DNA of 64,000 nucleotides from Bradyrhizobium quebecense. GTDB taxonomy: Bacteria; Pseudomonadota; Alphaproteobacteria; Rhizobiales; Xanthobacteraceae. The DNA is taken from NCBI RefSeq assembly GCF_013373795.3, contig NZ_CP088022.1:5766001-5830000 (forward strand), in the 5' to 3' direction. Position numbers and translations under genes: made by a program. The notes under the pieces were generated by a model. The model made no database searches and was not told the DNA's origin. It was given only the letters and a program-made list of their open reading frames with translations. Below, in pieces: positions 1 to 64,000 of this stretch; position 1 is the first letter of the stretch, and each line of letters opens with the position of its first letter.

Positions 1-1
1 T

Positions 2-2074
2 GAAAATATCGGCCAATCGCGCACCTGGGATGTCCAGAAAATCAGGAAAGACGGCTCGGTACTGTGGGTACGTGAAAACGCTAAAGCCATGCTCTGGGCC
101 GATGACCAGCCCATTGTCCTAATAGCGTGCGAAGATGTCACGGAGCGAAAGCGAACCGAACTTGCCCTGCAGCGGAGCGAAGCCCATTTGGCTCAGGCGC
201 AGGAGTTGAGCCACACAGGCAGCTTCGGCTGGAACGTTGCTACCGGCGAGGTCTTTTGGTCAAAGGAGAACTTTCGAATTTTCCAATTGGACCCGCAGAC
301 GGCTCCTGGGCCGGAACTGGTTGTCGAGCGTACCCATCCAGACGATAAAGCTTCGGTCCAAGAGATCATCGATCGAGCGATGCGAGACCCAAGGGACTTC
401 GAGCACGAATACCGGTTGCTGCTGCCGGACGGCTCGGTGAAGCACATCCACGCGAGGGTGCGAGCAACAAGAACTGCCACCGGTGACATCGAGTTTGTCG
501 GCGCAGCGACGGATATCACGGCAGCAAGGCAAGTAGAACAGCAGCTACGCCGTAGCGAAGCCTATTTGGCCGAGGCCCAGCGTCTCAGTCACACGGGCAG
601 CTGGTCCTGGGACCTCTACAGTCTCGACTTTGTGTATCGCTCCGCTGAGGTCGACCGTCTATTTGGCTTTGAACCGCAAGAGACTGTATCGATCGAGACC
701 ATTCGGTCGCGCGTTCATCCAGATGACCTGCCGCGGCTTCAGGAAGTGCAGCGCCAGGCTATCGAAGGCAAGGAAGAGCGCTTCGAGTATGATTTTCGAA
801 TCCTTCTAGCAGATGGCGGGATAAGACGCATACACTCCGTCGCGCATGTGGTGGTCGGCAGCGATGGCAATGTGCGCGAACTGATCGGAACACACATGGA
901 TGTCACCGAGCAATACGCCGCTAGGGAACGCTTGGAAAACACACTTGCCGCGCTGCGCGAAAGCGAGCAGCGCTTTCGCGATTACGCCGAAACAGCTTCC
1001 GACTGGCTCTGGGAGACGGGACCAGATCATCAGGTCACCCACTTATCCGAGCACACCAGCGCTGCGGGAATATTGGCGACGGGATTGATAGGCCTGCCTC
1101 GCTGGGACATCGCGTGCGACGTCGAGGAAGAACCTGAGAAGTGGCGGCAACATCGGGCGACGCTGGAGGCGCATCTTCCGTTTCGGGATCTGGTCTACCG
1201 CACTGTCAATCGTATGAGATCTCCGATCTACGTCCGGACGAGCGGCAAGCCTTTTTTTGATTTAAACGGCAATTTCCTCGGCTACCGCGGCGTCAGCACC
1301 GACATCACCGCTTTGATTCGCGGAGATCAAACCGAACAAGAGCTCCGAAAGGCGCAGGCGGAGCTTGCGCATGTGACGCGTGTGACGACGCTAGGAGAGC
1401 TGACAACCTCCATCGCCCACGAAATCAACCAGCCACTCGCCGCGATTATCAGCAACGCCGACGCGTGCCTCGGTTGGATGGGCCGCCAGACACCTGACCT
1501 TTCCGCCGCTCGCTGTTCGGTTGAGTGGATAATCGAAGACGCAATCCGGGCAAGCGAGGTGATCCGTCGGATTCGCGCACTTGCGAAGAAAGGCGAGATC
1601 GAGATGGTACCGCTCGATATCAATGATGTCGTTAAGGATGTTATTGCTCTGGTGGCACGTGAGCTGGTTAACCACCGAGTGACGCTAAAGACCAAGTTGA
1701 CGGAAGCGCTGCCCGCAATCCTCGGTGATCGGATTCAGCTGCAACAGGTGATTATCAATCTGGTGATGAATGGGATCGAAGCCATGGACGCAGTTACGGA
1801 CCGGACGCGCGAACTGGTGATTCAGTCGTCGGAGGACGGCACGGGATATGTGCAGGTTACCGTGACGGATTGCGGCGTCGGGATCGCGGAAGATGATACC
1901 GACCGAGTATTAGACCCCTTCTTCACGACAAAGTCGAGTGGCCTTGGCATGGGCCTTTCGATCTGCCGCTCGATTGTGGAAGCTCATGCAGGGCGCCTCT
2001 CAGTCGTTCGCAAGCAGGGGCCGGGAGCGAGCTTTCGGTTTGACCTGCCGTTGCACAAGGAGCTCGTGCCGTGA
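2..2074 (+). CDS. nodV: NodV-like PAS sensor histidine kinase, 5' end cut by window edge
   Basis: Sensor kinase of the NodV/NodW system, which in Bradyrhizobium responds to host isoflavones and activates nod genes through NodW. The frame is open from base 2, with PAS-like sequence ahead of the first ATG at 89, so the 5' end lies outside the window. Counting from that ATG there are repeated PAS/PAC segments (about residues 30-290, each with a HTGS-W motif and a DVTE or DIT linker), a further PAS-like segment to about 420, then a HisKA box with [10 protein letters not shown] near residue 444. The ATPase domain follows: N box [13 protein letters not shown]1 DCGVGI, and [14 protein letters not shown]. 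No membrane segment is visible, so it is probably cytosolic. The stop overlaps the nodW start. The family is sure; the symbol rests on the partner NodW and the symbiotic context. Confidence 0.87.
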
Positions 2075-2748
2075 GCGAACGCCCTTCCCCCCCGCGCGAA
2101 GGCAGCAAAGCTGAAGCGTCGGCAAATGCGACAGTCTTCGTTGTCGAAGATGACGTCTCGATGCGTCGGTCGCTAACGAACCTTTTTCAATCGGTCGGCC
2201 TGGACGTCGTTGCATTCGGATCGGCCCGCGAAATGCCACAGAGCGGGCTTCCCGATGTTGTTAGCTGCCTGGTTCTTGATATCCGGCTGCCAGGTCTGAG
2301 TGGACTTGAGTTCCAGGCTGACCTGGCGCGGTTGAACATTCATATTCCGATCATCTTCATCACCGCCCATGGCGACATTCCCATGAGCGTCAGGGCCATG
2401 AAAGGCGGAGCCGTCGATTTTCTCACCAAACCGTTTCGCGATCAGGAGCTGCTTGACGCCGTGGTCGCCGCGACCGAACGTGATCGCAAAAGACGGAAGG
2501 CTGAGCAGACCGTCGCGGAACTGCAGGCTCTATTTAACACCTTAAGCCCGCGCGAGCAGGCGGTGATGAAGCTGGTCGCTACCGGCCTGATGAACAAGCA
2601 GATAGCCGCCGAGCTGGGGCTCGCCGAGATTACGGTCAAGATCTACCGTGGACACGTAATGAAAAAGATGCGCGCCCGGTCGCTCGCGGATTTGATCAGA
2701 ATGACTGAGACGCTGAGCATCCGCGCAAATCGGCCCGAACAAACCTAA
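2071..2748 (+). CDS. nodW: NodW-like response regulator (FixJ family)
   Basis: FixJ/NarL-type response regulator of 225 residues, taken to be NodW, which is phosphorylated by NodV and activates nod genes. The start is GTG at 2071, overlapping the nodV stop (GTGA), which implies translational coupling. The receiver domain has the acidic pair E26-D27-D28, the phospho-acceptor Asp70 in [11 protein letters not shown], and Lys in FLTKPF. Asp70 is the position described for B. japonicum NodW. A linker rich in K/R/E leads to a C-terminal LuxR-type helix-turn-helix ([22 protein letters not shown], then [16 protein letters not shown]). Length and domain order are those of NodW/FixJ. The gene looks intact. 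nwsB-type paralogues exist in the genus, so the exact symbol is slightly less certain than the function. Confidence 0.87.
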
Positions 2749-2841
2749 GTATGATTTTACAATTTCAACACTCAAGCCCACTTTTCGCCGAGGGTGGCTA
2801 ATGCTGCGGCAGCCGCCATTCCCGCGTCCGGAGGGCACGTC

Positions 2842-3228
2842 TTGTGCACGCCTTTAATATCTGTCGTTGACGACGACGCGTCGGTCCGCGCGGCGACAGA
2901 GAACCTTCTGAAATCGCGTGGCTACATCGTCCAAACGTTTGCGTCGGCCGAGGACTTCTTGAGGTCACCGCGATTGAACGAAACCTCCTGCGTAATTTCG
3001 GATCTGCAGATGCCGGTTATGAGCGGCTTGGACCTGTTGGCAGAAATGCGGGCGAGGGGTCACGGTGTGCCGTTCATTTTCATTACTGCGTTCCCGAACG
3101 ACCGCGTGAGCACCTCAGCCCTGGACGCGGGAGCGATTGGCTTTCTGGCCAAGCCCTTCGCCGGGCATACGCTGATCGAGTGCCTCGATGCTGCACTGCA
3201 GGAGAATCGCGACGGGGGGCACACCTAA
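2842..3228 (+). CDS. Stand-alone receiver-domain protein (FixJ/CheY-like)
   Basis: Single receiver domain of about 128 residues without an output domain: acidic DDD near the N-terminus (SVVDDDASVR), phospho-acceptor Asp in CVISDLQMPVMSG, a T in FIFITAFP and the Lys of FLAKPF. I chose a TTG start at 2842 because GGAGGG at 2830-2835 sits six bases upstream and the resulting LCTPLISVVDDD start fits the family. A GTG at 2794 would add 16 low-complexity residues with no ribosome site. It lies 93 bases after nodW in the same direction and may act as a phosphate sink or branch partner of NodV/NodW-type phosphorelays; that role is inference. Confidence 0.72.
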   Translation: MCTPLISVVDDDASVRAATENLLKSRGYIVQTFASAEDFLRSPRLNETSCVISDLQMPVMSGLDLLAEMRARGHGVPFIFITAFPNDRVSTSALDAGAIGFLAKPFAGHTLIECLDAALQENRDGGHT

Positions 3229-4295
3229 TCCAGAAGACCGCCAACCTCATGTCCAATCTGCGCACTTCTCACGTTACACGACATCGATCAGCTTCTTGGC
3301 GCCGAGCACGCTGCGCCTGTAATTAGAACTCCCAGAGGCCGGGTCCGCGCGCTCCAGTCTAATTGGTTGGTCCGCTTTTTTAGGCTCGTCACCCGCGAGT
3401 TCGCTCAAGCAGGGTTCAAGACCTGCATGTTGAAATCCTATCTCGAGCTCGTACGATCTACTGGAATGAACTCCCCGAAATCGGCCGGCATCACCAGCGG
3501 TCGATTTCTTACTTTGGCTTATTGATCCTTTGACGTGCTCCGCCCGCTAGCCGCGTTGATCAAGACCAACGTTGCCGCCGCGAGGCTCGCGGTACTCGGC
3601 ACTCCCGGATCCGTTCAATCTCCGTAGGCTGGTGCTCAGGGTGATCCTCCTCCCGGACAGGATTCGACAGGTTCGCGCGCTTGCTTAGCTCGGTCTCGTT
3701 GCAGCAAGCATACTATTTTCAACAACGAAAGAACTCTGCTCAGCCCAGGAGCTCTCCGGAAAGCATTTTCGAACCAATTGCTTGCGTCTTGTTCATCATC
3801 GATGTTGGTCGTCGGGCGAAAAGCTCTGTGGGACGAGCTCCTGTTCACCGCGCCGCCCGTCACAGCTTCTATCCTCCTTGTCTATTGGGAGGCAGCAATC
3901 GCTCCGTAGCTCCTTCACGCCCTATCTCAGGCTGCTCCTTTGCTCCTCATGAACTCTTGGGCCTCATCAGATCGCCCGGAAGACCTTTGCCTCCAGATAC
4001 CCCACATAATCTGCGTGCAAAATGCCCGGCCTCCTTTCGACGGCCGGGCGGATCTTGGCCGCGCCTCGTAAAGTTATTACGACGCCGCCAATTCGATCTA
4101 TCGGCTTGTGCAATGCTGTCACAGAGCGCACCAGGCACTAGCAGCTCGGCGAAGACTACGCCGGCCGGCTCAGTCTGCGTACCATCTTCTCTGCGCAGGA
4201 GCTCTTCTGACTGTGAGCCTTCCCCAAGGCCGCCTAGCGCAGCAAAGACGGCGCGAAGAGCACGACGAGATACGTTCCACGCAACTATACTCTAG
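3229..4295. other. Gene-poor interval after the nodVW cluster
   Basis: About 1 kb without a convincing gene. Open frames here (for example 3681..4295 plus) are serine/arginine/proline-rich with no motif, and the interval looks like degraded sequence between the nodVW operon and the nopP pseudogene. Confidence 0.5.
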
Positions 4296-5098
4296 TCACA
4301 TAAAATCATCCTCGCAATCGTATGTCGCTGAGCCTTCTGCGATCTCGGTATCACCGTTCTCACAGTTGCCAATTTCGGAAAGATATCGCGCGGCAGCGCC
4401 ATTTCGCCGCCATTCACCATCACTGTTCCTTATCCAATTTTCTGACGTCTCTGGGTCGAGGACCATTTGTCGGCGTCAACCTCGACAAACCCCAACTTCT
4501 CCGCACCGGCTCCTGCTTCTGGATTAGCCGGACGCAAATTGAGCAACGGCCTTACCGTCCATTCGAAGTCGATGCTCGAGCAGAATATCGCCAGCGTTCT
4601 CGACAAGCGGATGAACGACCTGAAGATCTACACTCGAGGTAGTCCCCGTTCGCCCAGGAAACAGCTCCCGCCATCGCTTGACGTCGAACTCTGTCATGCT
4701 GTCGCCGCCTTCCATTCTTAGAAGCCCGACACTCTTGTTTCCTAATTGGCAGCTGAAGTATCGCGCATTATCGGAATCTCGAGTTGTTCCATAGTCCTCA
4801 GCAATTTCCGCAGTTCGCCTTGCTCTTGCGGACACGAAATCTGAGTACTCTTGCGGGTTGTCGGCGATGTACTTGATCTCTTCGCCGTGATAGGTCTGAG
4901 CCTATTGATCTCCACCACAGGAGGGTTTTGAACGAGCGAATACGGTCTTGTTGCCGACGATGAGCTGCCACTGGGGCCTGGCGCGGCCAAGCGCATATTG
5001 GCGAACGCATCCGCGAAGCTGTTTGCATCCCCTTGCTCGTCAGCTTCGACAAAGCGTGAGGATTGGAAGTCGGACAAGCCATTGATCCGATTATACAT
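4296..5098 (-). pseudogene. nopP: Frameshifted type III effector gene resembling nopP
   Basis: Reading minus-strand frames in turn gives a recognisable NopP-like protein: start MYNRINGLSDFQSSRFVEAD at 5098; then, after a frame change near 4890, YHGEEIKYIADNPQEYSDF, ARYFSCQLGNKSVGLLRMEG and TSSVDLQVVHPLVENAGDIL; then, after another change near 4530, RPANPEAGAGAEKLGFVEVD and NSDGEWRRNGAAARYLSEI, ending with TGA at 4296. The span equals about 267 codons; NopP proteins are about 275. NopP is a rhizobial effector delivered by the type III system and a determinant of host compatibility in soybean rhizobia. At least two indels break this copy. A tts-like promoter lies about 70 bp upstream, followed at once by an IS256 copy. 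The assignment is from remembered family sequence, not a search. Confidence 0.72.
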
Positions 5099-5168
5099 GG
5101 CGATTGATGCTCCCAGCGGGCATACACTTCCGCATTTGGTTCAGGCTTGTTAGACCCGGCCGAGTTGA

Positions 5169-5196
5169 TAGGCTGACTGCCTTACCAAAACCTGAC
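5169..5196 (-). promoter_or_regulatory. Candidate tts box upstream of nopP remnant
   Basis: On the minus strand this reads GTCAGGTTTTGGTAAGGCAG followed by TCAGCCTA, close to the rhizobial tts-box pattern (GTCAG-TTnTCGAAAGC...CCTA) bound by TtsI. It lies about 70 bp before the nopP start and 14 bp inside the edge of IS256 copy A. The central TCGAAA is only partly matched, so binding strength is uncertain. Confidence 0.5.
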
Positions 5197-5200
5197 GCGA

Positions 5201-5209
5201 GACCGTGAA
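5201..5209. repeat. Left 9-bp target duplication of IS256 copy A
   Basis: GACCGTGAA is present immediately left of the element and again at 6633-6641, as expected for IS256-family transposition. Confidence 0.85.
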
Positions 5210-6632
5210 GAGCTATCGCCAAATTTTGGTGACGGCGCGGCCGGTCAGGCGGCGGCGGTTATGGGCTGACGGTCAGTCGGTTTGGCGATGACCTCGATCC
5301 CGTCGTTGAATGTCACACCGAGAACGAGTTTTGGCAACTGGTTGTGGCCATCGAGACGACGCCGGCTTTTCTGCGCGGCCTCAAGCAGTTTGAAGACCAT
5401 CGCGAGCGCCGTTCTGTTGGACAGGCAGCCCTTCGATCGGATCGTGCGGTGGCGCACGGTAGCGAAGGTGCTTTCAATGGGATTGGTGGTCCGCAGGTGT
5501 TTCCAGTGTTCGGCCGGGAAGTCGTAGAACGCCAGTAGCGTGTCCCGATCCTTGCTCAGGCAGTCGGCCGCCTTCTCGTATTTGGGCGTATAGCTCTCGA
5601 TGAAGGCGTCGAACGCCAGCTCGGCGGCGGCCTTGGTTTCGGCCATCCAGCTCTCCTGCAACGCGCGTTTGGCTTTAGGCTGCTGGCTCTTCGGCAACTT
5701 GGCGATCACGTTGGCGGTCTTGTGTACCCAGCAGCGCTGCTCGCGCGTTTTCGGCCAGACCTCGCCGGCGGCCTTCCAGAACCCGAGCGCGCCGTCGGCG
5801 GTCGGCGATGGTGAGCCGCGGCGGCACGCCGAGCCCGCGCCGCTTCAGGTCGAGCAGCAGATCGCGCCAGTCCTGCGCGCTCTCGCGGGCGCCATCGGTG
5901 AAGCCGACCAGTTCCTTGCGGCCTTCCGGCGTCGCGCCGATCAGCACCAGGATGCACTGCTTTTCGTCTTCGAGGCGTGCTTGGAGATGGATGCCATCGG
6001 CCCAGATGTAGACGTAGCGCTTCGCCGACAGATCGCGCCTCTGCCACGCGGTGTGCTCGTCAAGCCAACCGTCCTTCAGACGGCCGATGGCGGATGCCGA
6101 CAACCCGGCAGCATCCTTGCCGAGCAGCGCCGCCAGAGCCTCGGAGAAGTCGCCGGTGGAGATACCCTTCAGGTAAAGGATCGGCAGCAGCGTCTCGATC
6201 GATTTCGAGCGGCGCATGTAGGGCGGCAGGATCGACGGAGAGAACCGGATGCGGTCGGGATCGGTAGCCTCCGCCTCGCGATCGCGTACACGCGGCTGGC
6301 GGACGCCGACCGGACCGATACCATCCATCACCTCGCGTTCCGGCAGGTGACCGTGGCGCACGAGCGCTGGTGGCCGTCCGCAGTCTTCAAATCGGCATGC
6401 TTGCCGAGAAAGTCCGCGACCTCGGCCTCGACCGCCTGGGCCAACAGAGCACGCGCCCCATTGCGCAAGATTTCGGTGAGTTGATCGTCGACGTTTCCTG
6501 GCTGAATCAACTTGATGATGTTATCTTTGGACACGGCATATCGCTCCTTCGGTGGAGAAGTGGAGGCGTCAAGCACCCCCACGATATGCCGCCTTCCCGA
6601 TTCCCGCCGTCACCAACTTTCAGCGATAGCTC
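5210..6632 (-). mobile_element. IS256-family element, copy A (complete ends, dead transposase)
   Basis: 1423-bp element bounded by imperfect inverted repeats: GAGCTATCGCCAAATTTTGG at the left and, on the other strand, GAGCTATCGCTGAAAGTTGG at the right, both continuing into TGACGGCG. It is flanked by a perfect 9-bp duplication GACCGTGAA, so it inserted here by transposition. Copies B (24272) and C (59490) are near-identical. Its transposase gene is frameshifted. Confidence 0.9.
5245..6582 (-). pseudogene. IS256-family transposase, copy A, frameshifted
   Basis: Mutator/IS256-type DDE transposase. The N-terminal piece runs from 6582 to about 6340 (NIIKLIQPGNVDDQLTEILR, then ALLAQAVEAEVADFLGKHAD), the middle from about 6361 to 5800 (FSPSILPPYMRRSKSIETLL, ADGIHLQARLEDEKQCILVL), and the C-terminal part from 5709 to 5245 (NPIESTFATVRHRT). 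Two lesions are visible by comparison with the other copies: one base is missing near 6362 (GAGCGC where copy C has GACGCGC), and a 7-bp duplication, gtcggcg, lies near 5797. No full-length product can be made. Confidence 0.88.
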
Positions 6633-6641
6633 GACCGTGAA

Positions 6642-7044
6642 TGCCCTCTCATCCTTTCGGCAAACTTTCCTAAAGCGGCACCAATGCACGTCGCATTGGC
6701 GTTGCCGGGATTGGTGAGGCTACGAGCATGGCTCGCAATGTCAGCCCATCAGGAGCGGGTTCGATCGATAGTTCTCCTGATTGAATCAGCCGTCGAACGC
6801 TCTCCTTCTGATGCCGCGCGCCATGCTAGACGTATGCCCAGATTGCGGTCTCGATAGGTCCGGGGGAGCGCACGGCCTGCTAACAGTTACCAGAATTGGC
6901 GACAACCAAGTATCCGCCAACCATGACCAAACATGGATAAGCGCGAGACTACAGCCTTTCCGGATTTTGAATCCACCAGATGGGGCAGCCGCCGCGGCCT
7001 GATGGCTAGACAACGGAGAAGCACCTCGACATTGCCGCGGCCGG
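6642..7044. other. Interval downstream of nodM, no gene seen
   Basis: Contains the right-hand target duplication of IS256 copy A and a perfect 6-1-6 palindrome CTGATTGAATCAG at about 6777-6789. This is downstream of nodM, so the palindrome could be a weak terminator or regulator site, but no T tract follows. Confidence 0.4.
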
Positions 7045-8871
7045 CTATTCGACGGTGACCGATTTTGCTAAATTGCGCGGCTGATCCACATCCGTCCCCA
7101 TAACGACGGCAGTATGATAGGCTAAAAGCTGAACCGGGATGGCATAAACGATGGGCGTAAAGCTTCCACCCATGTCCGGCATCACAATGGTCATGAGCGT
7201 ATCCACCGTCGCTTCCGAAGCGCCCTTCGCATCAGTGATCAAGATGATGTTGCCGCCGCGAGCCGCGACTTCTTGCATGTTCGAGACAGTTTTTCCGAAG
7301 ACCGCGTCGTATGGCGCGATCACCACCACGGGCACCGTCTCATCAATCAATGCAATCGGTCCGTGCTTGAGCTCGCCAGCGGCGTAGCCTTCTGAATGGA
7401 TATACGAGATTTCCTTCAGCTTGAGCGCACCCTCCAGTGCCAGGGGGGCCGATGTGCCGCGGCCGAGATAGAGCACATCGCTCGACTTGGCGACATGACG
7501 CGCGAGTTTCTCGATCTGCGGCTCGATCAACAGCGCCGCAGCAATCAGCCGCGGCACTTCGATAAGCTCGCGGACAAGCTTCGATTCATCGATCTCGTGC
7601 AGTTTACCGCGCTCTTTGCCTGCTGCCAGGGCAAGCGCCGCCATTACCACTAGCTGGCAGATGAACGCCTTGGTGGAGGCGACGCCGATTTCCGGTCCCG
7701 CCAGCGTGGGCAACACGGATTCGCTCTCACGCGCAATCGTCGAGGTCTGGACGTTGACTACAGATATCGTGTGCAGACCCTGGCTCTTGGCGTAACGCAG
7801 CGCAGCCAGTGTGTCGGCAGTCTCCCCCGACTGCGAGATGACGATCGCGAGATCGCCCTTACGCAAAGGCGCCTCCCTGTAACGGAACTCGGATGCCACA
7901 TCGATTTCGACCGGCAGGCGTGCTAACCGCTCGAACCAGTATTTGGCGATGTAACCGGCATAGCTTGCCGTGCCGCAGGCCGTAATCGAGATTCGCTGAA
8001 TCGAATTGAAGTTGAACGGTAGAGTCAGCGGCAGGGCTACGCGCTCGGCGCCGATATCGACATAATGAGCCAATGTCTGCCCGGCCACCATCGGCTGCTC
8101 GTGGATTTCCTTAGCCATGAAGTGGCGGTAATTCGCTTTATCTACCAGGAGTGACGACGCGCCTGACTTTGATGTTTCCCGGTGGACGATAGTGCCGTCC
8201 GCGTCGTGGATCACACAATTCGTGCGGGTAAGCACGGCCCAGTCGCCATCTTCAAGATAGGCAATGGAATCGGTCAAGGGTGCGAGCGCGATCGCGTCCG
8301 ATCCTAGATACGTTTCGCCATTGCCATGCCCAATCGCAAGGGCTGATCCCTTGCGCGCACCGATCAAAAGATCGTCGTGGCCTTTGAACAGGAATACCAG
8401 CGCGAAGGCTCCGTGCAGCCGCAGCACCGACGCCTGCACCGCATGCTGTGGCGAGTAGCCATTCATGAGATAGGATTCAACGAGATGAGCCACCACCTCG
8501 GTGTCGGTCTCTGAACTGAAATGAGCTCCATTCTGTTCCAGTTCGGCTCTCAGCTCGCGGAAATTCTCGATGATCCCATTATGAACGACCGCGACATTTT
8601 CCGTCGCATGCGGATGGGCATTTCTTTCGGTAGGCCTTCCATGAGTCGCCCATCGGGTGTGACCAATACCGATATGACCCGATAGCGGCTGCCGGTGCAG
8701 CCGCTCGGCAAGGTTTCTCAATTTGCCTTCAGCGCGGCGCCGCTCGATACGGAGACCTTCGAGCGTCGCAACGCCTGCGGAGTCGTAGCCACGATACTCC
8801 AACCGCTCGAGCGAAGCGACCAACTGTCCAACGACCGGACCACGCCCCAGGATGCCGACAATTCCACACAT
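7045..8871 (-). CDS. nodM: Glucosamine-fructose-6-phosphate aminotransferase (NodM/GlmS)
   Basis: Makes glucosamine 6-phosphate from fructose 6-phosphate and glutamine, the precursor of UDP-GlcNAc used for the Nod-factor chitin backbone. The ATG at 8871 gives MCGIVGILG, placing the glutaminase nucleophile at Cys2 after methionine removal; the longer frame starting TTG at 8880 would bury that Cys and is rejected. Landmarks are RGYDSAG, HTRWATHGRPTERNAHPH, two SIS sugar-isomerase domains (ITACGTASYAGYIAKYW and SQSGETADTLAALR; then LYLGRGTSAPLALEGALKLK) and the C-terminal DVDQPRNLAKSVTVE. Length is 608 residues, full size. Bradyrhizobium also has a housekeeping glmS; the island position beside noeL/nolK and nodVW makes nodM the better name. 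The gene appears intact. Confidence 0.88.
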   Translation of the reverse strand: MCGIVGILGRGPVVGQLVASLERLEYRGYDSAGVATLEGLRIERRRAEGKLRNLAERLHRQPLSGHIGIGHTRWATHGRPTERNAHPHATENVAVVHNGIIENFRELRAELEQNGAHFSSETDTEVVAHLVESYLMNGYSPQHAVQASVLRLHGAFALVFLFKGHDDLLIGARKGSALAIGHGNGETYLGSDAIALAPLTDSIAYLEDGDWAVLTRTNCVIHDADGTIVHRETSKSGASSLLVDKANYRHFMAKEIHEQPMVAGQTLAHYVDIGAERVALPLTLPFNFNSIQRISITACGTASYAGYIAKYWFERLARLPVEIDVASEFRYREAPLRKGDLAIVISQSGETADTLAALRYAKSQGLHTISVVNVQTSTIARESESVLPTLAGPEIGVASTKAFICQLVVMAALALAAGKERGKLHEIDESKLVRELIEVPRLIAAALLIEPQIEKLARHVAKSSDVLYLGRGTSAPLALEGALKLKEISYIHSEGYAAGELKHGPIALIDETVPVVVIAPYDAVFGKTVSNMQEVAARGGNIILITDAKGASEATVDTLMTIVMPDMGGSFTPIVYAIPVQLLAYHTAVVMGTDVDQPRNLAKSVTVE

Positions 8872-9253
8872 GCTGATCAATGCACCCCAAGTTCGCGAAG
8901 CCGCGGCTTCCGAATGGTCTGCTGTCGACGTAGTTGCGGGGCTGCTCTAGCGTGTATTGCCATTTGTTACTGGAAATGTTTGTCGCGCTCGTTCAGGCGA
9001 ACATGCGATACTCGGACAGATGCATGCTCCGCTTGTCGAGATCAGACTAAGCGATCAATATCGATAGCTCGATTGTACGAAGGTAAACTTTCGATGTCGA
9101 AACGTTCGAAGAACTATACAAGTGTTTGCAAGCTCCCCGTATTTCCTGCACCAGCAGAAGCGATTGTCATCGATACGGTCGATGAGCTTGCTGCGCCCTA
9201 GGCTGAGTGTTCTGTTGGAAGTTGAGTGAGCGGTACGCATTGTGGGCTGCGAT
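8872..9253. other. Interval upstream of nodM
   Basis: The nodM promoter should lie here. There is a partial nod-box-like stretch ACAATCGA on the minus strand near 9065-9080, but the ATC-N9-GAT spacing is wrong, so I do not call a nod box. No gene is seen. Confidence 0.4.
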
Positions 9254-9257
9254 ATCT

Positions 9258-10736
9258 AGTCGTCCGTGAAGAGCGGCTAAGCGATTGAGTTGCATTTGTC
9301 GTTTTGGATTGTTAGGATTGCAGGGCTTTGATGCTTCGGACATCGGAACCTTGCAGTTTCATTTTCGGGATTCCGTCGAATCGCCAGTCATGATTCCGTC
9401 GTTGCATCGGAGGTGGCGATGCGACCGAAGAAGCACAAGACGACGGGATCGGGCGATCTGTTCCGGGCCAGGCTGGACCAGATCATCAATATGAAGCACG
9501 AGCTGGTTCAGCCCGCCGGCAAGGTCGATTGGGACTGGATCGACGGCGAGATCGCGCCGCTCTATAGCGAGAACGGCCGGCCGGGCATCGCGACCCGCTT
9601 CATGATCGGGCTGCTGCTCAAGCACATTTACGGCCTGTCCGATGAGGGGGTGTGGGTTGAGTCCACGACCCGTATTTCCAGTACTTCACCGGCGAAGAGT
9701 TCTTTCAGCACGCGTTCCCGCACGAGCGCTCGGACCTGAGCCACTGGCGCAAGCGGCTCGGCGGCAAGCTGGAGCTGTTGCTGGCCGAGAGCTTGCGGGT
9801 GGCGCACGAGGCCGGCGCGTTACGCAGCCAAGACCTAAAGCGGGTCACGGTCGATACCACCGTGCAGCCGAAGGCGATCACCTTCCCGACCGACGCCAAG
9901 CTGCTGCACGCGGCGATCAAGGGGCTCAACCGCCTGGCGAGGAACGGGGTCAAGCTGCGGCAGTCCTACCTTCGCATTGCCAAGACCGCGGCAATGATGG
10001 CTGGACGCTACGCCCATGCCAAGCAATTCAAGCGGCATCACCGGCAGCTGCGCAGCCGGCTGGGCCGGATCATCCGCGATATCCGCTGCAAGATCGAAGG
10101 TCAGGCTGTGCTCGAGAACGCGTTCGCCCTCTCGCTCAGCCGGGCCACGCAGATTCGCGCGCAGCAGCAGCGCCAGCGCGGCTGGAAGCTCTATTCCTTC
10201 CACGCCCCGGAGGTGGAATGCATCGGCAAGGGCAAAGCAGCCGCGCCTTACGAGTTCGGTCGTCACCAACAACCGCCGGGCTCCCGGTGACCTGTTCGTG
10301 CTGCACGCCAGGGCGCTACCCGATAACCCGTACGACGGTCACACCTTGCGGGACGTCATCGACCGCACCGAGACACTCACCGGCTGCGCGATCGAGCGGG
10401 CCTATGTCGACAAGGGATATCGCGGCCACGACGCACAAAATCCCCGTCGCGTCTTCATCTCTGGCCAGAAGCGCGGCGTCTTCGGTGTCATCAAGCGCGA
10501 GCTGCGCCGCCGCTCCGCCATCGAACCCATCATCGGACACCTGAAAGTCGATGGTCACCTCGGCCGCTGCTACCTACCGTGCCGGCGATGCGGCCAACGT
10601 CATCCTCTCCGCCGTCGGCTATAACTTCCGCCGCATCCTCGCCTGGCTCAGGAAGCTCTTGCGCTTCATCCTGACCGTCCTTTGGCGCGCCTTCGCAACC
10701 CCAGTCGCCCTCAATCCCGCTTGTTAACGGACGACT
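9258..10736 (+). mobile_element. IS5-family element, copy 1
   Basis: 1479-bp element with terminal inverted repeats AGTCGTCCGTGAAGAGCGG at the left and AGTCGTCCGTTAACAAGCGG read inward from the right. A 4-bp duplication ATCT flanks it (9254-9257 and 10737-10740), typical of IS5-family insertion. A near-identical copy lies at 45775..47274. Confidence 0.88.
9419..10625 (+). pseudogene. IS5-family transposase, copy 1, several frameshifts
   Basis: Transposase split across frames: MRPKKHKTTGSGDLFRARLD to GLSDEGV (9419-9655), then YFQYFTGEEFFQHAFPHERS in another frame from about 9670, continuing through VTVDTTVQPKAITFPTDAKL (catalytic Asp region) to about 10255, then RGHDAQNPRRVFISGQKRG and IEPIIGHLKVDGHLGR. 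Relative to copy 2 this copy also lacks about 16 bases near 10259. The break after GLSDEGV and one near 10575 are shared by both copies, so the shared ancestor was already broken. Confidence 0.85.
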
Positions 10737-10740
10737 ATCT

Positions 10741-11069
10741 ATGCACAGGCTGTGGCTGGGTGTCGGCCTGCATGCTGCGATTCTATCAATGCAATGCCGA
10801 TCTCCTAACTTGCAACTGGCTAACCTCAGCACGTCGCTTTATCCGGCCACGATAAGCCAGGTCCGAATGATTTTAATATTGGGAGCAACTGCCGGATCGG
10901 TATAAATCAATGTATGTAGTGTACATGAATATATGATGTGTATGATCGGAGCTGACGATCGCTTTCCTCTAGTTGCGGGTGGAGCGCGCTTGAGCATCTA
11001 GATCTCTCGCAGCCGCTTCACAACTGGCGTTCTTAAGGGGGGCTCTTTACGGCGCAACCAATAGAGACC
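10741..11069. other. Upstream region of noeL
   Basis: AT-rich leader of the noeL-nolK pair. It contains a perfect 5-3-5 palindrome ATGTAGTGTACAT at 10914-10926, which could be an operator, inside a stretch rich in TGT/ACA words. No canonical nod box was found. Confidence 0.45.
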
Positions 11070-12155
11070 ATGGCGGCTCAGAATTCAAAGCGGCGCGTGG
11101 CGCTGATCACCGGCGTGACCGGGCAGGACGGCGCGTATCTCGCCGAATATCTGCTTGGCCTCGGCTACACCGTGCACGGGATCAAGCGCCGGTCGTCCTC
11201 GTTCAACACCGCGCGTGTCGACCATCTCTACCAGGACCCGCATGCCGGCAACGTGCCGTTCCTGATGCACTACGGCGACATGACGGATTCGACCAATCTG
11301 ATCCGGCTGATGCAGCAGATCCGGCCGACCGAGATCTACAACCTCGCCGCCCAGAGCCACGTCCAGGTCAGTTTCGAGAGCCCGGAATACACCGCCAACG
11401 CCGACGCCATCGGTGTCCTGCGCCTGCTGGAGGCGATCCGCATCCTTGGCATGGAAAAGGAGACGCGGTTCTACCAGGCCTCGACCTCGGAGCTTTACGG
11501 GCTCGTGCAGGAGGTGCCGCAGAAGGAGACGACGCCGTTCTATCCGCGCTCGCCCTATGGCGTCGCCAAGCTCTACGGCTACTGGATCACGGTGAACTAC
11601 CGTGAGGCCTATGGCATGTTCGCCAGCAACGGCATCCTGTTCAACCATGAGAGCCCGATCCGCGGCGAGACCTTCGTGACGCGCAAGATCACGCGCGCCG
11701 TCGCCCGCATCGAGGTCGGCCTCGAGAGCAAGCTCTATCTCGGCAATCTCGATGCCAAGCGTGACTGGGGCCATGCCCGCGACTATGTCGAAGGCATGCA
11801 CAAAATCCTGCAGGCCGACGAGCCTGATGATTTCGTGCTCGCGACCGGCGAGACGCGCTCGGTCCGCGAGTTCGTCGAGCTGGCGTTTGCGGAGGTTGGT
11901 CGCAGCATCGAATGGCGCGGCAAGGGCGTCGACGAGGTCGGCGTCGACAAGGCGTCCGGCAAGACCCTGGTGCAGATCGATCCGACCTATTTCCGCCCGA
12001 CCGAGGTCGATCTCCTGATCGGCGATGCCAGCAAGGCACGCGCCAAGCTCGGCTGGGCGCCGAAGACGCCATTCGCGCAGCTGGTGAAGGAGATGGTCGC
12101 CAGCGATCTCGCTGAGGCCAGGCAGGATGCGGCCAATGGCAAGCGCGGCGTTTGA
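11070..12155 (+). CDS. noeL: GDP-mannose 4,6-dehydratase
   Basis: Converts GDP-D-mannose to GDP-4-keto-6-deoxymannose, the first step towards GDP-L-fucose used for fucosylation of Nod factors. 361 residues, full length for the family. The N-terminal Rossmann motif is GVTGQDG, followed by [11 protein letters not shown] (NADP contact) and [12 protein letters not shown]. The catalytic triad region is STSELYG with the YxxxK of [12 protein letters not shown], then [20 protein letters not shown] and the cofactor/substrate segment [12 protein letters not shown]. It overlaps the start of nolK by about 20 bases in another frame, so the two are co-transcribed and probably coupled. GC content is visibly higher than in neighbouring sequence. 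A housekeeping gmd is the alternative name; context favours noeL. Confidence 0.87.
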
Positions 12156-13125
12156 ACTGAAGGGCAAGACGGTTTTCGTCGCCGGCCATCGCGGCATGGT
12201 CGGCTCGGCGCTGATGCGCCGGCTGGCGCGCGAACAGGCGGATCTGCTGACCGTGTCGCGCGGCGAGGTCGATTTGCGCGACCAGGCCGCGGTCAACGCC
12301 TGGTTTGCCGCGAAGCGGCCGCAGGCCGTGTTCCTCGCCGCCGCCAAGGTCGGCGGCATCGTCGCCAACAACACGCTGCGGGCGGAATTCCTCTACGACA
12401 ATCTGGCGATCTCGACCAACGTAATCCAGGCGGCGCACGCCAATGGTTGCGAGAAGCTGATGTTCTTCGGTTCGTCCTGCATCTATCCGCGCCTGGCGCC
12501 GCAGCCGCTGCGCGAGGATTCGATGCTGACCGGCCCGCTGGAGCCGACCAACGAGCCCTATGCCATCGCCAAGATCGCCGGCATCAAGATGGCCGAGGCC
12601 TATCGCAGCCAGTACGGCGCCGATTTCATCAGCGTGATGCCGACCAATCTTTACGGTCCCGGCGACAATTATCATCCCGAATACAGCCACGTCGTCGCCG
12701 CGCTGATCCGCCGCTTCCACGAGGCCAAGGTTTCCGGCGCTGGTAACGTCGTGGTGTGGGGCACCGGCACGCCGCGCCGTGAATTCCTCTATGTCGACGA
12801 CCTCGCCGACGCCTGCATCCACCTGATGAAGACCTATTCGTCGCCGGACCTGGTCAATATCGGCACCGGCGCAGACATCACTATCGCCGAGTTCGCACTC
12901 TTGGTGGCGGCGGCCGTCGGCTATCGCGGTGAGATCAGCTTCGACACGTCGCGCCCGGACGGCACCCCGCGCAAGCTGCTCGACGTCAGCCATTTGGCCA
13001 GGCTCGGCTGGCGTGCCCAGACCTCACTGGAGGAAGGCATTAAGTTGGCGTACCGGGCGTATCTCGGCCAGAGCAATAAAGGCCACCAGAGTGATCCAGC
13101 TCATCCCCGGCAAGTGGGGGCTTAA
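12136..13125 (+). CDS. nolK: GDP-L-fucose synthase
   Basis: Epimerase-reductase that turns GDP-4-keto-6-deoxymannose into GDP-L-fucose, the donor for the Nod-factor fucosyltransferase NodZ. Start at ATG 12136 gives [20 protein letters not shown]; an in-frame ATG at 12127 is also possible. Landmarks are [10 protein letters not shown] (NADP loop), KVGGIVANN, the catalytic Ser in [10 protein letters not shown], YxxxK in [29 protein letters not shown], and [12 protein letters not shown]. About 329 residues, normal for the family. It overlaps the 3' end of noeL, so the two form an operon with matching GC-rich codon use. Confidence 0.87.
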
Positions 13126-13766
13126 GGGAAGGCAATCCTGCACGACGAGTCCGCGGCGACTCTCCCGGCCGTCCGTCAGCCCAGGCCACTCGGTAATAAT
13201 GTATTCCGTGAACGGCCTTCTTCTCAACACAGCGACCGGTTGGATCCTCAACATGTAAGTCCCGGTACATGCTGGCCAGCATGCGGATCAACCGGCTTGC
13301 ATCACGACGCAAAATGATCATGATCGCGGATGTGTTATTCTACTCCGCCGAAGTCGACAGTTGATAAGCGCGATCTGAAGTCGATGCTGAGCCGCGATCG
13401 ATCATTGAGTTGGAACGCGCCAATATTCCTCTTCAGCCATGCCCAGCGATAGTCCGTCATCAGCACCCACGGCGATAGCGTGACGATGCAGAACTACGAG
13501 AGACGGAAAGCCTTTGGGGATTTTTTGTTTTCCAAGCTAGTTTAGCCTGAAGGCGCCAAAAATCGAGCGCCACGGTGTCAGCCGCCGCCGCGAGCCTGAT
13601 TAGCACGAACGCAGGAATCGTATGCGAGCCTCTTCTACGCGAATGCGCGACGGAACCGGCCGCGGCCGGCTCGACTCTTGGGCATATTCGCGAGCGGACA
13701 ACGACAACCCAAGTTGGCCGCATTGAACTTGCTGTCAGAGCGCTACCCCTCGCCTCCATTCGCACG
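13126..13766. other. Interval between nolK and the trb remnant, no gene seen
   Basis: Short open frames on both strands (such as 13040..13321 minus) have no motif, no ribosome site and overlap nolK or each other. GC drops compared with noeL-nolK. Confidence 0.45.
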
Positions 13767-13985
13767 CTAACGCGCGCGCCGAGCTTTGCGAAAGCTCCTG
13801 TCCGCCGCCATGAACCTCGCCAGCATAGGTGCGATCAGCTTGGCTGGATCCTGAACGGGTTGTCCCGTTTCCTGGGCCAGGATTTCAGCGTAGGCAGCGA
13901 GGTCCCGGTGGACGATTGCCGGCAGTTCGTGCGCCACTTTGATCGGTTTGTCGTCTTCGATCGCTCCAAGCTTGAGCTTGGCCAT
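13767..13985 (-). CDS. DUF2274-family protein of trb conjugation clusters
   Basis: 72-residue protein starting MAKLKLGAIEDDKPIKVAHE, with LPAIVHRDLAAYAEILAQET and a basic tail FMAADRSFRKARRAR. This matches the short DUF2274 proteins encoded directly after trbI in mating-pair-formation clusters of integrative conjugative elements. It starts five bases after the trbI remnant stop, exactly that arrangement. Function is unknown; the basic helical look fits a DNA- or protein-binding accessory. It appears intact although the upstream gene is truncated. Confidence 0.7.
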   Translation of the reverse strand: MAKLKLGAIEDDKPIKVAHELPAIVHRDLAAYAEILAQETGQPVQDPAKLIAPMLARFMAADRSFRKARRAR

Positions 13986-13989
13986 CGCG

Positions 13990-14694
13990 TTATCCTCTAT
14001 ATGGTTCGAGCACCAGGTCGCGGTTGACGATCACCCTCACCGGGAATCCCTGGCGGATCGTCAACGTTGGCTGGATGTTGAGATTGCGGCGAACCAGCTG
14101 CTGTCCTGTCTGATTTGCGGAATCCTCCGCTCCACGCCGGAGCGCAGCAATGAGGTCGCTGTTGGTGTTGCCTGCGTCCGCGCCCGAATTGACCTCCGTG
14201 CCAAAAGCCAGCAGTGTCGAAAGCGCTGCTGCGCCCAAGAGCTCTTTCCAGTGATTGTCGACCTCGTCCTCGAGGCCGGCGTATCCAGATGCATCTGCGC
14301 CAGGCTGCCGTTCCAGGACGATCGAACGCCCGTTCGGCATAATCAGCCGCGTCCAAACCAACAGTACGCGCGACTGGCCAAATGCCGCCTGGCTGTCGTA
14401 GGTGCCGATCAGCCTTCGAGCTCGCCGCGTTGGATTGTCATAGACAGCTTCCGTCACCTGCGCCGTGATTTGCCCCGGTAGATCGGATCGAATGCCCGTG
14501 ATGAGAGCGGCCGGAATGACTGTGCCGGCCTGCACCACAAACGGCGAAGCTGGCCTCACGAGGCGATCCGGACTGGTCGTCCGGCGGTCGACGGATGCGC
14601 TGACGAAGGCGAGCTTCCGTTCCTGGCCATTCTGGGCGAACGTTTCATCAGATGATGTCGTGGCATTCGAAGGCGTTTCATTGGCCGATGTCAC
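13990..14694 (-). pseudogene. trbI: TrbI (VirB10-like) conjugation channel protein, N-terminus lost
   Basis: C-terminal part of the VirB10/TrbI outer channel protein of a type IV secretion system: AGTVIPAALITGIRSDLPGQ, VLLVWTRLIMPNGRSIVLER, GLEDEVDNHWKELLGAAALS and LNIQPTLTIRQGFPVRVIVN. The cytoplasmic and transmembrane N-terminus expected for a protein of about 400 residues is missing, and a stop lies about 70 bases upstream of the GTG at 14694. About seven residues that normally precede RLIGTYDSQ also seem deleted. No other trb gene is nearby, so this is a relic of an integrative conjugative element. Confidence 0.78.
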
Positions 14695-14766
14695 AGCAGT
14701 TGAGGGACAGACATTGGTGCTGGCAACGACCTTGCTGGTACGACTCCTGCTTGTCGTGAGGATCGA

Positions 14767-15009
14767 TCACACGCAACCCCGCTGACACAGCATGTACCAC
14801 ATCAAGAAGGTGCTTCATTCTCATATGACATTCGCCGGTGCCACGGCCGAACGCAGCTTCTAAGACCGTGCCCTCAGCTTCTCAGTCAACCTGAATAGCG
14901 TTGGCTACATCGTCTCGTATTTTCCCGTACATGTGGATGATGCGCGAGCCACCGAGAAACTGCTCTATGAGAATCCGGTCGTGTCCCAGTGATGGTGTAG
15001 CTCGGTAGA
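14767..15009. other. Decayed sequence between trbI remnant and next IS
   Basis: No open gene. It lies where trbG/trbF would be expected upstream of trbI, but I could not recognise them. Confidence 0.35.
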
Positions 15010-15065
15010 GCAAAGCCGCCCGTACGCGCGCCTCAAATAGCGCCGTAGCGGGCGGGCGGCTTTGC
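15010..15065. repeat. 13-bp inverted repeat at left end of a decayed IS
   Basis: GCAAAGCCGCCCG (15010-15022) and CGGGCGGCTTTGC (15053-15065) are perfect complements separated by 30 bases. It could be a terminator or a subterminal IS structure. Confidence 0.6.
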
Positions 15066-15131
15066 GGTGGTCACCGGCGATTCGCCGGTAGGATCGGGTT
15101 GCGACACGCCAACGCAACCGAGGAACCACCG

Positions 15132-16223
15132 ATGACCGACGATATGATGAACCTGCGCACGCACGTGGAGAAGACCCCTGATGCCGATCTGTTGCGCGAG
15201 ATGATCGGCTTTTCCGCCCAGCGGCTGATGGAGCTGGAAGTCGAGGGCCACACCGGGCGGCCTACGGCGAGAAGAACCCCGAACGGCTGGCCCAGCGCAA
15301 CGGCTACCGCGACCGAACCTGGGAGACCCGGGCCGGCACGGTCGAGCTTCGCATCCCCAAGCTGCGCAAGGGCTCCTACTACCCGGGTTTCCTGGAGCCG
15401 CGCCGGATGGCCGAGAAGGCGCTCACCGCCGTAGTTCAGGAAGCCTATGTGCAGGGCGTCTCGACCCGCTCAGTCGACGATCTCGTCCAGGCGATGGGAT
15501 AAGCGGCATCTCCAAGAGCCAGGTGAGCCGGCTCTGCGCGGAGATCGACGACAAGGTGAAGGCGTTCCTCGCCCGGCCGATCGAGGGCGACTGGCCGTAT
15601 CTGTGGATCGACGCCACCTACGTGAAGGTACGCCAGCAGGGGCGTATCGTGTCGGTCGCAGTGATCGTCGCTGTTGGCGTCAACAGCGACGGCCGGCGCG
15701 AAGTCTGGACGGCGTTCCTGCGCAAGCTCGCTCGCCGGGGCTTGCGTGGCGTCAAGTTGGTCGTCTCCGACGCCCATGAGGGCATCAAGGCCACCGTCGC
15801 CAAGGTGCTCAACGCCGGCTGGCAACGGTGCCGCGTCCACTTCATGCGCAACGCGCTGGCGCGCGCCGGCAAGAGCGGGCAGCGCGTCGTCTCCGCCTTC
15901 ATTGCCACGGCGTTCGCCCAGGACGATGCCGAGGCCGCACAAGTAAAGTGGCGGAAGGTCGCCGACCAGCTTCGTCCCAAGCTGCCCAAGCTTGCCGACT
16001 TCCTCGACGAAGCGGAGACCGATGTGCTGGCCTACATGAATTCCCGCCGCAACATCGCACCAAGCTGCACTCCACCAACCCAATCGAGCGCCTCAACAGC
16101 AAGATCAAGCGGCGCACCGAGGTGGTTGGCATCTTCCCCAACGAGGATGCCATCTCCGCCTCATCGGCGCGATCCTGCTCGAGCAGAACGATGAATGGGC
16201 CGTCCAGCGTGCCCGTTACATGA
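15132..16223 (+). pseudogene. IS256-family transposase of a second type, decayed
   Basis: Different from copies A-C. Frames spliced by eye give [37 protein letters not shown], a shifted frame, [20 protein letters not shown], a shift near 15500, then the catalytic core SQVSRLCAEIDDKVKAFLAR, PYLWIDATYVKVRQQGRI (first Asp), LVVSDAHEGIKATVAKVLNA (second Asp), CRVHFMRNALARAGK, and after another shift NPIERLNSKIKRRTEVVGIF (Glu). At least three frameshifts. The right end was not found clearly. Confidence 0.8.
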
Positions 16224-16470
16224 CACTGGAAACCATCGCGCCGTTGAGTAAGGCGTCGGGTTCGCTCGCGACCTTTGCTTCCTTCAGGATTTTACCCTGG
16301 GCATCACAACGCACACGCCCGACAGTTCCAATGACACGTCGATTCCGGCCTAGTTCTCCACGGCAACCCTCCGTCTCAGGATGCTTGGGCCGACTCAAGT
16401 CGTGACCCCGTTTGATTAGGGGACAGCCACCATCATGCCCCCTTGCTCGGAGCAGGGCCCCTTACCGCAT
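16224..16470. other. No gene seen
   Basis: Remainder of the decayed IS or its flank; no motif recognised. Confidence 0.4.
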
Positions 16471-16644
16471 CTAGCCTGACCAGGCCGCGCTCTGCGGCTG
16501 ATCAATCGTCTCGAGCGATGCATCGAGTTCTGCGATTAGCGCGCTGTGCCTGTTCTTGTCCGCTATTGGCGGGCAGCTATCGCCGATCGCAATTGGCTTT
16601 CGAAGATGAGCGATATCGGCAGCGACAAATTCGTCGAGTGTCAT
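16471..16644 (-). CDS. Small uncharacterised protein
   Basis: 57-residue acidic protein beginning MTLDEFVAADIAHLRKPIAI and ending in a predicted helix with SALIAELDASLETID. The ATG at 16644 has AGCAGG about eight bases upstream. No family recognised. It adjoins the repeated small-protein module and may belong to it. Confidence 0.35.
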   Translation of the reverse strand: MTLDEFVAADIAHLRKPIAIGDSCPPIADKNRHSALIAELDASLETIDQPQSAAWSG

Positions 16645-16734
16645 GGCAGTCACCTGCTTTCTGCCTGACATCCGCAGCATGAGTGGTTAAGAGAGCGTAA
16701 AGACCTAGCGTCTCGCCCATAGGGCTGAGAAGAC

Positions 16735-16870
16735 CTTCGCCTTTCCGCGCGGCATATGCCTAGCGCCTATCAGCCCCAACAGAATGACTTTGGCATGCAT
16801 AGACGACCGTGCGGTGCTGCGCGGCGTTGATAAGTCCGGTGGCTCCGGATTTGCAAGATTATCGGTGCGA
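16735..16870 (-). pseudogene. Degenerate copy 1 of small-protein family A
   Basis: The end of the family-A protein (AAQHYMAV...RAK motif of the intact copy at 18362..18586) can be read here only as INAAQHRTVV-like sequence. The rest is lost. Confidence 0.45.
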
Positions 16871-16912
16871 GCCGGCCTCACATAGCAAGGACTCTTTCCA
16901 AGGTGCAGCAAG

Positions 16913-17120
16913 ATGGATGGTTGGATAGTGGCGGTCACCATCCTCAAGGAAGACAGCGACGACGACGAACAGGTATGTAACTTTGCGGTCAGCCGTGAAG
17001 CTGCCCCTGAAAGACTGCGGGGGCAAAGGCCGCAATGCTAAACTGCCCGATCGAAGAGAAGCAATTGCAAAGGCCCGGCGTGGAGCCCGGCGAGCTGATC
17101 GCTATACTCGATGACTAGAT
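16913..17120 (+). pseudogene. Degenerate copy 1 of small-protein family B
   Basis: Begins MDGWIVAVTILKEDSDDDEQ, then loses frame. CPIEEKQLQR and EPGELIAILDD can be read in another frame, followed by an in-frame stop and IDPIISR. These correspond to the conserved parts of the intact copies at 18759, 30731 and 31427. Confidence 0.6.
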
Positions 17121-17690
17121 CGACCCAATCATCTCGCGACCCCAAAGTCACTAAAAGCGCTGCACGTCTGATCTCGCTCACCCGCGTCCGATTGATGACA
17201 TGTGTCCGGAAGCCGCCATTTGAATTGCGAGAAATTGCTCGGGCCAAAGCTGGAAGCCTCGGGCCAAAGCTGGAAGCGATGCGTTCTGCCTCTCCTTCGA
17301 GCAGAGTTGCATTTCGACTATTTGGCACGCCGGTTGCTACCCCCTTATGGCTTGGTTGCTTACTGATGAACCTCGTGAGACGGCCAAGTCTCCACCAGCA
17401 ACTCGTGCGGGCGGCTCCTTCCGCCGTCCGCACCCTTTTCACGGTGCTGGCCTTAGCGCCGCGCTTCGTGTGGATCGTGACCTGTGGAAAGGCTGCGCAG
17501 CTTTTCGCCTCATTTGCGTCGCGACGGTCTGGCATGCGAGTTGCTGAGAGACGTTTGGACTCGGCTTCTCATACTTTCGCGCAACCCCCATGAGATGGCG
17601 AAGTCCGCGCAGCCTTGCGCTCGCGCGAGCGGCTCCTCCAGCCGCTCGCGCGTCTTTCGGTAGCATCGGCCTAGTGCACGCTGCGGAGAT
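17119..17690. repeat. Segmental duplication shared with about 34780-35290
   Basis: Non-coding flank of the family-B gene. The stretches at 17150-17230 and 17350-17690 recur with strong similarity at 34795-34865 and 34970-35290, including the T-rich block reading GAGACGTTTGGA and the lead-in to the family-C start. No gene is supported inside. Confidence 0.7.
17238..17277 (+). repeat. Perfect 20-bp tandem duplication
   Basis: CTCGGGCCAAAGCTGGAAGC occurs twice head to tail within non-coding flank of the small-protein module. Confidence 0.9.
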
Positions 17691-17714
17691 CATGCCATAA
17701 CCCGTGAAGAGGCG

Positions 17715-18365
17715 TTGAAGATCGCCATTGAGGCGCCCACACAATGGTCTCAAGGGAAGGTCGCAACGGCCGTCGTGCTTGCCGAGATCGCGAAGCTCGA
17801 AGCGAGTAGGCCGACACCTAGGCGGCCTCCAAAACGGAAGCTCTCTTCCATAACGCGGATGCGCGCGTTAAAGTTACGCCCTAGCAATGTCAGGCCCCTA
17901 GGGTCGCGCTGCCATCCTCCGGATATCGAGCAGGAGTACACCGAAGTATTCGAAGAGCGCGAGATCGCTGCATATCACGAGGCGGGGCATGCAGTGATTG
18001 CTCGCGCACTAGACATAGAGGTCGCGTGTGTTGCCATCATTCCTTTTATGGGTCGCATTGGGCACGTGTGGCACGAGAAGGCCAGCCCCAAGACTGAAAA
18101 CTTGATCACGATGGCAGGGCCATTCGCGGAAGCTCGCTTCACCGGCCGGCTGCTTTGTGCTGGCGATGACGAAGCCAACATCACCAGCGCAATGACGCAA
18201 TTGCCGGAGCCGCGCGAGCACTATGAGGCGAAAGCAAAGACGCTCGTGGCGGAAAGCTGGCGCGCTATCGAAATTGTCGCGGAAGAACTATTGATCGGAG
18301 CTGGCAGGCTCTACGGCCCGATGCTTGATTTGGCTATATGCTGCGCTGCCCCCGGCGTCCCCTAG
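17715..18365 (+). CDS. M41/FtsH-peptidase-like protein with family-C N-terminus
   Basis: 216-residue protein of two parts. Residues 1-45 match the family-C protein at 35301 (IEAPTQWSQGKVATAVVLAE, then a P/R/K-rich stretch). Residues 80-200 resemble the zinc-peptidase domain of FtsH (M41): HEAGH at 88-92 in EREIAAYHEAGHAVIARAL, then AGPFAEARFTG and GDDEAN, where FtsH has its third metal-ligand Asp. No AAA+ ATPase domain or membrane segment is present, so it would be a stand-alone soluble peptidase-like protein. Start is uncertain: the ancestral ATG appears mutated to ATA at 17697; TTG at 17715 or the ATG at 17862 are alternatives. The stop overlaps the convergent family-A gene by four bases. 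Function unknown. Confidence 0.6.
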   Translation: MKIAIEAPTQWSQGKVATAVVLAEIAKLEASRPTPRRPPKRKLSSITRMRALKLRPSNVRPLGSRCHPPDIEQEYTEVFEEREIAAYHEAGHAVIARALDIEVACVAIIPFMGRIGHVWHEKASPKTENLITMAGPFAEARFTGRLLCAGDDEANITSAMTQLPEPREHYEAKAKTLVAESWRAIEIVAEELLIGAGRLYGPMLDLAICCAAPGVP

Positions 18366-18586
18366 CGATCGATGATCCCGGCGAAGATGGCTTTGGCGCG
18401 CACGGAGACGGCCATGTAGTGCTGTGCCGCTTTGATAGACTTGAGCCTTCCCGGGTCATTCTGTGCGATGTTGGGATCAGATAGGAGGCGCTGGAACCGC
18501 GCCCTGCGCCACGCCTGCACACGGAGGAGGCGTGGCAGGATGGCCGGCCGCGCGACAGTGTCGATCCGCTCAAACTTGCTCGCCAC
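18362..18586 (-). CDS. Small-protein family A, the only intact copy
   Basis: 74-residue basic, largely helical protein: MASKFERIDTVARPAILPRL, then RVQAWRRARFQRLLSDPNIA, NDPGRLKSIKAAQHYMAVSV, ending RAKAIFAGIIDR. Start is GTG at 18586 with GGAGG nine bases upstream, an arrangement also kept in the broken copy at 33759. I do not recognise a domain. Broken paralogues lie at about 16735, 30376 and 33759. It is divergent from a family-B gene (18759), with an inverted repeat between the two. The repetition with constant partner and spacing suggests a real two-gene unit; its role is unknown. Confidence 0.55.
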   Translation of the reverse strand: MASKFERIDTVARPAILPRLLRVQAWRRARFQRLLSDPNIAQNDPGRLKSIKAAQHYMAVSVRAKAIFAGIIDR

Positions 18587-18682
18587 GGCGGCTTTCCTCC
18601 AAGTCGTAGCCTAGCGCAGCTCGCGCTACGCATGGAAGAGGGTCCCGTGATCCTACGGACTGGGCCGCCACGGATCTGCAAT

Positions 18683-18700
18683 CCTCCCATTATTGGGAGG
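18683..18700. promoter_or_regulatory. Inverted repeat between divergent family-A and family-B genes
   Basis: CCTCCCA-TTAT-TGGGAGG, perfect 7-bp arms, centred between the two divergent small genes. A related element lies at 30653-30670 in the next copy of the module. It may be an operator or a transcript hairpin. Confidence 0.45.
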
Positions 18701-18758
18701 TGGCTACTAAGCGTGGATGCGTAGAGTAACCGCCTGTCTTGAATATCGGACGAGTGAG

Positions 18759-19025
18759 ATGGCAGCAGGATGGATGGTTTCGATCGGCGTTCCCAAAGCC
18801 GACGGCAAGCTTCGATATGTAACCTATGCGGTCGCAATGGCCGATGCGACAGAAGCCGTAAAGGCTTCGTTGGCGGCCAGCGCGGGCGAAGCAGCGATCT
18901 CGAATTCCGAACTACGCGAAGCTGACTTGAAGGGCCTCGGCGTGAGAGCTGGCGAGCTTGTGACCATATATGATGATCGGAATGATCCGCTGATCTCACG
19001 GACGTGGCGTCCTGATACCGGCTAG
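18759..19025 (+). CDS. Small-protein family B, copy 2
   Basis: 88-residue protein: MAAGWMVSIGVPKADGKLRY, VTYAVAMADATEAVKASLAA, then LKGLGVRAGELVTIYDDRND and a PLISRTWRP tail. Family pattern across copies is GW-V-(S/T)-(V/I), (H/Y)-(I/V)-TYAVA-(N/D), EA-K, LG--AGEL---DD--DP-I-RP. An in-frame start upstream at 18717 is possible, but the homologue at 31427 begins at the GW segment. No known domain recognised; the alternation fits a small alpha/beta fold. It is divergent from family-A gene 18362..18586. Confidence 0.6.
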   Translation: MAAGWMVSIGVPKADGKLRYVTYAVAMADATEAVKASLAASAGEAAISNSELREADLKGLGVRAGELVTIYDDRNDPLISRTWRPDTG

Positions 19026-19229
19026 GATCGAGCCGCCCCAATTCTCAAGGCACCGCTGACCAGAGCCTTTCGGGCCGCGTGCGGTCGTTTGGCACGCTCG
19101 TTGCTGGGCTTGGTTGCTTGGCCCCGATGTCGCGGGACACCAAATCGTCAAAGTCAGAACTGGCGCGGGCGGCCCGCGATGGTATTGCCAGCGACCCATC
19201 ATAGGTTTCTCTCGGCAGAGATAAAGCGC

Positions 19230-19664
19230 ATGATCAAACACCGAATGCTTTTCAAGCAAGCAAAGCCCCTTACTGACCGTCTGTTGGAAGAGGTGGCGCG
19301 CTTAAGGAACTGCGCTGACCAGATGCCGGCATGCCCAAAGTGCGACGCGATATTGCGCAAAGCGCGGGAGCATCAAGTGACTGCCCACATGGCAGATGGA
19401 TTAGATCGTCCGGGCTTAGGTGCCCAACTTAGCCGGCGGCCCTCATCTTACCCCGTGGAAGCTTCAACCCAAGACGCGATGAAGGGTGTGGCGGTGGTCT
19501 TCCGTGCGAAGCGCGCTGATCGGGTGAAGATTGTCGTCTGGGATGGCAGCGGCCTTGTGATGTACCGGAAACGGCTCGATGGCGGCCGCTTCATGTCCTC
19601 CCATCGTGGCCGGCGTCATGCGGTTGAATGCCGCGCAGCTGTCCGCGCTTCTGGCCGGCATTGA
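19230..19664 (+). pseudogene. Small hypothetical protein fused in frame to an IS66 TnpB remnant
   Basis: From ATG 19230 the frame encodes MIKHRMLFKQAKPLTDRLLE, EEVARLRNCADQMPACPKCD and LRKAREHQVTAHMADGLD, which looks like a common small rhizobial protein of unknown function. From about 19480 it continues into an IS66 OrfB fragment (VVFRAKRADRVKIVVWDGSG, then LVMYRKRLDGGRF) before losing frame. The join is most simply an IS66 insertion that truncated the small gene. Confidence 0.5.
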
Positions 19665-21333
19665 GTGGACACGCATGCATGCGCCTCGAATCCCGCAGCC
19701 GAAAGCGCTTTGCGTAAGACATAAAATCTTCGCTGCATCGTGGCGCGAAGCATGGCAGACTCGGGCCAATGAGTGATTTACCTGATGTGCTGCCGAGCGA
19801 TCCAGGCGACTTGCGTGTCTTTGCCGCGGCTCTGCTGGATCGCTGCGCCAGGCTCGAGCGGTTGCTCAAGCTTGCAAAAGATGCGCAGTTCGGTCGATCG
19901 TCGGAAAAGCTGGACGCTGATCAGCTACAGCTTGTTTTGGAGGACATCGAAGAGGCCGTCGCGGCTCTCGAAGCAGCCGAGAATCACGCCAATCCAAGAA
20001 CCTGCGAGAAGAGAACTTCCAAGCGCGGGGCCAATCGTGGCAAGCTGCCGGAGCATTTGCCACGCATCGTCGAGACCCTGATGCCCGCTGCAACCTGCTG
20101 CCCGTGCTGCGCAGGCGACCTTTTTGAGATCGGTCACGATGAGAGCCAGATGCTGGACGTCGTACCGGCGCAGTATCGCGTCATCGTCACCCGCAGCCCC
20201 AAACTGGCCTGCCGCGTCTGTCACGGCGTCGTCCTCCAGCATGCTGCTCCCGAGCGATTGATCAGGGGAGGACTGCCGACCGAGCGGCTGGTCGCGCATG
20301 TGATCGACGCCAAGTATCATTGGCATTTGCCGCTCTACCGCCAGGCGCAGATGCTGACGACGCACGGTATCGCCATCGACCGTTCTGCGCTCGCCTTCTG
20401 GGTCGGCTATGCCGCCCAGGAATTGAAGCCCTTGTGGCATCGTCTGCGCCAGCTTCTGCTCGGCTCTTCGAAGCTCTGTGTCGACGAGACCCCCGCACCG
20501 GTGTTGGATCCGGGGCGCGGCAGGACCAAAACCGGCTACTTCTGGGCGCTGTCACGCGATGACAGGCTCCGGGCCGGACCTGACCCACCTGGCGTGGTTT
20601 ACGCCTATGCACCGGGCCGTGGGGCCGTTCATGGCTTGCAGCTGCCTGAGGGCTTTCGCGGCATCATCCACTGCGACGGCTATCAGGCTTACAAGACTAT
20701 GACCCGAGAGACGCGTGCGGACGCCTTGTCCGGGACGCTTGCCTTCCGCTGGTCGCATGTGAGGCGCCAGTTTGTGAAGATCGAGCGCGAGGCCGCTCCG
20801 GCGCCAGCTCCGGTTGCCCGCGAGGCTCTTGAGTGCATCGCCCAACTTTACGCAGTCGAAAAAGCGCTCCGCGGCCGATCAGATGTCGAGCGCCGTGCTG
20901 GCAGGCAGGCGCATGCTGACCTCTGGCGACAGCCTTGAAGCAGTGGTTTGAGGCCAAGCTTGATTACCTTGCACAGAAGAGCGACACGGCGAAGGCCCTG
21001 CGTTACGCGCTGCGTCATTGGGACGGCTTGACGCTCCATCTTTATGACGGGTGCATCGAGATGGACACGAATGCTGTCGAGCGTGCGATGCGGCCGATCA
21101 AGCTCAACGCCAAGAACTCCCTTTTTGCCGGTTGCGACGAGGGCGCCGAGAATTGGGCAGTTCTCGCTTCGTTAATCGAGACCTGTAAGCTCAATGGCGT
21201 CAGTGCCGAGCACTGGCTCGCTGACGTTCTCGCGAAGCTCGTCAATGGCTGGCCAGCGGCGCGACTGGACGAGCTGCTTCCCTGGGCGTCGACATATACG
21301 ATGCATGCACACGATCCGAGGCTGGCGGCATGA
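19479..21333 (+). mobile_element. IS66-family element remnant 1
   Basis: Contains a truncated tnpB, a frameshifted tnpC and, overlapping the tnpC stop, a pRiA4b ORF-3 gene. tnpA is missing. A fuller IS66 lies at 40757..43241. Confidence 0.75.
19769..21333 (+). pseudogene. IS66-family transposase TnpC, one frameshift
   Basis: ATG at 19769. Order of domains: N-terminal helix region (RLERLLKLAKDAQFGRSSEK), zinc-finger segment (CCPCCAGDLFEIG), the conserved RPKYAC-like block (SPKLACRVCHGVVLQHAAPE), the DDE core (SSKLCVDETPAPVLDPGRGR, IIHCDGYQAYKT), then a frameshift near 20930, and the C-terminal region MDTNAVERAMRPIKLNAKNS with SLIETCKLNGV. Total about 520 codons, family-normal. A single indel separates two otherwise clean parts, so decay is recent. 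Confidence 0.85.
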
Positions 21334-21932
21334 GCCTGAACACGACCGCGGTCCGGATCAAGGTAACTCTCAAGGATGTGAAGCCGGAGGTGATGCGTCG
21401 CCTTGTCGTACCCGTTACCCTGCGCCTTGATCGGTTGCATCTGACGCTTCAGGAGGCATTCGGCTGGACGAACAGTCACCTCTTCGAGTTCTTCGCTGGT
21501 GAGGCACATTGGGGGATTCCCGACCCCGACAATGATTACGGCCACCAGCCCATTGATGCCCGTAAAGCGCGGCTTTGCGATATCGTTCGAGAGACCGGCG
21601 CCAAGACGATCCACTATCTCTATGACTTCGGCGACAGCTGGGATCACGTGATCAAGCTCGAAAAGTGGTTCGACAACACCACGACGGAGGGCATGCCCTT
21701 CCTGCTCGAGGCCGCCGGTCGTTGTCCTCCGGAAGACGTCGGCGGTGCGCCAGGCTATGCCGAATACCTCGATGCCGTCGGTGACCCCACCCATCCGGAG
21801 CACGAACATATGCGCCTCTGGGGCCCGGAGCGGTTTGATCCCAACGTCGTCGACCGGAAGGCGCTTGAGGCCGCCGCCAACGCATTGTCCGGAATTTGGA
21901 AGCCACGTCGGCAAAAGCTACGATCAAAATAG
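21330..21932 (+). CDS. Plasmid pRiA4b ORF-3-like protein
   Basis: 200-residue intact protein of the pRiA4b ORF-3 family: IKVTLKDVKPEVMRRLVVPV, LDRLHLTLQEAFGWTNSHLF, YLYDFGDSWDHVIKLEKW, then CPPEDVGGAPGYAEYLDAVG. The family is widespread in bacteria, has no established biochemical role and often travels beside IS66 transposases. The ATG overlaps the tnpC stop (GCATGAGC), so it is probably a passenger translated together with tnpC. Unlike the transposase it has no lesion. Confidence 0.8.
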   Translation: MSLNTTAVRIKVTLKDVKPEVMRRLVVPVTLRLDRLHLTLQEAFGWTNSHLFEFFAGEAHWGIPDPDNDYGHQPIDARKARLCDIVRETGAKTIHYLYDFGDSWDHVIKLEKWFDNTTTEGMPFLLEAAGRCPPEDVGGAPGYAEYLDAVGDPTHPEHEHMRLWGPERFDPNVVDRKALEAAANALSGIWKPRRQKLRSK

Positions 21933-21936
21933 GGCG

Positions 21937-22713
21937 TCAAGAGCCAATCAAAAGAGCCGCAGAGCTACGCTTACCATAGACCATCGCGCTCACGACCAGG
22001 AGCGGCCGGATCCGGGACGGGCCGAGCTCGGCCCATGTCCGCGCGTTGCCTTTCGGGTAGAGGCCGAATTCCAGCCAATCTCGAGCGCCGTCATCTCGCC
22101 GCCCGGTGACCTTGTCATCGACATCGATCATGATGATCTCGGCAGGCGAGTAGAATTGTGCGGTCAGCAGCGTAGCCAAGCCGACGGGGCCGGCACCGAC
22201 GATGGCGACGGCGGAGCCGGGCGAGATCTTGCCGTTGAGCACGCCGCACTCGAATCCGGTGGGAAGGATGTCGCTGAGCATGACGAGAGCTCCCTCATCG
22301 ACCCCATCAGGCAAATGGTGGAGGCTGGTGTCGGCAGCGGCGTCCGGACATATTCGGCCTGCGTGCCGTCGATCTTGTTGCCGAGGATCCACCCGCCGGT
22401 GCGACAGTGCGAATACATAACTCTCCGGCAGAAGTCGCATTTGCCGCAGGACGAATGCAGGAGATTAGGACGCGGTCACCCGCCTTGAAAGCGGTCACGC
22501 CACAGCCAACCTGTCAACGACGCCCACGTCCTCATGGCCTAGAATTGGGCCGGGCTGACAGGTCGTTACATCACCCTTGAGGATGTGGAGATCAGTGCCG
22601 CAGATCGTGGTTTTCACGATCCGCACGATGGCGTCTCCGGATTCCAGGATGGCCGGTTTCGGTCGCTGCGCGAGAAACTTTTTACCGGGCCCCTCGAAGA
22701 TGAGCGCTTTCAT
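21937..22713 (-). pseudogene. Zinc-dependent alcohol dehydrogenase, frameshifted and truncated
   Basis: Medium-chain dehydrogenase remains: the start at 22713 gives MKALIFEGPGKKFLAQRPKP, then VKTTICGTDLHILKGDVTTC and GPILGHEDVGVV; after shifts, DGVDEGALVMLSDILPTGFE and the Rossmann segment GSAVAIVGAGPVGLATLLTA. The zinc-site Cys of CGTDLH and the His of GHE remain, but the frame is broken near 22495 and 22440 and the C-terminal substrate domain is lost at the IS66 side. Confidence 0.8.
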
Positions 22714-22735
22714 TTCGCATCACCTCCTTGCGTAT

Positions 22736-23920
22736 TCAGTCCGCCGGTTTTGCCTCGGGCAATTGCCATCGTCGCCCGGTAGAGCCGAACCGTGTAGTTC
22801 CAGACTTTGGTGATCGGCAGGCAGTTTTGGATCTTGCCGTCGTAGCCTCCAAACTGGCACCGCAACTGAGCCGTCCGAGCCAGCCGCGCACTGAGCTTGC
22901 GAACGCATCGGTGGTCATGCCGGCATACGGCACCGCCATTAATCTGCACCAGGCCCTTCTCGCCGCTGGCGGCAAGCGCCCTGCTGTCCTTCTCCAGAAT
23001 CGCTTTGAACGGCTGCCGCGGAAGAGCGCGCGCTCGACCACGCTGATCTCGGCGTCGAGTACAGGATCGTGGGCAGCGAGCCGCAATGCCTCGATCGCAT
23101 GCGTGGCGCGACCGGTTCGAACTGTTGCAGCCAGTCGCGCGCGAGCACGCCGCGCAATACGCCTCACGACCGGCGTGCGCCGGACGTACCAACCGGCGAT
23201 GCGCCGTTCGCTGACGGGTTTGCCTCGATATGCAGGTCACCGCATCGAAATGCGTCACGTCGATTCTTTGCGCGCCGGCGTCTGAAGCGACGATTGAGCG
23301 GGGTAGAGCATGAGCCCGTCTAGGCAGCAAATTTCGCCGGCGACAACAGCATCGTAGGAATGCCCTCGGTCCTCGATAGTGACGGTTCGCGTCACGGCAT
23401 TCCCGGTCTCGAGCCGATCCGACGAGCGATTGATGGTCAGCGCGTTCGACAGACTGCCTGCAGCGAGGAAGGGCAGATCGGATGCCACATGCGGGATGAA
23501 GGTCTGAAATGCGATCCGGGGGAGCGTGAGCGTTGCCTCGCGTGTGGCCGGCGGATCGGCCGCGTATTTGGCGACGATCGTCAGACCAGAGATCGCATAA
23601 CTGCCCGGCTCCTGCGGATGGATCGCGAAATCGAACCAGACACCGCCATCAGTGAGGCCGTCGCGCTCTTCGCTCTCATAGGGGCTGCGCAGCTGCCGCG
23701 TCAGGACATTGCACGGTTGGAACTCTGGCAGCTTGGGCGGCGCCGTCTTGTAGTTCGGCGCCAGCACCTCGATCCGCTGCGTGGCGGCCTGTCTCACCAC
23801 GACGCAGGGCGGATCGAGCGTCACCCGCAGGATCGGCTCTGGCGTGTTTTCCTGAGCGTGGGCCGCGCATGGCGCCAGCGAGCCAAGCATCGGGGCTGCG
23901 TTAGACAGCGGATACCTCAT
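22736..23920 (-). pseudogene. BatD-like (aerotolerance/oxygen-tolerance) protein, frameshifted
   Basis: Starts at 23920 with a signal-peptide-like MRYPLSNAAPMLGSLAPCAA, then beta-rich sequence VLAPNYKTAPPKLPEFQPCN, VTRTVTIEDRGHSYDAVVAG and DGLMLYPAQSS, typical of periplasmic BatD-like proteins. After a frame change near 23260, a basic helical C-terminal part (AHDPVLDAEISVVERALF) runs on in other frames to about 22736. Several indels. The 3' end of a preceding gene in the same direction adjoins it, consistent with a decayed vWA/BatD-type operon. Confidence 0.55.
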
Positions 23921-24040
23921 TGCTTCGCTCCCGCCGGCTGCGTCGCATCCTGGTGGGCATATTTCAGCTTGAGGACATCAGCAGGCGTGGCCTGAACCTG
24001 TCCAGGCTTCAGCGGCGCGGGACGTGGTCAGGTCTGCCGG
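23917..24040 (-). pseudogene. 3' end of the gene preceding the BatD-like remnant
   Basis: Reads ADVLKLKYAHQDATQPAGAK then a stop that overlaps the BatD-like start. The rest is lost. Too short to name. Confidence 0.35.
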
Positions 24041-24271
24041 TGTAACCTGATCTTCTGGCCGCCCTTCTGGGCTGGGTCGATCCGACGGCCTGCCAAATAG
24101 TCAAGCCCCTCATCGACGACAATTGCCGCATGCGATCAACTACCAAGGCTCGCAATTGACCTGCTGATGGGGGCATGACCACCCCAGTTAATGATCGTCA
24201 CTGAAAACTGTGCCGATCCGGCTGCATCACATGCGTTGAGGCATAAAGTCATCATCGGCCGATGAGCACGA

Positions 24272-25687
24272 GAGCTATCGCCAAATTTTGGTGACGGCGC
24301 GGCCGGTCAGGCGGCGGCGGTTATGGGCTGACGGTCAGTCGGTTTGGCGATGAGCTCGATCCCGTCGTTGAATGTCACACCGAGAACGAGTTTTGGCAAC
24401 TGGTTGTGGCCATCGAGACGACGCCGGCTTTTCTGCGCGGCCTCAAGCAGTTTGAAGACCATCGCGGGCGCCGTTCTGTTGGACAGGCAGCCCTTCGATC
24501 GGATCGTGCGGTGGCGCACGGTAGCGAAGGTGCTTTCAATGGGATTGGTGGTCCGCAGGTGTTTCCAGTGTTCGGCCGGGAAGTCGTAGAACGCCAGTAG
24601 CGTGTCCCGATCCTTGCTCAGGCAGTCGGCCGCCTTCTCGTATTTGGGCGTATAGCTCTCGATGAAGGCGTCGAACGCCAGCTCGGCGGCGGCCTTGGTT
24701 TCGGCCATCCAGCTCTCCTGCAACGCGCGTTTGGCTTTAGGCTGCTGGCTCTTCGGCAACTTGGCGATCACGTTGGCGGTCTTGTGTACCCAGCAGCGCT
24801 GCTCGCGCGTTTTCGGCCAGACCTCGCCGGCGGCCTTCCAGAACCCGAGCGCGCCGTCGGCGATGGTGAGCCGCGGCGGCACGCCGAGCCCGCGCCGCTT
24901 CAGGTCGAGCAGCAGATCGCGCCAGTCCTGCGCGCTCTCGCGGGCGCCATCGGTGAAGCCGACCAGTTCCTTGCGGCCTTCCGGCGTCGCGCCGATCAGC
25001 ACCAGGATGCACTGCTTTTCGTCTTCGAGGCGTGCTTGGAGATGGATGCCATCGGCCCAGATGTAGACGTAGCGCTTCGCCGACAGATCGCGCCTCTGCC
25101 ACGCGGTGTGCTCGTCAAGCCAACCGTCCTTCAGACGGCCGATGGCGGATGCCGACAACCCGGCAGCATCCTTGCCGAGCAGCGCCGCCAGAGCCTCGGA
25201 GAAGTCGCCGGTGGAGATACCCTTCAGGTAAAGGATCGGCAGCAGCGTCTCGATCGATTTCGAGCGGCGCATGTAGGGCGGCAGGATCGACGGAGAGAAC
25301 CGGATGCGGTCGGGATCGGTAGCCTCCGCCTCGCGATCGCGTACACGCGGCTGGCGGACGCCGACCGGACCGATACCGGTCATCACCTCGCGTTCCGGCA
25401 GGTGACCGTGGCGCACGAGCGCTGGTGGCCGTCCGCAGTCCTCAAATCGGCATGCTTGCCGAGAAAGTCCGCGACCTCGGCCTCGACCGCCTGGGCCAAC
25501 AGAGCACGCGCCCCATTGCGCAAGATTTCGGTGAGTTGATCGTCGACGTTTCCTGGCTGAATCAACTTGATGATGTTATCTTTGGACACGGCATATCGCT
25601 CCTTCGGTGGAGAAGTGGAGGCGTCAAGCACCCCCACGATATGCCGCCTTCCCGATTCCCGCCGTCACCAACTTTCAGCGATAGCTC
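24272..25687 (-). mobile_element. IS256-family element, copy B
   Basis: 1416 bp with the same terminal repeats as copy A. The nine bases on each side (TGAGCACGA and GTTAACGGC) do not match, so the flanks have been rearranged since insertion. Confidence 0.88.
24307..25637 (-). pseudogene. IS256-family transposase, copy B, single frameshift
   Basis: Two parts: 25637-25383 (N-terminal 84 residues) and 25416-24307 (369 residues, with WADGIHLQARLED, TIADGALGFWKAAGEVWPKT, CWVHKTANVIAKLP and NPIESTFATVRHRTIRSKGC). Only one lesion, the missing base near 25417 that is also missing in copy A; copy C has it. This is the least damaged copy. Confidence 0.88.
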
Positions 25688-26378
25688 GTTAACGGCTCGG
25701 CAGTCGCAATGACCGACTTTGCCAACCACCAGTACACGGAGCGCATATTATGTCGCATATAGCGAATGTGAAATTCTGGATCGACGAAGGAGAGCGGCGA
25801 ACTTTGGATGCCTTGGGTCGCTCCTCAGCGAGGCATCTCGCCAATAACCTCTCGCCCGATCTCCGTGCCGACGCTATCGAGCACCGCGACGCCATGGTCC
25901 CACCTCCGCCGCCGCCGACGATGAAATCAGGGCGAATTGACACCATGACTCCCTCGATCTCGATAGCCTCGAAGGTTGGCGCCGCACTGGAGCGCTGTGG
26001 GCCGGTGATCCATCCCGGACTTGTGCAGCGCAACTAGCAAGCGCTCTTCGGTCTCAGTCCAGCGATTGAGTCCGTTCGCACGCGTTCGTCCCGTTCCGCT
26101 TCCGAAAAATCATTGCTGATTGCCGGAATATACACATGCCCTAATTCTCTCCGGTTAGGGTGAGACAATGAAACGGGCCGCGTCATGCCAACGGCCCCTT
26201 ACCGAAAACTTCTACAATACTGATATTAACAGAACATAGCCAGGTAGCGCCACCGAGAGTTCACTGCTGGGCTACAAAAGGGCGATCCCGCGTGGCTCGC
26301 TAGAGTCCATCCACGAGAGCGGCACCTTCACGAGGATGACGCAGGCCGGTAAAAACCGGTTCGAATAGCCGTCAAGGT
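25688..26378. other. Interval without a supported gene
   Basis: A minus-strand frame (25689..26033) contains a glycine run and a segment FEAIEIEGVMVSIRPDFIVG that looks like a fragment of a real protein, but no start, stop or family could be fixed. The rest shows nothing. Confidence 0.35.
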
Positions 26379-26395
26379 CTAGGCGGCGTGGACAC

Positions 26396-27151
26396 TTATC
26401 GCATCCATAGAACGATGGCTGCGAGAGTGACGACGGCAAGGTAATTTCGGGCGGTTTTTTCGAAGCGGGTTGCGACGCGACGGAACTGCTTGAGTTTGCT
26501 GAAGCAGCATTCCACGAGATGGCGCTGGGCATAGAGATGCTTGTCGAGCGGATGTTTGAGTGCCCGCGACGGGTTGTTGGGGATGACGGCGAGTGCCCCT
26601 TTGGCTGCGATGGCTTGGCGCAAATGATCGGCGTCGTAGGCCGTATCAGCCATAACGACCTCGGCAGGCAATCCCTCGATCAGTTCGGCAGCTTGCGGCG
26701 CGTCGCCCTTCTGGCCTGCGGTCAGCGTGAACCGCACCGGGCATCCCAGGCCTCGGACGGCCAGATGTATCTTGGTGCTCAGGCCGCCGCGCGAGCGGCC
26801 GAGCGCTTGATCTTCAGACCCCCTTTTTTCGCTCCGGCGGCGTGCTGATGCGCCCGGACGATGGTGGAGTCGACGATCAGATATTCGAAGTCCGGATCGT
26901 CCGACATCGCCTCGAAAATCCGTGCCCAAACTCGCTTGATGCTCCACCGGCTAAAGCGCCGGAACACGCTGTTCCAGTCGCCGAACGCCTCCGGAAGGTC
27001 ACGCCAGGGAGAGCCTGTGCGCACGATCCAAAGTACGCCCTCCACAAACATCCGGTTGTCGCGTCCCGTTGAGCCCTTCTGGTCAAGCCGACCGATGATT
27101 AGCGGCGCCCATCCGCTCCCACGCCGCATCGCTCAAAACCAACCACTGCAT
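26396..27151 (-). pseudogene. IS427-type transposase 1 (two-frame, additional N-terminal frameshift)
   Basis: Starts at ATG 27151 with MQWLVLSDAAWERMG, shifts frame, then DNRMFVEGVLWIVRTGSPWR, DLPEAFGDWNSVFRRFSRWS and LIVDSTIVRAHQHAAGAKKG. At an A6G5 run near 26820-26830 it shifts into LGRSRGGLSTKIHLAVRGLG, MADTAYDADHLRQAI and HLVECCFSKLKQFRRVATRF (DDE residues in VDST, ADTAYD and VECCF). The A/G run is the usual programmed frameshift site of this group; the early shift near 27110 is a mutation. Confidence 0.78.
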
Positions 27152-27569
27152 CACACCAAAGATTGCCTCCCAAAAGCAGCTTTGAATCTGATTTGCTCCT
27201 TAAAAGGAATCTGGAGGGTTCTGTGAGGTCGCGCTCACGCGAGGGCGCGGCAGGCGCTTATGACGCGACCTCATTGAAGCCGGATTGAACGAAGGCGCGG
27301 GAGGCTATTCGCGGTTTTGCAGCTATGGGGATTGTTCGAGATCGCCATGCCCGATCTGCTGGCTCGGCGCGTGAGGCAGAGACACAGGAGTGCGCATCCT
27401 GGAAGAGTTGAGATCAGACGCGCTTCGCCTGAGATCGCGATAGGCCTTTTGCTGCATCGGACGGTTGTTGTCGCGCAGTGTGACAGCACGGATTCGACAT
27501 CGTCCGCGATGATCGAGACGCTGGGAGCGAAATGACGAATGATGATCGTCGTGCACGACATGACTTGGC

Positions 27570-28820
27570 TCACGATGTGTCGCATCGGAACGGTGATGTT
27601 CGAGGGCTGGGGCGTCTGAAGCTATGTCGAAAGCGCTCAATGATGCGCATGACGCCACCACAATCGGGACAGGCAGGAACCTCGGCCCGGGTTTGAGCCT
27701 CCGAATCCACAGGCGACGGCTGGCCATCGTTTGGGGCTGTTCGCTCATGATCGAGAAGTTCGCGGCAAAGGGCGAGCTTGGCAGCGCGATGGCGGTTGGC
27801 CATGAAGCCGAAGTGGCGGATGCGGTGGAAGCCGTCAGGCAGCGTATGAAGCAGGAAACGGCGAATGAACTCATCGGGCTTGAGATTCATGATCTTTGTC
27901 GCGCTGTTTTGGCGATAGTCCTTCCATGAGAAGGCGACATGATCGTCGTCGAGTGCGACGAGCCGGCTGTTGGCGATCGCGACGCGATGGGTGTAGCGGC
28001 CGAGATAGGCCAGGACCTGTGCGGGTCCGCCGAAGGGCCGCTTGGCGTAAACAACCCAGTTGATGCGTCGCATGGCGTCGAGGTGGGCCGCAAAGGCAGC
28101 CGGCTCGGCCAGAGCTCCGAGATCGCCGAAGAAACGGAAGGCACCGGAGTTGAAGGCTGCCGACAGACGTTTGAGAAAAAGTGTGCGAAATAGTCTGGAC
28201 AACGGTTTGACGGCCAGGAAGAAGTTCGGTCGGCAAGCGGTCCAGCGCGCGCCATCGGGCGAGAGGCCGCCACCCGGAACGACGCAATGGACGTGGGGAT
28301 GATGCATCAGCGTCTGTCCCCAGGTGTGGAGGACGGCGACGCCGCCGATCGCACCGCCGAGCCGGCGTGGATTGGCGGCGAGCGTCGTCATCGCCTCGGC
28401 GGCAGCCTTGAACAGGATGGCATAGACGACGGCCTTGTTCTGGAAAGCGATCGCGGCGATCGGTGCGGGAAGTGTAAAGACGACGTGGAAATAGGGAACC
28501 GGAAGCAGGTCGGCTTGACGCGCGGCGAGCCACGCGGCTCGGGCTCTCCCCTGACACTTCGGACAGTGCCGATTGCGGCAGGAATTATAGGCAACGCGTG
28601 TCGTGCCGCAGTCGTCGCAAGCCTGCATGTGGCCGCCGAGCGCCTCGGTCCGGCACGCAACGATCGCGCTCATCACGCGCCGCTCGACCCGCCCCAGATG
28701 ACCGGCATGTACACGGCGATAGGCGTCGCCATGCCGGCACAGAATATCGGCAATCTCGATGGCGGGCCTGTTGGAGCGGATGTCGGAGCGGGTCATGACC
28801 CGCATCCCGCTGCGGGTCAT
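27570..28820 (-). CDS. IS91-family rolling-circle transposase, copy 1
   Basis: 416-residue HUH/Y2 transposase that nicks and joins one DNA strand through an active-site tyrosine. N-terminal zinc-binding module at residues 68-89 (CDDCG, then [12 protein letters not shown]), HUH motif HPHVH at 174-178, and paired tyrosines in AYLGRYTHR (Y272, Y276). ATG at 28820 overlaps the TGA of the upstream integrase frame (GGATGACC). Length and motifs are complete, so this protein may be functional. The C-terminal 60 residues include a second Cys pair (CPDCGG). One residue differs from copy 2 (F versus L near residue 228). Confidence 0.9.
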
Positions 28821-29678
28821 CCAGGTGGCGTCACCTCCAGCGACAGGCGATCGAGCGGGCTCTGCGTCGCTCGGATCGTATCGGTGGCGACCTGCGTGTA
28901 GCGCGCTGTCGACGACAAATTATTGTGCCCGAGCAAGACCTGGATGATCCGGATATCGGTTCCGTTCTCGAGAAGATGTGTCGCGAAGCTGTGGCGCAGC
29001 GTGTGCAGCGTGACGCTGCTTGGTCAGGCCCGCAGCCTTCACCGCCGACCGGCAGGCGGCATGCAGCACGGTCTGATCGATCGGATGATCTTCGTCACGA
29101 CCAGGGAACAGATAAAGCCGCGGCCGGGCGAGCCGCCAGTAGGTGCGCAGGATGCCCAGCAGCTGGGGCGACAGCATCACGTTGCGATCCTTCGCGCCCT
29201 TGCCGTGGCGCACCTGGATGACGCCGCGGGCGCTGTCGATGTCTTCGATCCGCAGTCCCGCAACCTCCGAGGCCCTGAGCCCGGCCGCATAGGCGGTGGT
29301 GAGCGCGGCGCGGCTCTTCAGGCTCGATACCGCTTCAAGAAACTGAACCACTTCGTCGGCGCTGAGAACGACCGGCAGCTTGCGCGGTTCTCGCGCATAG
29401 GGAATGCGCTCTGGGATGAGCGCCTCGCCGAGCGTGACGCCGTAGAAAAACCGTAGCGCACAGACGATCTGGTTCAGCGCCGGCCATGAGATGCCGGTCG
29501 AGACCAAATGCACCTGGAAGGCGCGGACGTCTTCCAGCTCTAACCGGTCAGGCGATCGGCCAAAATAGCGGCTGAACTTCGAAACCGCGCTGATGTAGGA
29601 TCTTTGCGTCGCCGGCGACAGATTGCGGACGGTCATGTCTTCGATCATGCGGCGGCGAAGAGGGCTCAAATCGGCCAT
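28817..29678 (-). pseudogene. Tyrosine recombinase of the IS91-type element, copy 1, frameshifted
   Basis: Phage-integrase-family recombinase. ATG at 29678 (MADLSPLRRRMIEDMTVRNL) with AGGAG seven bases upstream. SAM-like domain LSPATQRSYISAVSKFSRYF, then catalytic Arg in AAGLRASEVAGLRIEDI, Lys in HGKGAKDRNV. One extra base near 29015 throws the C-terminus out of frame; in the next frame the expected [20 protein letters not shown] (HxxR) and the tyrosine in [11 protein letters not shown] are intact up to the stop at 28817. The same extra base is present in copy 2. Confidence 0.85.
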
Positions 29679-29803
29679 CTCGATACTCCTGTCTGAGGGG
29701 GTGGGCTCCAACACCCACATCCTCTCAGCCAGGAGGCGATCTATGCCACCTTGCCCCCTACGCCGCGGCAGCGGCTTAGTTCAATCCCTAGAGTCCACAC
29801 CAC

Positions 29804-29890
29804 CTAGAACATACGCTCAACCAGCAGCACGGCGCCGGCAATACTCAGAAGTACGATGATGAGAGTCCAATCGCGGTGTTCCTCCGTCAT
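29804..29890 (-). CDS. 28-residue single-span membrane peptide
   Basis: MTEEHRDWTLIIVLLSIAGA followed by VLLVERMF. A charged N-terminus and one hydrophobic stretch of about 17 residues. AAGG lies about seven bases before the ATG. Its stop codon TAG is supplied by the terminus of the IS427 element, so the original protein could have been longer. No family recognised. Confidence 0.4.
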   Translation of the reverse strand: MTEEHRDWTLIIVLLSIAGAVLLVERMF

Positions 29891-30049
29891 GGTCCCACCT
29901 TGGAAAGGACGGTCGCAACGCCCCGGAAAGAGCACCAAGCCGTGGTAAATTGTTCCACATCATCAAAGCGAAGAGTCAACTTCGCGGCCCCCGAAAGGAA
30001 GAGGCTACACGCCGAGGCCGAATTGTCCTCATCACGAGAAGTAGGACGC

Positions 30050-30145
30050 TCACCCGATCAGCAGCCAACTTACGCTGACGACGAGCGATATCCCCGCTAA
30101 GCTTATAAGGCTAAACTCGACGCCATCAAAATCGGTCCAGAACAT
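30050..30145 (-). CDS. 31-residue single-span membrane peptide
   Basis: MFWTDFDGVEFSLISLAGIS then LVVSVSWLLIG. Acidic N-terminus and a hydrophobic C-terminal half. It lies 160 bp from a similar-sized membrane peptide gene on the same strand. No clear ribosome site, so this is tentative. Confidence 0.3.
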   Translation of the reverse strand: MFWTDFDGVEFSLISLAGISLVVSVSWLLIG

Positions 30146-30375
30146 AATACTCACCATTACATGACGGATCAGGAGAGCGCTTCGCGTATGTCAGTCAGCG
30201 GCAGTGTCCTGTGTGGACGCTTCAAAAGAACGGACCCAGTACCTCTGGGGGCCTCTAAGCCCGAGCGGACAGCATAGCGGTGGCAACGTGCATCCCTACA
30301 CTGACCGCGACTGAGCCGTTCTCGGCGCGACGTGAGATCGCTACGCAAGCGGGTCCGGCCCACGGAACCATATGC

Positions 30376-30611
30376 CTAGCGTTCCGTCAGCCCAATCAGA
30401 ATGATTATGGCGCGCGTCGAGATGGCTAAGTAGTGCTGCGCGGCTTTGATGGACTTGTGTCGCGCGGGATCATTCTGGCGATGTGGGATCGGTTAGTCTA
30501 AGTCTAGCATCCGCTGGAGCCTTGCCTGCGCCACGCCTGCACCCGACGGAGACACGTCAGGATCGCCGGCCGTTCAACGCTGATCCGCTTCTCGCTCGTC
30601 AAATCTGCCAC
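30376..30611 (-). pseudogene. Small-protein family A, copy 3, frameshifted
   Basis: From a GTG at 30611: MADLTSEKRISVERPAILTC, RRVQAWRRQ, a shift, then NDPARHKSIKAAQHYLAIST and RAIIILIGLTER. At least one indel near 30490 breaks it. It is divergent from family-B copy 30731, as in the 18.4-19.0 kb module. Confidence 0.6.
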
Positions 30612-30652
30612 TCCTCTTGAGGTTGCGAGCCTAAGGGAGCCGGCCCTTCCAA

Positions 30653-30670
30653 CCTCCCACTATTAGTAGG
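30653..30670. promoter_or_regulatory. Imperfect inverted repeat between family-A and family-B copy 3
   Basis: CCTCCCACTATTAGTAGG, an ACTA-T-TAGT core with flanking CC/GG, at the position equivalent to the repeat at 18683-18700. Confidence 0.35.
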
Positions 30671-30730
30671 TGCGCTTTGCGCTTAGTGGCGCAGAGTAAG
30701 CTGGGGCAGTCTCCATATCGGATTGCACAC

Positions 30731-31012
30731 ATGGCAGCAGGTTGGATGGTTTCAATTGGCTACATAGAAAGCGGCCAACTTCGGCACGTAACGTATGCGG
30801 TCGCGGTGGCTAACGCCACCGAAGCCATCAAGGCTTCACTGGATGTCGGCGCCTCCCGATTCTCATTGGATGCCGGTCTCGGCTGGGTGGCCTTGGCGAA
30901 TTCTGAACTCAGTCTACAGCAACTGGATGATCTCGGCATGGTGAAAGGCGGGATTTATTCCCTATGGGACGACACGCATGATTGGCTGATCTGGCCCCGC
31001 CAACTCCATTAA
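30731..31012 (+). CDS. Small-protein family B, copy 3
   Basis: 93-residue protein: MAAGWMVSIGYIESGQLRHV, TYAVAVANATEAIKASLDVG, then an insertion of about ten residues relative to copy 2 and LQQLDDLGMVKGGIYSLWDD, ending WLIWPRQLH. It keeps the GWMVSI and TYAVAVA blocks but has lost the DP-I-RP tail. Divergent from the broken family-A copy 30376..30611 and followed after 18 bases by another small gene. Function unknown. Confidence 0.55.
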   Translation: MAAGWMVSIGYIESGQLRHVTYAVAVANATEAIKASLDVGASRFSLDAGLGWVALANSELSLQQLDDLGMVKGGIYSLWDDTHDWLIWPRQLH

Positions 31013-31030
31013 GTTTGATCAGTGAACACG

Positions 31031-31258
31031 ATGACTTGGCAAGGAGCGATGGTTCGCGGTCTACCGGCAATCGGGCGCGGTGTCCGCTACGGCGCGCGAG
31101 ACAGTTCGGCCTGCGCGGAGATCTCATGGGAAGGGCACGACGAGAATGACCCCGCCTGCGGTCGCCGATGGGCTATGATCGGCACCGCGGGCAGGCTCGT
31201 CGGTCACTTCTACATACACAATGGCGACGATTCAGCCTTCGTTTGCGAACGCGGCTGA
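31031..31258 (+). CDS. Small uncharacterised protein downstream of family B
   Basis: 75 residues: MTWQGAMVRGLPAIGRGVRY, then ACAEISWEGHDENDPACGRR and a beta-like end LVGHFYIHNGDDSAFVCERG. Two Cys residues and a compact mixed composition suggest a real folded protein rather than a chance frame. An alternative GTG start is at 31022. No family recognised. Confidence 0.45.
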   Translation: MTWQGAMVRGLPAIGRGVRYGARDSSACAEISWEGHDENDPACGRRWAMIGTAGRLVGHFYIHNGDDSAFVCERG

Positions 31259-31426
31259 GTTCTTCAACAGCCTGCTAGGTCGTCACGCGCCTCGAAAGCA
31301 CAAGAGACCTGATCAACGGACTGGCGCACGCGGCCCCGACCTCGCGGCCAGCCCCGTGTCACGGATGTTCGATGGCTCTGGCAGAGGCTCGTTAACTCGT
31401 ACGCCAATGCCTCACGGAGCGGCAAG

Positions 31427-31693
31427 ATGGACGGCTGGTTAGTAACGGTCGCCATCAAGGAAGACGGCGATGACGACGACGACGGGTACAGGCACATAAC
31501 TTACGCGGTCGCAGTCGCAAACCCGAGCAAAGCCGCAAAGCTGGCCATGAGAGATAGCGTCGCAAAGGGCGCAATGGTTAACCGTCCGCTCGAAGCTGCA
31601 ATGTTGCAAAGTCTCGGCTGGGAAGCTGGCGAGCTGGCCGTGGTTCACGACGATGACATTGATCCAATCACCTCACGGCCTCGGCATCATTAG
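31427..31693 (+). CDS. Small-protein family B, copy 4
   Basis: 88 residues: MDGWLVTVAIKEDGDDDDDG, YRHITYAVAVANPSKAAKLA, then MLQSLGWEAGELAVVHDDDI and DPITSRPRHH. The ATG follows GGAG with about seven bases between. An acidic run of five Asp follows the first strand. Best-preserved member with the MDGW start type; the degenerate copies at 16913 and 34534 are closer to this one than to copies 2 and 3. Function unknown. Confidence 0.62.
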   Translation: MDGWLVTVAIKEDGDDDDDGYRHITYAVAVANPSKAAKLAMRDSVAKGAMVNRPLEAAMLQSLGWEAGELAVVHDDDIDPITSRPRHH

Positions 31694-31882
31694 CCAACGT
31701 CGGATTTTTCATTCAACAGCGTCGGATTGGAAACATGCATGTCCGGAAGCTCCACGAGCAGTTAGCTGGCGCGTTGTGAAGACGCGAGTCGCTTGCTTCT
31801 CTCCTCCTTGGCAACCGAGTTGTTGACGCCCGCGAGGTGTGATCGCCAAGATAATAAAAGGCCAACAAGGAGAGGAGAAAAC

Positions 31883-33050
31883 ATGGGCGCGGTGAAGACG
31901 GTTTTCATCGTGGGTGGCGGAATTGGCGGTTTGACGGTGGCCCATGCGCTTCTACAGATCGGCGCATCCACCAGAGTCATTGAAGTGGGAGACAAGCGTG
32001 ACCGGATCGGCACCCAAATTACGCTACTGGGGAACACCTTGCTGGCACTCGCCGAACTGGGATTGGTGGATGCGTGTCTTGAAGGTGGCCTTGGTTGGGA
32101 CTTCGTGTCGGTGCGCGATGGCGCAGGAACGATTCTGAGCGAACAGTCCACCCCAAGAATTTGGGACGCCGATCGTCCTGGCGCACTGGGAATCATGCGG
32201 CCACGTCTGGGACAGATCCTGGAAGACTTTGCGACGAAGGGCGGCGCGAAGATTGATTCAACACAACCGTCACCCGAATTGATCAGGACGATGGAGGGGT
32301 GACGGTTCAGCTATCGAACGGCGAGACGGGCCGCGCCGACCTGCTGATCGCTGCGGATGGTATCTATTCCAACATCCGCCACAGCATCTTCGGCGAAGAG
32401 TTCAAGCCGCACTACGCCGGTCAAGGCGTATGGCGTTATACGGTTTTCGCACCGAGGCGATGAATGGCTTCGTCCTGTATCGCCTTCCGACGGGCCGAGT
32501 AGTTGGCGCGCTGCCGCTATCGAAAGAACTGTGCTATCTGTTCTTCTTGGAACGCACGGACGAAAAGCTTCGTATTCTGCAAGATCAGGTGTGCGACTAT
32601 CTCCGTAAACTGCTCGCCCCCTTTACGGCGCCCGAACTGGTCGCGGCTGCCAAGGTGATCGGAAGACAAGCACATAAGCTACCGCCCATTTCATTTACAT
32701 AGCTATCGCCCATTTGATGTCTTGATGATGCCAGCCCCCTGGCATCGTGGCCGTGTCGTGCTATTGGGCGACGCGGCCCATTCGTTGACGCCGCAAATGA
32801 CATCCGGCGGCGGTATGGCAATCGAGGATGCACTGGTTCTTGCCCAGGAACTGGATCGCAACGACGACTTGTAGACTTCGCTCGTGACCTATTGCCGTCG
32901 GCGCGAGCAAAGGGTCAGTCGCGTATACGACATCGCATGCGCCATTTGCCGGGAACAGCGCAAACCGGAGCTGGCCGGGACCATTCGATGGGCCTTCTTC
33001 GTGAAGGCTACGCGTTTCTGGCTACGCCCGTCTGATCGGAAGCAGGCGAA
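31883..33050 (+). pseudogene. FAD-dependent monooxygenase, frameshifted
   Basis: Aromatic-ring hydroxylase type flavoprotein. N-terminal FAD-binding MGAVKTVFIVGGGIGGLTVA (GxGxxG), then the frame breaks near 32290 (ADLLIAADGIYSNIRHSIFG in another frame), again near 32450 (AMNGFVLYRLPTGRVVGALP), and the second FAD motif GRVVLLGDAAHSLTPQMTSG with GGGMAIEDALVLAQEL at 32750-32870 is in yet another frame. At least four indels. Precedes an MFS remnant in the same direction, so it was probably a small uptake-and-hydroxylation operon. Confidence 0.8.
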
Positions 33051-33167
33051 GTCAGCTGGGAAGGGACAGACGTCGATTCCGCGGTGGCAGGGCCACGTCC
33101 GTGGACCGAACGCAAACTCCGTACTCACTTCGGCCCACAACAAGTATGTCACGAGAAGGGGAACTGT

Positions 33168-33522
33168 ATGACAAGACAGGCGGGGTCGCTGCAGGGATGG
33201 ATTTTGACATCTGCCCCATGGATGACGATTTTTGGAGTGGTTCTGTATCGCCAGTCCTGCCGTTTATGATGAAAGATCTTGCGCAGAACACCGAAGCGCA
33301 GGTATTGGTTCCGACGGTGCTTGCCGGGTCGGCGGTGATCATCGCGATCCTGTCGCCATTCGTAGGCGTTTTGGTCAAGCGCGTTGCACGCAAGAGTACT
33401 TTGATAGCGACGCGATCGCGGAATCGGCGCCGGTCTGGCTTAACGACATCTATCACATCATCGCGAGCCGGATGATCGTCGGCGCTGCCGAGGCAGTAGT
33501 GACGGCGGTCGCAAATCCGTAG
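33168..33522 (+). pseudogene. Major facilitator transporter remnant
   Basis: Fragments of a transporter: SVSPVLPFMMKDLAQNTEAQ, VLVPTVLAGSAVIIAILSPF, VGVLVKRVARKSTLI, and in another frame NDIYHIIASRMIVGAAEAVV. Only the first two or three membrane spans remain. Confidence 0.6.
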
Positions 33523-33539
33523 CAATAAGCGAATGGCCC

Positions 33540-33650
33540 GATTTGATAGAGAACTTCCTGCACTGTCTTGTCCGCCAGCGATAGCTGCAACTCAATACCT
33601 TTGGTCCCGAGCACGGCAACAGACTTTATCTGTTCGTTCGTCACGGCCAT
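33540..33650 (-). pseudogene. N-terminal fragment of an unknown protein
   Basis: MAVTNEQIKSVAVLGTKGIE then LQLSLADKTVQEVLYQI, after which the frame runs into the MFS remnant. Not recognised. Confidence 0.3.
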
Positions 33651-33758
33651 TGATTATGCTCGCATCTCGCTGATGATGATGTGATCGCAAAGCACCCCGG
33701 TTTCATCCTCAAAATAAGCTCTCACATCGTGGCGAGGCCGACAACGGGCGGACACGCT

Positions 33759-33980
33759 TTAACTCTCGATCAGCCTGCGCAGGATGGCTTCCGCGCGCAT
33801 CCCGACGGCCGTGTGGTGCTGCGCCGCCTTGATGGACTTGAACCGCCCCGGATCATTCTGAGCGATGTCAGGATCAGCTAGGAGACGCTGGAAACGCGCC
33901 CTGCGTCACGCCTGTATGGGACGAAGGCGCGGGAGGATCGCCGGCCGCTCTTCAACACTGACCCGCTTCTCGCTCGGCAC
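33759..33980 (-). pseudogene. Small-protein family A, copy 4, nonsense mutation
   Basis: Same layout as the intact copy: GGAGG nine bases before a GTG at 33980, then a C-terminal part reading FQRLLADPDIAQNDPGRFKS and IKAAQHHTAVGMRAEAILRR. The conserved QAWRRARFQ has become QA-stop-RRARFQ through TGG to TGA. Otherwise the frame is clean. Confidence 0.65.
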
Positions 33981-34148
33981 TTCCAGTCGCCTCCTCTTGA
34001 GGCTATGAGTCTAGCGCAACTCCCGGCCCGTGTGGAGGAGGTTCCCGGGATGATACGGATTAATCAAGACCGGCCGAATTCGACAACGAGGGATGGCTCG
34101 ATTAGTATTCCGGACCAATCTCGCCTGCGCCTTTGTTGAGCCTCCGAT

Positions 34149-34397
34149 ATGAAACGACCGTTGATCGCCGCCGCGCTCCTCCTCCTGACCGATTCGTCTG
34201 TGAATGCCCAAAGCGCACTAACTGACGCGGAACGTGGAGCTATCCACAAAGCGCGCGAATTTTGTATCGAAGCTCTTGGCCGTGACCGCCGTCGAATATT
34301 TTTCGGAAACAGCGACACCGCCGACGCGTTTCACGCACAGGTTAATGAGTGCGCAATGCGCATCATGCCTCGTTACCTGCCTCCCGCGAGCCGTTGA
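34149..34397 (+). CDS. Small secreted protein with signal peptide
   Basis: 82 residues: signal peptide MKRPLIAAALLLLTDSSVNA with likely cleavage after Ala20 or shortly after, then SALTDAERGAIHKAREFCIE, GRDRRRIFFGNSDTADAFHA and a Cys-containing end VNECAMRIMPRYLPPASR. Two Cys could form a disulphide in the periplasm. No family recognised. Confidence 0.5.
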   Translation: MKRPLIAAALLLLTDSSVNAQSALTDAERGAIHKAREFCIEALGRDRRRIFFGNSDTADAFHAQVNECAMRIMPRYLPPASR

Positions 34398-34533
34398 GGC
34401 TAGTCTGGGTATGTTTCTTGTTTGCGTGCAGCCGCGCTCGGTTGACGGCATGCACGCCCGATGGCTCCGAATTTGCAGGATCATCGGTCCGAGCCGATTT
34501 CACATGACGAGGGCTGCTCCCGAGGGCAGCAAG

Positions 34534-34799
34534 GTGGATGGTTGGATAGTGACTGTCGCCATCTTCAAGAAAGACAGCGACGACGACGAAGACTTCGGGC
34601 ATGTAACTTACACGGTTGCGGTCACCGATCCGGCGGAAGCCGTGAAGCTGACCCTGAAAGACTGCGGCGCAAAGGCCGCAATGCTAACTGCCCGATCGAA
34701 AAGGAGCAGTTGCAAAGGCTCGGCCTGGAGCCCGGCGCGCTGATAGCTATACACGATGACGAGGTTGATCCAATCATCCCGCGCCCCAGACGTGACTAA
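34534..34799 (+). pseudogene. Small-protein family B, copy 5, single frameshift
   Basis: GTG at 34534, then DGWIVTVAIFKKDSDDDEDF, GHVTYTVAVTDPAEAVKLTL, DCGAKAAML; one A is missing near 34686 compared with copy 1, so the rest is in the next frame: NCPIEKEQLQRLGLEPGALI and IHDDEVDPIIPRPRRD to the stop at 34799. One base would restore it. Confidence 0.65.
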
Positions 34800-35450
34800 A
34801 AGCGCCGCACGTCTGATCTCGTTCAGTCGCGTCCGGTTCATGACATGCACGTCCGGAAGCTGCCACCACAGTGCAGGTAGTCAGTCTGCACAAGGTGTGA
34901 AAGCAAGCCGTTTTGCGTCTCTGCAGCGTGACCGTCTGGCACGCGAGTTGCTGAGCCCTGTTGGCTTGGTTGCTTATTGATGACCCTCGTGAGACGGCCA
35001 AGTCTCCACCAGCAACTCGTGCGGGCGGCTCCTTCCGCCGTCCGCACGCTTTTCATTGATCGCCCTAGCGCCGCGTTTCGTGTCGATCATGACCCGTGAA
35101 GAGGCTGTGCAGCTTTTCGCCTCCCTGACTGTCTGGCACGCGAGTTGCTGAGAGACGTTTGGATTTGGCTTCTCATACTTTTGCACAACCCCCGTGAGAT
35201 GGCCAAGTCCGCGCAGCCTTAACTAGCGCCAGCGCCTCCTCCAGCCGCTCGCGCGTCTTTCCGTAGCATCGGCCTAGCGGCGCGGCGTGGAGATCATGCT
35301 ATGACCCGTGAAGAGGCGTTGAAGAACGCCATTGAGGCACTCTCACAGTGGTCCCAAGGGACGGTCGCAACAGCTGTCGTGCTTGCCGCGATCGCGAAGC
35401 TCGAACTGACTAGGCCGCCGCCCAGACGGCCTCGAAAACGGAAAGTCACT
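34780..35450 (+). repeat. Segmental duplication partner of about 17120-17830
   Basis: The family-B flank and the 5' half of family C recur here in the same order. Together with the gene copies this shows duplication of a whole B-flank-C block. Confidence 0.7.
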
Positions 35451-35558
35451 TCCTACGCCAGCGCTCACGATCGCTGGAGGCTGGTGCAATGGACAGACCA
35501 CATTTATACTGGCCTTCGAGGCTGCTATTCGTCTGCCGATGAGGGGAGGCGCACATGA
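35301..35558 (+). CDS. Small-protein family C
   Basis: 85 residues: MTREEALKNAIEALSQWSQG, TVATAVVLAAIAKLELTRPP, then PRRPRKRKVTSYASAHDRW. The first 45 residues match the N-terminus of the M41-like protein at 17715, whose equivalent ATG is mutated. A helical start and basic proline-rich linker suggest an adaptor or DNA-contacting tail. The TGA overlaps the ATG of the next frame (ACATGAGC). Confidence 0.5.
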   Translation: MTREEALKNAIEALSQWSQGTVATAVVLAAIAKLELTRPPPRRPRKRKVTSYASAHDRWRLVQWTDHIYTGLRGCYSSADEGRRT

Positions 35559-35896
35559 GCATCAACCGAGCTTCTCGAAGCTATAGTATTCTCATCGCAG
35601 ACGCGGCCGCATCTGTCGTTAATACGGCTTGCACAGCATGGCGGCTGCACGACCGGACCGACAGAGAAGGCACAAGTGATCGGACCATAAGCGAAAGCGA
35701 AGAGATCGACCAAAACGAAAAGCCGGCGCAGTGGCCGGCCCCGCAAATCTTCAATAGCTTGATATGCTCAATGGAAGTACATCATAATCACTTCGATATC
35801 CGACGTGATGCGGGGCTGACGGTCAGTCAAGTGAGCGTCCACAATGCGGCGCGCAACCAAGTGCGTAACGATATCTCCGAGATCGCGGGCGGCTGA
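35555..35896 (+). CDS. Hypothetical protein coupled to family C
   Basis: 113 residues starting MSINRASRSYSILIADAAAS. The ATG has GGAGG five bases upstream and overlaps the family-C stop, which favours a real start. Composition is mixed, with no family recognised, and its second half overlaps an opposing gene at 35768..36109, so the true 3' extent is doubtful. Confidence 0.35.
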   Translation: MSINRASRSYSILIADAAASVVNTACTAWRLHDRTDREGTSDRTISESEEIDQNEKPAQWPAPQIFNSLICSMEVHHNHFDIRRDAGLTVSQVSVHNAARNQVRNDISEIAGG

Positions 35897-36109
35897 GAGA
35901 ATGGTCCATACCTCAGCTAGTAGCGCTTGGCGTTCTGGCGGGACGGACATGCCCCTGTCCTCCTCAAGCCGGAACGACACGGACGGGAGCATCGGATATC
36001 GTCGCCTCGTATTCACCAAAGAACGGCCATCAATGGACGCTCCTATGTGCTTTTCGATGTATAGAACGAGGCCGGCACGAACCGCCTCAATGAACTCGGT
36101 CGCCGTCAG
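35768..36109 (-). CDS. Hypothetical protein, start codon eroded to CTG
   Basis: Open frame of 113 residues: ATEFIEAVRAGLVLYIEKHI, GRSLVNTRRRYPMLPSVSFR, LEEDRGMSVPPERQALLAEV, ending TSDIEVIMMYFH. The natural start position is CTG at 36109, directly after the TGA of the upstream gene; TTG at 36019 and ATG at 35950 (preceded by GAGGAGG) are alternatives. Protein-like composition over its whole length. No family recognised. Confidence 0.45.
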   Translation of the reverse strand: MTATEFIEAVRAGLVLYIEKHIGASIDGRSLVNTRRRYPMLPSVSFRLEEDRGMSVPPERQALLAEVWTILSAARDLGDIVTHLVARRIVDAHLTDRQPRITSDIEVIMMYFH

Positions 36110-36510
36110 TCAAATGATCTCTTTGCTCTCCATCTCCCCCCTGAGGTACGCCGAGATGCTTTGAAACGCCGCGCCCAGCGTGCCGCCGAGCGAGGAGACG
36201 ATGGCGAGCGCGACCCCGGCGCGGAGGACCGAGTACTCGCCCGAGGTGACCCCGCGGGCAGGATCACGGCTCCCAGGTTCGGCATCCGCAGCGGAAGACG
36301 TTGCGCAAGACGATGGCGATCAAACGCGATCACTTCGCGGTCGTCGTCCGTCACTGGGTTGTCGTGCATGTGGTCGATAGCAGCGAGGTCGATGGCTTCA
36401 CTGCTGCGGGCCGTCTCGGCGACGACCAACTCGATTTGCTCGCGCTTCAGCGCAGTGAGCCGCTGCGCCTCCGCAATCAACGTGCCAGCCGCTCGGTCAT
36501 TTGCGGCACT
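36110..36510 (-). pseudogene. Hypothetical membrane-anchored protein, frameshifted
   Basis: Starts MTER near 36500, then, shifted, LIAEAQRLTALKREQIELVV, DHMHDNPVTDDDREVIAFDR and LRMPNLGAVILPAG. A missing G in a G-run near 36254 shifts it again into TSGEYSVLRAGVALAIVSSL, GGTLGAAFQSISAYLRGEME, a likely membrane helix. Its TGA abuts the start of 35768..36109, so the two were an operon. Confidence 0.45.
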
Positions 36511-36659
36511 TGACGAAAGCGACCTGAACAGCCGGCTCCAGGTACACGACGTGATCGCCTTCAGGACGCGGTGCACGAAGATGGATTTCATCTCGATCTC
36601 GATTACCCCGGAGAGCTTGGTGTCGCCACACCGTGAGCAGCCCGCGGGCAACGCCATTG

Positions 36660-36871
36660 CGCCGCGCCACCTCGGAGATGTTCGCCCCCTCCTCGAAGCT
36701 CTCCGCTACGATCCGGGCCTTCTCTTCGCCCGTCCATCGCCGCCGCTGTCCGGTGATCACCTCGACCCGACGATAGGAATCACCTTCCTGCCTGGCATCA
36801 AGCATGGTATTTGCCATCGTTGCACCTCCACCGATCAGCTCATGCCAGGCTGTATCGCAGGCGAGCCTCAC
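36660..36871 (-). pseudogene. IS66-type TnpA fragment
   Basis: MANTMLDARQEGDSYRRVEV, then GQRRRWTGEEKARIVAESFE and GANISEVARRNGVARGLLTV, the helix-turn-helix N-terminus of IS66 OrfA. The frame leaves the family after about residue 70. Confidence 0.65.
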
Positions 36872-37600
36872 GATGGCGAGGTGGGGGCTTCATCCCGGTT
36901 ACGTTGATCCAACCCGATCGGTCAGGGGATGCGGGGCCTTGGGCGACGTAACACGACCTGCGACGAAAATTCGTTGCGATCGAAGGTGCAGATGCGCTTG
37001 CGCCGCCCGCCCCTATGTCCCTATGTCCCCGCACGTACGATCTGGGGAACGGCGGCGCAAGAGGACTGGCCCCTGGGCGATGAGGCTGATGCTGATCAAT
37101 TGTCGACGCCCTACACACAAAGATCCGGTACGATGATCGATCGTATCGTACCGCGCTCGTTGCGGAATCAGCAACAAGAGGTTTGCCCAACGACTCTTTG
37201 TGCTTTTCAGAAGAGAGCTTGGCCAACGATTTCACGGTCCGAGACTTTGATACCCCGATGCGGTGAGACGCATGTTGCCCGGCAGCGCACGCCAATACCT
37301 AGCCAGGCCTCCAAAGCGATCGTCAGTCTCTGGAGACAAATCGGCGTGGGTCTGGTTCGCTACGGCAAGTTCTGCGATTAGTAAGGCTACCGATACACCG
37401 CTAGCCGGTGCCTTCTCCCAAGACTTGGTAGGTTGAACTTAGTTGGACAGCGCCCTCTAATGACCAATGATCAGGCGACCTGCAAGCCGAAAGGCGAGCC
37501 CAAGTTTGCCGGAGACGGCGTGGGGTTTCGGCGAACGTCTCTTCGGGCGATTTTGACAATGGAAGCGGTAGGCCACACGATGCTCCGTACTCTCATTCTA
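36872..37600. other. Interval without a supported gene
   Basis: Short frames on both strands without motifs or ribosome sites. Probably degraded sequence ahead of the peroxidase pseudogene. Confidence 0.4.
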
Positions 37601-37659
37601 ATTGCCTTAGCGTTTCGTCACGACAAGATCGAGCGCTCAGGGTACCGACGCCAACCCTA

Positions 37660-39360
37660 TCTATGTTGACCAAGGTATGGATTGGACCGCGTATGGATTG
37701 GACCGCGGCAGCGAGAGCGGATTTCTATTCGCGCGATCAGGGTTCGCGTTTGATTTCGTTATCTTGGATGCAGGCCCTGAAGCAAACGAACGGACAGCCG
37801 TTCCTCGCGGATGGCTTGTCACGGTACGGGTATCTACGGAATCCTGCAAACACGGCCAACCTTCCCGCCGGCTTTCACGCTTCTGGCCCTCAAGACTTCC
37901 AGGTCGTCGGAATGACCAGCTCGGCATGTCACTCGCGCCAGATCGAATTTGACGGCAAGGTGTATCGGGTGGATGGCAGTCCGGGGTTTGTAGACTTCTA
38001 CGCACTGCTTGGCGATCTGGACAAGGCAGTCGGCGACGTGATCGCCAGCGACAGCTCGTTCGCTCCGTTTTCTGCAGCTGTTCTGCGGTCCGCAACGCCG
38101 GATGCGGCCGATGTTGCGGATCTTCGTCGACAGGTAGATGGGTGGTACTTGCGGTTTCACACGCTCATGGTGCGTGCGCTGCCCAAGAACGGCTGGGGAG
38201 TTGGCCGTCTGGATGCTGTAGGTATGATTTTCAAGCGCATATCCGGACTGGACATCGGCCCGCCACCCGACTTCATGATCCCGGAAAACATGAAAACCGC
38301 GGACGCTCCTGTGAGATACCCATTCCTTTGGAATTCGCCGCGACAGGACAAAAGACAATGGCCTGGATTCGCCAACGATGGAAGTGACATCTTGGGGCTA
38401 GCTCGGAACGTTGGCGAGGTTCTGGGGGTATTCACTACGTTCGAGCCGATGCGTCAGGGCGCGATCATCAATTTCCTCGACAATTAACTCCGCCAATTTC
38501 GACGGCCTGAGCGAGCTTGAAGCTTGGTGAAGTGAATCGGCACTCCGAAATGGCCCTGGAAGATTGACGCTGCTTTAGCCCCCCGAGGCAAGGGTGAAAG
38601 GGATTCCGCTGAAGGGGGGTGTCGCGAATGCCACGGGATTGAAGACGGAGAGCAACGCATTCCATTCATCAAAACATGGAGGACTACGGTCCAGAACGTT
38701 GGTACCGATACACGAGAATACGACGTCCTCGCCTGGAAAGCGAAGACGGGCGTGCTGAAGGGAGCGTACATCCCTTCGCGACCGTCCCACTCAAGGAGAA
38801 CGATGAGATCCTTAACATTCTTGCGACCTCGGTCATTGGTTCGATCGCAGAACACCTGTTGGCCGGCGGCGCGCCTTCCACTAACGCACGGGTGGCAGCG
38901 GCGCCAGACCCGGGATCGTCGGACACACCGGAGTCTCTGGGGCTCGTGCGACTACCACCAACGCTGCAGGATTTGCTAACGGCTTTCGATACTGCCAGCA
39001 CCTCCGAAGCAATCAAAAAGGCCAAGCGGCAGGGAGCAGCCGTGGGGCGCCTACGAGGCTCGTGTTCTGCAGGGTATTTGGGCCGCCGCACCTCATCTTC
39101 ATAACGGCTCGGTCCCTACCCTGGCGGAATTGCTCAAGCCATCAGGGGATGCGCAAACCGCAGTTCAGCGTTCGACGGAAATATGACATTGAAGACGTTG
39201 GTCTTGCTGCGTCCCAGGAAGCCGCTGAGCGAAACTCTGTCTGTCACGGATTGTAGTAATATCAATTCTGGAAATAGCCCATGCGGACACGAGTACGGGA
39301 CCAGTTTAAGCGACCGCGACAAAAAGGCGTTGCTTGAATACCTCAAGACACTGTGACCCG
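37660..39360 (+). pseudogene. Di-haem cytochrome c peroxidase-like protein, decayed
   Basis: The largest clean stretch (37691-38487) reads MDWTAAARADFYSRDQGSRL, LSWMQALKQTNGQPFLADGL, then VVGMTSSACHSRQIEFDGKV, where a CxxCH haem site has lost its first Cys (SSACH), and VRYPFLWNSPRQDKRQWPGF. After a stop at 38487 homology continues in other frames: CRECHGIEDGEQRIPFIKTW at about 38617 (intact second CxxCH) and VGTDTREYDVLAWKAKTGVL, and finally SPCGHEYGTSLSDRDKKALL near 39280-39340. Many indels. Periplasmic di-haem peroxidase/oxidase family; the exact activity is unknown. Confidence 0.65.
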
Positions 39361-39544
39361 CTCCGGCGCTCCCTCTTTGACCGGTTTCCAGCATGCTGTC
39401 GGTCACAGTATGCTCGCTTATCGGCACGAGCCTTGAAACGGAGATCTGATCCAGCACAGCTGCTCAAGGAAGCGCAAGTGATGGCTTACAAATTATCGCG
39501 TTTCTACCGTTTGCGTCGCTTGTGCATACGAAACGAGGTTTCAC

Positions 39545-39763
39545 ATGACACCAATCTCAATACCACATCACAAAGAATGCCTTCGCTGTGGTTCTGGGTT
39601 AGTCACCAGCGAGTGGCATGAACGCGTCAATGCGAACGAAGTTCAGGTTCTTTGGCGCTGCTGGAACTGCAAACACCAATTTATCTCCGTCGTCACTTCC
39701 CACGAAAGGGAGCCGTCAGTCGCTGAGATCACAAAACCATTCTTTACGAGCCTGCTCGTCTGA
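39545..39763 (+). CDS. Small zinc-ribbon protein
   Basis: 72 residues with two CxxC pairs, CLRCGSG near residue 12 and CWNCKHQF near residue 40, the layout of a zinc ribbon: MTPISIPHHKECLRCGSGLV, then VQVLWRCWNCKHQFISVVTS. The ATG has GAGG six bases upstream. It ends three bases before a globin gene in the same direction, so the two were co-transcribed. Intact. Probable metal-binding regulator or accessory; exact role unknown. Confidence 0.62.
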   Translation: MTPISIPHHKECLRCGSGLVTSEWHERVNANEVQVLWRCWNCKHQFISVVTSHEREPSVAEITKPFFTSLLV

Positions 39764-39766
39764 CCA

Positions 39767-40185
39767 ATGACGCCCGAGCAGGTCGACCTTATCAGGATAT
39801 CGTTTGACGCGATGTGGCCGGTCCGTCGCGACCTCGCTGACCTGTGTTACAACAGGTTCGTTGAACTAGCTCCTGATGCAAGAGATATGTTCGGCGGCGA
39901 TATCGAGCAGCAGCGGATGAAGGCGCTGGATATGATCACCGCGCTGCCCGCCTCGCTCGACGAAAGACCGATGTTCCAATCGCTGATCACGCTTTCAGGT
40001 CACAAGCACGCCAGACTTTGCGTTCAGCCATCGCACTTCGTCGCAATGGGCGAGGCGTTGATGTGGAGCTTTGATTGCAAATTCGGCCCTTCTTTCACCC
40101 CGAGCTGAGGGAATCGTGGCGGACGCTTTACGCCACCGCCCAGAACGAGATGCTGCGCGCGGCCGGCCGGCAGAGTTCGTTTTGA
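39767..40185 (+). pseudogene. Single-domain bacterial globin, C-terminal frameshift
   Basis: Vitreoscilla-type haemoglobin: MTPEQVDLIRISFDAMWPVR (A helix), DLCYNRFVELAPDARDMFGG, RPMFQSLITLSGHKHARLCV with the proximal His in GHKHARL, then EALMWSFDCKFG. A one-base shift near 40090 ends the frame early (PSFTPS). In the next frame the normal end follows: FHPELRESWRTLYATAQNEM to a TGA at 40183. Role would be O2 or NO handling. One base would restore it. Confidence 0.75.
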
Positions 40186-40199
40186 CAACGGCGGGCGAG

Positions 40200-40440
40200 A
40201 AGCCTAATTCGTGACCCAATCGTGGGTCTCCGGTCGGCTGGAGACACACGAAAAAACCTTGTCGCGCGAACAGTGTTCGTGCTCCTGAGCTGACGTTCCG
40301 AGATTCGCTGAATTGGAAACTCACGCCAACGCGCTTCGATGAGTCCTGCGGAGAAATGAAATTCGTAGTGACCGCCTTGACGTTCCGCCATACGATCGAT
40401 GACCCATCGGCGTTTTCGATCGGCATCGAGCGTGGGTGCG
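40200..40440 (-). pseudogene. Remnant of an unknown small protein
   Basis: Reads MAERQGGHYEFHFSAGLIEA and RWREFPIQRISERQLRS, then loses sense. Not recognised. Confidence 0.3.
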
Positions 40441-40713
40441 TATCTGGGGCTCCAGCCCGATTAGCCGGACGGTGGGTATAGGTCTTGGTGCCATATGTCC
40501 ACTCGTTTCTGAACCTGTGGTCATGGCCCTGAACTAGAACCTGAGCGTCGCGTCCTGCCTTTCCCTCCTTGTGGGCTGCGTCGACCGCGGCGCGGATCGC
40601 CTCTTCCTCAGTGGCGTAAGCGCCGGAGTGCTCACAATGAGCGCAACCCTCCACTGGCCTTCATGGCGCTTGACGAAGTACTGAACGCTTTCCATAAAGC
40701 TTGGCTCCGGCAT
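40440..40713 (-). pseudogene. DUF2188-like small protein, frameshifted
   Basis: MPEPSFMESVQYFVKRHEGQ, WRV, then in another frame AHCEHSGAYATEEEAIRAAV, HKEGKAGRDAQVLVQGHDHR and RFRNEWTYG, the alternating pattern of DUF2188 proteins. One shift near 40650. Confidence 0.5.
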
Positions 40714-40835
40714 CGCCCCCGTGATCGATAGACGGGTCGTACTCTGCAAATCTGGGTAAGCGCCGTTCAGCGGCCACCTTCCGGACCACGGGACGATCTG
40801 CGAGTCTGCGGTTTGTTTGAACCGTTAGGCTTAGA

Positions 40836-41294
40836 ATGGACACAGAGCATAGTGCTATCACGGAGCCGGTGCGGCGGCTTGAGGTCTTCACCCGAGCCGG
40901 CCGCCGGCGGAAGTGGAGCGACGAGGACAAGGCGCGGATCGTTGCGGAGATCGTGGCGAGCGGCGACTCGGTCTGTTCGGTAGCCCGACGGCATGGATTG
41001 TCGCCGCAGCAGTTGTTTGGTTGGCGCCGTCAGTTGCGAGATGCTGCGGTCGATTATTCCGAAGAGCAAGAAGTAGAGTTTGTGCCGGCGGTGGTAGATA
41101 CTGTGGTGCCGGCGCCCGCTGTTGGCCGGAAGCGCAAAACGGTGCGCTGCAAGGCCAAAGCGGATACCCGGGCTCGCCGTTGCGATGCCGGGATCATCGA
41201 GATCGAAGTCGACGGAATCACGATCCGGGCCGGTCGTGGCGCGGACCCGACGATGATTGCGTCGATCGTCCAGACACTGAAGGCGAGCCGGTGA
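40836..41294 (+). CDS. IS66 OrfA (TnpA)
   Basis: 152-residue accessory protein of IS66 with an N-terminal helix-turn-helix: RRLEVFTRAGRRRKWSDEDK, ARIVAEIVASGDSVCSVARR, HGLSPQQLFGWRRQLR, then a C-terminal basic domain GIIEIEVDGITIRAG and DPTMIASIVQTLKASR. The stop overlaps the tnpB start (GTGA), typical of coupled IS66 genes. Intact. Confidence 0.85.
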   Translation: MDTEHSAITEPVRRLEVFTRAGRRRKWSDEDKARIVAEIVASGDSVCSVARRHGLSPQQLFGWRRQLRDAAVDYSEEQEVEFVPAVVDTVVPAPAVGRKRKTVRCKAKADTRARRCDAGIIEIEVDGITIRAGRGADPTMIASIVQTLKASR

Positions 41295-41647
41295 TTGGTC
41301 CGTCGGGTGCGGTCCGGGTGATGGTGGCGACCAAACCGGTAGACTTCCGCAAGGGGATGGAAGGGCTTGCGACCCTGGTGCGCGAGAGCATGCGGGCAGA
41401 CCCATTCTCGGGCGCTGTCTATGTGTTCCGGGCCAAGCGGGCGGATCGGATCAAGCTGGTGTTCTGGGACGGAACGGGTCTGTGTCTGTTCACCAAGAGG
41501 CTCGAGGATGGGATCTTCCGCTGGCCGAAGGTCGAGGACGGCGTGATGCGTCTGTCGGCGGCGCAATTGTCGGCGCTGCTGGAAGGACTCGACTGGCGCC
41601 TTGTGCATGAGGCGCGGGAGACGCCGGCGCCAACGCGAGCGGGATAG
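41291..41647 (+). CDS. IS66 OrfB (TnpB)
   Basis: 118-residue IS66 accessory protein: MIGPSGAVRVMVATKPVDFR, KGMEGLATLVRESM, VYVFRAKRADRIKLVFWDGT, GLCLFTKRLEDGIFRWP, LSAAQLSALLEGLDW. Start GTG at 41291 overlaps the tnpA stop. Complete and intact, unlike the truncated copy at 19479. Confidence 0.85.
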   Translation: MIGPSGAVRVMVATKPVDFRKGMEGLATLVRESMRADPFSGAVYVFRAKRADRIKLVFWDGTGLCLFTKRLEDGIFRWPKVEDGVMRLSAAQLSALLEGLDWRLVHEARETPAPTRAG

Positions 41648-41727
41648 TTGTTGGCGGCACTGCGGCGAAGTGAATCAAGAGCGTGGGATGTGTCGCCAGA
41701 TGGCGGCGAATATGCTCTGAATTGGGT

Positions 41728-43241
41728 GTGAGCGACGCCCTGCCTGACGATCCCGAGACGCTGAAAGCGATGCTGCTTGCGGAGCGGTGCGAGAGCGAAC
41801 GGCTGCGTCAGATCATCAAGGAATTGCAGCGACATCGGTTTGGCCGGCGGGCAGAGACGCTGCCTGAAGATCAGATGCTGCTGGGCCTGGAAGACGTCGA
41901 GCAGGTCGCCGCATACAACGAGACGGCGCAGGACGTGAGCGCACCTGAAGGCCGTGAGGTGCAAGCCGGTAGGCGCCGCGTCAACCGTGGCGCCTTGCCG
42001 GCGCACCTGCCGCGGATCGAAGTCGTCGTCGACATCGAGGACAAGACCTGTCCCTGCTGCCAGGGCGAGTTACATCGGATCGGCGAGGATAGAAGCGAGC
42101 GGCTGGACCTGGTCCCGGCGCAGTTCCGGATCCTCGTGACCCGGCGTCCCAAATACGCCTGCCGCGCTTGCGAGGACGGTGTCATGCAGGCGCCGGCCCC
42201 GGCCCGGTTGATCGAGGGCGGACTGCCGACCGAAGCAACCGTCGCCCAGGTTCTGGTGTCCAAATATGCCGATCACCTGCCGCTCTATCGGCAGGCTCAG
42301 ATTTACGCCCGCCAGGGCATTGAGCTCGATCGTTCGACGCTGGCGGACTGGGTGGGACAAGCAGCCTTCCACCTGCGTCCGTTGCATGAGCGCCTCCTCG
42401 GCAAGCTCAGGCGACGGCCAAAGCTGTTCGCCGACGAGACAACGATGCCGGTGCTCGATCCCGGCCGTGGGCGCACCAAGACCGGTCAGCTCTGGGCCTA
42501 TGCAGCGGACGACCGGCCGCGGGGCGGTGCCGATCCGCCGGGCGTTCGCCTATGTCTATGCCCCCGATCGCAAAGCCCATCGGCTAATCGCCTATCTCGC
42601 AGGCTTCGAAGGGATCCTGCAGGTCGATGGCTTCCGGCTATGGCAAGCTCGCCGAGCGTGGCGATGTCCAACTTGCGTTCTGCTGGTCGCACATGCGACG
42701 TAACTTCTATCGGCGAGTTCTACGCATCGAAAGGGACATCCGTGGTCGCGGCGCCGAGGAGCGCCGTCTCGTTCGGCAGCAGACAATCCGGGCGCTGGCG
42801 GAAGCCTTCGAGCGATGGCTCCGTGCAAAGCTCGCGTTGATCAGCCAAAAGGGCAAGTTGGCCGACGCCATTCGCTATGCGCTCTCACGCTGGGAGGGCC
42901 TGACGCGCTTCATCGACGACGGTCATATCGAGCTCGACAACAACACTGTCGAACGATCGATCCGTCCGATCACGCTGAACCGGAACAATGTGCTGTTCGC
43001 GGGCTCTGACGGTGGTGCCGAGCACTGGGCCATCATCGCATCACTGGTCGAAACCTGTAAGCTGAACGACGTCGATCCACTCGCTTACCTGCCCGGCGCC
43101 CTCACCAGGATCGTCAACGGCCATCCAAACAGCGACATCGATCAGCTGCTTCCGTGGGCCTATTGCCGTCAAGACCTCAACGCTGTGGCCCGAGAACAGC
43201 GCTCTGATGTCCGCTGTCAAGGATTAGAACGCAGAGCACCG
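41728..43241 (+). pseudogene. IS66 transposase TnpC, frameshifted
   Basis: GTG at 41728. QIIKELQRHRFGRRAETLPE, zinc segment CPCCQGELHRIG, RPKYACRACEDGVMQAPAPA, DDE core KLFADETTMPVLDPGRGRTK. A shift near 42540 moves into YVYAPDRKAHRLIAYLAGFE, another near 42630 into CWSHMRRNFYRRVLRIERDI, then HIELDNNTVERSIRPITLNR and SLVETCKLNDVDPLAYL. At least two indels; otherwise complete. Confidence 0.85.
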
Positions 43242-43482
43242 CCCCGATCGTCGTCGATCGGCTATTCATAGAGATGGTCGTGCATAGGTGGAGGCGGAAC
43301 CGAAGGACGTCGGTGATCAAGCTCTGATGCGCGGGTTGGCTACCGCATTCCCGATTGTGCGTCCGAGGTCTGCTCCTATCTTACTGCGGGCGTCGGCGCT
43401 CTTGCCGGCCACAAAGCGTCTGACGGGCATTCCCTCTGCCGTGGTCCCGCCTCCGCCCATGCACGATGATAAGGGCGCTCGA
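43242..43482. other. Short interval before IS110, no gene seen
   Basis: Probably includes the right end of IS66 and the subterminal part of IS110. No terminal repeat identified with confidence. Confidence 0.35.
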
Positions 43483-44592
43483 TCAGGCTGTCTGCACTTG
43501 CCTGGCAACCGCCCACATGAACCCCACCAGTTCACGGGCGATAGCGGTGCAGACCACCGTCGTTCGTTTGCCGCGCGCCGCCAGCTTCCGGTACCGGGCC
43601 GTCAAGCGGCTCTGCGCCTTCCAAGCAATCTCTCGCACTGCTGGCGACGTCTGTTCGAGCCGGTATAGTTTTGTCTTGCCGATCTTCGGCGGGTGTCGAT
43701 ATGTCCAGGCGCTTTCGACCAACATGTGGCGAACACGGCCGTTGCCGGCCTTGGTGATGCCGCCACGTCTGACAGCCTCTCCCGTCGATCGCTCGCTTGG
43801 CACCAGACCGAGGTAACCCATAAGTTGACGTGGGCCCTCAAAACGGCTCACGTCACCGACCTCGGTTGCGAATGTCACTGCGACGACCAGATCGACGCCG
43901 CGCAATGTTTGAAGCGCCCGCACGAGCGGCTCCAGAGACCAGGTCGAGACGAACTCTTCGATCGTGCGCTCGAGCCGGTCGACCCGGTCCCTGGCGACGC
44001 GAACTGCTTCGACCATTTCTTGTAGCGCGATCTGATGTGCGGGGTGGTCGAACTGTTGTTCCTGGAGCCAACGCAAATAGCGCATCGTCCAGCCCTTTTT
44101 GCGGGGATAGGTGCGGCCATGCTTGAGCATGAAGGCGCTCACCTGCTGCCGGTGGATGCGCAGCGTCTCAACCGCTGCCGATCGAGCGCGAACGAGGTCG
44201 CGCATCGCTTCGTGACCTTCATCGGGAACCCATACCGCCGTCAGCTCGCCGGCGCGTAGCAGCCGCGCGAGAGAAACGGCGTCCCGGCGGTTCGTCTTCA
44301 CACGATCACCCGGCTTCCTTGGGATCAGCGACGGCGCCACCACCGTGCATTGGTGGCCGAGCGACCGGATCAGGCGATAAAGACCATAGCCAGTCGGGCC
44401 GGCTTCGTAACAGAAGTGGACGCGGTCAAACCGGTTGGCGATCCGCCCTAAGACGCGGCGCATGTTGGTGGCCGAAGCATCAACCTCGCCGAAGAACCGA
44501 ACCTCCCCCTCCCGGCCTGCATCCGCAATCGCGACGGCATTTCTCAGCTTGGCCACATCGATTCCGACGAATGCTTCCCTATAATCTGCCAC
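43483..44592 (-). CDS. IS110-family transposase, intact
   Basis: 369-residue DEDD transposase/recombinase: VGIDVAKLRNAVAIADAGRE (first Asp), VHFCYEAGPTGYGLYRLIRS (Glu), GDRVKTNRRDAVSLARLLRA (Asp pair region), then the transposase-20 domain with SRFEGPRQLMGYLGLVPSER, and AVRRGGITKAGNGRVRHMLV containing the serine region. Start is GTG at 44592 because AGGAGG lies seven bases upstream; the longer frame from 44688 lacks this. IS110 elements use a structured non-coding end as bridge RNA, so the flanking non-coding sequence (44593-44700 or 43300-43482) may encode one. The only clearly intact DDE/DEDD-type transposase gene here. Confidence 0.88.
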   Translation of the reverse strand: MADYREAFVGIDVAKLRNAVAIADAGREGEVRFFGEVDASATNMRRVLGRIANRFDRVHFCYEAGPTGYGLYRLIRSLGHQCTVVAPSLIPRKPGDRVKTNRRDAVSLARLLRAGELTAVWVPDEGHEAMRDLVRARSAAVETLRIHRQQVSAFMLKHGRTYPRKKGWTMRYLRWLQEQQFDHPAHQIALQEMVEAVRVARDRVDRLERTIEEFVSTWSLEPLVRALQTLRGVDLVVAVTFATEVGDVSRFEGPRQLMGYLGLVPSERSTGEAVRRGGITKAGNGRVRHMLVESAWTYRHPPKIGKTKLYRLEQTSPAVREIAWKAQSRLTARYRKLAARGKRTTVVCTAIARELVGFMWAVARQVQTA

Positions 44593-45126
44593 GGCTCGTC
44601 CTCCTGTGATGAGGATCGGCTCGGTTCGCCCGAGCAACCCTCGGACGCGCAGTGTAGGGCGAGCCACCTCATCGGTAGAGGCGGACATACGGTCTTACAA
44701 ATCTGCCGCGGTCGCCTCAACTACCGTTTTGGTGGGCTCCCAAGGAGCAGTGCCTTGTAGTGATAGGGCTGGCCTGTTTGCTGTGACCGCGGGGACCGAC
44801 TGCCGCGCCTTGGCCGCTTCCCTTATTACGAGAGCTGGAACGTAGCGGCTTCAATCGGCGAGATCGAGTATCGAGAGCGAGATGTCGCCTAGCTGCTAGC
44901 CAATCTTCTCGCTCTCTCTCGTTGGAGTCGAAGGCTGGATTGATGGCGGATTGGGAGACGATCCATTTTTCCATTATGACCGTGATCCCAAGCTCTTTTC
45001 CCGTCTCCACCCTTGCTGCGTTGAGTGCTGCGACTGCTTGCGTTTGATCGACAACAAGCTCTCCGGTCCGGTTCTGATAGCGAACCCTTATTGCCAGCGA
45101 CGATGCTGCCGACCTCGGTTGTGAAA
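44593..45126. other. IS110 5' flank and decayed sequence
   Basis: 44593-44700 is the IS110 non-coding end. Beyond it a minus-strand frame (about 44850-45110) encodes VRYQNRTGELVVDQTQAVAA and GKELGITVIMEKWIVSQSAI, protein-like but unrecognised, and lying downstream of parA as a partner gene might. Confidence 0.35.
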
Positions 45127-45774
45127 CTACGCGATTTTTTGCGCCCAGCGACGCTTCAATCTCCACACCGGCACGCGTTCCGCAACGGCTTCGGCATAGC
45201 GGTCTCGTGCAATAATCTGGCCTGGGAATGTGTACTTTCCCGCTTCGCGCAAGAGCTGCTCTAAGTGCGTCCGTTGACGAGGCGACTTGGTATTGAAATT
45301 CGAATGCAGCAAGTCGAGATTCTCGTGTCCTGCGACCGCACCGTCGTTGGACACCGATCACGGTCTGCATCAGGCCTTTAATCTTCCAGGTAAATTGGCG
45401 CCAGCACATGCGAGGCGGCGATCAGGCAAGCGGCGCTGCGAAGCCCAAGCGATGGCGGGGTATCGATCATTCAGATATCGAACCGCTCGGCGGCATCGGC
45501 GAGATTGCTGCAGGGTCATGACGGCAGCAGCGTTGTCGCGATCGATATCCGTAAAGTCACTGTCGGCCGGCGCCAGCGTGATACCGTTGTTTTCACCAGC
45601 GACTCGGGTCGCCGGCTTGAAGAGATCGGCCGCCGAGATCGACCCTGTATTCTGCTTGATCGTGTCGGTCGCGCTGCCCTGCGCGTCAACATCGATCATC
45701 AGAACCCGGTGGCCCGCTTCCGCCATGAAGCAAGCCAGATGCACAGCAAGCGTCGTCTTGCCGACACCCTTTTT

Positions 45775-47274
45775 AGTCGTCCGTGAAGAGCGGCTAAGTG
45801 ATTGAGCTGGAATCGCATTTGTCGTTTTGGATTGTTAGGATTGCAGGGCTTTGATGCTTCGGACATCGGAACCTTGCAGTTTCATTTTCGGGATTCCGTC
45901 GAATCGCCAGTCATGATTCCGTCGTTGCATCGGAGGTGGCGATGCGACCGAAGAAGCACAAGACGACGGGATCGGGCGATCTGTTCCGGGCCAGGCTGGA
46001 CCAGATCATCAATATGAAGCACGAGCTGGTTCAGCCCGCCGGCAAGGTCGATTGGGACTGGATCGACGGCGAGATCGCGCCGCTCTATAGCGAGAACGGC
46101 CGGCCGGGCATCGCGACCCGCTTCATGATCGGGCTGCTGCTCAAGCACATTTACGGCCTGTCCGATGAGGGGGTGTGGGTTGAGTCCACGACCCGTATTT
46201 CCAGTACTTCACCGGCGAAGAGTTCTTTCAGCACGCGTTCCCGCACGAGCGCTCGGACCTGAGCCACTGGCGCAAGCGGCTCGGCGGCAAGCTGGAGCTG
46301 TTGCTGGCCGAGAGCTTGCGGGTGGCGCACGAGGCCGGCGCGTTACGCAGCCAAGACCTAAAGCGGGTCACGGTCGATACCACCGTGCAGCCGAAGGCGA
46401 TCACCTTCCCGACCGACGCCAAGCTGCTGCACGCGGCGATCAAGGGGCTCAACCGCCTGGCGAGGAACGGGGTCAAGCTGCGGCAGTCCTACCTTCGCAT
46501 TGCCAAGACCGCGGCAATGATGGCTGGACGCTACGCCCATGCCAAGCAATTCAAGCGGCATCACCGGCAGCTGCGCAGCCGGCTGGGCCGGATCATCCGC
46601 GATATCCGCTGCAAGATCGAAGGTCAGGCTGTGCTCGAGAACGCGTTCGCCCTCTCGCTCAGCCGGGCCACGCAGATTCGCGCGCAGCAGCAGCGCCAGC
46701 GCGGCTGGAAGCTCTATTCCTTCCACGCCCCGGAGGTGGAATGCATCGGCAAGGGCAAAGCAGCCGCGTCTTACGAGTTCGGTGTCAAAGCCTCTATCGT
46801 CACCAACAACCGCCGGGCTCACGGTGGCCTGTTCGTGCTGCACGCCAGGGCGCTACCCGATAACCCGTACGACGGTCACACCTTGCGGGACGTCATCGAC
46901 CGCACCGAGACACTCACCGGCTGCGCGATCGAGCGGGCCTATGTCGACAAGGGATATCGCGGCCACGACGCACAAAATCCCCGTCGCGTCTTCATCTCTG
47001 GCCAGAAGCGCGGCGTCTTCGGTGTCATCAAGCGCGAGCTGCGCCGCCGCTCCGCCATCGAACCCATCATCGGACACCTGAAAGTCGATGGTCACCTCGG
47101 CCGCTGCTACCTGCCGTGCCGGCGATGCGGCCAACGTCATCCTCTCCGCCGTCGGCTATAACTTCCGCCGCATCCTCGCCTGGCTCAGGAAGCTCTTGCG
47201 CTTCATCCTGATCGTCCTTTGGCGCGCCTTCGCAACCCCAGTCGCCCCTCAATCCCGCTTGTTAACGGACGACT
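45775..47274 (+). mobile_element. IS5-family element, copy 2, inserted in parA
   Basis: 1500 bp with the same termini as copy 1 (9258..10736). Flanked by the duplication TTTT (45771-45774, 47275-47278). Insertion within the AAAA of parA codons 9-10 is confirmed because the flanks rejoin into an in-frame Walker A. Confidence 0.88.
45942..47150 (+). pseudogene. IS5-family transposase, copy 2, frameshifted
   Basis: Same two breaks as copy 1 (after GLSDEGV near 46178 and near 47110) but without the 16-base deletion, so the stretch from 46301 to 47090 is one frame: LRVAHEAGALRSQDLKRVTV, YEFGVKASIVTNNRRAHGGL, AYVDKGYRGHDAQNPRRVFI and RRRSAIEPIIGHLKVDGHLG. A last frame gives VILSAVGYNFRRILAWLRKL. 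Confidence 0.85.
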
Positions 47275-47302
47275 TTTTATTGTTGATGACGATCGTGTTC
47301 AT

Positions 47303-48506
47303 TGATGACTATTCCTTCCGATCGTGCTGCTCCTGCTGGCACGATCTCGATGCAACCGGCCTCTTCATCCCTGCTGTTGGTTGGAACCAACAGCCGCTAC
47401 GGACCGGCGCTTTCTAGATAATCTTCAAAGCCCGGCACAAATCCCCTGCCAGAAGAGTCAGGTCGGCCCAGCCAAAGAAAAAAGACGCGCCGGATCGAAA
47501 ACCAGTCCGCACGGGTCGACGGGCGGTTGATGTTGTCACCGAAGCGCAGCCGCCCTCCCCGGCGGGTTGGTTTGAACTTCAACACGTTCCGGGCCTGCAC
47601 CATATTGCGACATCAACTGCTGGAAGGACGCGACAGAACCCGAAGCCCCAGAGACAGGAAATCCCTGCTCCGCGAGAGTCAAAGGGTCCCAGCGCGAAGA
47701 ACACTAAATGGCGTCAGCTCAGTTGGTTGGGCTTTCCATCTGTTGAGCGTAGTGAAGGGGTCGAGAGCCAGGAATCGACTCCCGCAGTTCTACAAAGTTC
47801 CAGTTTGAGACATGAACCTTGGCACGCTTTGTGCTGCCCCATCCTTGTCGGGATTTTGCATCACCTTCGCGGGGCTAGGAGCCAACGCCGCTCGAATCAT
47901 TTCAAGCGAGCGGCGTTGTATTGTCGAAGCTCCTCGGCGAGTGATCCTGAATCCACACGTGGGCGACACTCGCCGGACCAAGGTATCAACCGCCTTGCCG
48001 AGGAAACCCCGCCAAGATCGTCTTTGGCGGCCGACAGCAATGTGAGCGTCCACAGATCGCTAACAAATCCGGAGAGGCTAGCGGGCTTATTTGTTGGCTC
48101 GCATGGGGAGCCGTCACCGCCGTCGCTTCGCGCGAGCGAGCCTTTGCGACTTGGTGCGAGACGACAAGCACAATGGCCGAATCTCGAATCTTTGAGAAGC
48201 GCCTCCTTCAGCTCGGCGGTCGATTAAGTTGACGATGCCGTTACGCCGCTTGTGCGGCACCAGCAACCGGTCGGCTCTCTGCTGAGATGTTTCGTTGTCG
48301 TGCAACACTTCGAGACTGCAGACGCGAGCGATCGCCACGGCGCGGCGCGAGATTCGCTGATGGTTCATGGATTTTGCTTTTAGCTCTGATGCCGGTAGCG
48401 GACTGGCTGCCGGCGGTTCAGAAACCGTAATCCTGAACGGCCAATGTGCTTTTGGGGTGCCCCTTCGACATGGGCGCACCGTCCCACCGAACGGGGCTGT
48501 TATACG
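47303..48506. other. Long gene-poor interval upstream of parA
   Basis: Contains the parA leader, a strong inverted repeat at 47883-47918 and a stretch at 47705-47790 that faintly resembles a tRNA D-arm (GCTCAGTTGGTTGGGC) without a complete cloverleaf. A minus-strand frame ending at 48114 (start MNHQRISRRAVAIARVCSLE) is arginine-rich and unconvincing. No gene is supported. Confidence 0.45.
47883..47918. repeat. Perfect 12-bp inverted repeat
   Basis: CAACGCCGCTCG (47883-47894) and CGAGCGGCGTTG (47907-47918) around a 12-base loop. No T tract follows. It could be a terminator, an RNA hairpin or a protein-binding site. Confidence 0.6.
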
Positions 48507-48523
48507 CTAGGGCCGATCGACAT

Positions 48524-49284
48524 TCATGACATCCAGATCATTGCGGCTGCGAGATGGATGAAGCCGGTAAAGTTGGCGGCTCGCCTGTCATAACGGGTTG
48601 CCAGGCGTCGGAAGTGTTTGAGTCGGCAGAAGCAGCGCTCGATGCAGTTGCGCTGTTTGTAGGCGTCAACGTCGTGCGGGATGATGATCCTGCGAGTGCG
48701 GTTTGACGGGATCACCGCCGTTGCGCCGATTTCCGCGATAATCGCACGCAGGGCGTTGCTGTCATAGGCTTTGTCGGCGAGCACCGCGTCGCCGCTCTGG
48801 CCATCAAGCAGTGCGGGCGCCTGGGTAATGTCATTAACCTGCCCAGCTGTGACGATGAAGCGGAGTGGACGGCCGAGCGCATCGGCCAGCATGTGGATCT
48901 TAGTCGTCAGTCCGCCTCGGGAACGCCCCAGCGCCTGATCTTTGGCCCCCCTTTTCCGCTCGTCGCCTGCCGGTGGGCGCGAACGATGGTGCTGTCGATC
49001 ATCAGATACTGGTTGTCGCGATCGGCGGTCAGAGTGGCGAACACGCGTTCCCAGACGCCAGCATGGCACCAGCGGCTGAAGCGCTGATGTACCGTTTTCC
49101 ACTTACCGTACCGATCCGGCAGGTCGCACCAGTGTGCGCCCGACCGCAAGACCCACAAACATCCGTTGACGAACAGACGATTATCCGCAGCCGTACGTCC
49201 CGGGTCGCCAGCTTTCCCCGGCAGCAGTGGCGAGATCATCGACCATTGCGCCTCGGTCAGCTCATATCGCTTCGCCGCCATCAT
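48524..49284 (-). CDS. IS427-type transposase 2 made by programmed frameshift
   Basis: Two overlapping frames. Frame 1 (49284-48907): MMAAKRYELTEAQWSMISPL, DNRLFVNGCLWVLRSGAHWC, DLPDRYGKWKTVHQRFSRWC and LMIDSTIVRAHRQATSGK. Frame 2 (to 48524): LGRSRGGLTTKIHMLADALG, VLADKAYDSNALRAIIAEIG, NCIERCFCRLKHFRRLATRY, with DDE residues in IDST, ADKAYD and IERCF. The overlap contains AAAAGGGGGG near 48948-48957, a slippery run of the kind used for frameshifting in IS427-type elements. No other lesion seen, so the enzyme may be active although its element is split. Confidence 0.8.
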
Positions 49285-49699
49285 CTGCTCCGTGTCGAAT
49301 CACGGAACTCTATGAATCAGCGATCAAACCACTTCGGAATCTGGAGGGTTCTGTGAGGTCGCGCTCACGCGAGGGCGCGGCAGGCGCTTATGACGCGACC
49401 TCATTGAAGCCGGATTGAACGAAGGCGCGGGAGGCTATTCGCGGTTTTGCAGCTATGGGGATTGTTCGAGATCGCCATGCCCGATCTGCTGGCTCGGCGC
49501 GTGAGGCAGAGACACAGGAGTGCGCATCCTGGAAGAGTTGAGATCAGACGCGCTTCGCCTGAGATCGCGATAGGCCTTTTGCTGCATCGGACGGTTGTTG
49601 TCGCGCAGTGTGACAGCACGGATTCGACATCGTCCGCGATGATCGAGACGCTGGGAGCGAAATGACGAATGATGATCGTCGTGCACGACATGACTTGGC

Positions 49700-50950
49700 T
49701 CACGATGTGTCGCATCGGAACGGTGATGTTCGAGGGCTGGGGCGTCTGAAGCTATGTCGAAAGCGCTCAATGATGCGCATGACGCCACCACAATCGGGAC
49801 AGGCAGGAACCTCGGCCCGGGTTTGAGCCTCCGAATCCACAGGCGACGGCTGGCCATCGTTTGGGGCTGTTCGCTCATGATCGAGAAGTTCGCGGCAAAG
49901 GGCGAGCTTGGCAGCGCGATGGCGGTTGGCCATGAAGCCGAAGTGGCGGATGCGGTGGAAGCCGTCAGGCAGCGTATGAAGCAGGAAACGGCGAATGAAC
50001 TCATCGGGCTTGAGATTCATGATCTTTGTCGCGCTGTTTTGGCGATAGTCCTTCCATGAGAAGGCGACATGATCGTCGTCGAGTGCGACGAGCCGGCTGT
50101 TGGCGATCGCGACGCGATGGGTGTAGCGGCCGAGATAGGCCAGGACCTGTGCGGGTCCGCCGAAGGGCCGCTTGGCGTAAACAACCCAGTTGATGCGTCG
50201 CATGGCGTCGAGGTGGGCCGCAAAGGCAGCCGGCTCGGCCAGAGCTCCGAGATCGCCGAAGAAACGCAAGGCACCGGAGTTGAAGGCTGCCGACAGACGT
50301 TTGAGAAAAAGTGTGCGAAATAGTCTGGACAACGGTTTGACGGCCAGGAAGAAGTTCGGTCGGCAAGCGGTCCAGCGCGCGCCATCGGGCGAGAGGCCGC
50401 CACCCGGAACGACGCAATGGACGTGGGGATGATGCATCAGCGTCTGTCCCCAGGTGTGGAGGACGGCGACGCCGCCGATCGCACCGCCGAGCCGGCGTGG
50501 ATTGGCGGCGAGCGTCGTCATCGCCTCGGCGGCAGCCTTGAACAGGATGGCATAGACGACGGCCTTGTTCTGGAAAGCGATCGCGGCGATCGGTGCGGGA
50601 AGTGTAAAGACGACGTGGAAATAGGGAACCGGAAGCAGGTCGGCTTGACGCGCGGCGAGCCACGCGGCTCGGGCTCTCCCCTGACACTTCGGACAGTGCC
50701 GATTGCGGCAGGAATTATAGGCAACGCGTGTCGTGCCGCAGTCGTCGCAAGCCTGCATGTGGCCGCCGAGCGCCTCGGTCCGGCACGCAACGATCGCGCT
50801 CATCACGCGCCGCTCGACCCGCCCCAGATGACCGGCATGTACACGGCGATAGGCGTCGCCATGCCGGCACAGAATATCGGCAATCTCGATGGCGGGCCTG
50901 TTGGAGCGGATGTCGGAGCGGGTCATGACCCGCATCCCGCTGCGGGTCAT
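49700..50950 (-). CDS. IS91-family rolling-circle transposase, copy 2
   Basis: 416 residues, identical to copy 1 except near residue 228 (SGALRFFGD here, SGAFRFFGD in copy 1). HUH motif HPHVH at 174-178, tyrosine pair in AYLGRYTHR, zinc module [12 protein letters not shown]. Intact, ATG overlapping the integrase TGA. Confidence 0.9.
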
Positions 50951-51808
50951 CCAGGTGGCGTCACCTCCAGCGACAGGCGATCGAGCGGGCTCTGCGTCGC
51001 TCGGATCGTATCGGTGGCGACCTGCGTGTAGCGCGCTGTCGACGACAAATTATTGTGCCCGAGCAAGACCTGGATGATCCGGATATCGGTTCCGTTCTCG
51101 AGAAGATGTGTCGCGAAGCTGTGGCGCAGCGTGTGCAGCGTGACGCTGCTTGGTCAGGCCCGCAGCCTTCACCGCCGACCGGCAGGCGGCATGCAGCACG
51201 GTCTGATCGATCGGATGATCTTCGTCACGACCAGGGAACAGATAAAGCCGCGGCCGGGCGAGCCGCCAGTAGGTGCGCAGGATGCCCAGCAGCTGGGGCG
51301 ACAGCATCACGTTGCGATCCTTCGCGCCCTTGCCGTGGCGCACCTGGATGACGCCGCGGGCGCTGTCGATGTCTTCGATCCGCAGTCCCGCAACCTCCGA
51401 GGCCCTGAGCCCGGCCGCATAGGCGGTGGTGAGCGCGGCGCGGCTCTTCAGGCTCGATACCGCTTCAAGAAACTGAACCACTTCGTCGGCGCTGAGAACG
51501 ACCGGCAGCTTGCGCGGTTCTCGCGCATAGGGAATGCGCTCTGGGATGAGCGCCTCGCCGAGCGTGACGCCGTAGAAAAACCGTAGCGCACAGACGATCT
51601 GGTTCAGCGCCGGCCATGAGATGCCGGTCGAGACCAAATGCACCTGGAAGGCGCGGACGTCTTCCAGCTCTAACCGGTCAGGCGATCGGCCAAAATAGCG
51701 GCTGAACTTCGAAACCGCGCTGATGTAGGATCTTTGCGTCGCCGGCGACAGATTGCGGACGGTCATGTCTTCGATCATGCGGCGGCGAAGAGGGCTCAAA
51801 TCGGCCAT
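50947..51808 (-). pseudogene. Tyrosine recombinase of the IS91-type element, copy 2, frameshifted
   Basis: Same sequence and same extra base (near 51145) as copy 1. N-terminal and Arg/Lys catalytic parts are in one frame (KSRAALTTAYAAGLRASEVA); the HxxR and Tyr parts are in the next. Because the identical shift is in both copies, the element moved or was duplicated after the shift arose, or the shift is bypassed by recoding. Confidence 0.85.
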
Positions 51809-52072
51809 CTCGATACTCCTGTCTGAGGGGGTGGGCTCCAACACCCACATCCTCTCAGCCAGGAGGCGATCTATGCCACCTTGCCCCCTACGCCGCGGCA
51901 GCGGCTTAGTTCAATCCTGAATGTCGATCGGCCCTAGGGCCCCCTACGCATTGGAGCAGCCGCAAGGATCATACATCTGGCAGGTTCTCGCGCCGCATGC
52001 GCCCGAGGTGTCAAACGCCATCCGGAACTGCCCCCTTTGCGTCATGAAGAACTGCCTCCACCATCGGGATTA

Positions 52073-52288
<216 letters not shown>

Positions 52289-52305
52289 CTATTCTTGAAC
52301 GGGTC

Positions 52306-52794
52306 GTGTCTCACGTCACGATCACTGACCCGCATCATTTCCTATTTGGGCACCGGCTTGAGGTGCTGAAGGAGCGGTCGGGACGCGGTCCCGCCTACGT
52401 TGTTGTCGCGCTGCCGGACGGACGGCGGCGGGGGGTTCGGATCGCGTCGACGGATCTTACCGAGACGTCGATCGCTTTCCGCCCGAACGCGGCCGACCTG
52501 CCGCGCATCAGTGTACGGACGCTGATCCCATTGATGCAACATTTGAGCGCGAGTCTGAGCCTTCTCGACGAGAAGGTGATTCGCGATGACCCACCGACCG
52601 CTCCCAGGTCGCGTTGCGTATCGACCCCTGCCAACGTTGGCAAATCCATCCGGCCGTCCGATGGCCGATATTCCGCGCCTCTGGCCGAATCTGTCGACCG
52701 CGACGCAAACCCAGATTGCTCAAACGATCGCCGCGCTGATGCGGCGAATGCAAGCGATCCCCGGCACGCCCGGAAGGGGACTGGGTCGTGCTGA
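52306..52794 (+). CDS. DUF5372-like protein of the recombinase element
   Basis: Starts MSHVTITDPHHFLFGHRLEV, LKERSGRGPAYVVVALPDGR, then STDLTETSIAFRPNAADLPR and RTLIPLMQHLSASLSLLDEK. The first 95 residues look like a compact beta-rich domain found upstream of serine recombinases in Bradyrhizobium and related genomes. The remaining 65 residues overlap the next gene in another frame and are low-complexity, so an early stop may have been lost. Function unknown; likely a helper of recombination. Confidence 0.6.
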   Translation: MSHVTITDPHHFLFGHRLEVLKERSGRGPAYVVVALPDGRRRGVRIASTDLTETSIAFRPNAADLPRISVRTLIPLMQHLSASLSLLDEKVIRDDPPTAPRSRCVSTPANVGKSIRPSDGRYSAPLAESVDRDANPDCSNDRRADAANASDPRHARKGTGSC

Positions 52795-52813
52795 TCAGCT
52801 CGACCGTCGCTGA
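52586..52813 (+). CDS. Small helper protein before the recombinase
   Basis: 75 residues: MTHRPLPGRVAYRPLPTLAN, PSGRPMADIPRLWPNLSTAT and QTQIAQTIAALMRRMQ. Overlaps both neighbours (upstream by about 210 bases, downstream by 26), so the three are translated as a unit. A proline-rich start and one helix. No family recognised. Confidence 0.5.
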   Translation: MTHRPLPGRVAYRPLPTLANPSGRPMADIPRLWPNLSTATQTQIAQTIAALMRRMQAIPGTPGRGLGRADQLDRR

Positions 52814-54890
52814 CGAGCGGCTCACGACGGCTCACCGAGCCAAGTTGGCCTATGTCTACGTGCGGCAGTCATCCGTGAACCAGGTGCGCCAGCATCAGGA
52901 GAGCACCGAGCTGCAGTACCGCCTTGTCGATCGCGCCATCGGTCTGGGCTGGCCGCCCGAGCGCGTCCAGGTGATTGACGAGGATCTGGGCAAATCCGGT
53001 GCTGGCGGCGTGGACCGTCATGGTTTCCAGAAGCTCATTGCCGAGATCGGCCTTGGCAACGCCGGTCTCGTGGTGAGTCTCGACGCTTCGCGCTTGGCCC
53101 GCAATAACCGGGACTGGCATCAGCTTCTCGAACTGTGCTCGGTATTTGGCGTGCTGATTGCGGATGGCGAGCGGCTTTACGATCCGCGCGCCTATCACGA
53201 CCGCCTGCTGTTGGGCCTGTCCGGCATCATGAGCGAGGCGGAGCTGCATCAGCTTCGGATGCGCCTTCACCAAGGGGAACGGCAGAAGGCGGCGCGGGGC
53301 GAACTGCGGCTGCCGCTGCCGGCCGGGCTCGCCTACGATCGAGCGGGCACAATTGTTCTCAATCCGGATGAGGAGGTGCGCGCCCGTCTTCATCTCGTGT
53401 TTGCTAAATTCCGGGAACTGCAAAGTGCGCGCCGTGTGATGCGCTACTTGGACAGGAATGGATTGTCCTTGCCGGTTCGGCCGCTGCTTGGACCTTCTCC
53501 ACACGAGATCGTCTGGCGTGCGCCAGATAGCACACGCGTCCTTAATATCCTTCAGAATCCGGCCTATGCTGGGGCGTATGTTTATGGCCGCCGGCAAAAG
53601 GACCCGAGCCGATGCCGGCGGGGATCGCTGACGGGAACGGTCAAGGTAGCGATCGCGGATTGGGCGGTTTGCCTCCACGCCGCTCACCCAGGCTATATCA
53701 GCTGGGAGGAGTTCATGGCCAACCAGGGGCGATTGGCAGATAACGTCTGCCGCTATGAGGCAGGTCACTCTGGCGTACCGCGCAAGGGGGCAGCCCTGTT
53801 ACAAGGAATTGCGGTCTGCGGTCGTTGTGGACGGCGCATGAGCATGCGCTACACGGGCCCGAATGCCGACTATCCGGTCTATTGCTGCCGCTCGGATCGG
53901 GACCAGCAAGGCAGTGCAATGTGCCAGGAAGTCCGGGCCTTGGCGGTTGACGCGCTGGTCGAGCGGATAGTCCTCGACGCCCTGGTGCCGGATCAGATTG
54001 AGATCGCACTCGCAGCCGCGGGCCAACTGGAGCAGGAGAGCCGTCAGCTCGAGCGCCAGTGGGCGCTTCGCGTGGAGCGCGCCCGCTACGAGGCCGAGCG
54101 CGCTCGGCGCCAGTATGACGCCGTAGAGCCCGAGAACCGTCTTGTGGCGCGCTCACTTGAGCGGGCTTGGGAAGAGAGGCTGCGTGTCGCAGAGGCGGTC
54201 GAGCAGGAGCATGCGCGTTGGCGCGGGCAAGAGCCGCTTCTGATTGGCCCGGCGGAATGCGCAGGGCTACAAGCGCTCGGCGAGAACCTGCCGCGGATTT
54301 GGAACGCGGCCACCACGTCGGCAGCCGATCGCAAGCGCATTCTGCGATTTGTGATCCGCGAAGTCGTTCTTGATCAGAAGCGGACCCGAGGTCAGGTGTG
54401 GCTCAAGATCGTCTGGCAGACCGGTGCAACCAGCGAGCATCACGTGCAACGGCGCGTTCAGACATACCGTGATTACATCGACATTGATCGGTTGCGGCAA
54501 CGGATCGTCGAGTTGAATGCTGAACACAAAATGGATGCCGAGATCGCGGCAATACTCAATCAGGAAGGCTTCGTCGCGGCTCGAGGCTGCGCCTTCAAAG
54601 GCGAGAATGTCTGGCTGTTGCGTACCCGCTGGGGCATTCCCACCGTCAAAATCAACGGCGTGGACAAGAATCCGATGCGCTGGCCCGATGGAAGCTTCTC
54701 AATTCAGGGCGCAGCGGCTGAGCTTGGAGTGACCCCGCAGACGGTGTTCGATTATCTCGCGCGGGAATTGCTGGCAGGTCGTCAGTTAGCCAAAGGCCAG
54801 CCATGGCAGATCGAGCTCTCAGACGACCAAATCCGTCAGCTTCGCAATCGGGTACGACGCACCAAGCGTTCGAAGAAGGAGGCATCATGA
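52788..54890 (+). CDS. Large serine recombinase
   Basis: 700-residue site-specific recombinase. Catalytic N-terminal domain: AYVYVRQSSVNQVRQHQEST with the nucleophilic Ser in RQSS, DEDLGKSGAGGVDRHGFQKL and VVSLDASRLARNNRDWHQLL. Recombinase domain: RMRLHQGERQKAARGELRLP, NPAYAGAYVYGRRQKDPSRC. Zinc ribbon: CGRCGRRMSMRYTG with CCRSDRD and MC. Coiled coil at about residues 410-490 (rich in E, R, A), then a C-terminal helix-turn-helix-like end. GTG start at 52788 overlaps the upstream gene. Intact and probably active. Confidence 0.87.
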   Translation: MLISSTVADERLTTAHRAKLAYVYVRQSSVNQVRQHQESTELQYRLVDRAIGLGWPPERVQVIDEDLGKSGAGGVDRHGFQKLIAEIGLGNAGLVVSLDASRLARNNRDWHQLLELCSVFGVLIADGERLYDPRAYHDRLLLGLSGIMSEAELHQLRMRLHQGERQKAARGELRLPLPAGLAYDRAGTIVLNPDEEVRARLHLVFAKFRELQSARRVMRYLDRNGLSLPVRPLLGPSPHEIVWRAPDSTRVLNILQNPAYAGAYVYGRRQKDPSRCRRGSLTGTVKVAIADWAVCLHAAHPGYISWEEFMANQGRLADNVCRYEAGHSGVPRKGAALLQGIAVCGRCGRRMSMRYTGPNADYPVYCCRSDRDQQGSAMCQEVRALAVDALVERIVLDALVPDQIEIALAAAGQLEQESRQLERQWALRVERARYEAERARRQYDAVEPENRLVARSLERAWEERLRVAEAVEQEHARWRGQEPLLIGPAECAGLQALGENLPRIWNAATTSAADRKRILRFVIREVVLDQKRTRGQVWLKIVWQTGATSEHHVQRRVQTYRDYIDIDRLRQRIVELNAEHKMDAEIAAILNQEGFVAARGCAFKGENVWLLRTRWGIPTVKINGVDKNPMRWPDGSFSIQGAAAELGVTPQTVFDYLARELLAGRQLAKGQPWQIELSDDQIRQLRNRVRRTKRSKKEAS

Positions 54891-54904
54891 AGTCATCGGC
54901 TCGG

Positions 54905-55561
54905 CGAACACGGTGCCCCATTCGGCAACACTGCGGTTCGAGGTGATCAGCATGGCGCCAGTTTCATAGCGCCGACTGACCAGTTGGAAGAACAGATGCG
55001 CCGCGTCAGGTTCCAGCGGCAGGTAGCCGAGCTGGTCGACGATCAGCAGCTTTGGCTTCGACAGCGCGAGCAGTTTCTCATCCAGACGCCGTTCGCCATG
55101 CGCCTTGGCAAGGCCTGCGACCAGTGTCGTCGCCGTGGTGAACTGCACCGTGTACCCGGCCAGGATCGCCTCTCGCCCAGCGCGATCGACAAGTGCGTCT
55201 TGCCGACTCCGGGCGGCCCGAGCAACAGCACGTTCTCTCCGTTAGCGATCCAACGTGATGCGGCAAGGTCGCGGATCTGCTTGGGATCAATCGAGGGCTG
55301 CGCCTCGAAGTCGAAGCCTGCGAGCTCCTTCACGGCCGGGAAGTGTGCAAGCTTCAGCGCCATATCGATGCGGCGATGATCCTTGCGCGCGATCTCACGT
55401 TCGCACAGCAAGATCAGCGTCTCACGCGCCGACAGGTTCGCGCGCGCCGCCTCGTCGAGCAGGCTGTCGAGCTGATCGCGGATGCCGGAGAGCTGCAATC
55501 GCGCCAGCATGGCATCGAGCGGATCGGTCGGTGCTTCGGTTGCCTTCTTTGCGCGCGTCAT
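54905..55561 (-). pseudogene. istB: istB 5' part (IS21 transposition helper ATPase)
   Basis: ATG at 55561: MTRAKKATEAPTDPLDAMLA, SGIRDQLDSLLDEAARANLS, ENVLLLGPPGVGKTHLSIAL (Walker A), a frame change near 55160, then AGLAKAHGERRLDEKLLALS, LLIVDQLGYLPLEPDAAHLF (Walker B) and AMLITSNRSVAEWGTVF before the insertion. Dead through both the frameshift and the inserted element. Confidence 0.85.
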
Positions 55562-56864
55562 CAGAAGCTTCCCCCGATCACGGCTTCATATTCGGTAAGC
55601 GGACGCAACAACGAATGCGGTGGAGACGATCCCGGCACCGCCGCTGCAGTCTCCGGCCGGCGGACCGCGCCATTGCGCCCGGCAACACCGTCGAGATGAA
55701 CCGGATCGACGATCCGCAGCCGGCGCCCCTTCGATTGCTCGTGAACCGCGACCTGGTGCACGCCATGGCGGATCCGCACCTCGCCGGCCGCGATCGTTAC
55801 CGCTACGCGCTCGCCAATAAGGCGCCACGGCACCGAGTAGCTGTTCGTATCAATCTCGACGGCGCAATCATTGCCGACGACGCGGGTCAGTTCACGCAAG
55901 GATCCGAACGGCGGCTGCTCGCCGAGCGGCTTCAACCGATGTATTTCGTCACGCGCTAAGCGGATGATCGGCGCCTCGCCGGTCGTGCCGTGGATACGAA
56001 CGTTCGCAACCTCACGCTCCCACCTGTCGAGATGCGCCTCGAATGCTTCCCAACTAAGGAATGACCGGCGATCGCGTTCTTCTTCACGTAGCCGACGCCG
56101 TTCTCCGTCTTGCCCTTCGTGCGCGCCCGATATGGCGCGGACGCGCGAGGACGGAAGCCCCAATGTTTTGCGAAGGCTATCAGCTTGTCGTTGAACTGAA
56201 CCGACCGGCTCACCGCGTCGTGGCGCACGACAAGCGCGCGTGGATTGTCCATCAGCACTTTCTCCGGCACACCGCTGAAGGTCGTGAACGTGCTCTCGAG
56301 CCCGGCGAACCAATGCTCCTGCCTCTCGGCCCGGAACGCACGCACATGGAGCCGTCGCGAGTGTCCAAGCGTTGCCACGAACACGAATGCCTTGACTTTC
56401 GCCCCTCCGATCTCGACCAGACGCTCCCCGAAGTCGATCTGCAGCTGCCGGCCCGGCGGCGTCTCAAACCGCGTCGTCGCCAGCGCCTCCGCCTTCAGCG
56501 CCTGGCGATAGGGCTGCACGGAGCGTTGCAGTGTCCGTCGGCTGACGGCCACGCCTTTCTCGGCCAACAGGTCCTGGCGCACCACGTCGGCATTGCCGCG
56601 ATGCCGAATGAGCCTCTCGCGCAGCCAGCCCTCAAGGCCGTCGAGACGCTTCGGCCGCTCAGGCGACTTGAACGGCTTCACCCCGCCCGCCGCCACGTAG
56701 TCCTTCACCGTGTGATGGCTGCAGCCAAGCTGCCGCGCAATCCGCTTCACGCCCCACCCGCACGCTCTCAGGCGCATCATTTCCGCCACGTCATCCGGCG
56801 TCTTCATCACCTGCCCCCGTGGATCATTCCACGGCGAGCCTTCAGTGATTCGTTCCCGCTTCAT
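55561..56864 (-). pseudogene. istA: IS21 transposase IstA, frameshifted
   Basis: MKTPDDVAEMMRLRACGWGV (true start about 56804), HTH RIARQLGCSHHTVKDYVAAG, then the integrase core RQLQIDFGERLVEIGGAKVK (Asp), VPEKVLMDNPRALVVRHD (Asp), and RTKGKTENGVGYVKKNA (Glu). A shift near 56060 moves into FLSWEAFEAHLDRWEREVAN, VRIHGTTGEAPIIRLARDEI and the C-terminal beta domain. Stop overlaps istB start. Confidence 0.85.
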
Positions 56865-57014
56865 TCACTCTCTCCTCAGCTATCCGAGGGGGGGCAATTC
56901 CTCGTGACGCTGAGGGGGCAGTTTTCCATGGCGCGCGACAGCAGGGTGCAGGATTCACGGACAGTGCGAATAAGGGCATAAGGTCGGAATCGCAGTCGGC
57001 GCCCGTGATTCGCC

Positions 57015-57260
57015 TTGCTCCAAGCCTTCCGCTCACTGGTTTCCCCCGAGCTTTCGATTGTCCAGATCCTTCCCCGGACCGACAGGGTGGCGCTCGTGGC
57101 TCGGCTGAAGTCAGCGGTCTTGCTGTGTCCCTGTTGCGTCTGCCAGACGAGTCGCGTCCACAGCCATTACGTGCGACGCTTTAGCCGATCTGCCGTGGCA
57201 AGGTCGGGTGGTCGAATTCCGGCTTCACGCGCGGCGGCGAAGGCTGCCTCCGTTCATGTC
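57015..57260 (+). pseudogene. ISL3-type transposase N-terminal fragment
   Basis: PRTDRVALVARLKSAVLLCP, CVCQTSRVHSHYVRRF with the paired Cys and SRVHSHY of ISL3 zinc fingers, then a shift into VARSG/RVVEFRLHARR-like sequence. Cut off at about 57260. Confidence 0.55.
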
Positions 57261-57293
57261 TCTGATATCGGCGCGAACGATCTGGCGAGCCGA

Positions 57294-57533
57294 TTAGAGG
57301 CGGCCTAGGCGCTTGCAATCGCCATTCCGGGTATCGTCGTGAACCACGACTTGCCCGATCGCCGTGTAGAGCGCCTGCCGCTCGCAACTCGACTTCACCT
57401 CGTAGATCTTGCGCAAGACGCCGCCGGTCTGGACCCCGAGATCAACATAGCTATCCTTGAAAAATGGTCTGAAGCGGTAGCTGCAATGACCCGTGCCTTG
57501 CCCGGGAATGTCCCATCGCTGATAATGGCGCAA
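57294..57533 (-). pseudogene. C-terminal fragment of a nuclease-like protein
   Basis: RPFFKDSYVDLGVQTGGVLR then KIYEVKSSCERQALYTAIGQ and VVVHDD. The EVK--...RQ-LYTAIGQ pattern occurs in a restriction-nuclease-like fold. The 5' part is absent, and the frame begins right after the lasso-cyclase stop. Whether it once belonged to that locus is unknown; it does not look like a lasso protease or an RRE protein. Confidence 0.45.
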
Positions 57534-59120
57534 TCAACAGAGTTGCCGAACGAAACGTTCTGCCCATAAAAAACGTGCCAAGGTGCTCGTTGCGGAAAAT
57601 TCGTGTGTTGTTATCACCCTGTTCAAGAGTGCCATGACAGCCTCTTGCGAAACCAAGCCGAAGTCGGCCAAGGCGCAAGAAGCAAGCTGTGATGAAATTA
57701 TGTCCGCACGAGCCGCAATCGCCTTTGGCAGTACAAGCGCGAAAGTCTCCTTTGCGTAACCGCGTGGAAATACGTCAGAGCCCAAGCGCTCACGCAAGTA
57801 AGAACGGAGGAGCTCCTTGCCCGAGCGAAGTGCAAACGGAAGCTTCGCTCCAAAATTGATCAATCTCGGATCGCCGAATGGGCGGACGGGCCAAAGTCCT
57901 CGCGTCGCGAGTGGGCGAGCATGACAAAGACTTGCGAGCAGAGTTGTGGATAGAGTGGCGCTGATGGGGGCGCTAAAAAGGAAGGATGAACGAGCGGCGT
58001 CAAGCCCGCGTTTCGTCAATAGGTCTTCTGCAAGCCCAAGCGCGATATCCAGGTCGGGTGAAGACGGAGATCTGGGTTCCTCCTCGTCGCTGCTGAAGCG
58101 AGCGCAAAGCTCGTCTCCTCCTATGCCGGTCCAGATTATTTCGCAGCCATCACCTCGGAACCGATCCCAGAGTGACCCGAACGCCTCAAGGTAATACTCT
58201 GAAATGAGTGGCAGGCGTCCTTTCAGGTCAAGATCTAGATCAATCGCCGGCATGTGGGCGTGCATGTCAACTTTGTGATCGCGACAATCCAGTGCGCTCA
58301 AAATGCTAGCTCGGCGGTCAATCTGCTTGGGGCTACTCCCGTCGCCCAATAGTATCCCGCCACATGCTAGCGATGCTACACTCTCGCTAACAGCAACTGC
58401 GACGGAAGCGGAGTCCATTCCTCCGCTCAGCTCCACAGCGTTTGCGCAGAAGGCCGTCGGCCGCGAACGAACAACCGCCTGAAGAGTATCAGAAAACTCA
58501 AGGACATAATTGCTCCCCTCTCGTCCAGAGAGCTCAGGGGCTGATGAGGTTGTCGCGCCGTACTCAAATGACGTTTGCGATCTGTCGACGTACAAGGTGG
58601 CGCCAGCAGTCAGCAGATTAACGCCAACGCGGGCCTGTCGCGCAGAGTAGAACGTTCTCATAGATAGATGATGGGCTATGATTTCTGTATCGATCGTTCC
58701 CGATTTATCCAAGAGATCCATGAAATCCCAGGAGAGCGTAACCGTACGAGTGCGCTCCTCCACGTGGAAGTAAATTGGGAGGCTGGCTATATAGCCTGCT
58801 CGTACACGCAACCGAGGGCCCCGTCGAGCCGCCTCGATCACGATAAAATCGAGCGGCCAGTGCATACATTTCTGGTAGTGCTGACGAAACTGATCCATAG
58901 ACGCATGGGCTATTACGGCCGAATGAACGCCAGCCTCGTCCGCCGCTACTTGACGCTCACGTATGACGAAGAACCATTGTTCAGTGTTCTTCACTAACGA
59001 ACTCTCAAGACTCTTATGTTGGAACGGCCGGATGTAGCTTTCACCAACCTGTATCGAACTGCCTTTGGCAACAGGATCGTAGTTTTCCAAGTCGGCTATT
59101 TTCAGAGTGGCCTTGAGCAT
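57534..59120 (-). CDS. Asparagine-synthetase-like peptide cyclase (lasso C-protein candidate)
   Basis: 528 residues. The C-terminal half is the ATP-pyrophosphatase domain of asparagine synthetase B: PPi loop LSGGMDSASVAVAVSE at 231-246 and TGIGGDELCARF at 331-342. The N-terminal 190 residues follow the glutaminase fold pattern (GYIASLPIYFHVEERTRTVT, LTAGATLYVDR), but residue 2 is Leu, so the Cys nucleophile of asparagine synthetases is missing and glutamine cannot be the nitrogen donor. Lasso macrolactam synthetases have this architecture: they adenylate an Asp/Glu side chain and close it on Gly1 of the core. ATG at 59120 has AGGA four to five bases upstream. It lies 59 bp after a 47-codon peptide gene, with a hairpin between them. 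Intact although surrounded by dead IS elements. Alternative: another amidotransferase-like amide synthetase. Confidence 0.68.
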   Translation of the reverse strand: MLKATLKIADLENYDPVAKGSSIQVGESYIRPFQHKSLESSLVKNTEQWFFVIRERQVAADEAGVHSAVIAHASMDQFRQHYQKCMHWPLDFIVIEAARRGPRLRVRAGYIASLPIYFHVEERTRTVTLSWDFMDLLDKSGTIDTEIIAHHLSMRTFYSARQARVGVNLLTAGATLYVDRSQTSFEYGATTSSAPELSGREGSNYVLEFSDTLQAVVRSRPTAFCANAVELSGGMDSASVAVAVSESVASLACGGILLGDGSSPKQIDRRASILSALDCRDHKVDMHAHMPAIDLDLDLKGRLPLISEYYLEAFGSLWDRFRGDGCEIIWTGIGGDELCARFSSDEEEPRSPSSPDLDIALGLAEDLLTKRGLDAARSSFLFSAPISATLSTTLLASLCHARPLATRGLWPVRPFGDPRLINFGAKLPFALRSGKELLRSYLRERLGSDVFPRGYAKETFALVLPKAIAARADIISSQLASCALADFGLVSQEAVMALLNRVITTHEFSATSTLARFLWAERFVRQLC

Positions 59121-59137
59121 TGGTTCCTTAAACGTTG

Positions 59138-59159
59138 CCGCCTCTCGTGGGAGAGGCGG
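59138..59159 (-). terminator. Hairpin between peptide gene and cyclase gene
   Basis: On the minus strand CCGCCTCTC-CCAC-GAGAGGCGG: perfect 9-bp GC-rich stem, 4-base loop, then CAACGTTT. It sits 20 bases after the peptide stop and 17 before the cyclase ATG. Partial terminators or protective hairpins in this position are known from proteobacterial lasso clusters and favour peptide over enzyme expression. Confidence 0.68.
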
Positions 59160-59179
59160 TAACGGAGTTAAGAATGATC

Positions 59180-59323
59180 TTAAAGGTAGCCGAAGTTACT
59201 GCTGTCGTTAGGGAAGGGGCCCTTCTCTCCCTGAATAGTGGGAGGTGGCAGTACCGGTAAGGGGAGGTCAGTTGTATCGGGCCGCGATGGCCGCTTAGGC
59301 GCGTCTGCAGTTGTGCTCTTCAT
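59180..59323 (-). CDS. Lasso-peptide-like precursor (47 residues)
   Basis: ATG at 59323 with GGAG seven bases upstream. The leader (residues 1-31) is Thr-, Pro- and Lys-rich: MKSTTADAPKRPSRPDTTDL then PLPVLPPPTIQ. The proposed core (32-47) is GEKGPFPNDSSNFGYL: Gly1 and Asp9 have the spacing for a nine-residue macrolactam ring, leaving the tail SSNFGYL with bulky Phe13 and Tyr15 as possible plugs. The single gene downstream encodes a cyclase-type asparagine synthetase. Odd points: the conserved leader Thr is at -3 (T-I-Q-G), not the usual -2, and no protease, RRE or exporter gene is adjacent. Too short for routine gene calling. Alternative: another RiPP class, or a chance frame. Confidence 0.6.
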   Translation of the reverse strand: MKSTTADAPKRPSRPDTTDLPLPVLPPPTIQGEKGPFPNDSSNFGYL

Positions 59324-59489
59324 GTCAATCTCCGGGTGATCGGGCTTCTCGTCGTCTCAAATCTAGGCTTCAGTAAAAGCCAGAGAGAGTGGCGCGGCAC
59401 CGTGTCGAGCCACAATGGAAGGTCTCTCATGTGAGAAGGCGGGCGACAACCTACCAATGTCGGCAGTTGGATGACGGTGCTGGACAGAA
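59324..59489 (-). promoter_or_regulatory. Upstream region of the lasso-like locus
   Basis: 166 bp between IS256 copy C and the precursor gene must hold its promoter. I see no nod box, tts box or NifA site (a TGT-N13-ACA pair has the wrong spacing). A 60-residue frame here (59320..59502) is not supported. Confidence 0.35.
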
Positions 59490-60887
59490 GAGCTATCGCC
59501 AAATTTTGGTGACGGCGCGGCCGGTCAGGCGGCGGCGGTTATGGGCTGACGGTCAGTCGGTTTGGCGATGACCTCGATCCCGTCGTTGAATGTCAGACTC
59601 GAGAACGAGTTTTGGCAACTGGTTGTGGCCATCGAGACAACGCCGGCTTTTCTGCGCGGCCTCAAGCAGTTTGAAGACCATCGCGAGCGCCGTTCTGTTG
59701 GACAGGCTATCGTGCGGTGGCGCACGGTAGCGAAGGTGCTTCCAATGGGATTGATGGTCCGCAGGTGTTTCCAGTGTTCGGCCGGGAAGTCGTAGAACGC
59801 CAGTAGCGTGTCCCGATCCTTGCTCAGGCAGTCGGTCGCCTTCTCGTATTTGGGCGTATAGCTCTCGATGAAGGCGTCGAACGCCAGCTCGGCGGCGGCC
59901 TTGGTTTCGGCCATCCAGATCTCCTGCAACGCGCGTTTGGCTTTAGGCTGCTGGCTCTTCGGCAACTTGGCGACCACGTTGGCGGTCTTGTGTACCCAGC
60001 AGCGCTGCTCGCGCGTTTTCGGCCAGACCTCGCCGGCGGCCTTCCAGAACCCGAGCGCGCCGTCGGCGATGGTGAGCCGCGGCGGCACGCCGAGCCCGCG
60101 CCGCTTCAGGTCGAGCAGCAGATCGCGCCAGTCCTGCGCGCTCTCGCGGGCGCCATCGGTGAGGCCGACCAGTTCCTTGCGGCCTTCCGGCGTCGCGCCG
60201 ATCAGCACCAGGATGCACTGCTTTTCGTCTTCGAGGCGTGCTTGGAGATGGATGCCATCGGCCCAGATGTAGACGTAGCGCTTCGCCGACAGATCGCGCC
60301 TCTGCCACGCGGTGTGTTCGTCAAGCCAACCGTCCTTCAGACGGCCGATGCCGACAACCCGGCAGCATCCTTGCCGAGCAGCGCCGCCAGAGCCTCGGAG
60401 AAGTCGCCGGTGGAGATACCCTTCAGGTAAAGGATCGGCAGCAGCGTCTCGATCGATTTCGAGCGGCGCATGTAGGGCGGCAGGATCGATGGAGAGAACC
60501 GGATGCGGTCGGGATCGGTAGCCTCCGCCTCGCGATCGCGTACACGCGGCTGGCGGACGCCGACCGGACCGATACCATCCATCACCTCGCGTTCCGGCAG
60601 GTGACCGTGGCGCACGACGCGCTGGTGGCCGTCCGCAGTCTTCAAATCGGCATGCTTGCCGAGAAAGTCCGCGACCTCGGCCTCGACCGCCTGGGCCAAC
60701 AGAGCACGCGCCCCATTGCGCAAGATTTCGGTGAGTTGATCGTCGACGTTTCCTGGCTGAATCAACTTGATGATGTTATCTTTGGACACGGCATATCGCT
60801 CCTTCGGTGGAGAAGTGGAGGCGTCAAGCACCCCCACGATATGCCGCCTTCCCGATTCCCGCCGTCACCAACTTTCAGCGATAGCTC
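59490..60887 (-). mobile_element. IS256-family element, copy C
   Basis: 1398 bp, same termini as copies A and B, internally more diverged. No target duplication (TGGACAGAA left, CTCACCCGC right), so flanks have been rearranged. Confidence 0.88.
59525..60837 (-). pseudogene. IS256-family transposase, copy C, frameshifted
   Basis: The N-terminal 166 residues are in one frame from 60837 (including DGHQRVVRHGHLPEREVMDG, the part broken in copies A and B). Then a 7-base deletion near 60348 shifts the frame, and another deletion near 59708 and an indel near 59600 break the C-terminal part (NPIGSTFATVRHRT, where the catalytic Glu of NPIEST has become Gly). Confidence 0.87.
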
Positions 60888-60984
60888 CTCACCCGCCGAA
60901 TGTGCCAATTACTTCGCCGACGCCGGATATGGCCAAAACTAAAGTAATCACGCTCTAGGTTGTGACGAACCGAAGTTGCATCCG

Positions 60985-61086
60985 ATGCAAAGACCGCCAT
61001 GGGATATCGCCCCGAGCGATCAGACCTTGACGCCTTATGACCGGGAGCACGCCGTCACCTACATGCGCATGCTGGAAGCGGACTGA
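60985..61086 (+). pseudogene. N-terminal fragment of a DUF2285-type island gene
   Basis: MQRPPWDIAPSDQTLTPYDR then EHAVTYMRMLEAD, cut by the IS3-type element whose first bases (TGAACC) supply the stop. The sequence resembles the start of DUF2285-type proteins common in rhizobial integrative conjugative elements; this assignment is from memory. Confidence 0.45.
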
Positions 61087-61142
61087 ACCTCCTCCGAATG
61101 AGTGGACACCTGTAGTAGGCTCATTGAGCGCGGAGGTGTCGA

Positions 61143-61397
61143 ATGGAACGTCAACGTCGGTCGTTTACCGAGGAGTACAAGCGGCAAGCCGTTGAGCTGG
61201 TGGTGTCGAGCGGCCGCTCGATTACGTCGGTTGGCAAGGAACTTGGTCTGCGAGACTCGGTGTTGCGGCGCTGGGTGGATAAGTCCGGCGGACCAGGCTT
61301 CGGAGATCGCCCGGTTGCGCCAGGAGAACGAACGGCTGCGCATGGAGCGCGACATTCTAAAAAAGTCGATCGCGATCTTTGCCGGAACCCGGACATG
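61143..61397 (+). pseudogene. IS3-family OrfA, frameshifted
   Basis: MERQRRSFTEEYKRQAVELV, GKELGLRDSVLRRWVDKSG, then a small deletion near 61285 moves the leucine-zipper part SEIARLRQENERLRMERDIL with LKKSIAIFAGTRT into the next frame, ending at 61397. Confidence 0.8.
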
Positions 61398-62190
61398 AGC
61401 TTCCGCTTCATCGAGGATCACCGCGATGCCTATCCGGTACGGCTGATGTGTGCCGTACTCGAGGTCTCGCCGGCCGGCTATTACGCCTGGCGCGATCGCC
61501 CGGTGAGTAAGCGGACAAAGTCCAATGCCGCGCTCCTGGCCGCGATCCGGCAAGTCCATCAAGACAGCAACGGCCGCTACGGCAGTCCCCGCGTCCATGC
61601 CGTCCTGCGGAGGCAGGGCCGCGGCGCCAGCCGCGGCCGGATCGAGCGGATGATGCGTCGGCACGGTATCCGCGCCATCAGGGCGCCGCCGCGCCGTGTG
61701 GGCACCACCGACAGCCGTCACAACCTGCCGATCGCGCCGAACCTGATCGCGCGCGACTTCTCAGCCCCGGTTCCGAACCGGATTTGGCTCGCCGATATCA
61801 CCTACATCCCGACCGCGGAGGGCTGGCTGTATCTCGCGGCCGTGATGGATCTCTTCAGTCGAAAGATCGTCGGCTGGGCCATGCGCGATCATATGCAGGT
61901 CGAACTCGCAGCAGCGGCACTGACGATGGCCATCCAGCAACAACGGCCCCAGCCGGGTTGATCCACCACTCCGATCGAAGTGTGCAGTATGCCTCACACG
62001 CCTATCGCAATGCTCTCGCAGGCGCCGGCATCACCGCATCGATGCGGCCGCAAGGCCGATTGCTACGACAATGCTCCGATGGAGAGCTTCTTCCATACCT
62101 TGAAGACTGAGCTCGTTCATCATTGCAACTACAAGACCCGCGCCGAGGCCCAGCGCGATATCTTCGCCTTCATCGAAGGCTTCTACAACC
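61395..62190 (+). pseudogene. IS3-family OrfB transposase, frameshifted and 3'-interrupted
   Basis: ATG at 61395: MSFRFIEDHRDAYPVRLMCA, VSPAGYYAWRDRPVS, NGRYGSPRVHAVLRRQGRGA, then the rve domain NRIWLADITYIPTAEGWLYL (Asp). A shift near 61955 gives [20 protein letters not shown] (Asp), and another near 62050 gives [20 protein letters not shown] (Glu) and [11 protein letters not shown], where foreign sequence starts at about 62190. Confidence 0.82.
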
Positions 62191-62212
62191 GCGCATCAGA
62201 ACACCCATCTGT

Positions 62213-64000
62213 CTATGTTGTTGAAGAGAAGAGAGTTTGCTGATCGGGATGCGATCCTGTGGGGTATCTTGGGTTCTGTCGCGCTCCTTCGGCGATAGAT
62301 TGAGCGGCAGCTGTTATCAGCGAGGCGCGAGCAAAGATCCACGGGCCGTCCGATAGCGGATGGATGGCTGCGATCTCGCCGGCTTCAGCGGCGAGCCGGA
62401 GCGTCTTGGGCGCGACCTTCAGGAGCTTTGCGGCGTTGCTAAGGTTGAGCCAGGGTTCGATCCCGTCATCGGCGGGCTTGAACACCGGGAGGTGGTAGCT
62501 CGAGCGCATTGATGTGACGCGCTCGCGGGTCCAGCGATTGCCGTTGCCCGTCTTGAGGCCGTTTCGGTTGAGGAGGCCGGCAATCAGATCGTCGCTGGCG
62601 ATCAGCACCAGTTGACGCACGGCTTGGATAATATCGGCGGAAGTGCTGTTGCGCTGTCCGCGCCGGCGCTTGGGCAAGCGCAACTCGCTGTGAGCGCCAC
62701 CCACCCAGTGGACGATGAGAACGATCTCGGACGCCGCGTCGTCTATATCGGCCACGACCTCATGGACGAGGGTGCGTACAATGCGCTTCTTGAGACGAGC
62801 ATCCGTCGTCGGCGCATCCCAGACCGTTTTGAGGTTCGAGGCCAGTACGCCGAGCGAAGCTGGATCAGCAATGGGTGCGGGCGTGGCCGCATCATGCATG
62901 GCGATCTTGCCCTCGACCTCCGCCGCGTGAGCGAGTGCCCTGTTCCAGCGCGCTTCCAGCTCACTCGCCACCAACCGGTTCGCGGGGTCAGCGGCATCGT
63001 ATTGCCGGAAAGCCCGGTCGGCGGCATAGCGCGCCGCTTCCAGATCGCGACTGAGCGCATCGCGCACCTGATCCCGCCGTTCCCTGGCTCCTTCGGCGGC
63101 AGCGGTTGCAGCGGCGATAGCGCCCGGACCGACGACGCCAAGCAGTGCTTCCTCGATTGCATCATCGACACGCAATCCGCCGAAGGCGATGCAGTGAGGA
63201 CCGCCATTGTCCATCCAGGCGCGGCTGCAGCTGTAGCGTGGGATATGGTGCTTCATGCCGGAGTACCGGAGTGTGAGCTTGCGGCCGCAGCGCTTGCACC
63301 GGATCAGACCGGCCAGCAGCGCGTCACCATGCTTGGGTGCGCCGTGATGCCGACCGGTGGGAACGTTGCTGCTGACCATGGTGCGGATCGCCTCGAACCT
63401 CTCCCAGCTCACATACCCGTCGTGGGTGTTGGGCTTCAGCGCCAGCCATTCGTTCCGTGTCTTGCGGCGGATCTTCAAGCTCACGCCCCCGGCGCTGTAT
63501 CCCGCCGCCACAGCCGTCTTACCATAGGCATAGGCGCCGCCGTAGACCGGGTTCTCAATGATCCGGTGGATGGCGGAGTAACTCGGTCGCCGCCAGGCTG
63601 TGTCGCCGTTGGACTGCTTCACTGGTAGATCGAGATTGTACTCGTGGAGCCAGCAGAGCGCCTGTCGCGCGCTGCCCAGTTCCTCGACCTTGTCGAACAC
63701 CAGCTTGATCGCTTCCTGGACACGCCGATCCGGATCTTTCTCATAATGGTCGCCGGCCTTCACGAAGCCGACGGGCGCCGCCACAACCAACTCGCCCCGG
63801 CGCGCCTTCTCGTAGCGGGCCGAGAGCGAGCGTTGGCGCAACAAATCCAGTTCGTACTCGTTGAGGCTGCCCTTGAGCCCGAGCAGCAGGCGGTCGTTGC
63901 CGTGCCTTGGCGCATAGATAGTCTCCTGATCGACCAGAACGGTATCGACCACGCGGCACATCTCGATGAGTTGCTGCCAATCCCGGCTGTTGCGGGCGAA
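62213..64000 (-). CDS. Large serine recombinase, 5' end beyond window
   Basis: The frame is open to the right edge ([20 protein letters not shown] ahead of the internal ATG at 63961), so the catalytic Ser lies outside. Visible: [20 protein letters not shown] (resolvase end), recombinase domain [34 protein letters not shown], zinc ribbon [17 protein letters not shown] with YSCSRAW, a coiled coil at about residues 300-380 counted from that ATG, and a C-terminal part with [20 protein letters not shown], a MerR-like helix-turn-helix. Related to but clearly different from the 52788 enzyme. It has entered an IS3-type orfB. Confidence 0.85.

Follow-up and report, generated by a model that had tools for sequence, protein, structure and literature searches.

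A short precursor gene paired with an asparagine-synthetase-fold enzyme in Bradyrhizobium quebecense: a candidate two-gene peptide system with a recurrent Lys-x5-Asp motif

In the window, a stretch of 64,000 nucleotides of the Bradyrhizobium quebecense contig NZ_CP088022.1, two intact genes of 47 and 528 codons lie 59 nt apart on the minus strand (57534-59323). From sequence comparisons, we consider it rather probable that they form a minimal RiPP system whose enzyme would join the side chains of an Asp and a Lys of the short peptide into a lactam of seven (sometimes eight) residues. The pairing of the precursor gene with the enzyme gene recurs across bacterial genomes, together with a Lys-Asp motif near the precursor C-terminus whose two residues are six, sometimes seven, positions apart. 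The features are the following:

57534..59120, minus strand: asparagine-synthetase-fold enzyme of 528 aa, proposed Lys-Asp lactam synthetase (Pfam PF00733, homologues, AlphaFold2 model)
57741..57752, minus strand: KETF (residues 457-460), likely active-site Lys-Glu (E458 and F460 invariant in an alignment of 23 sequences)
58410..58427, minus strand: SGGMDS (residues 232-237), ATP pyrophosphate loop (motif conservation)
59124..59129, minus strand: AAGGAA, likely ribosome site of the enzyme gene (read from the sequence)
59180..59323, minus strand: precursor peptide gene, 47 aa, MKSTTADAPKRPSRPDTTDLPLPVLPPPTIQGEKGPFPNDSSNFGYL (open frame, ATG, ribosome site)
59204..59206, minus strand: Asp40 codon, proposed activated carboxylate (Asp of the Lys-x5-Asp motif; Glu there not enriched)
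59222..59224, minus strand: Lys34 codon, proposed ring amine donor (Lys of the Lys-x5-Asp motif, 59/74 non-redundant loci)
59330..59333, minus strand: GGAG, likely ribosome site of the precursor gene (read from the sequence)

The preliminary description had reported a 47-codon gene with a ribosome site ahead of an intact asparagine-synthetase homologue, and both reading frames are indeed open at these coordinates, with GGAG 6 nt ahead of the precursor ATG and AAGGAA 3 nt ahead of the ATG start codon of the enzyme. The C-terminal 16 residues of the precursor are GEKGPFPNDSSNFGYL, in which Gly is residue 32 and Asp residue 40, that is, at position 9 counted from Gly, as had been described. Co-occurrence in other Bradyrhizobium was likewise borne out: the precursor has a tblastn match at 24 of the 27 other loci searched (a count which includes some places fetched repeatedly), and the three loci without a match (L035-L037) hold mere pieces of the synthetase. 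The genes are a real precursor and enzyme pair, kept as a unit, and Asp40 is conserved in the relatives. Within Bradyrhizobium, residues 1-29 of the precursors are conserved and residues 30-47 sort into distinct types; between the window copy and the copy on the genome's own plasmid, dN is 0.05 over the former part and 0.40 over the latter, and some precursor pairs of the same type have a dN of 0 in the core. A constant putative leader followed by a varying putative core is the usual RiPP pattern and, with a short precursor gene adjoining that of a modifying enzyme, the pair has the make-up of a RiPP in the broad sense. Compared with NCBIfam and Pfam, the precursors gave no match, bar one sub-threshold DUF6788 hit to one of them.

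To follow this pair beyond Bradyrhizobium, 157 loci were searched, of which 146 had an enzyme match, 123 were usable and 74 were non-redundant (under 85% identity). Hosts include Bradyrhizobium, Mesorhizobium, Cupriavidus, Dyella/Luteibacter, Gluconacetobacter, Streptomyces and others. The family spans Proteobacteria and Actinobacteria, and Bacteroidota and Myxococcota have one member each. Scored in the last 45 residues of the upstream short ORFs, Lys-x5-Asp is present at 59 of the 74 non-redundant loci (including L202, a doubtful low-complexity ORF) against 14.2±3.4 in 60 residue shuffles, whereas 404 other ORFs from these loci hold it 15 times (Fisher p 9e-47). Allowing Lys-x5 or x6-Asp raises the count to 64/74. 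The motif was first spotted by eye and then tested; loci fetched afterwards were counted separately and carry it in 15 of 19 cases, one of the 15 being the doubtful L202. Over the same 74 loci, neither Lys-x5-Glu (6 vs 11.5±3.0 shuffled) nor Arg-x5-Asp (24 vs 24.1±3.1) is enriched, and that Asp is apparently preferred to Glu is in line with the chemistry of asparagine synthetase. Other Lys-Asp spacings are raised as well (shuffled values in brackets), namely x6 at 26 (13.2), x9 at 27 (13.2), x11 at 28 (12.0) and x12 at 21 (11.4); the x9 and x11 excess arises because part of the set has an extra Lys at -4 and an extra Asp at +12, and those members could therefore carry more or other bonds. Where a second Lys and Asp are conserved, as at -1 and +12 in the actinobacterial precursors, two bonds may be formed.

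Lys-x5-Asp is strict in an independent pool of 75 actinobacterial precursors (P0107-P0181), gathered by an actinobacterial profile that itself contains the motif: Lys and, counted from it, Gly +3, Ser +5 and Asp +6 are present in 75/75, an additional Lys at -1 in 67/75 and an Asp at +12 in 74/75, these extra residues making a second crosslink possible. The automatic scan found no Lys-x5/6-Asp ORF at 10 of the 74 loci; among these, L072 has one in a longer ORF and L070, L073, L079 and L082 seem to be without a precursor. These last four loci belong to Rhodanobacteraceae and have enzymes with no recognisable upstream precursor, L070, L073 and L079 forming one tree clade. At L104, two adjacent precursor-like ORFs lie 80 and 226 nt upstream of a single enzyme gene, both with Lys-x5-Asp. 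Phylum-wide and Sphingomonas-family searches returned the query genomes alone and, with few candidates scored per genome, give lower bounds. Taking all loci together, we regard it as an evenly balanced proposition that the family is a widespread new two-gene RiPP class, with a stand-alone ligase, no RRE, partner or linked protease, and a Lys-Asp side-chain lactam predicted over Lys-x5-Asp.

The enzyme of the window matches the Pfam Asn_synthase family (PF00733) with 32.1 bits for a cut-off of 21, and scores far below cut-off with the McjC-type lasso cyclases (NF033535, 20.4 bits vs 525) and the albusnodin/ikarugamycin cyclase subfamily (NF033561, 36.4 bits vs 300). In its pyrophosphate loop, S232, G234, D236 and S237 are invariant in the 23-sequence alignment; S[GS]GxDS is present at 69/74 loci, and two of the five loci where this strict motif was not found read SAGxDS. 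KETF, which presumably corresponds to the AsnB motif, appears as KE[TSN]F at 41/74 loci, the active-site Lys being present in part of the family and absent from the actinobacterial branch of the 23-sequence alignment. A GxGGDE-type motif was not found in 10 of the 74 enzymes. In glutamine-dependent asparagine synthetases, the N-terminal nucleophile is a Cys which is residue 2 before removal of Met; with start codons picked by script, 0/74 enzymes have a Cys at this position. The AlphaFold2 model of the enzyme (pLDDT 85.9, pTM 0.87) placed beta-lactam synthetase best among the top Foldseek ranks, together with TsnB9, AsnB and carbapenam synthetase, the whole-chain superpositions being loose (TM about 0.55, rmsd 8-10 A). 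The ring-closing enzyme initially proposed holds as far as its fold is concerned, and it plausibly closes a ring on Asp40; its assignment to the lasso class is unsupported. Matches to PF11080 and MscS in other small ORFs of the window were judged to be noise.

From these data we infer the bond of the proposed peptide, its topology, leader removal, export and activity. The degenerate N-terminal domain of the enzyme would make no ammonia from glutamine, and its ATP domain would adenylate the beta-carboxylate of Asp40. The epsilon-amine of Lys34 would then attack the activated Asp40, giving a side-chain-to-side-chain lactam over seven residues with, in the window peptide, a seven-residue C-terminal tail behind the ring. 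Since the enzyme has no ammonia source of its own and the Lys-Asp distance is fixed, Asp adenylation followed by attack of the Lys side chain is the simplest reading. As the family shows no conserved partner protein, recognition of the leader would have to be ensured by the enzyme itself; the leader would be removed by an unlinked protease and, in Bradyrhizobium, the product might be exported by a neighbouring ABC exporter.

The window pair had first been described as a possible lasso peptide system, which it probably is not, judging from gene content and conservation. The Gly taken as residue 1 varies beside homologous enzymes, an outcome that the preliminary description had itself named as refuting a lasso: the window reads PPTIQGEK and other copies PPTTSYPK, PPTIKTPK or PPTIKWPK; where the window has Gly32, copies from related Bradyrhizobium have Tyr, Thr or Trp. 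Over the 74 loci, Gly-x7-Asp is below its shuffled background (19 vs 26.8±3.8), as are Gly-x5-[DE] and Gly-x6-[DE]. Across 146 loci (67 with flanks of up to 10 kb, the rest mostly 1.5 kb), no ORF reached E<=1 against the McjB-type protease family (PF13471), the profile recovering 3/3 positive controls, and the whole genome of the window has no PF13471 match over the cut-off (best 14.9 bits vs 26). McjB-type matches occur elsewhere in 18/27 and 15/22 other carrier genomes, although often weakly in the first set, and a protease could thus act in trans there. Of 64 motif-bearing loci, one has the lasso leader motif YxxPxL and none the full pattern with Thr at -2. In a quick tree, with family members gathered by profile, the 74 enzymes fall on one side of a branch with SH-aLRT 100, apart from 14 lasso cyclases and 4 other synthetases, the lasso rows themselves not being one group; three of the 16 lasso loci chosen (L230, L243, L244) had no cyclase ORF and were dropped, and L203 was added. 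Lasso precursors were unusable as a motif control, their gene order being too varied. True lasso clusters with their own cyclases of 600-643 aa are found elsewhere in the same genomes in Dyella lutea (L134) and Mesorhizobium amorphae (L136). The idea of a lasso cluster broken by loss of its protease was rejected, since none was found at the loci of distant relatives either. On the B. barranii plasmid pBb1S5a (L138), a McjB-like match of 42.4 bits adjoins an ORF of 406 aa with weak similarity, in pieces, to the enzyme, near transporter ORFs and about 195 kb from the plasmid's own pair; this is possibly a decayed true lasso cluster.

Other chemistries could be carried out on the same peptide. 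Quite unlikely, in our view, is a non-canonical lasso, in which an unlinked protease would cut before residue 32 and the freed alpha-amine would be joined to Asp in a 9-residue ring. The enzyme does belong to the lasso cyclase superfamily (the NF033535 match), Asp stands at position 9 from the residue-32 equivalent in much of the family with tails of 6-14 residues, [GASC]-x7-Asp slightly exceeds its shuffles (57 vs 52.0±3.4, 74 loci), and the McjB-type proteins encoded elsewhere in many carrier genomes could supply the cut. A lasso peptide with Asn at position 1 is reported (PMC12670498) and, by the title of a work cited, pseudomycoidin is made without leader peptidase. Against this, the residue-32 equivalent is Gly in the window and Tyr, Thr, Trp, Ala, Leu or Glu elsewhere, and a fixed Lys two places after this variable position 1 would be left unexplained; the absence of a McjB-type ORF from the 146 loci and, above the cut-off, from the window's genome, the near absence of the leader pattern and the separation from the 14 lasso cyclases weigh in the same direction. 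Still less credible is a cut directly ahead of Lys34 which would free the Lys alpha-amine for a 7-residue macrolactam with Asp, lasso-like or not. The spacing would suit it, the residue ahead of the motif Lys is Pro in 26/58 precursors, and 7-residue lasso rings are known in the xanthomonins. Such a ring would not need a Lys side chain; Arg-x5-Asp and Gly-x5-Asp, however, do not rise above background, and no linked protease was found. An unlikely but somewhat better placed alternative is that Asp is activated to give a product other than a lactam (amidation, nitrile, aspartimide or small-amine conjugate), Lys serving for recognition alone. In other RiPPs, according to PMC13060819, the C-terminus is amidated or turned into a nitrile by asparagine-synthetase-like enzymes, and the conservation of Asp, not Glu, resembles asparagine synthetase chemistry. 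However, the glutaminase Cys is absent, so the ammonia for amidation would need an external source, and a fixed Lys-Asp spacing, with x5/x6 shifts alone, suits a ring better than recognition. The Lys-Asp side-chain lactam is the reading that we prefer.

The symbiosis island in which the pair had been placed is not supported: the genome's sole nodA match lies 2.73 Mb from the window, and the flanking ORFs scanned encode a Mutator-type transposase, an IS3-type transposase and serine recombinases. A TrbI-like conjugation protein is encoded at 13990-14694, and the window may lie within an integrated conjugative element. Two integrase ORFs (28920-29720 and 51050-51850) encode an identical protein and adjoin ORFs (27570-28820 and 49700-50950) of the same length and start whose sequences are not identical; integrases and neighbours together are, by these matches, a duplicated segment. 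A second copy of the enzyme, 91% identical, is present in the same genome on contig C4, a plasmid, together with three shorter matches to pieces of the enzyme gene, two of them close together; pieces lie at C1:5834381-5834708 and C1:8646648-8646863. An ABC exporter gene, pointing away from the pair, is found upstream at L048 (with a Pfam match), L051, L052 and L055, and is shortened or displaced at L049 and L050. Beside the genome's own plasmid copy it is cut short, and no exporter adjoins the window pair. The enzyme gene is followed by one for a phosphotransferase (APH) at L061 (Mesorhizobium) and L080 (Cupriavidus). Common to 10 of 32 distant loci (e.g. L092 8040-9377) is an ORF of roughly 458 aa close to the pair, perhaps a regulator, the one tested having no Pfam match; another ORF, near 4 of the 32 and acetyltransferase-like by eye, was set aside since the one tested gave no Pfam match. 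A doubtful possibility, although compatible with the ring reading, is that the window pair is a dying or silent remnant of a real family. Its position amid insertion sequences, the lack of a sigma-70-like promoter found on its strand, the state of the exporters and the pieces of further copies point that way, but both ORFs are intact with ribosome sites, the enzyme has a dN (0.040) below its dS (0.129) relative to the plasmid copy, and a related genome (L023) retains the same core residues.

If the Lys-Asp ring is confirmed, side-chain lactam formation would have arisen twice in evolution, the second time on a scaffold of asparagine-synthetase type, and the system, with one precursor and one enzyme, would perhaps be the simplest that macrocyclises peptides. 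NCBI and JGI name the family enzymes 'asparagine synthase-related', similar synthase names or 'hypothetical', and actinobacterial precursors are also 'hypothetical'; tools needing a lasso protease or RRE could therefore miss the family, for which Lys-x5-Asp is a simple search rule. In Bradyrhizobium, the core differs among otherwise near-identical plasmid and chromosomal copies, which would fit strain competition.

The two-gene precursor-enzyme family, widespread in bacteria, is apparently undescribed: no description of a Lys-x5-Asp two-gene family was found in open-licence literature, subscription papers being mostly outside the search. Among known systems, lasso cyclases (McjC type NF033535; NF033561) share the asparagine-synthetase fold, ATP, an adjoining precursor gene and, as proposed here, an Asp lactam, but differ by their McjB-type protease, leader, fixed residue 1 and separate tree position. 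Beta-lactam and carbapenam synthetases, the best fold matches to the window enzyme, are asparagine-synthetase-type enzymes that close an intramolecular amide, on small molecules and not on ribosomal peptides. PMC13060819 counts about 3,800 asparagine-synthase-family proteins near RiPP elements, of which about 3,500 are tied to lasso peptides and about 300 are uncharacterised. The same paper presents PesC of nitrilobacillin, TsrC and ScdTA as asparagine-synthetase-like enzymes acting on RiPP precursors, which amidate or nitrilate the C-terminal carboxylate, whereas the window enzyme would form a Lys-Asp lactam; PesC can use glutamine and belongs to a many-gene cluster, whereas the window system has two genes. 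Finally, the graspetides (omega-ester/amide peptides such as microviridins) are RiPPs with Lys-Asp/Glu side-chain lactams like the one proposed here, but they are made by ATP-grasp ligases, whereas the window enzyme belongs to PF00733 and has an asparagine-synthetase-type fold.
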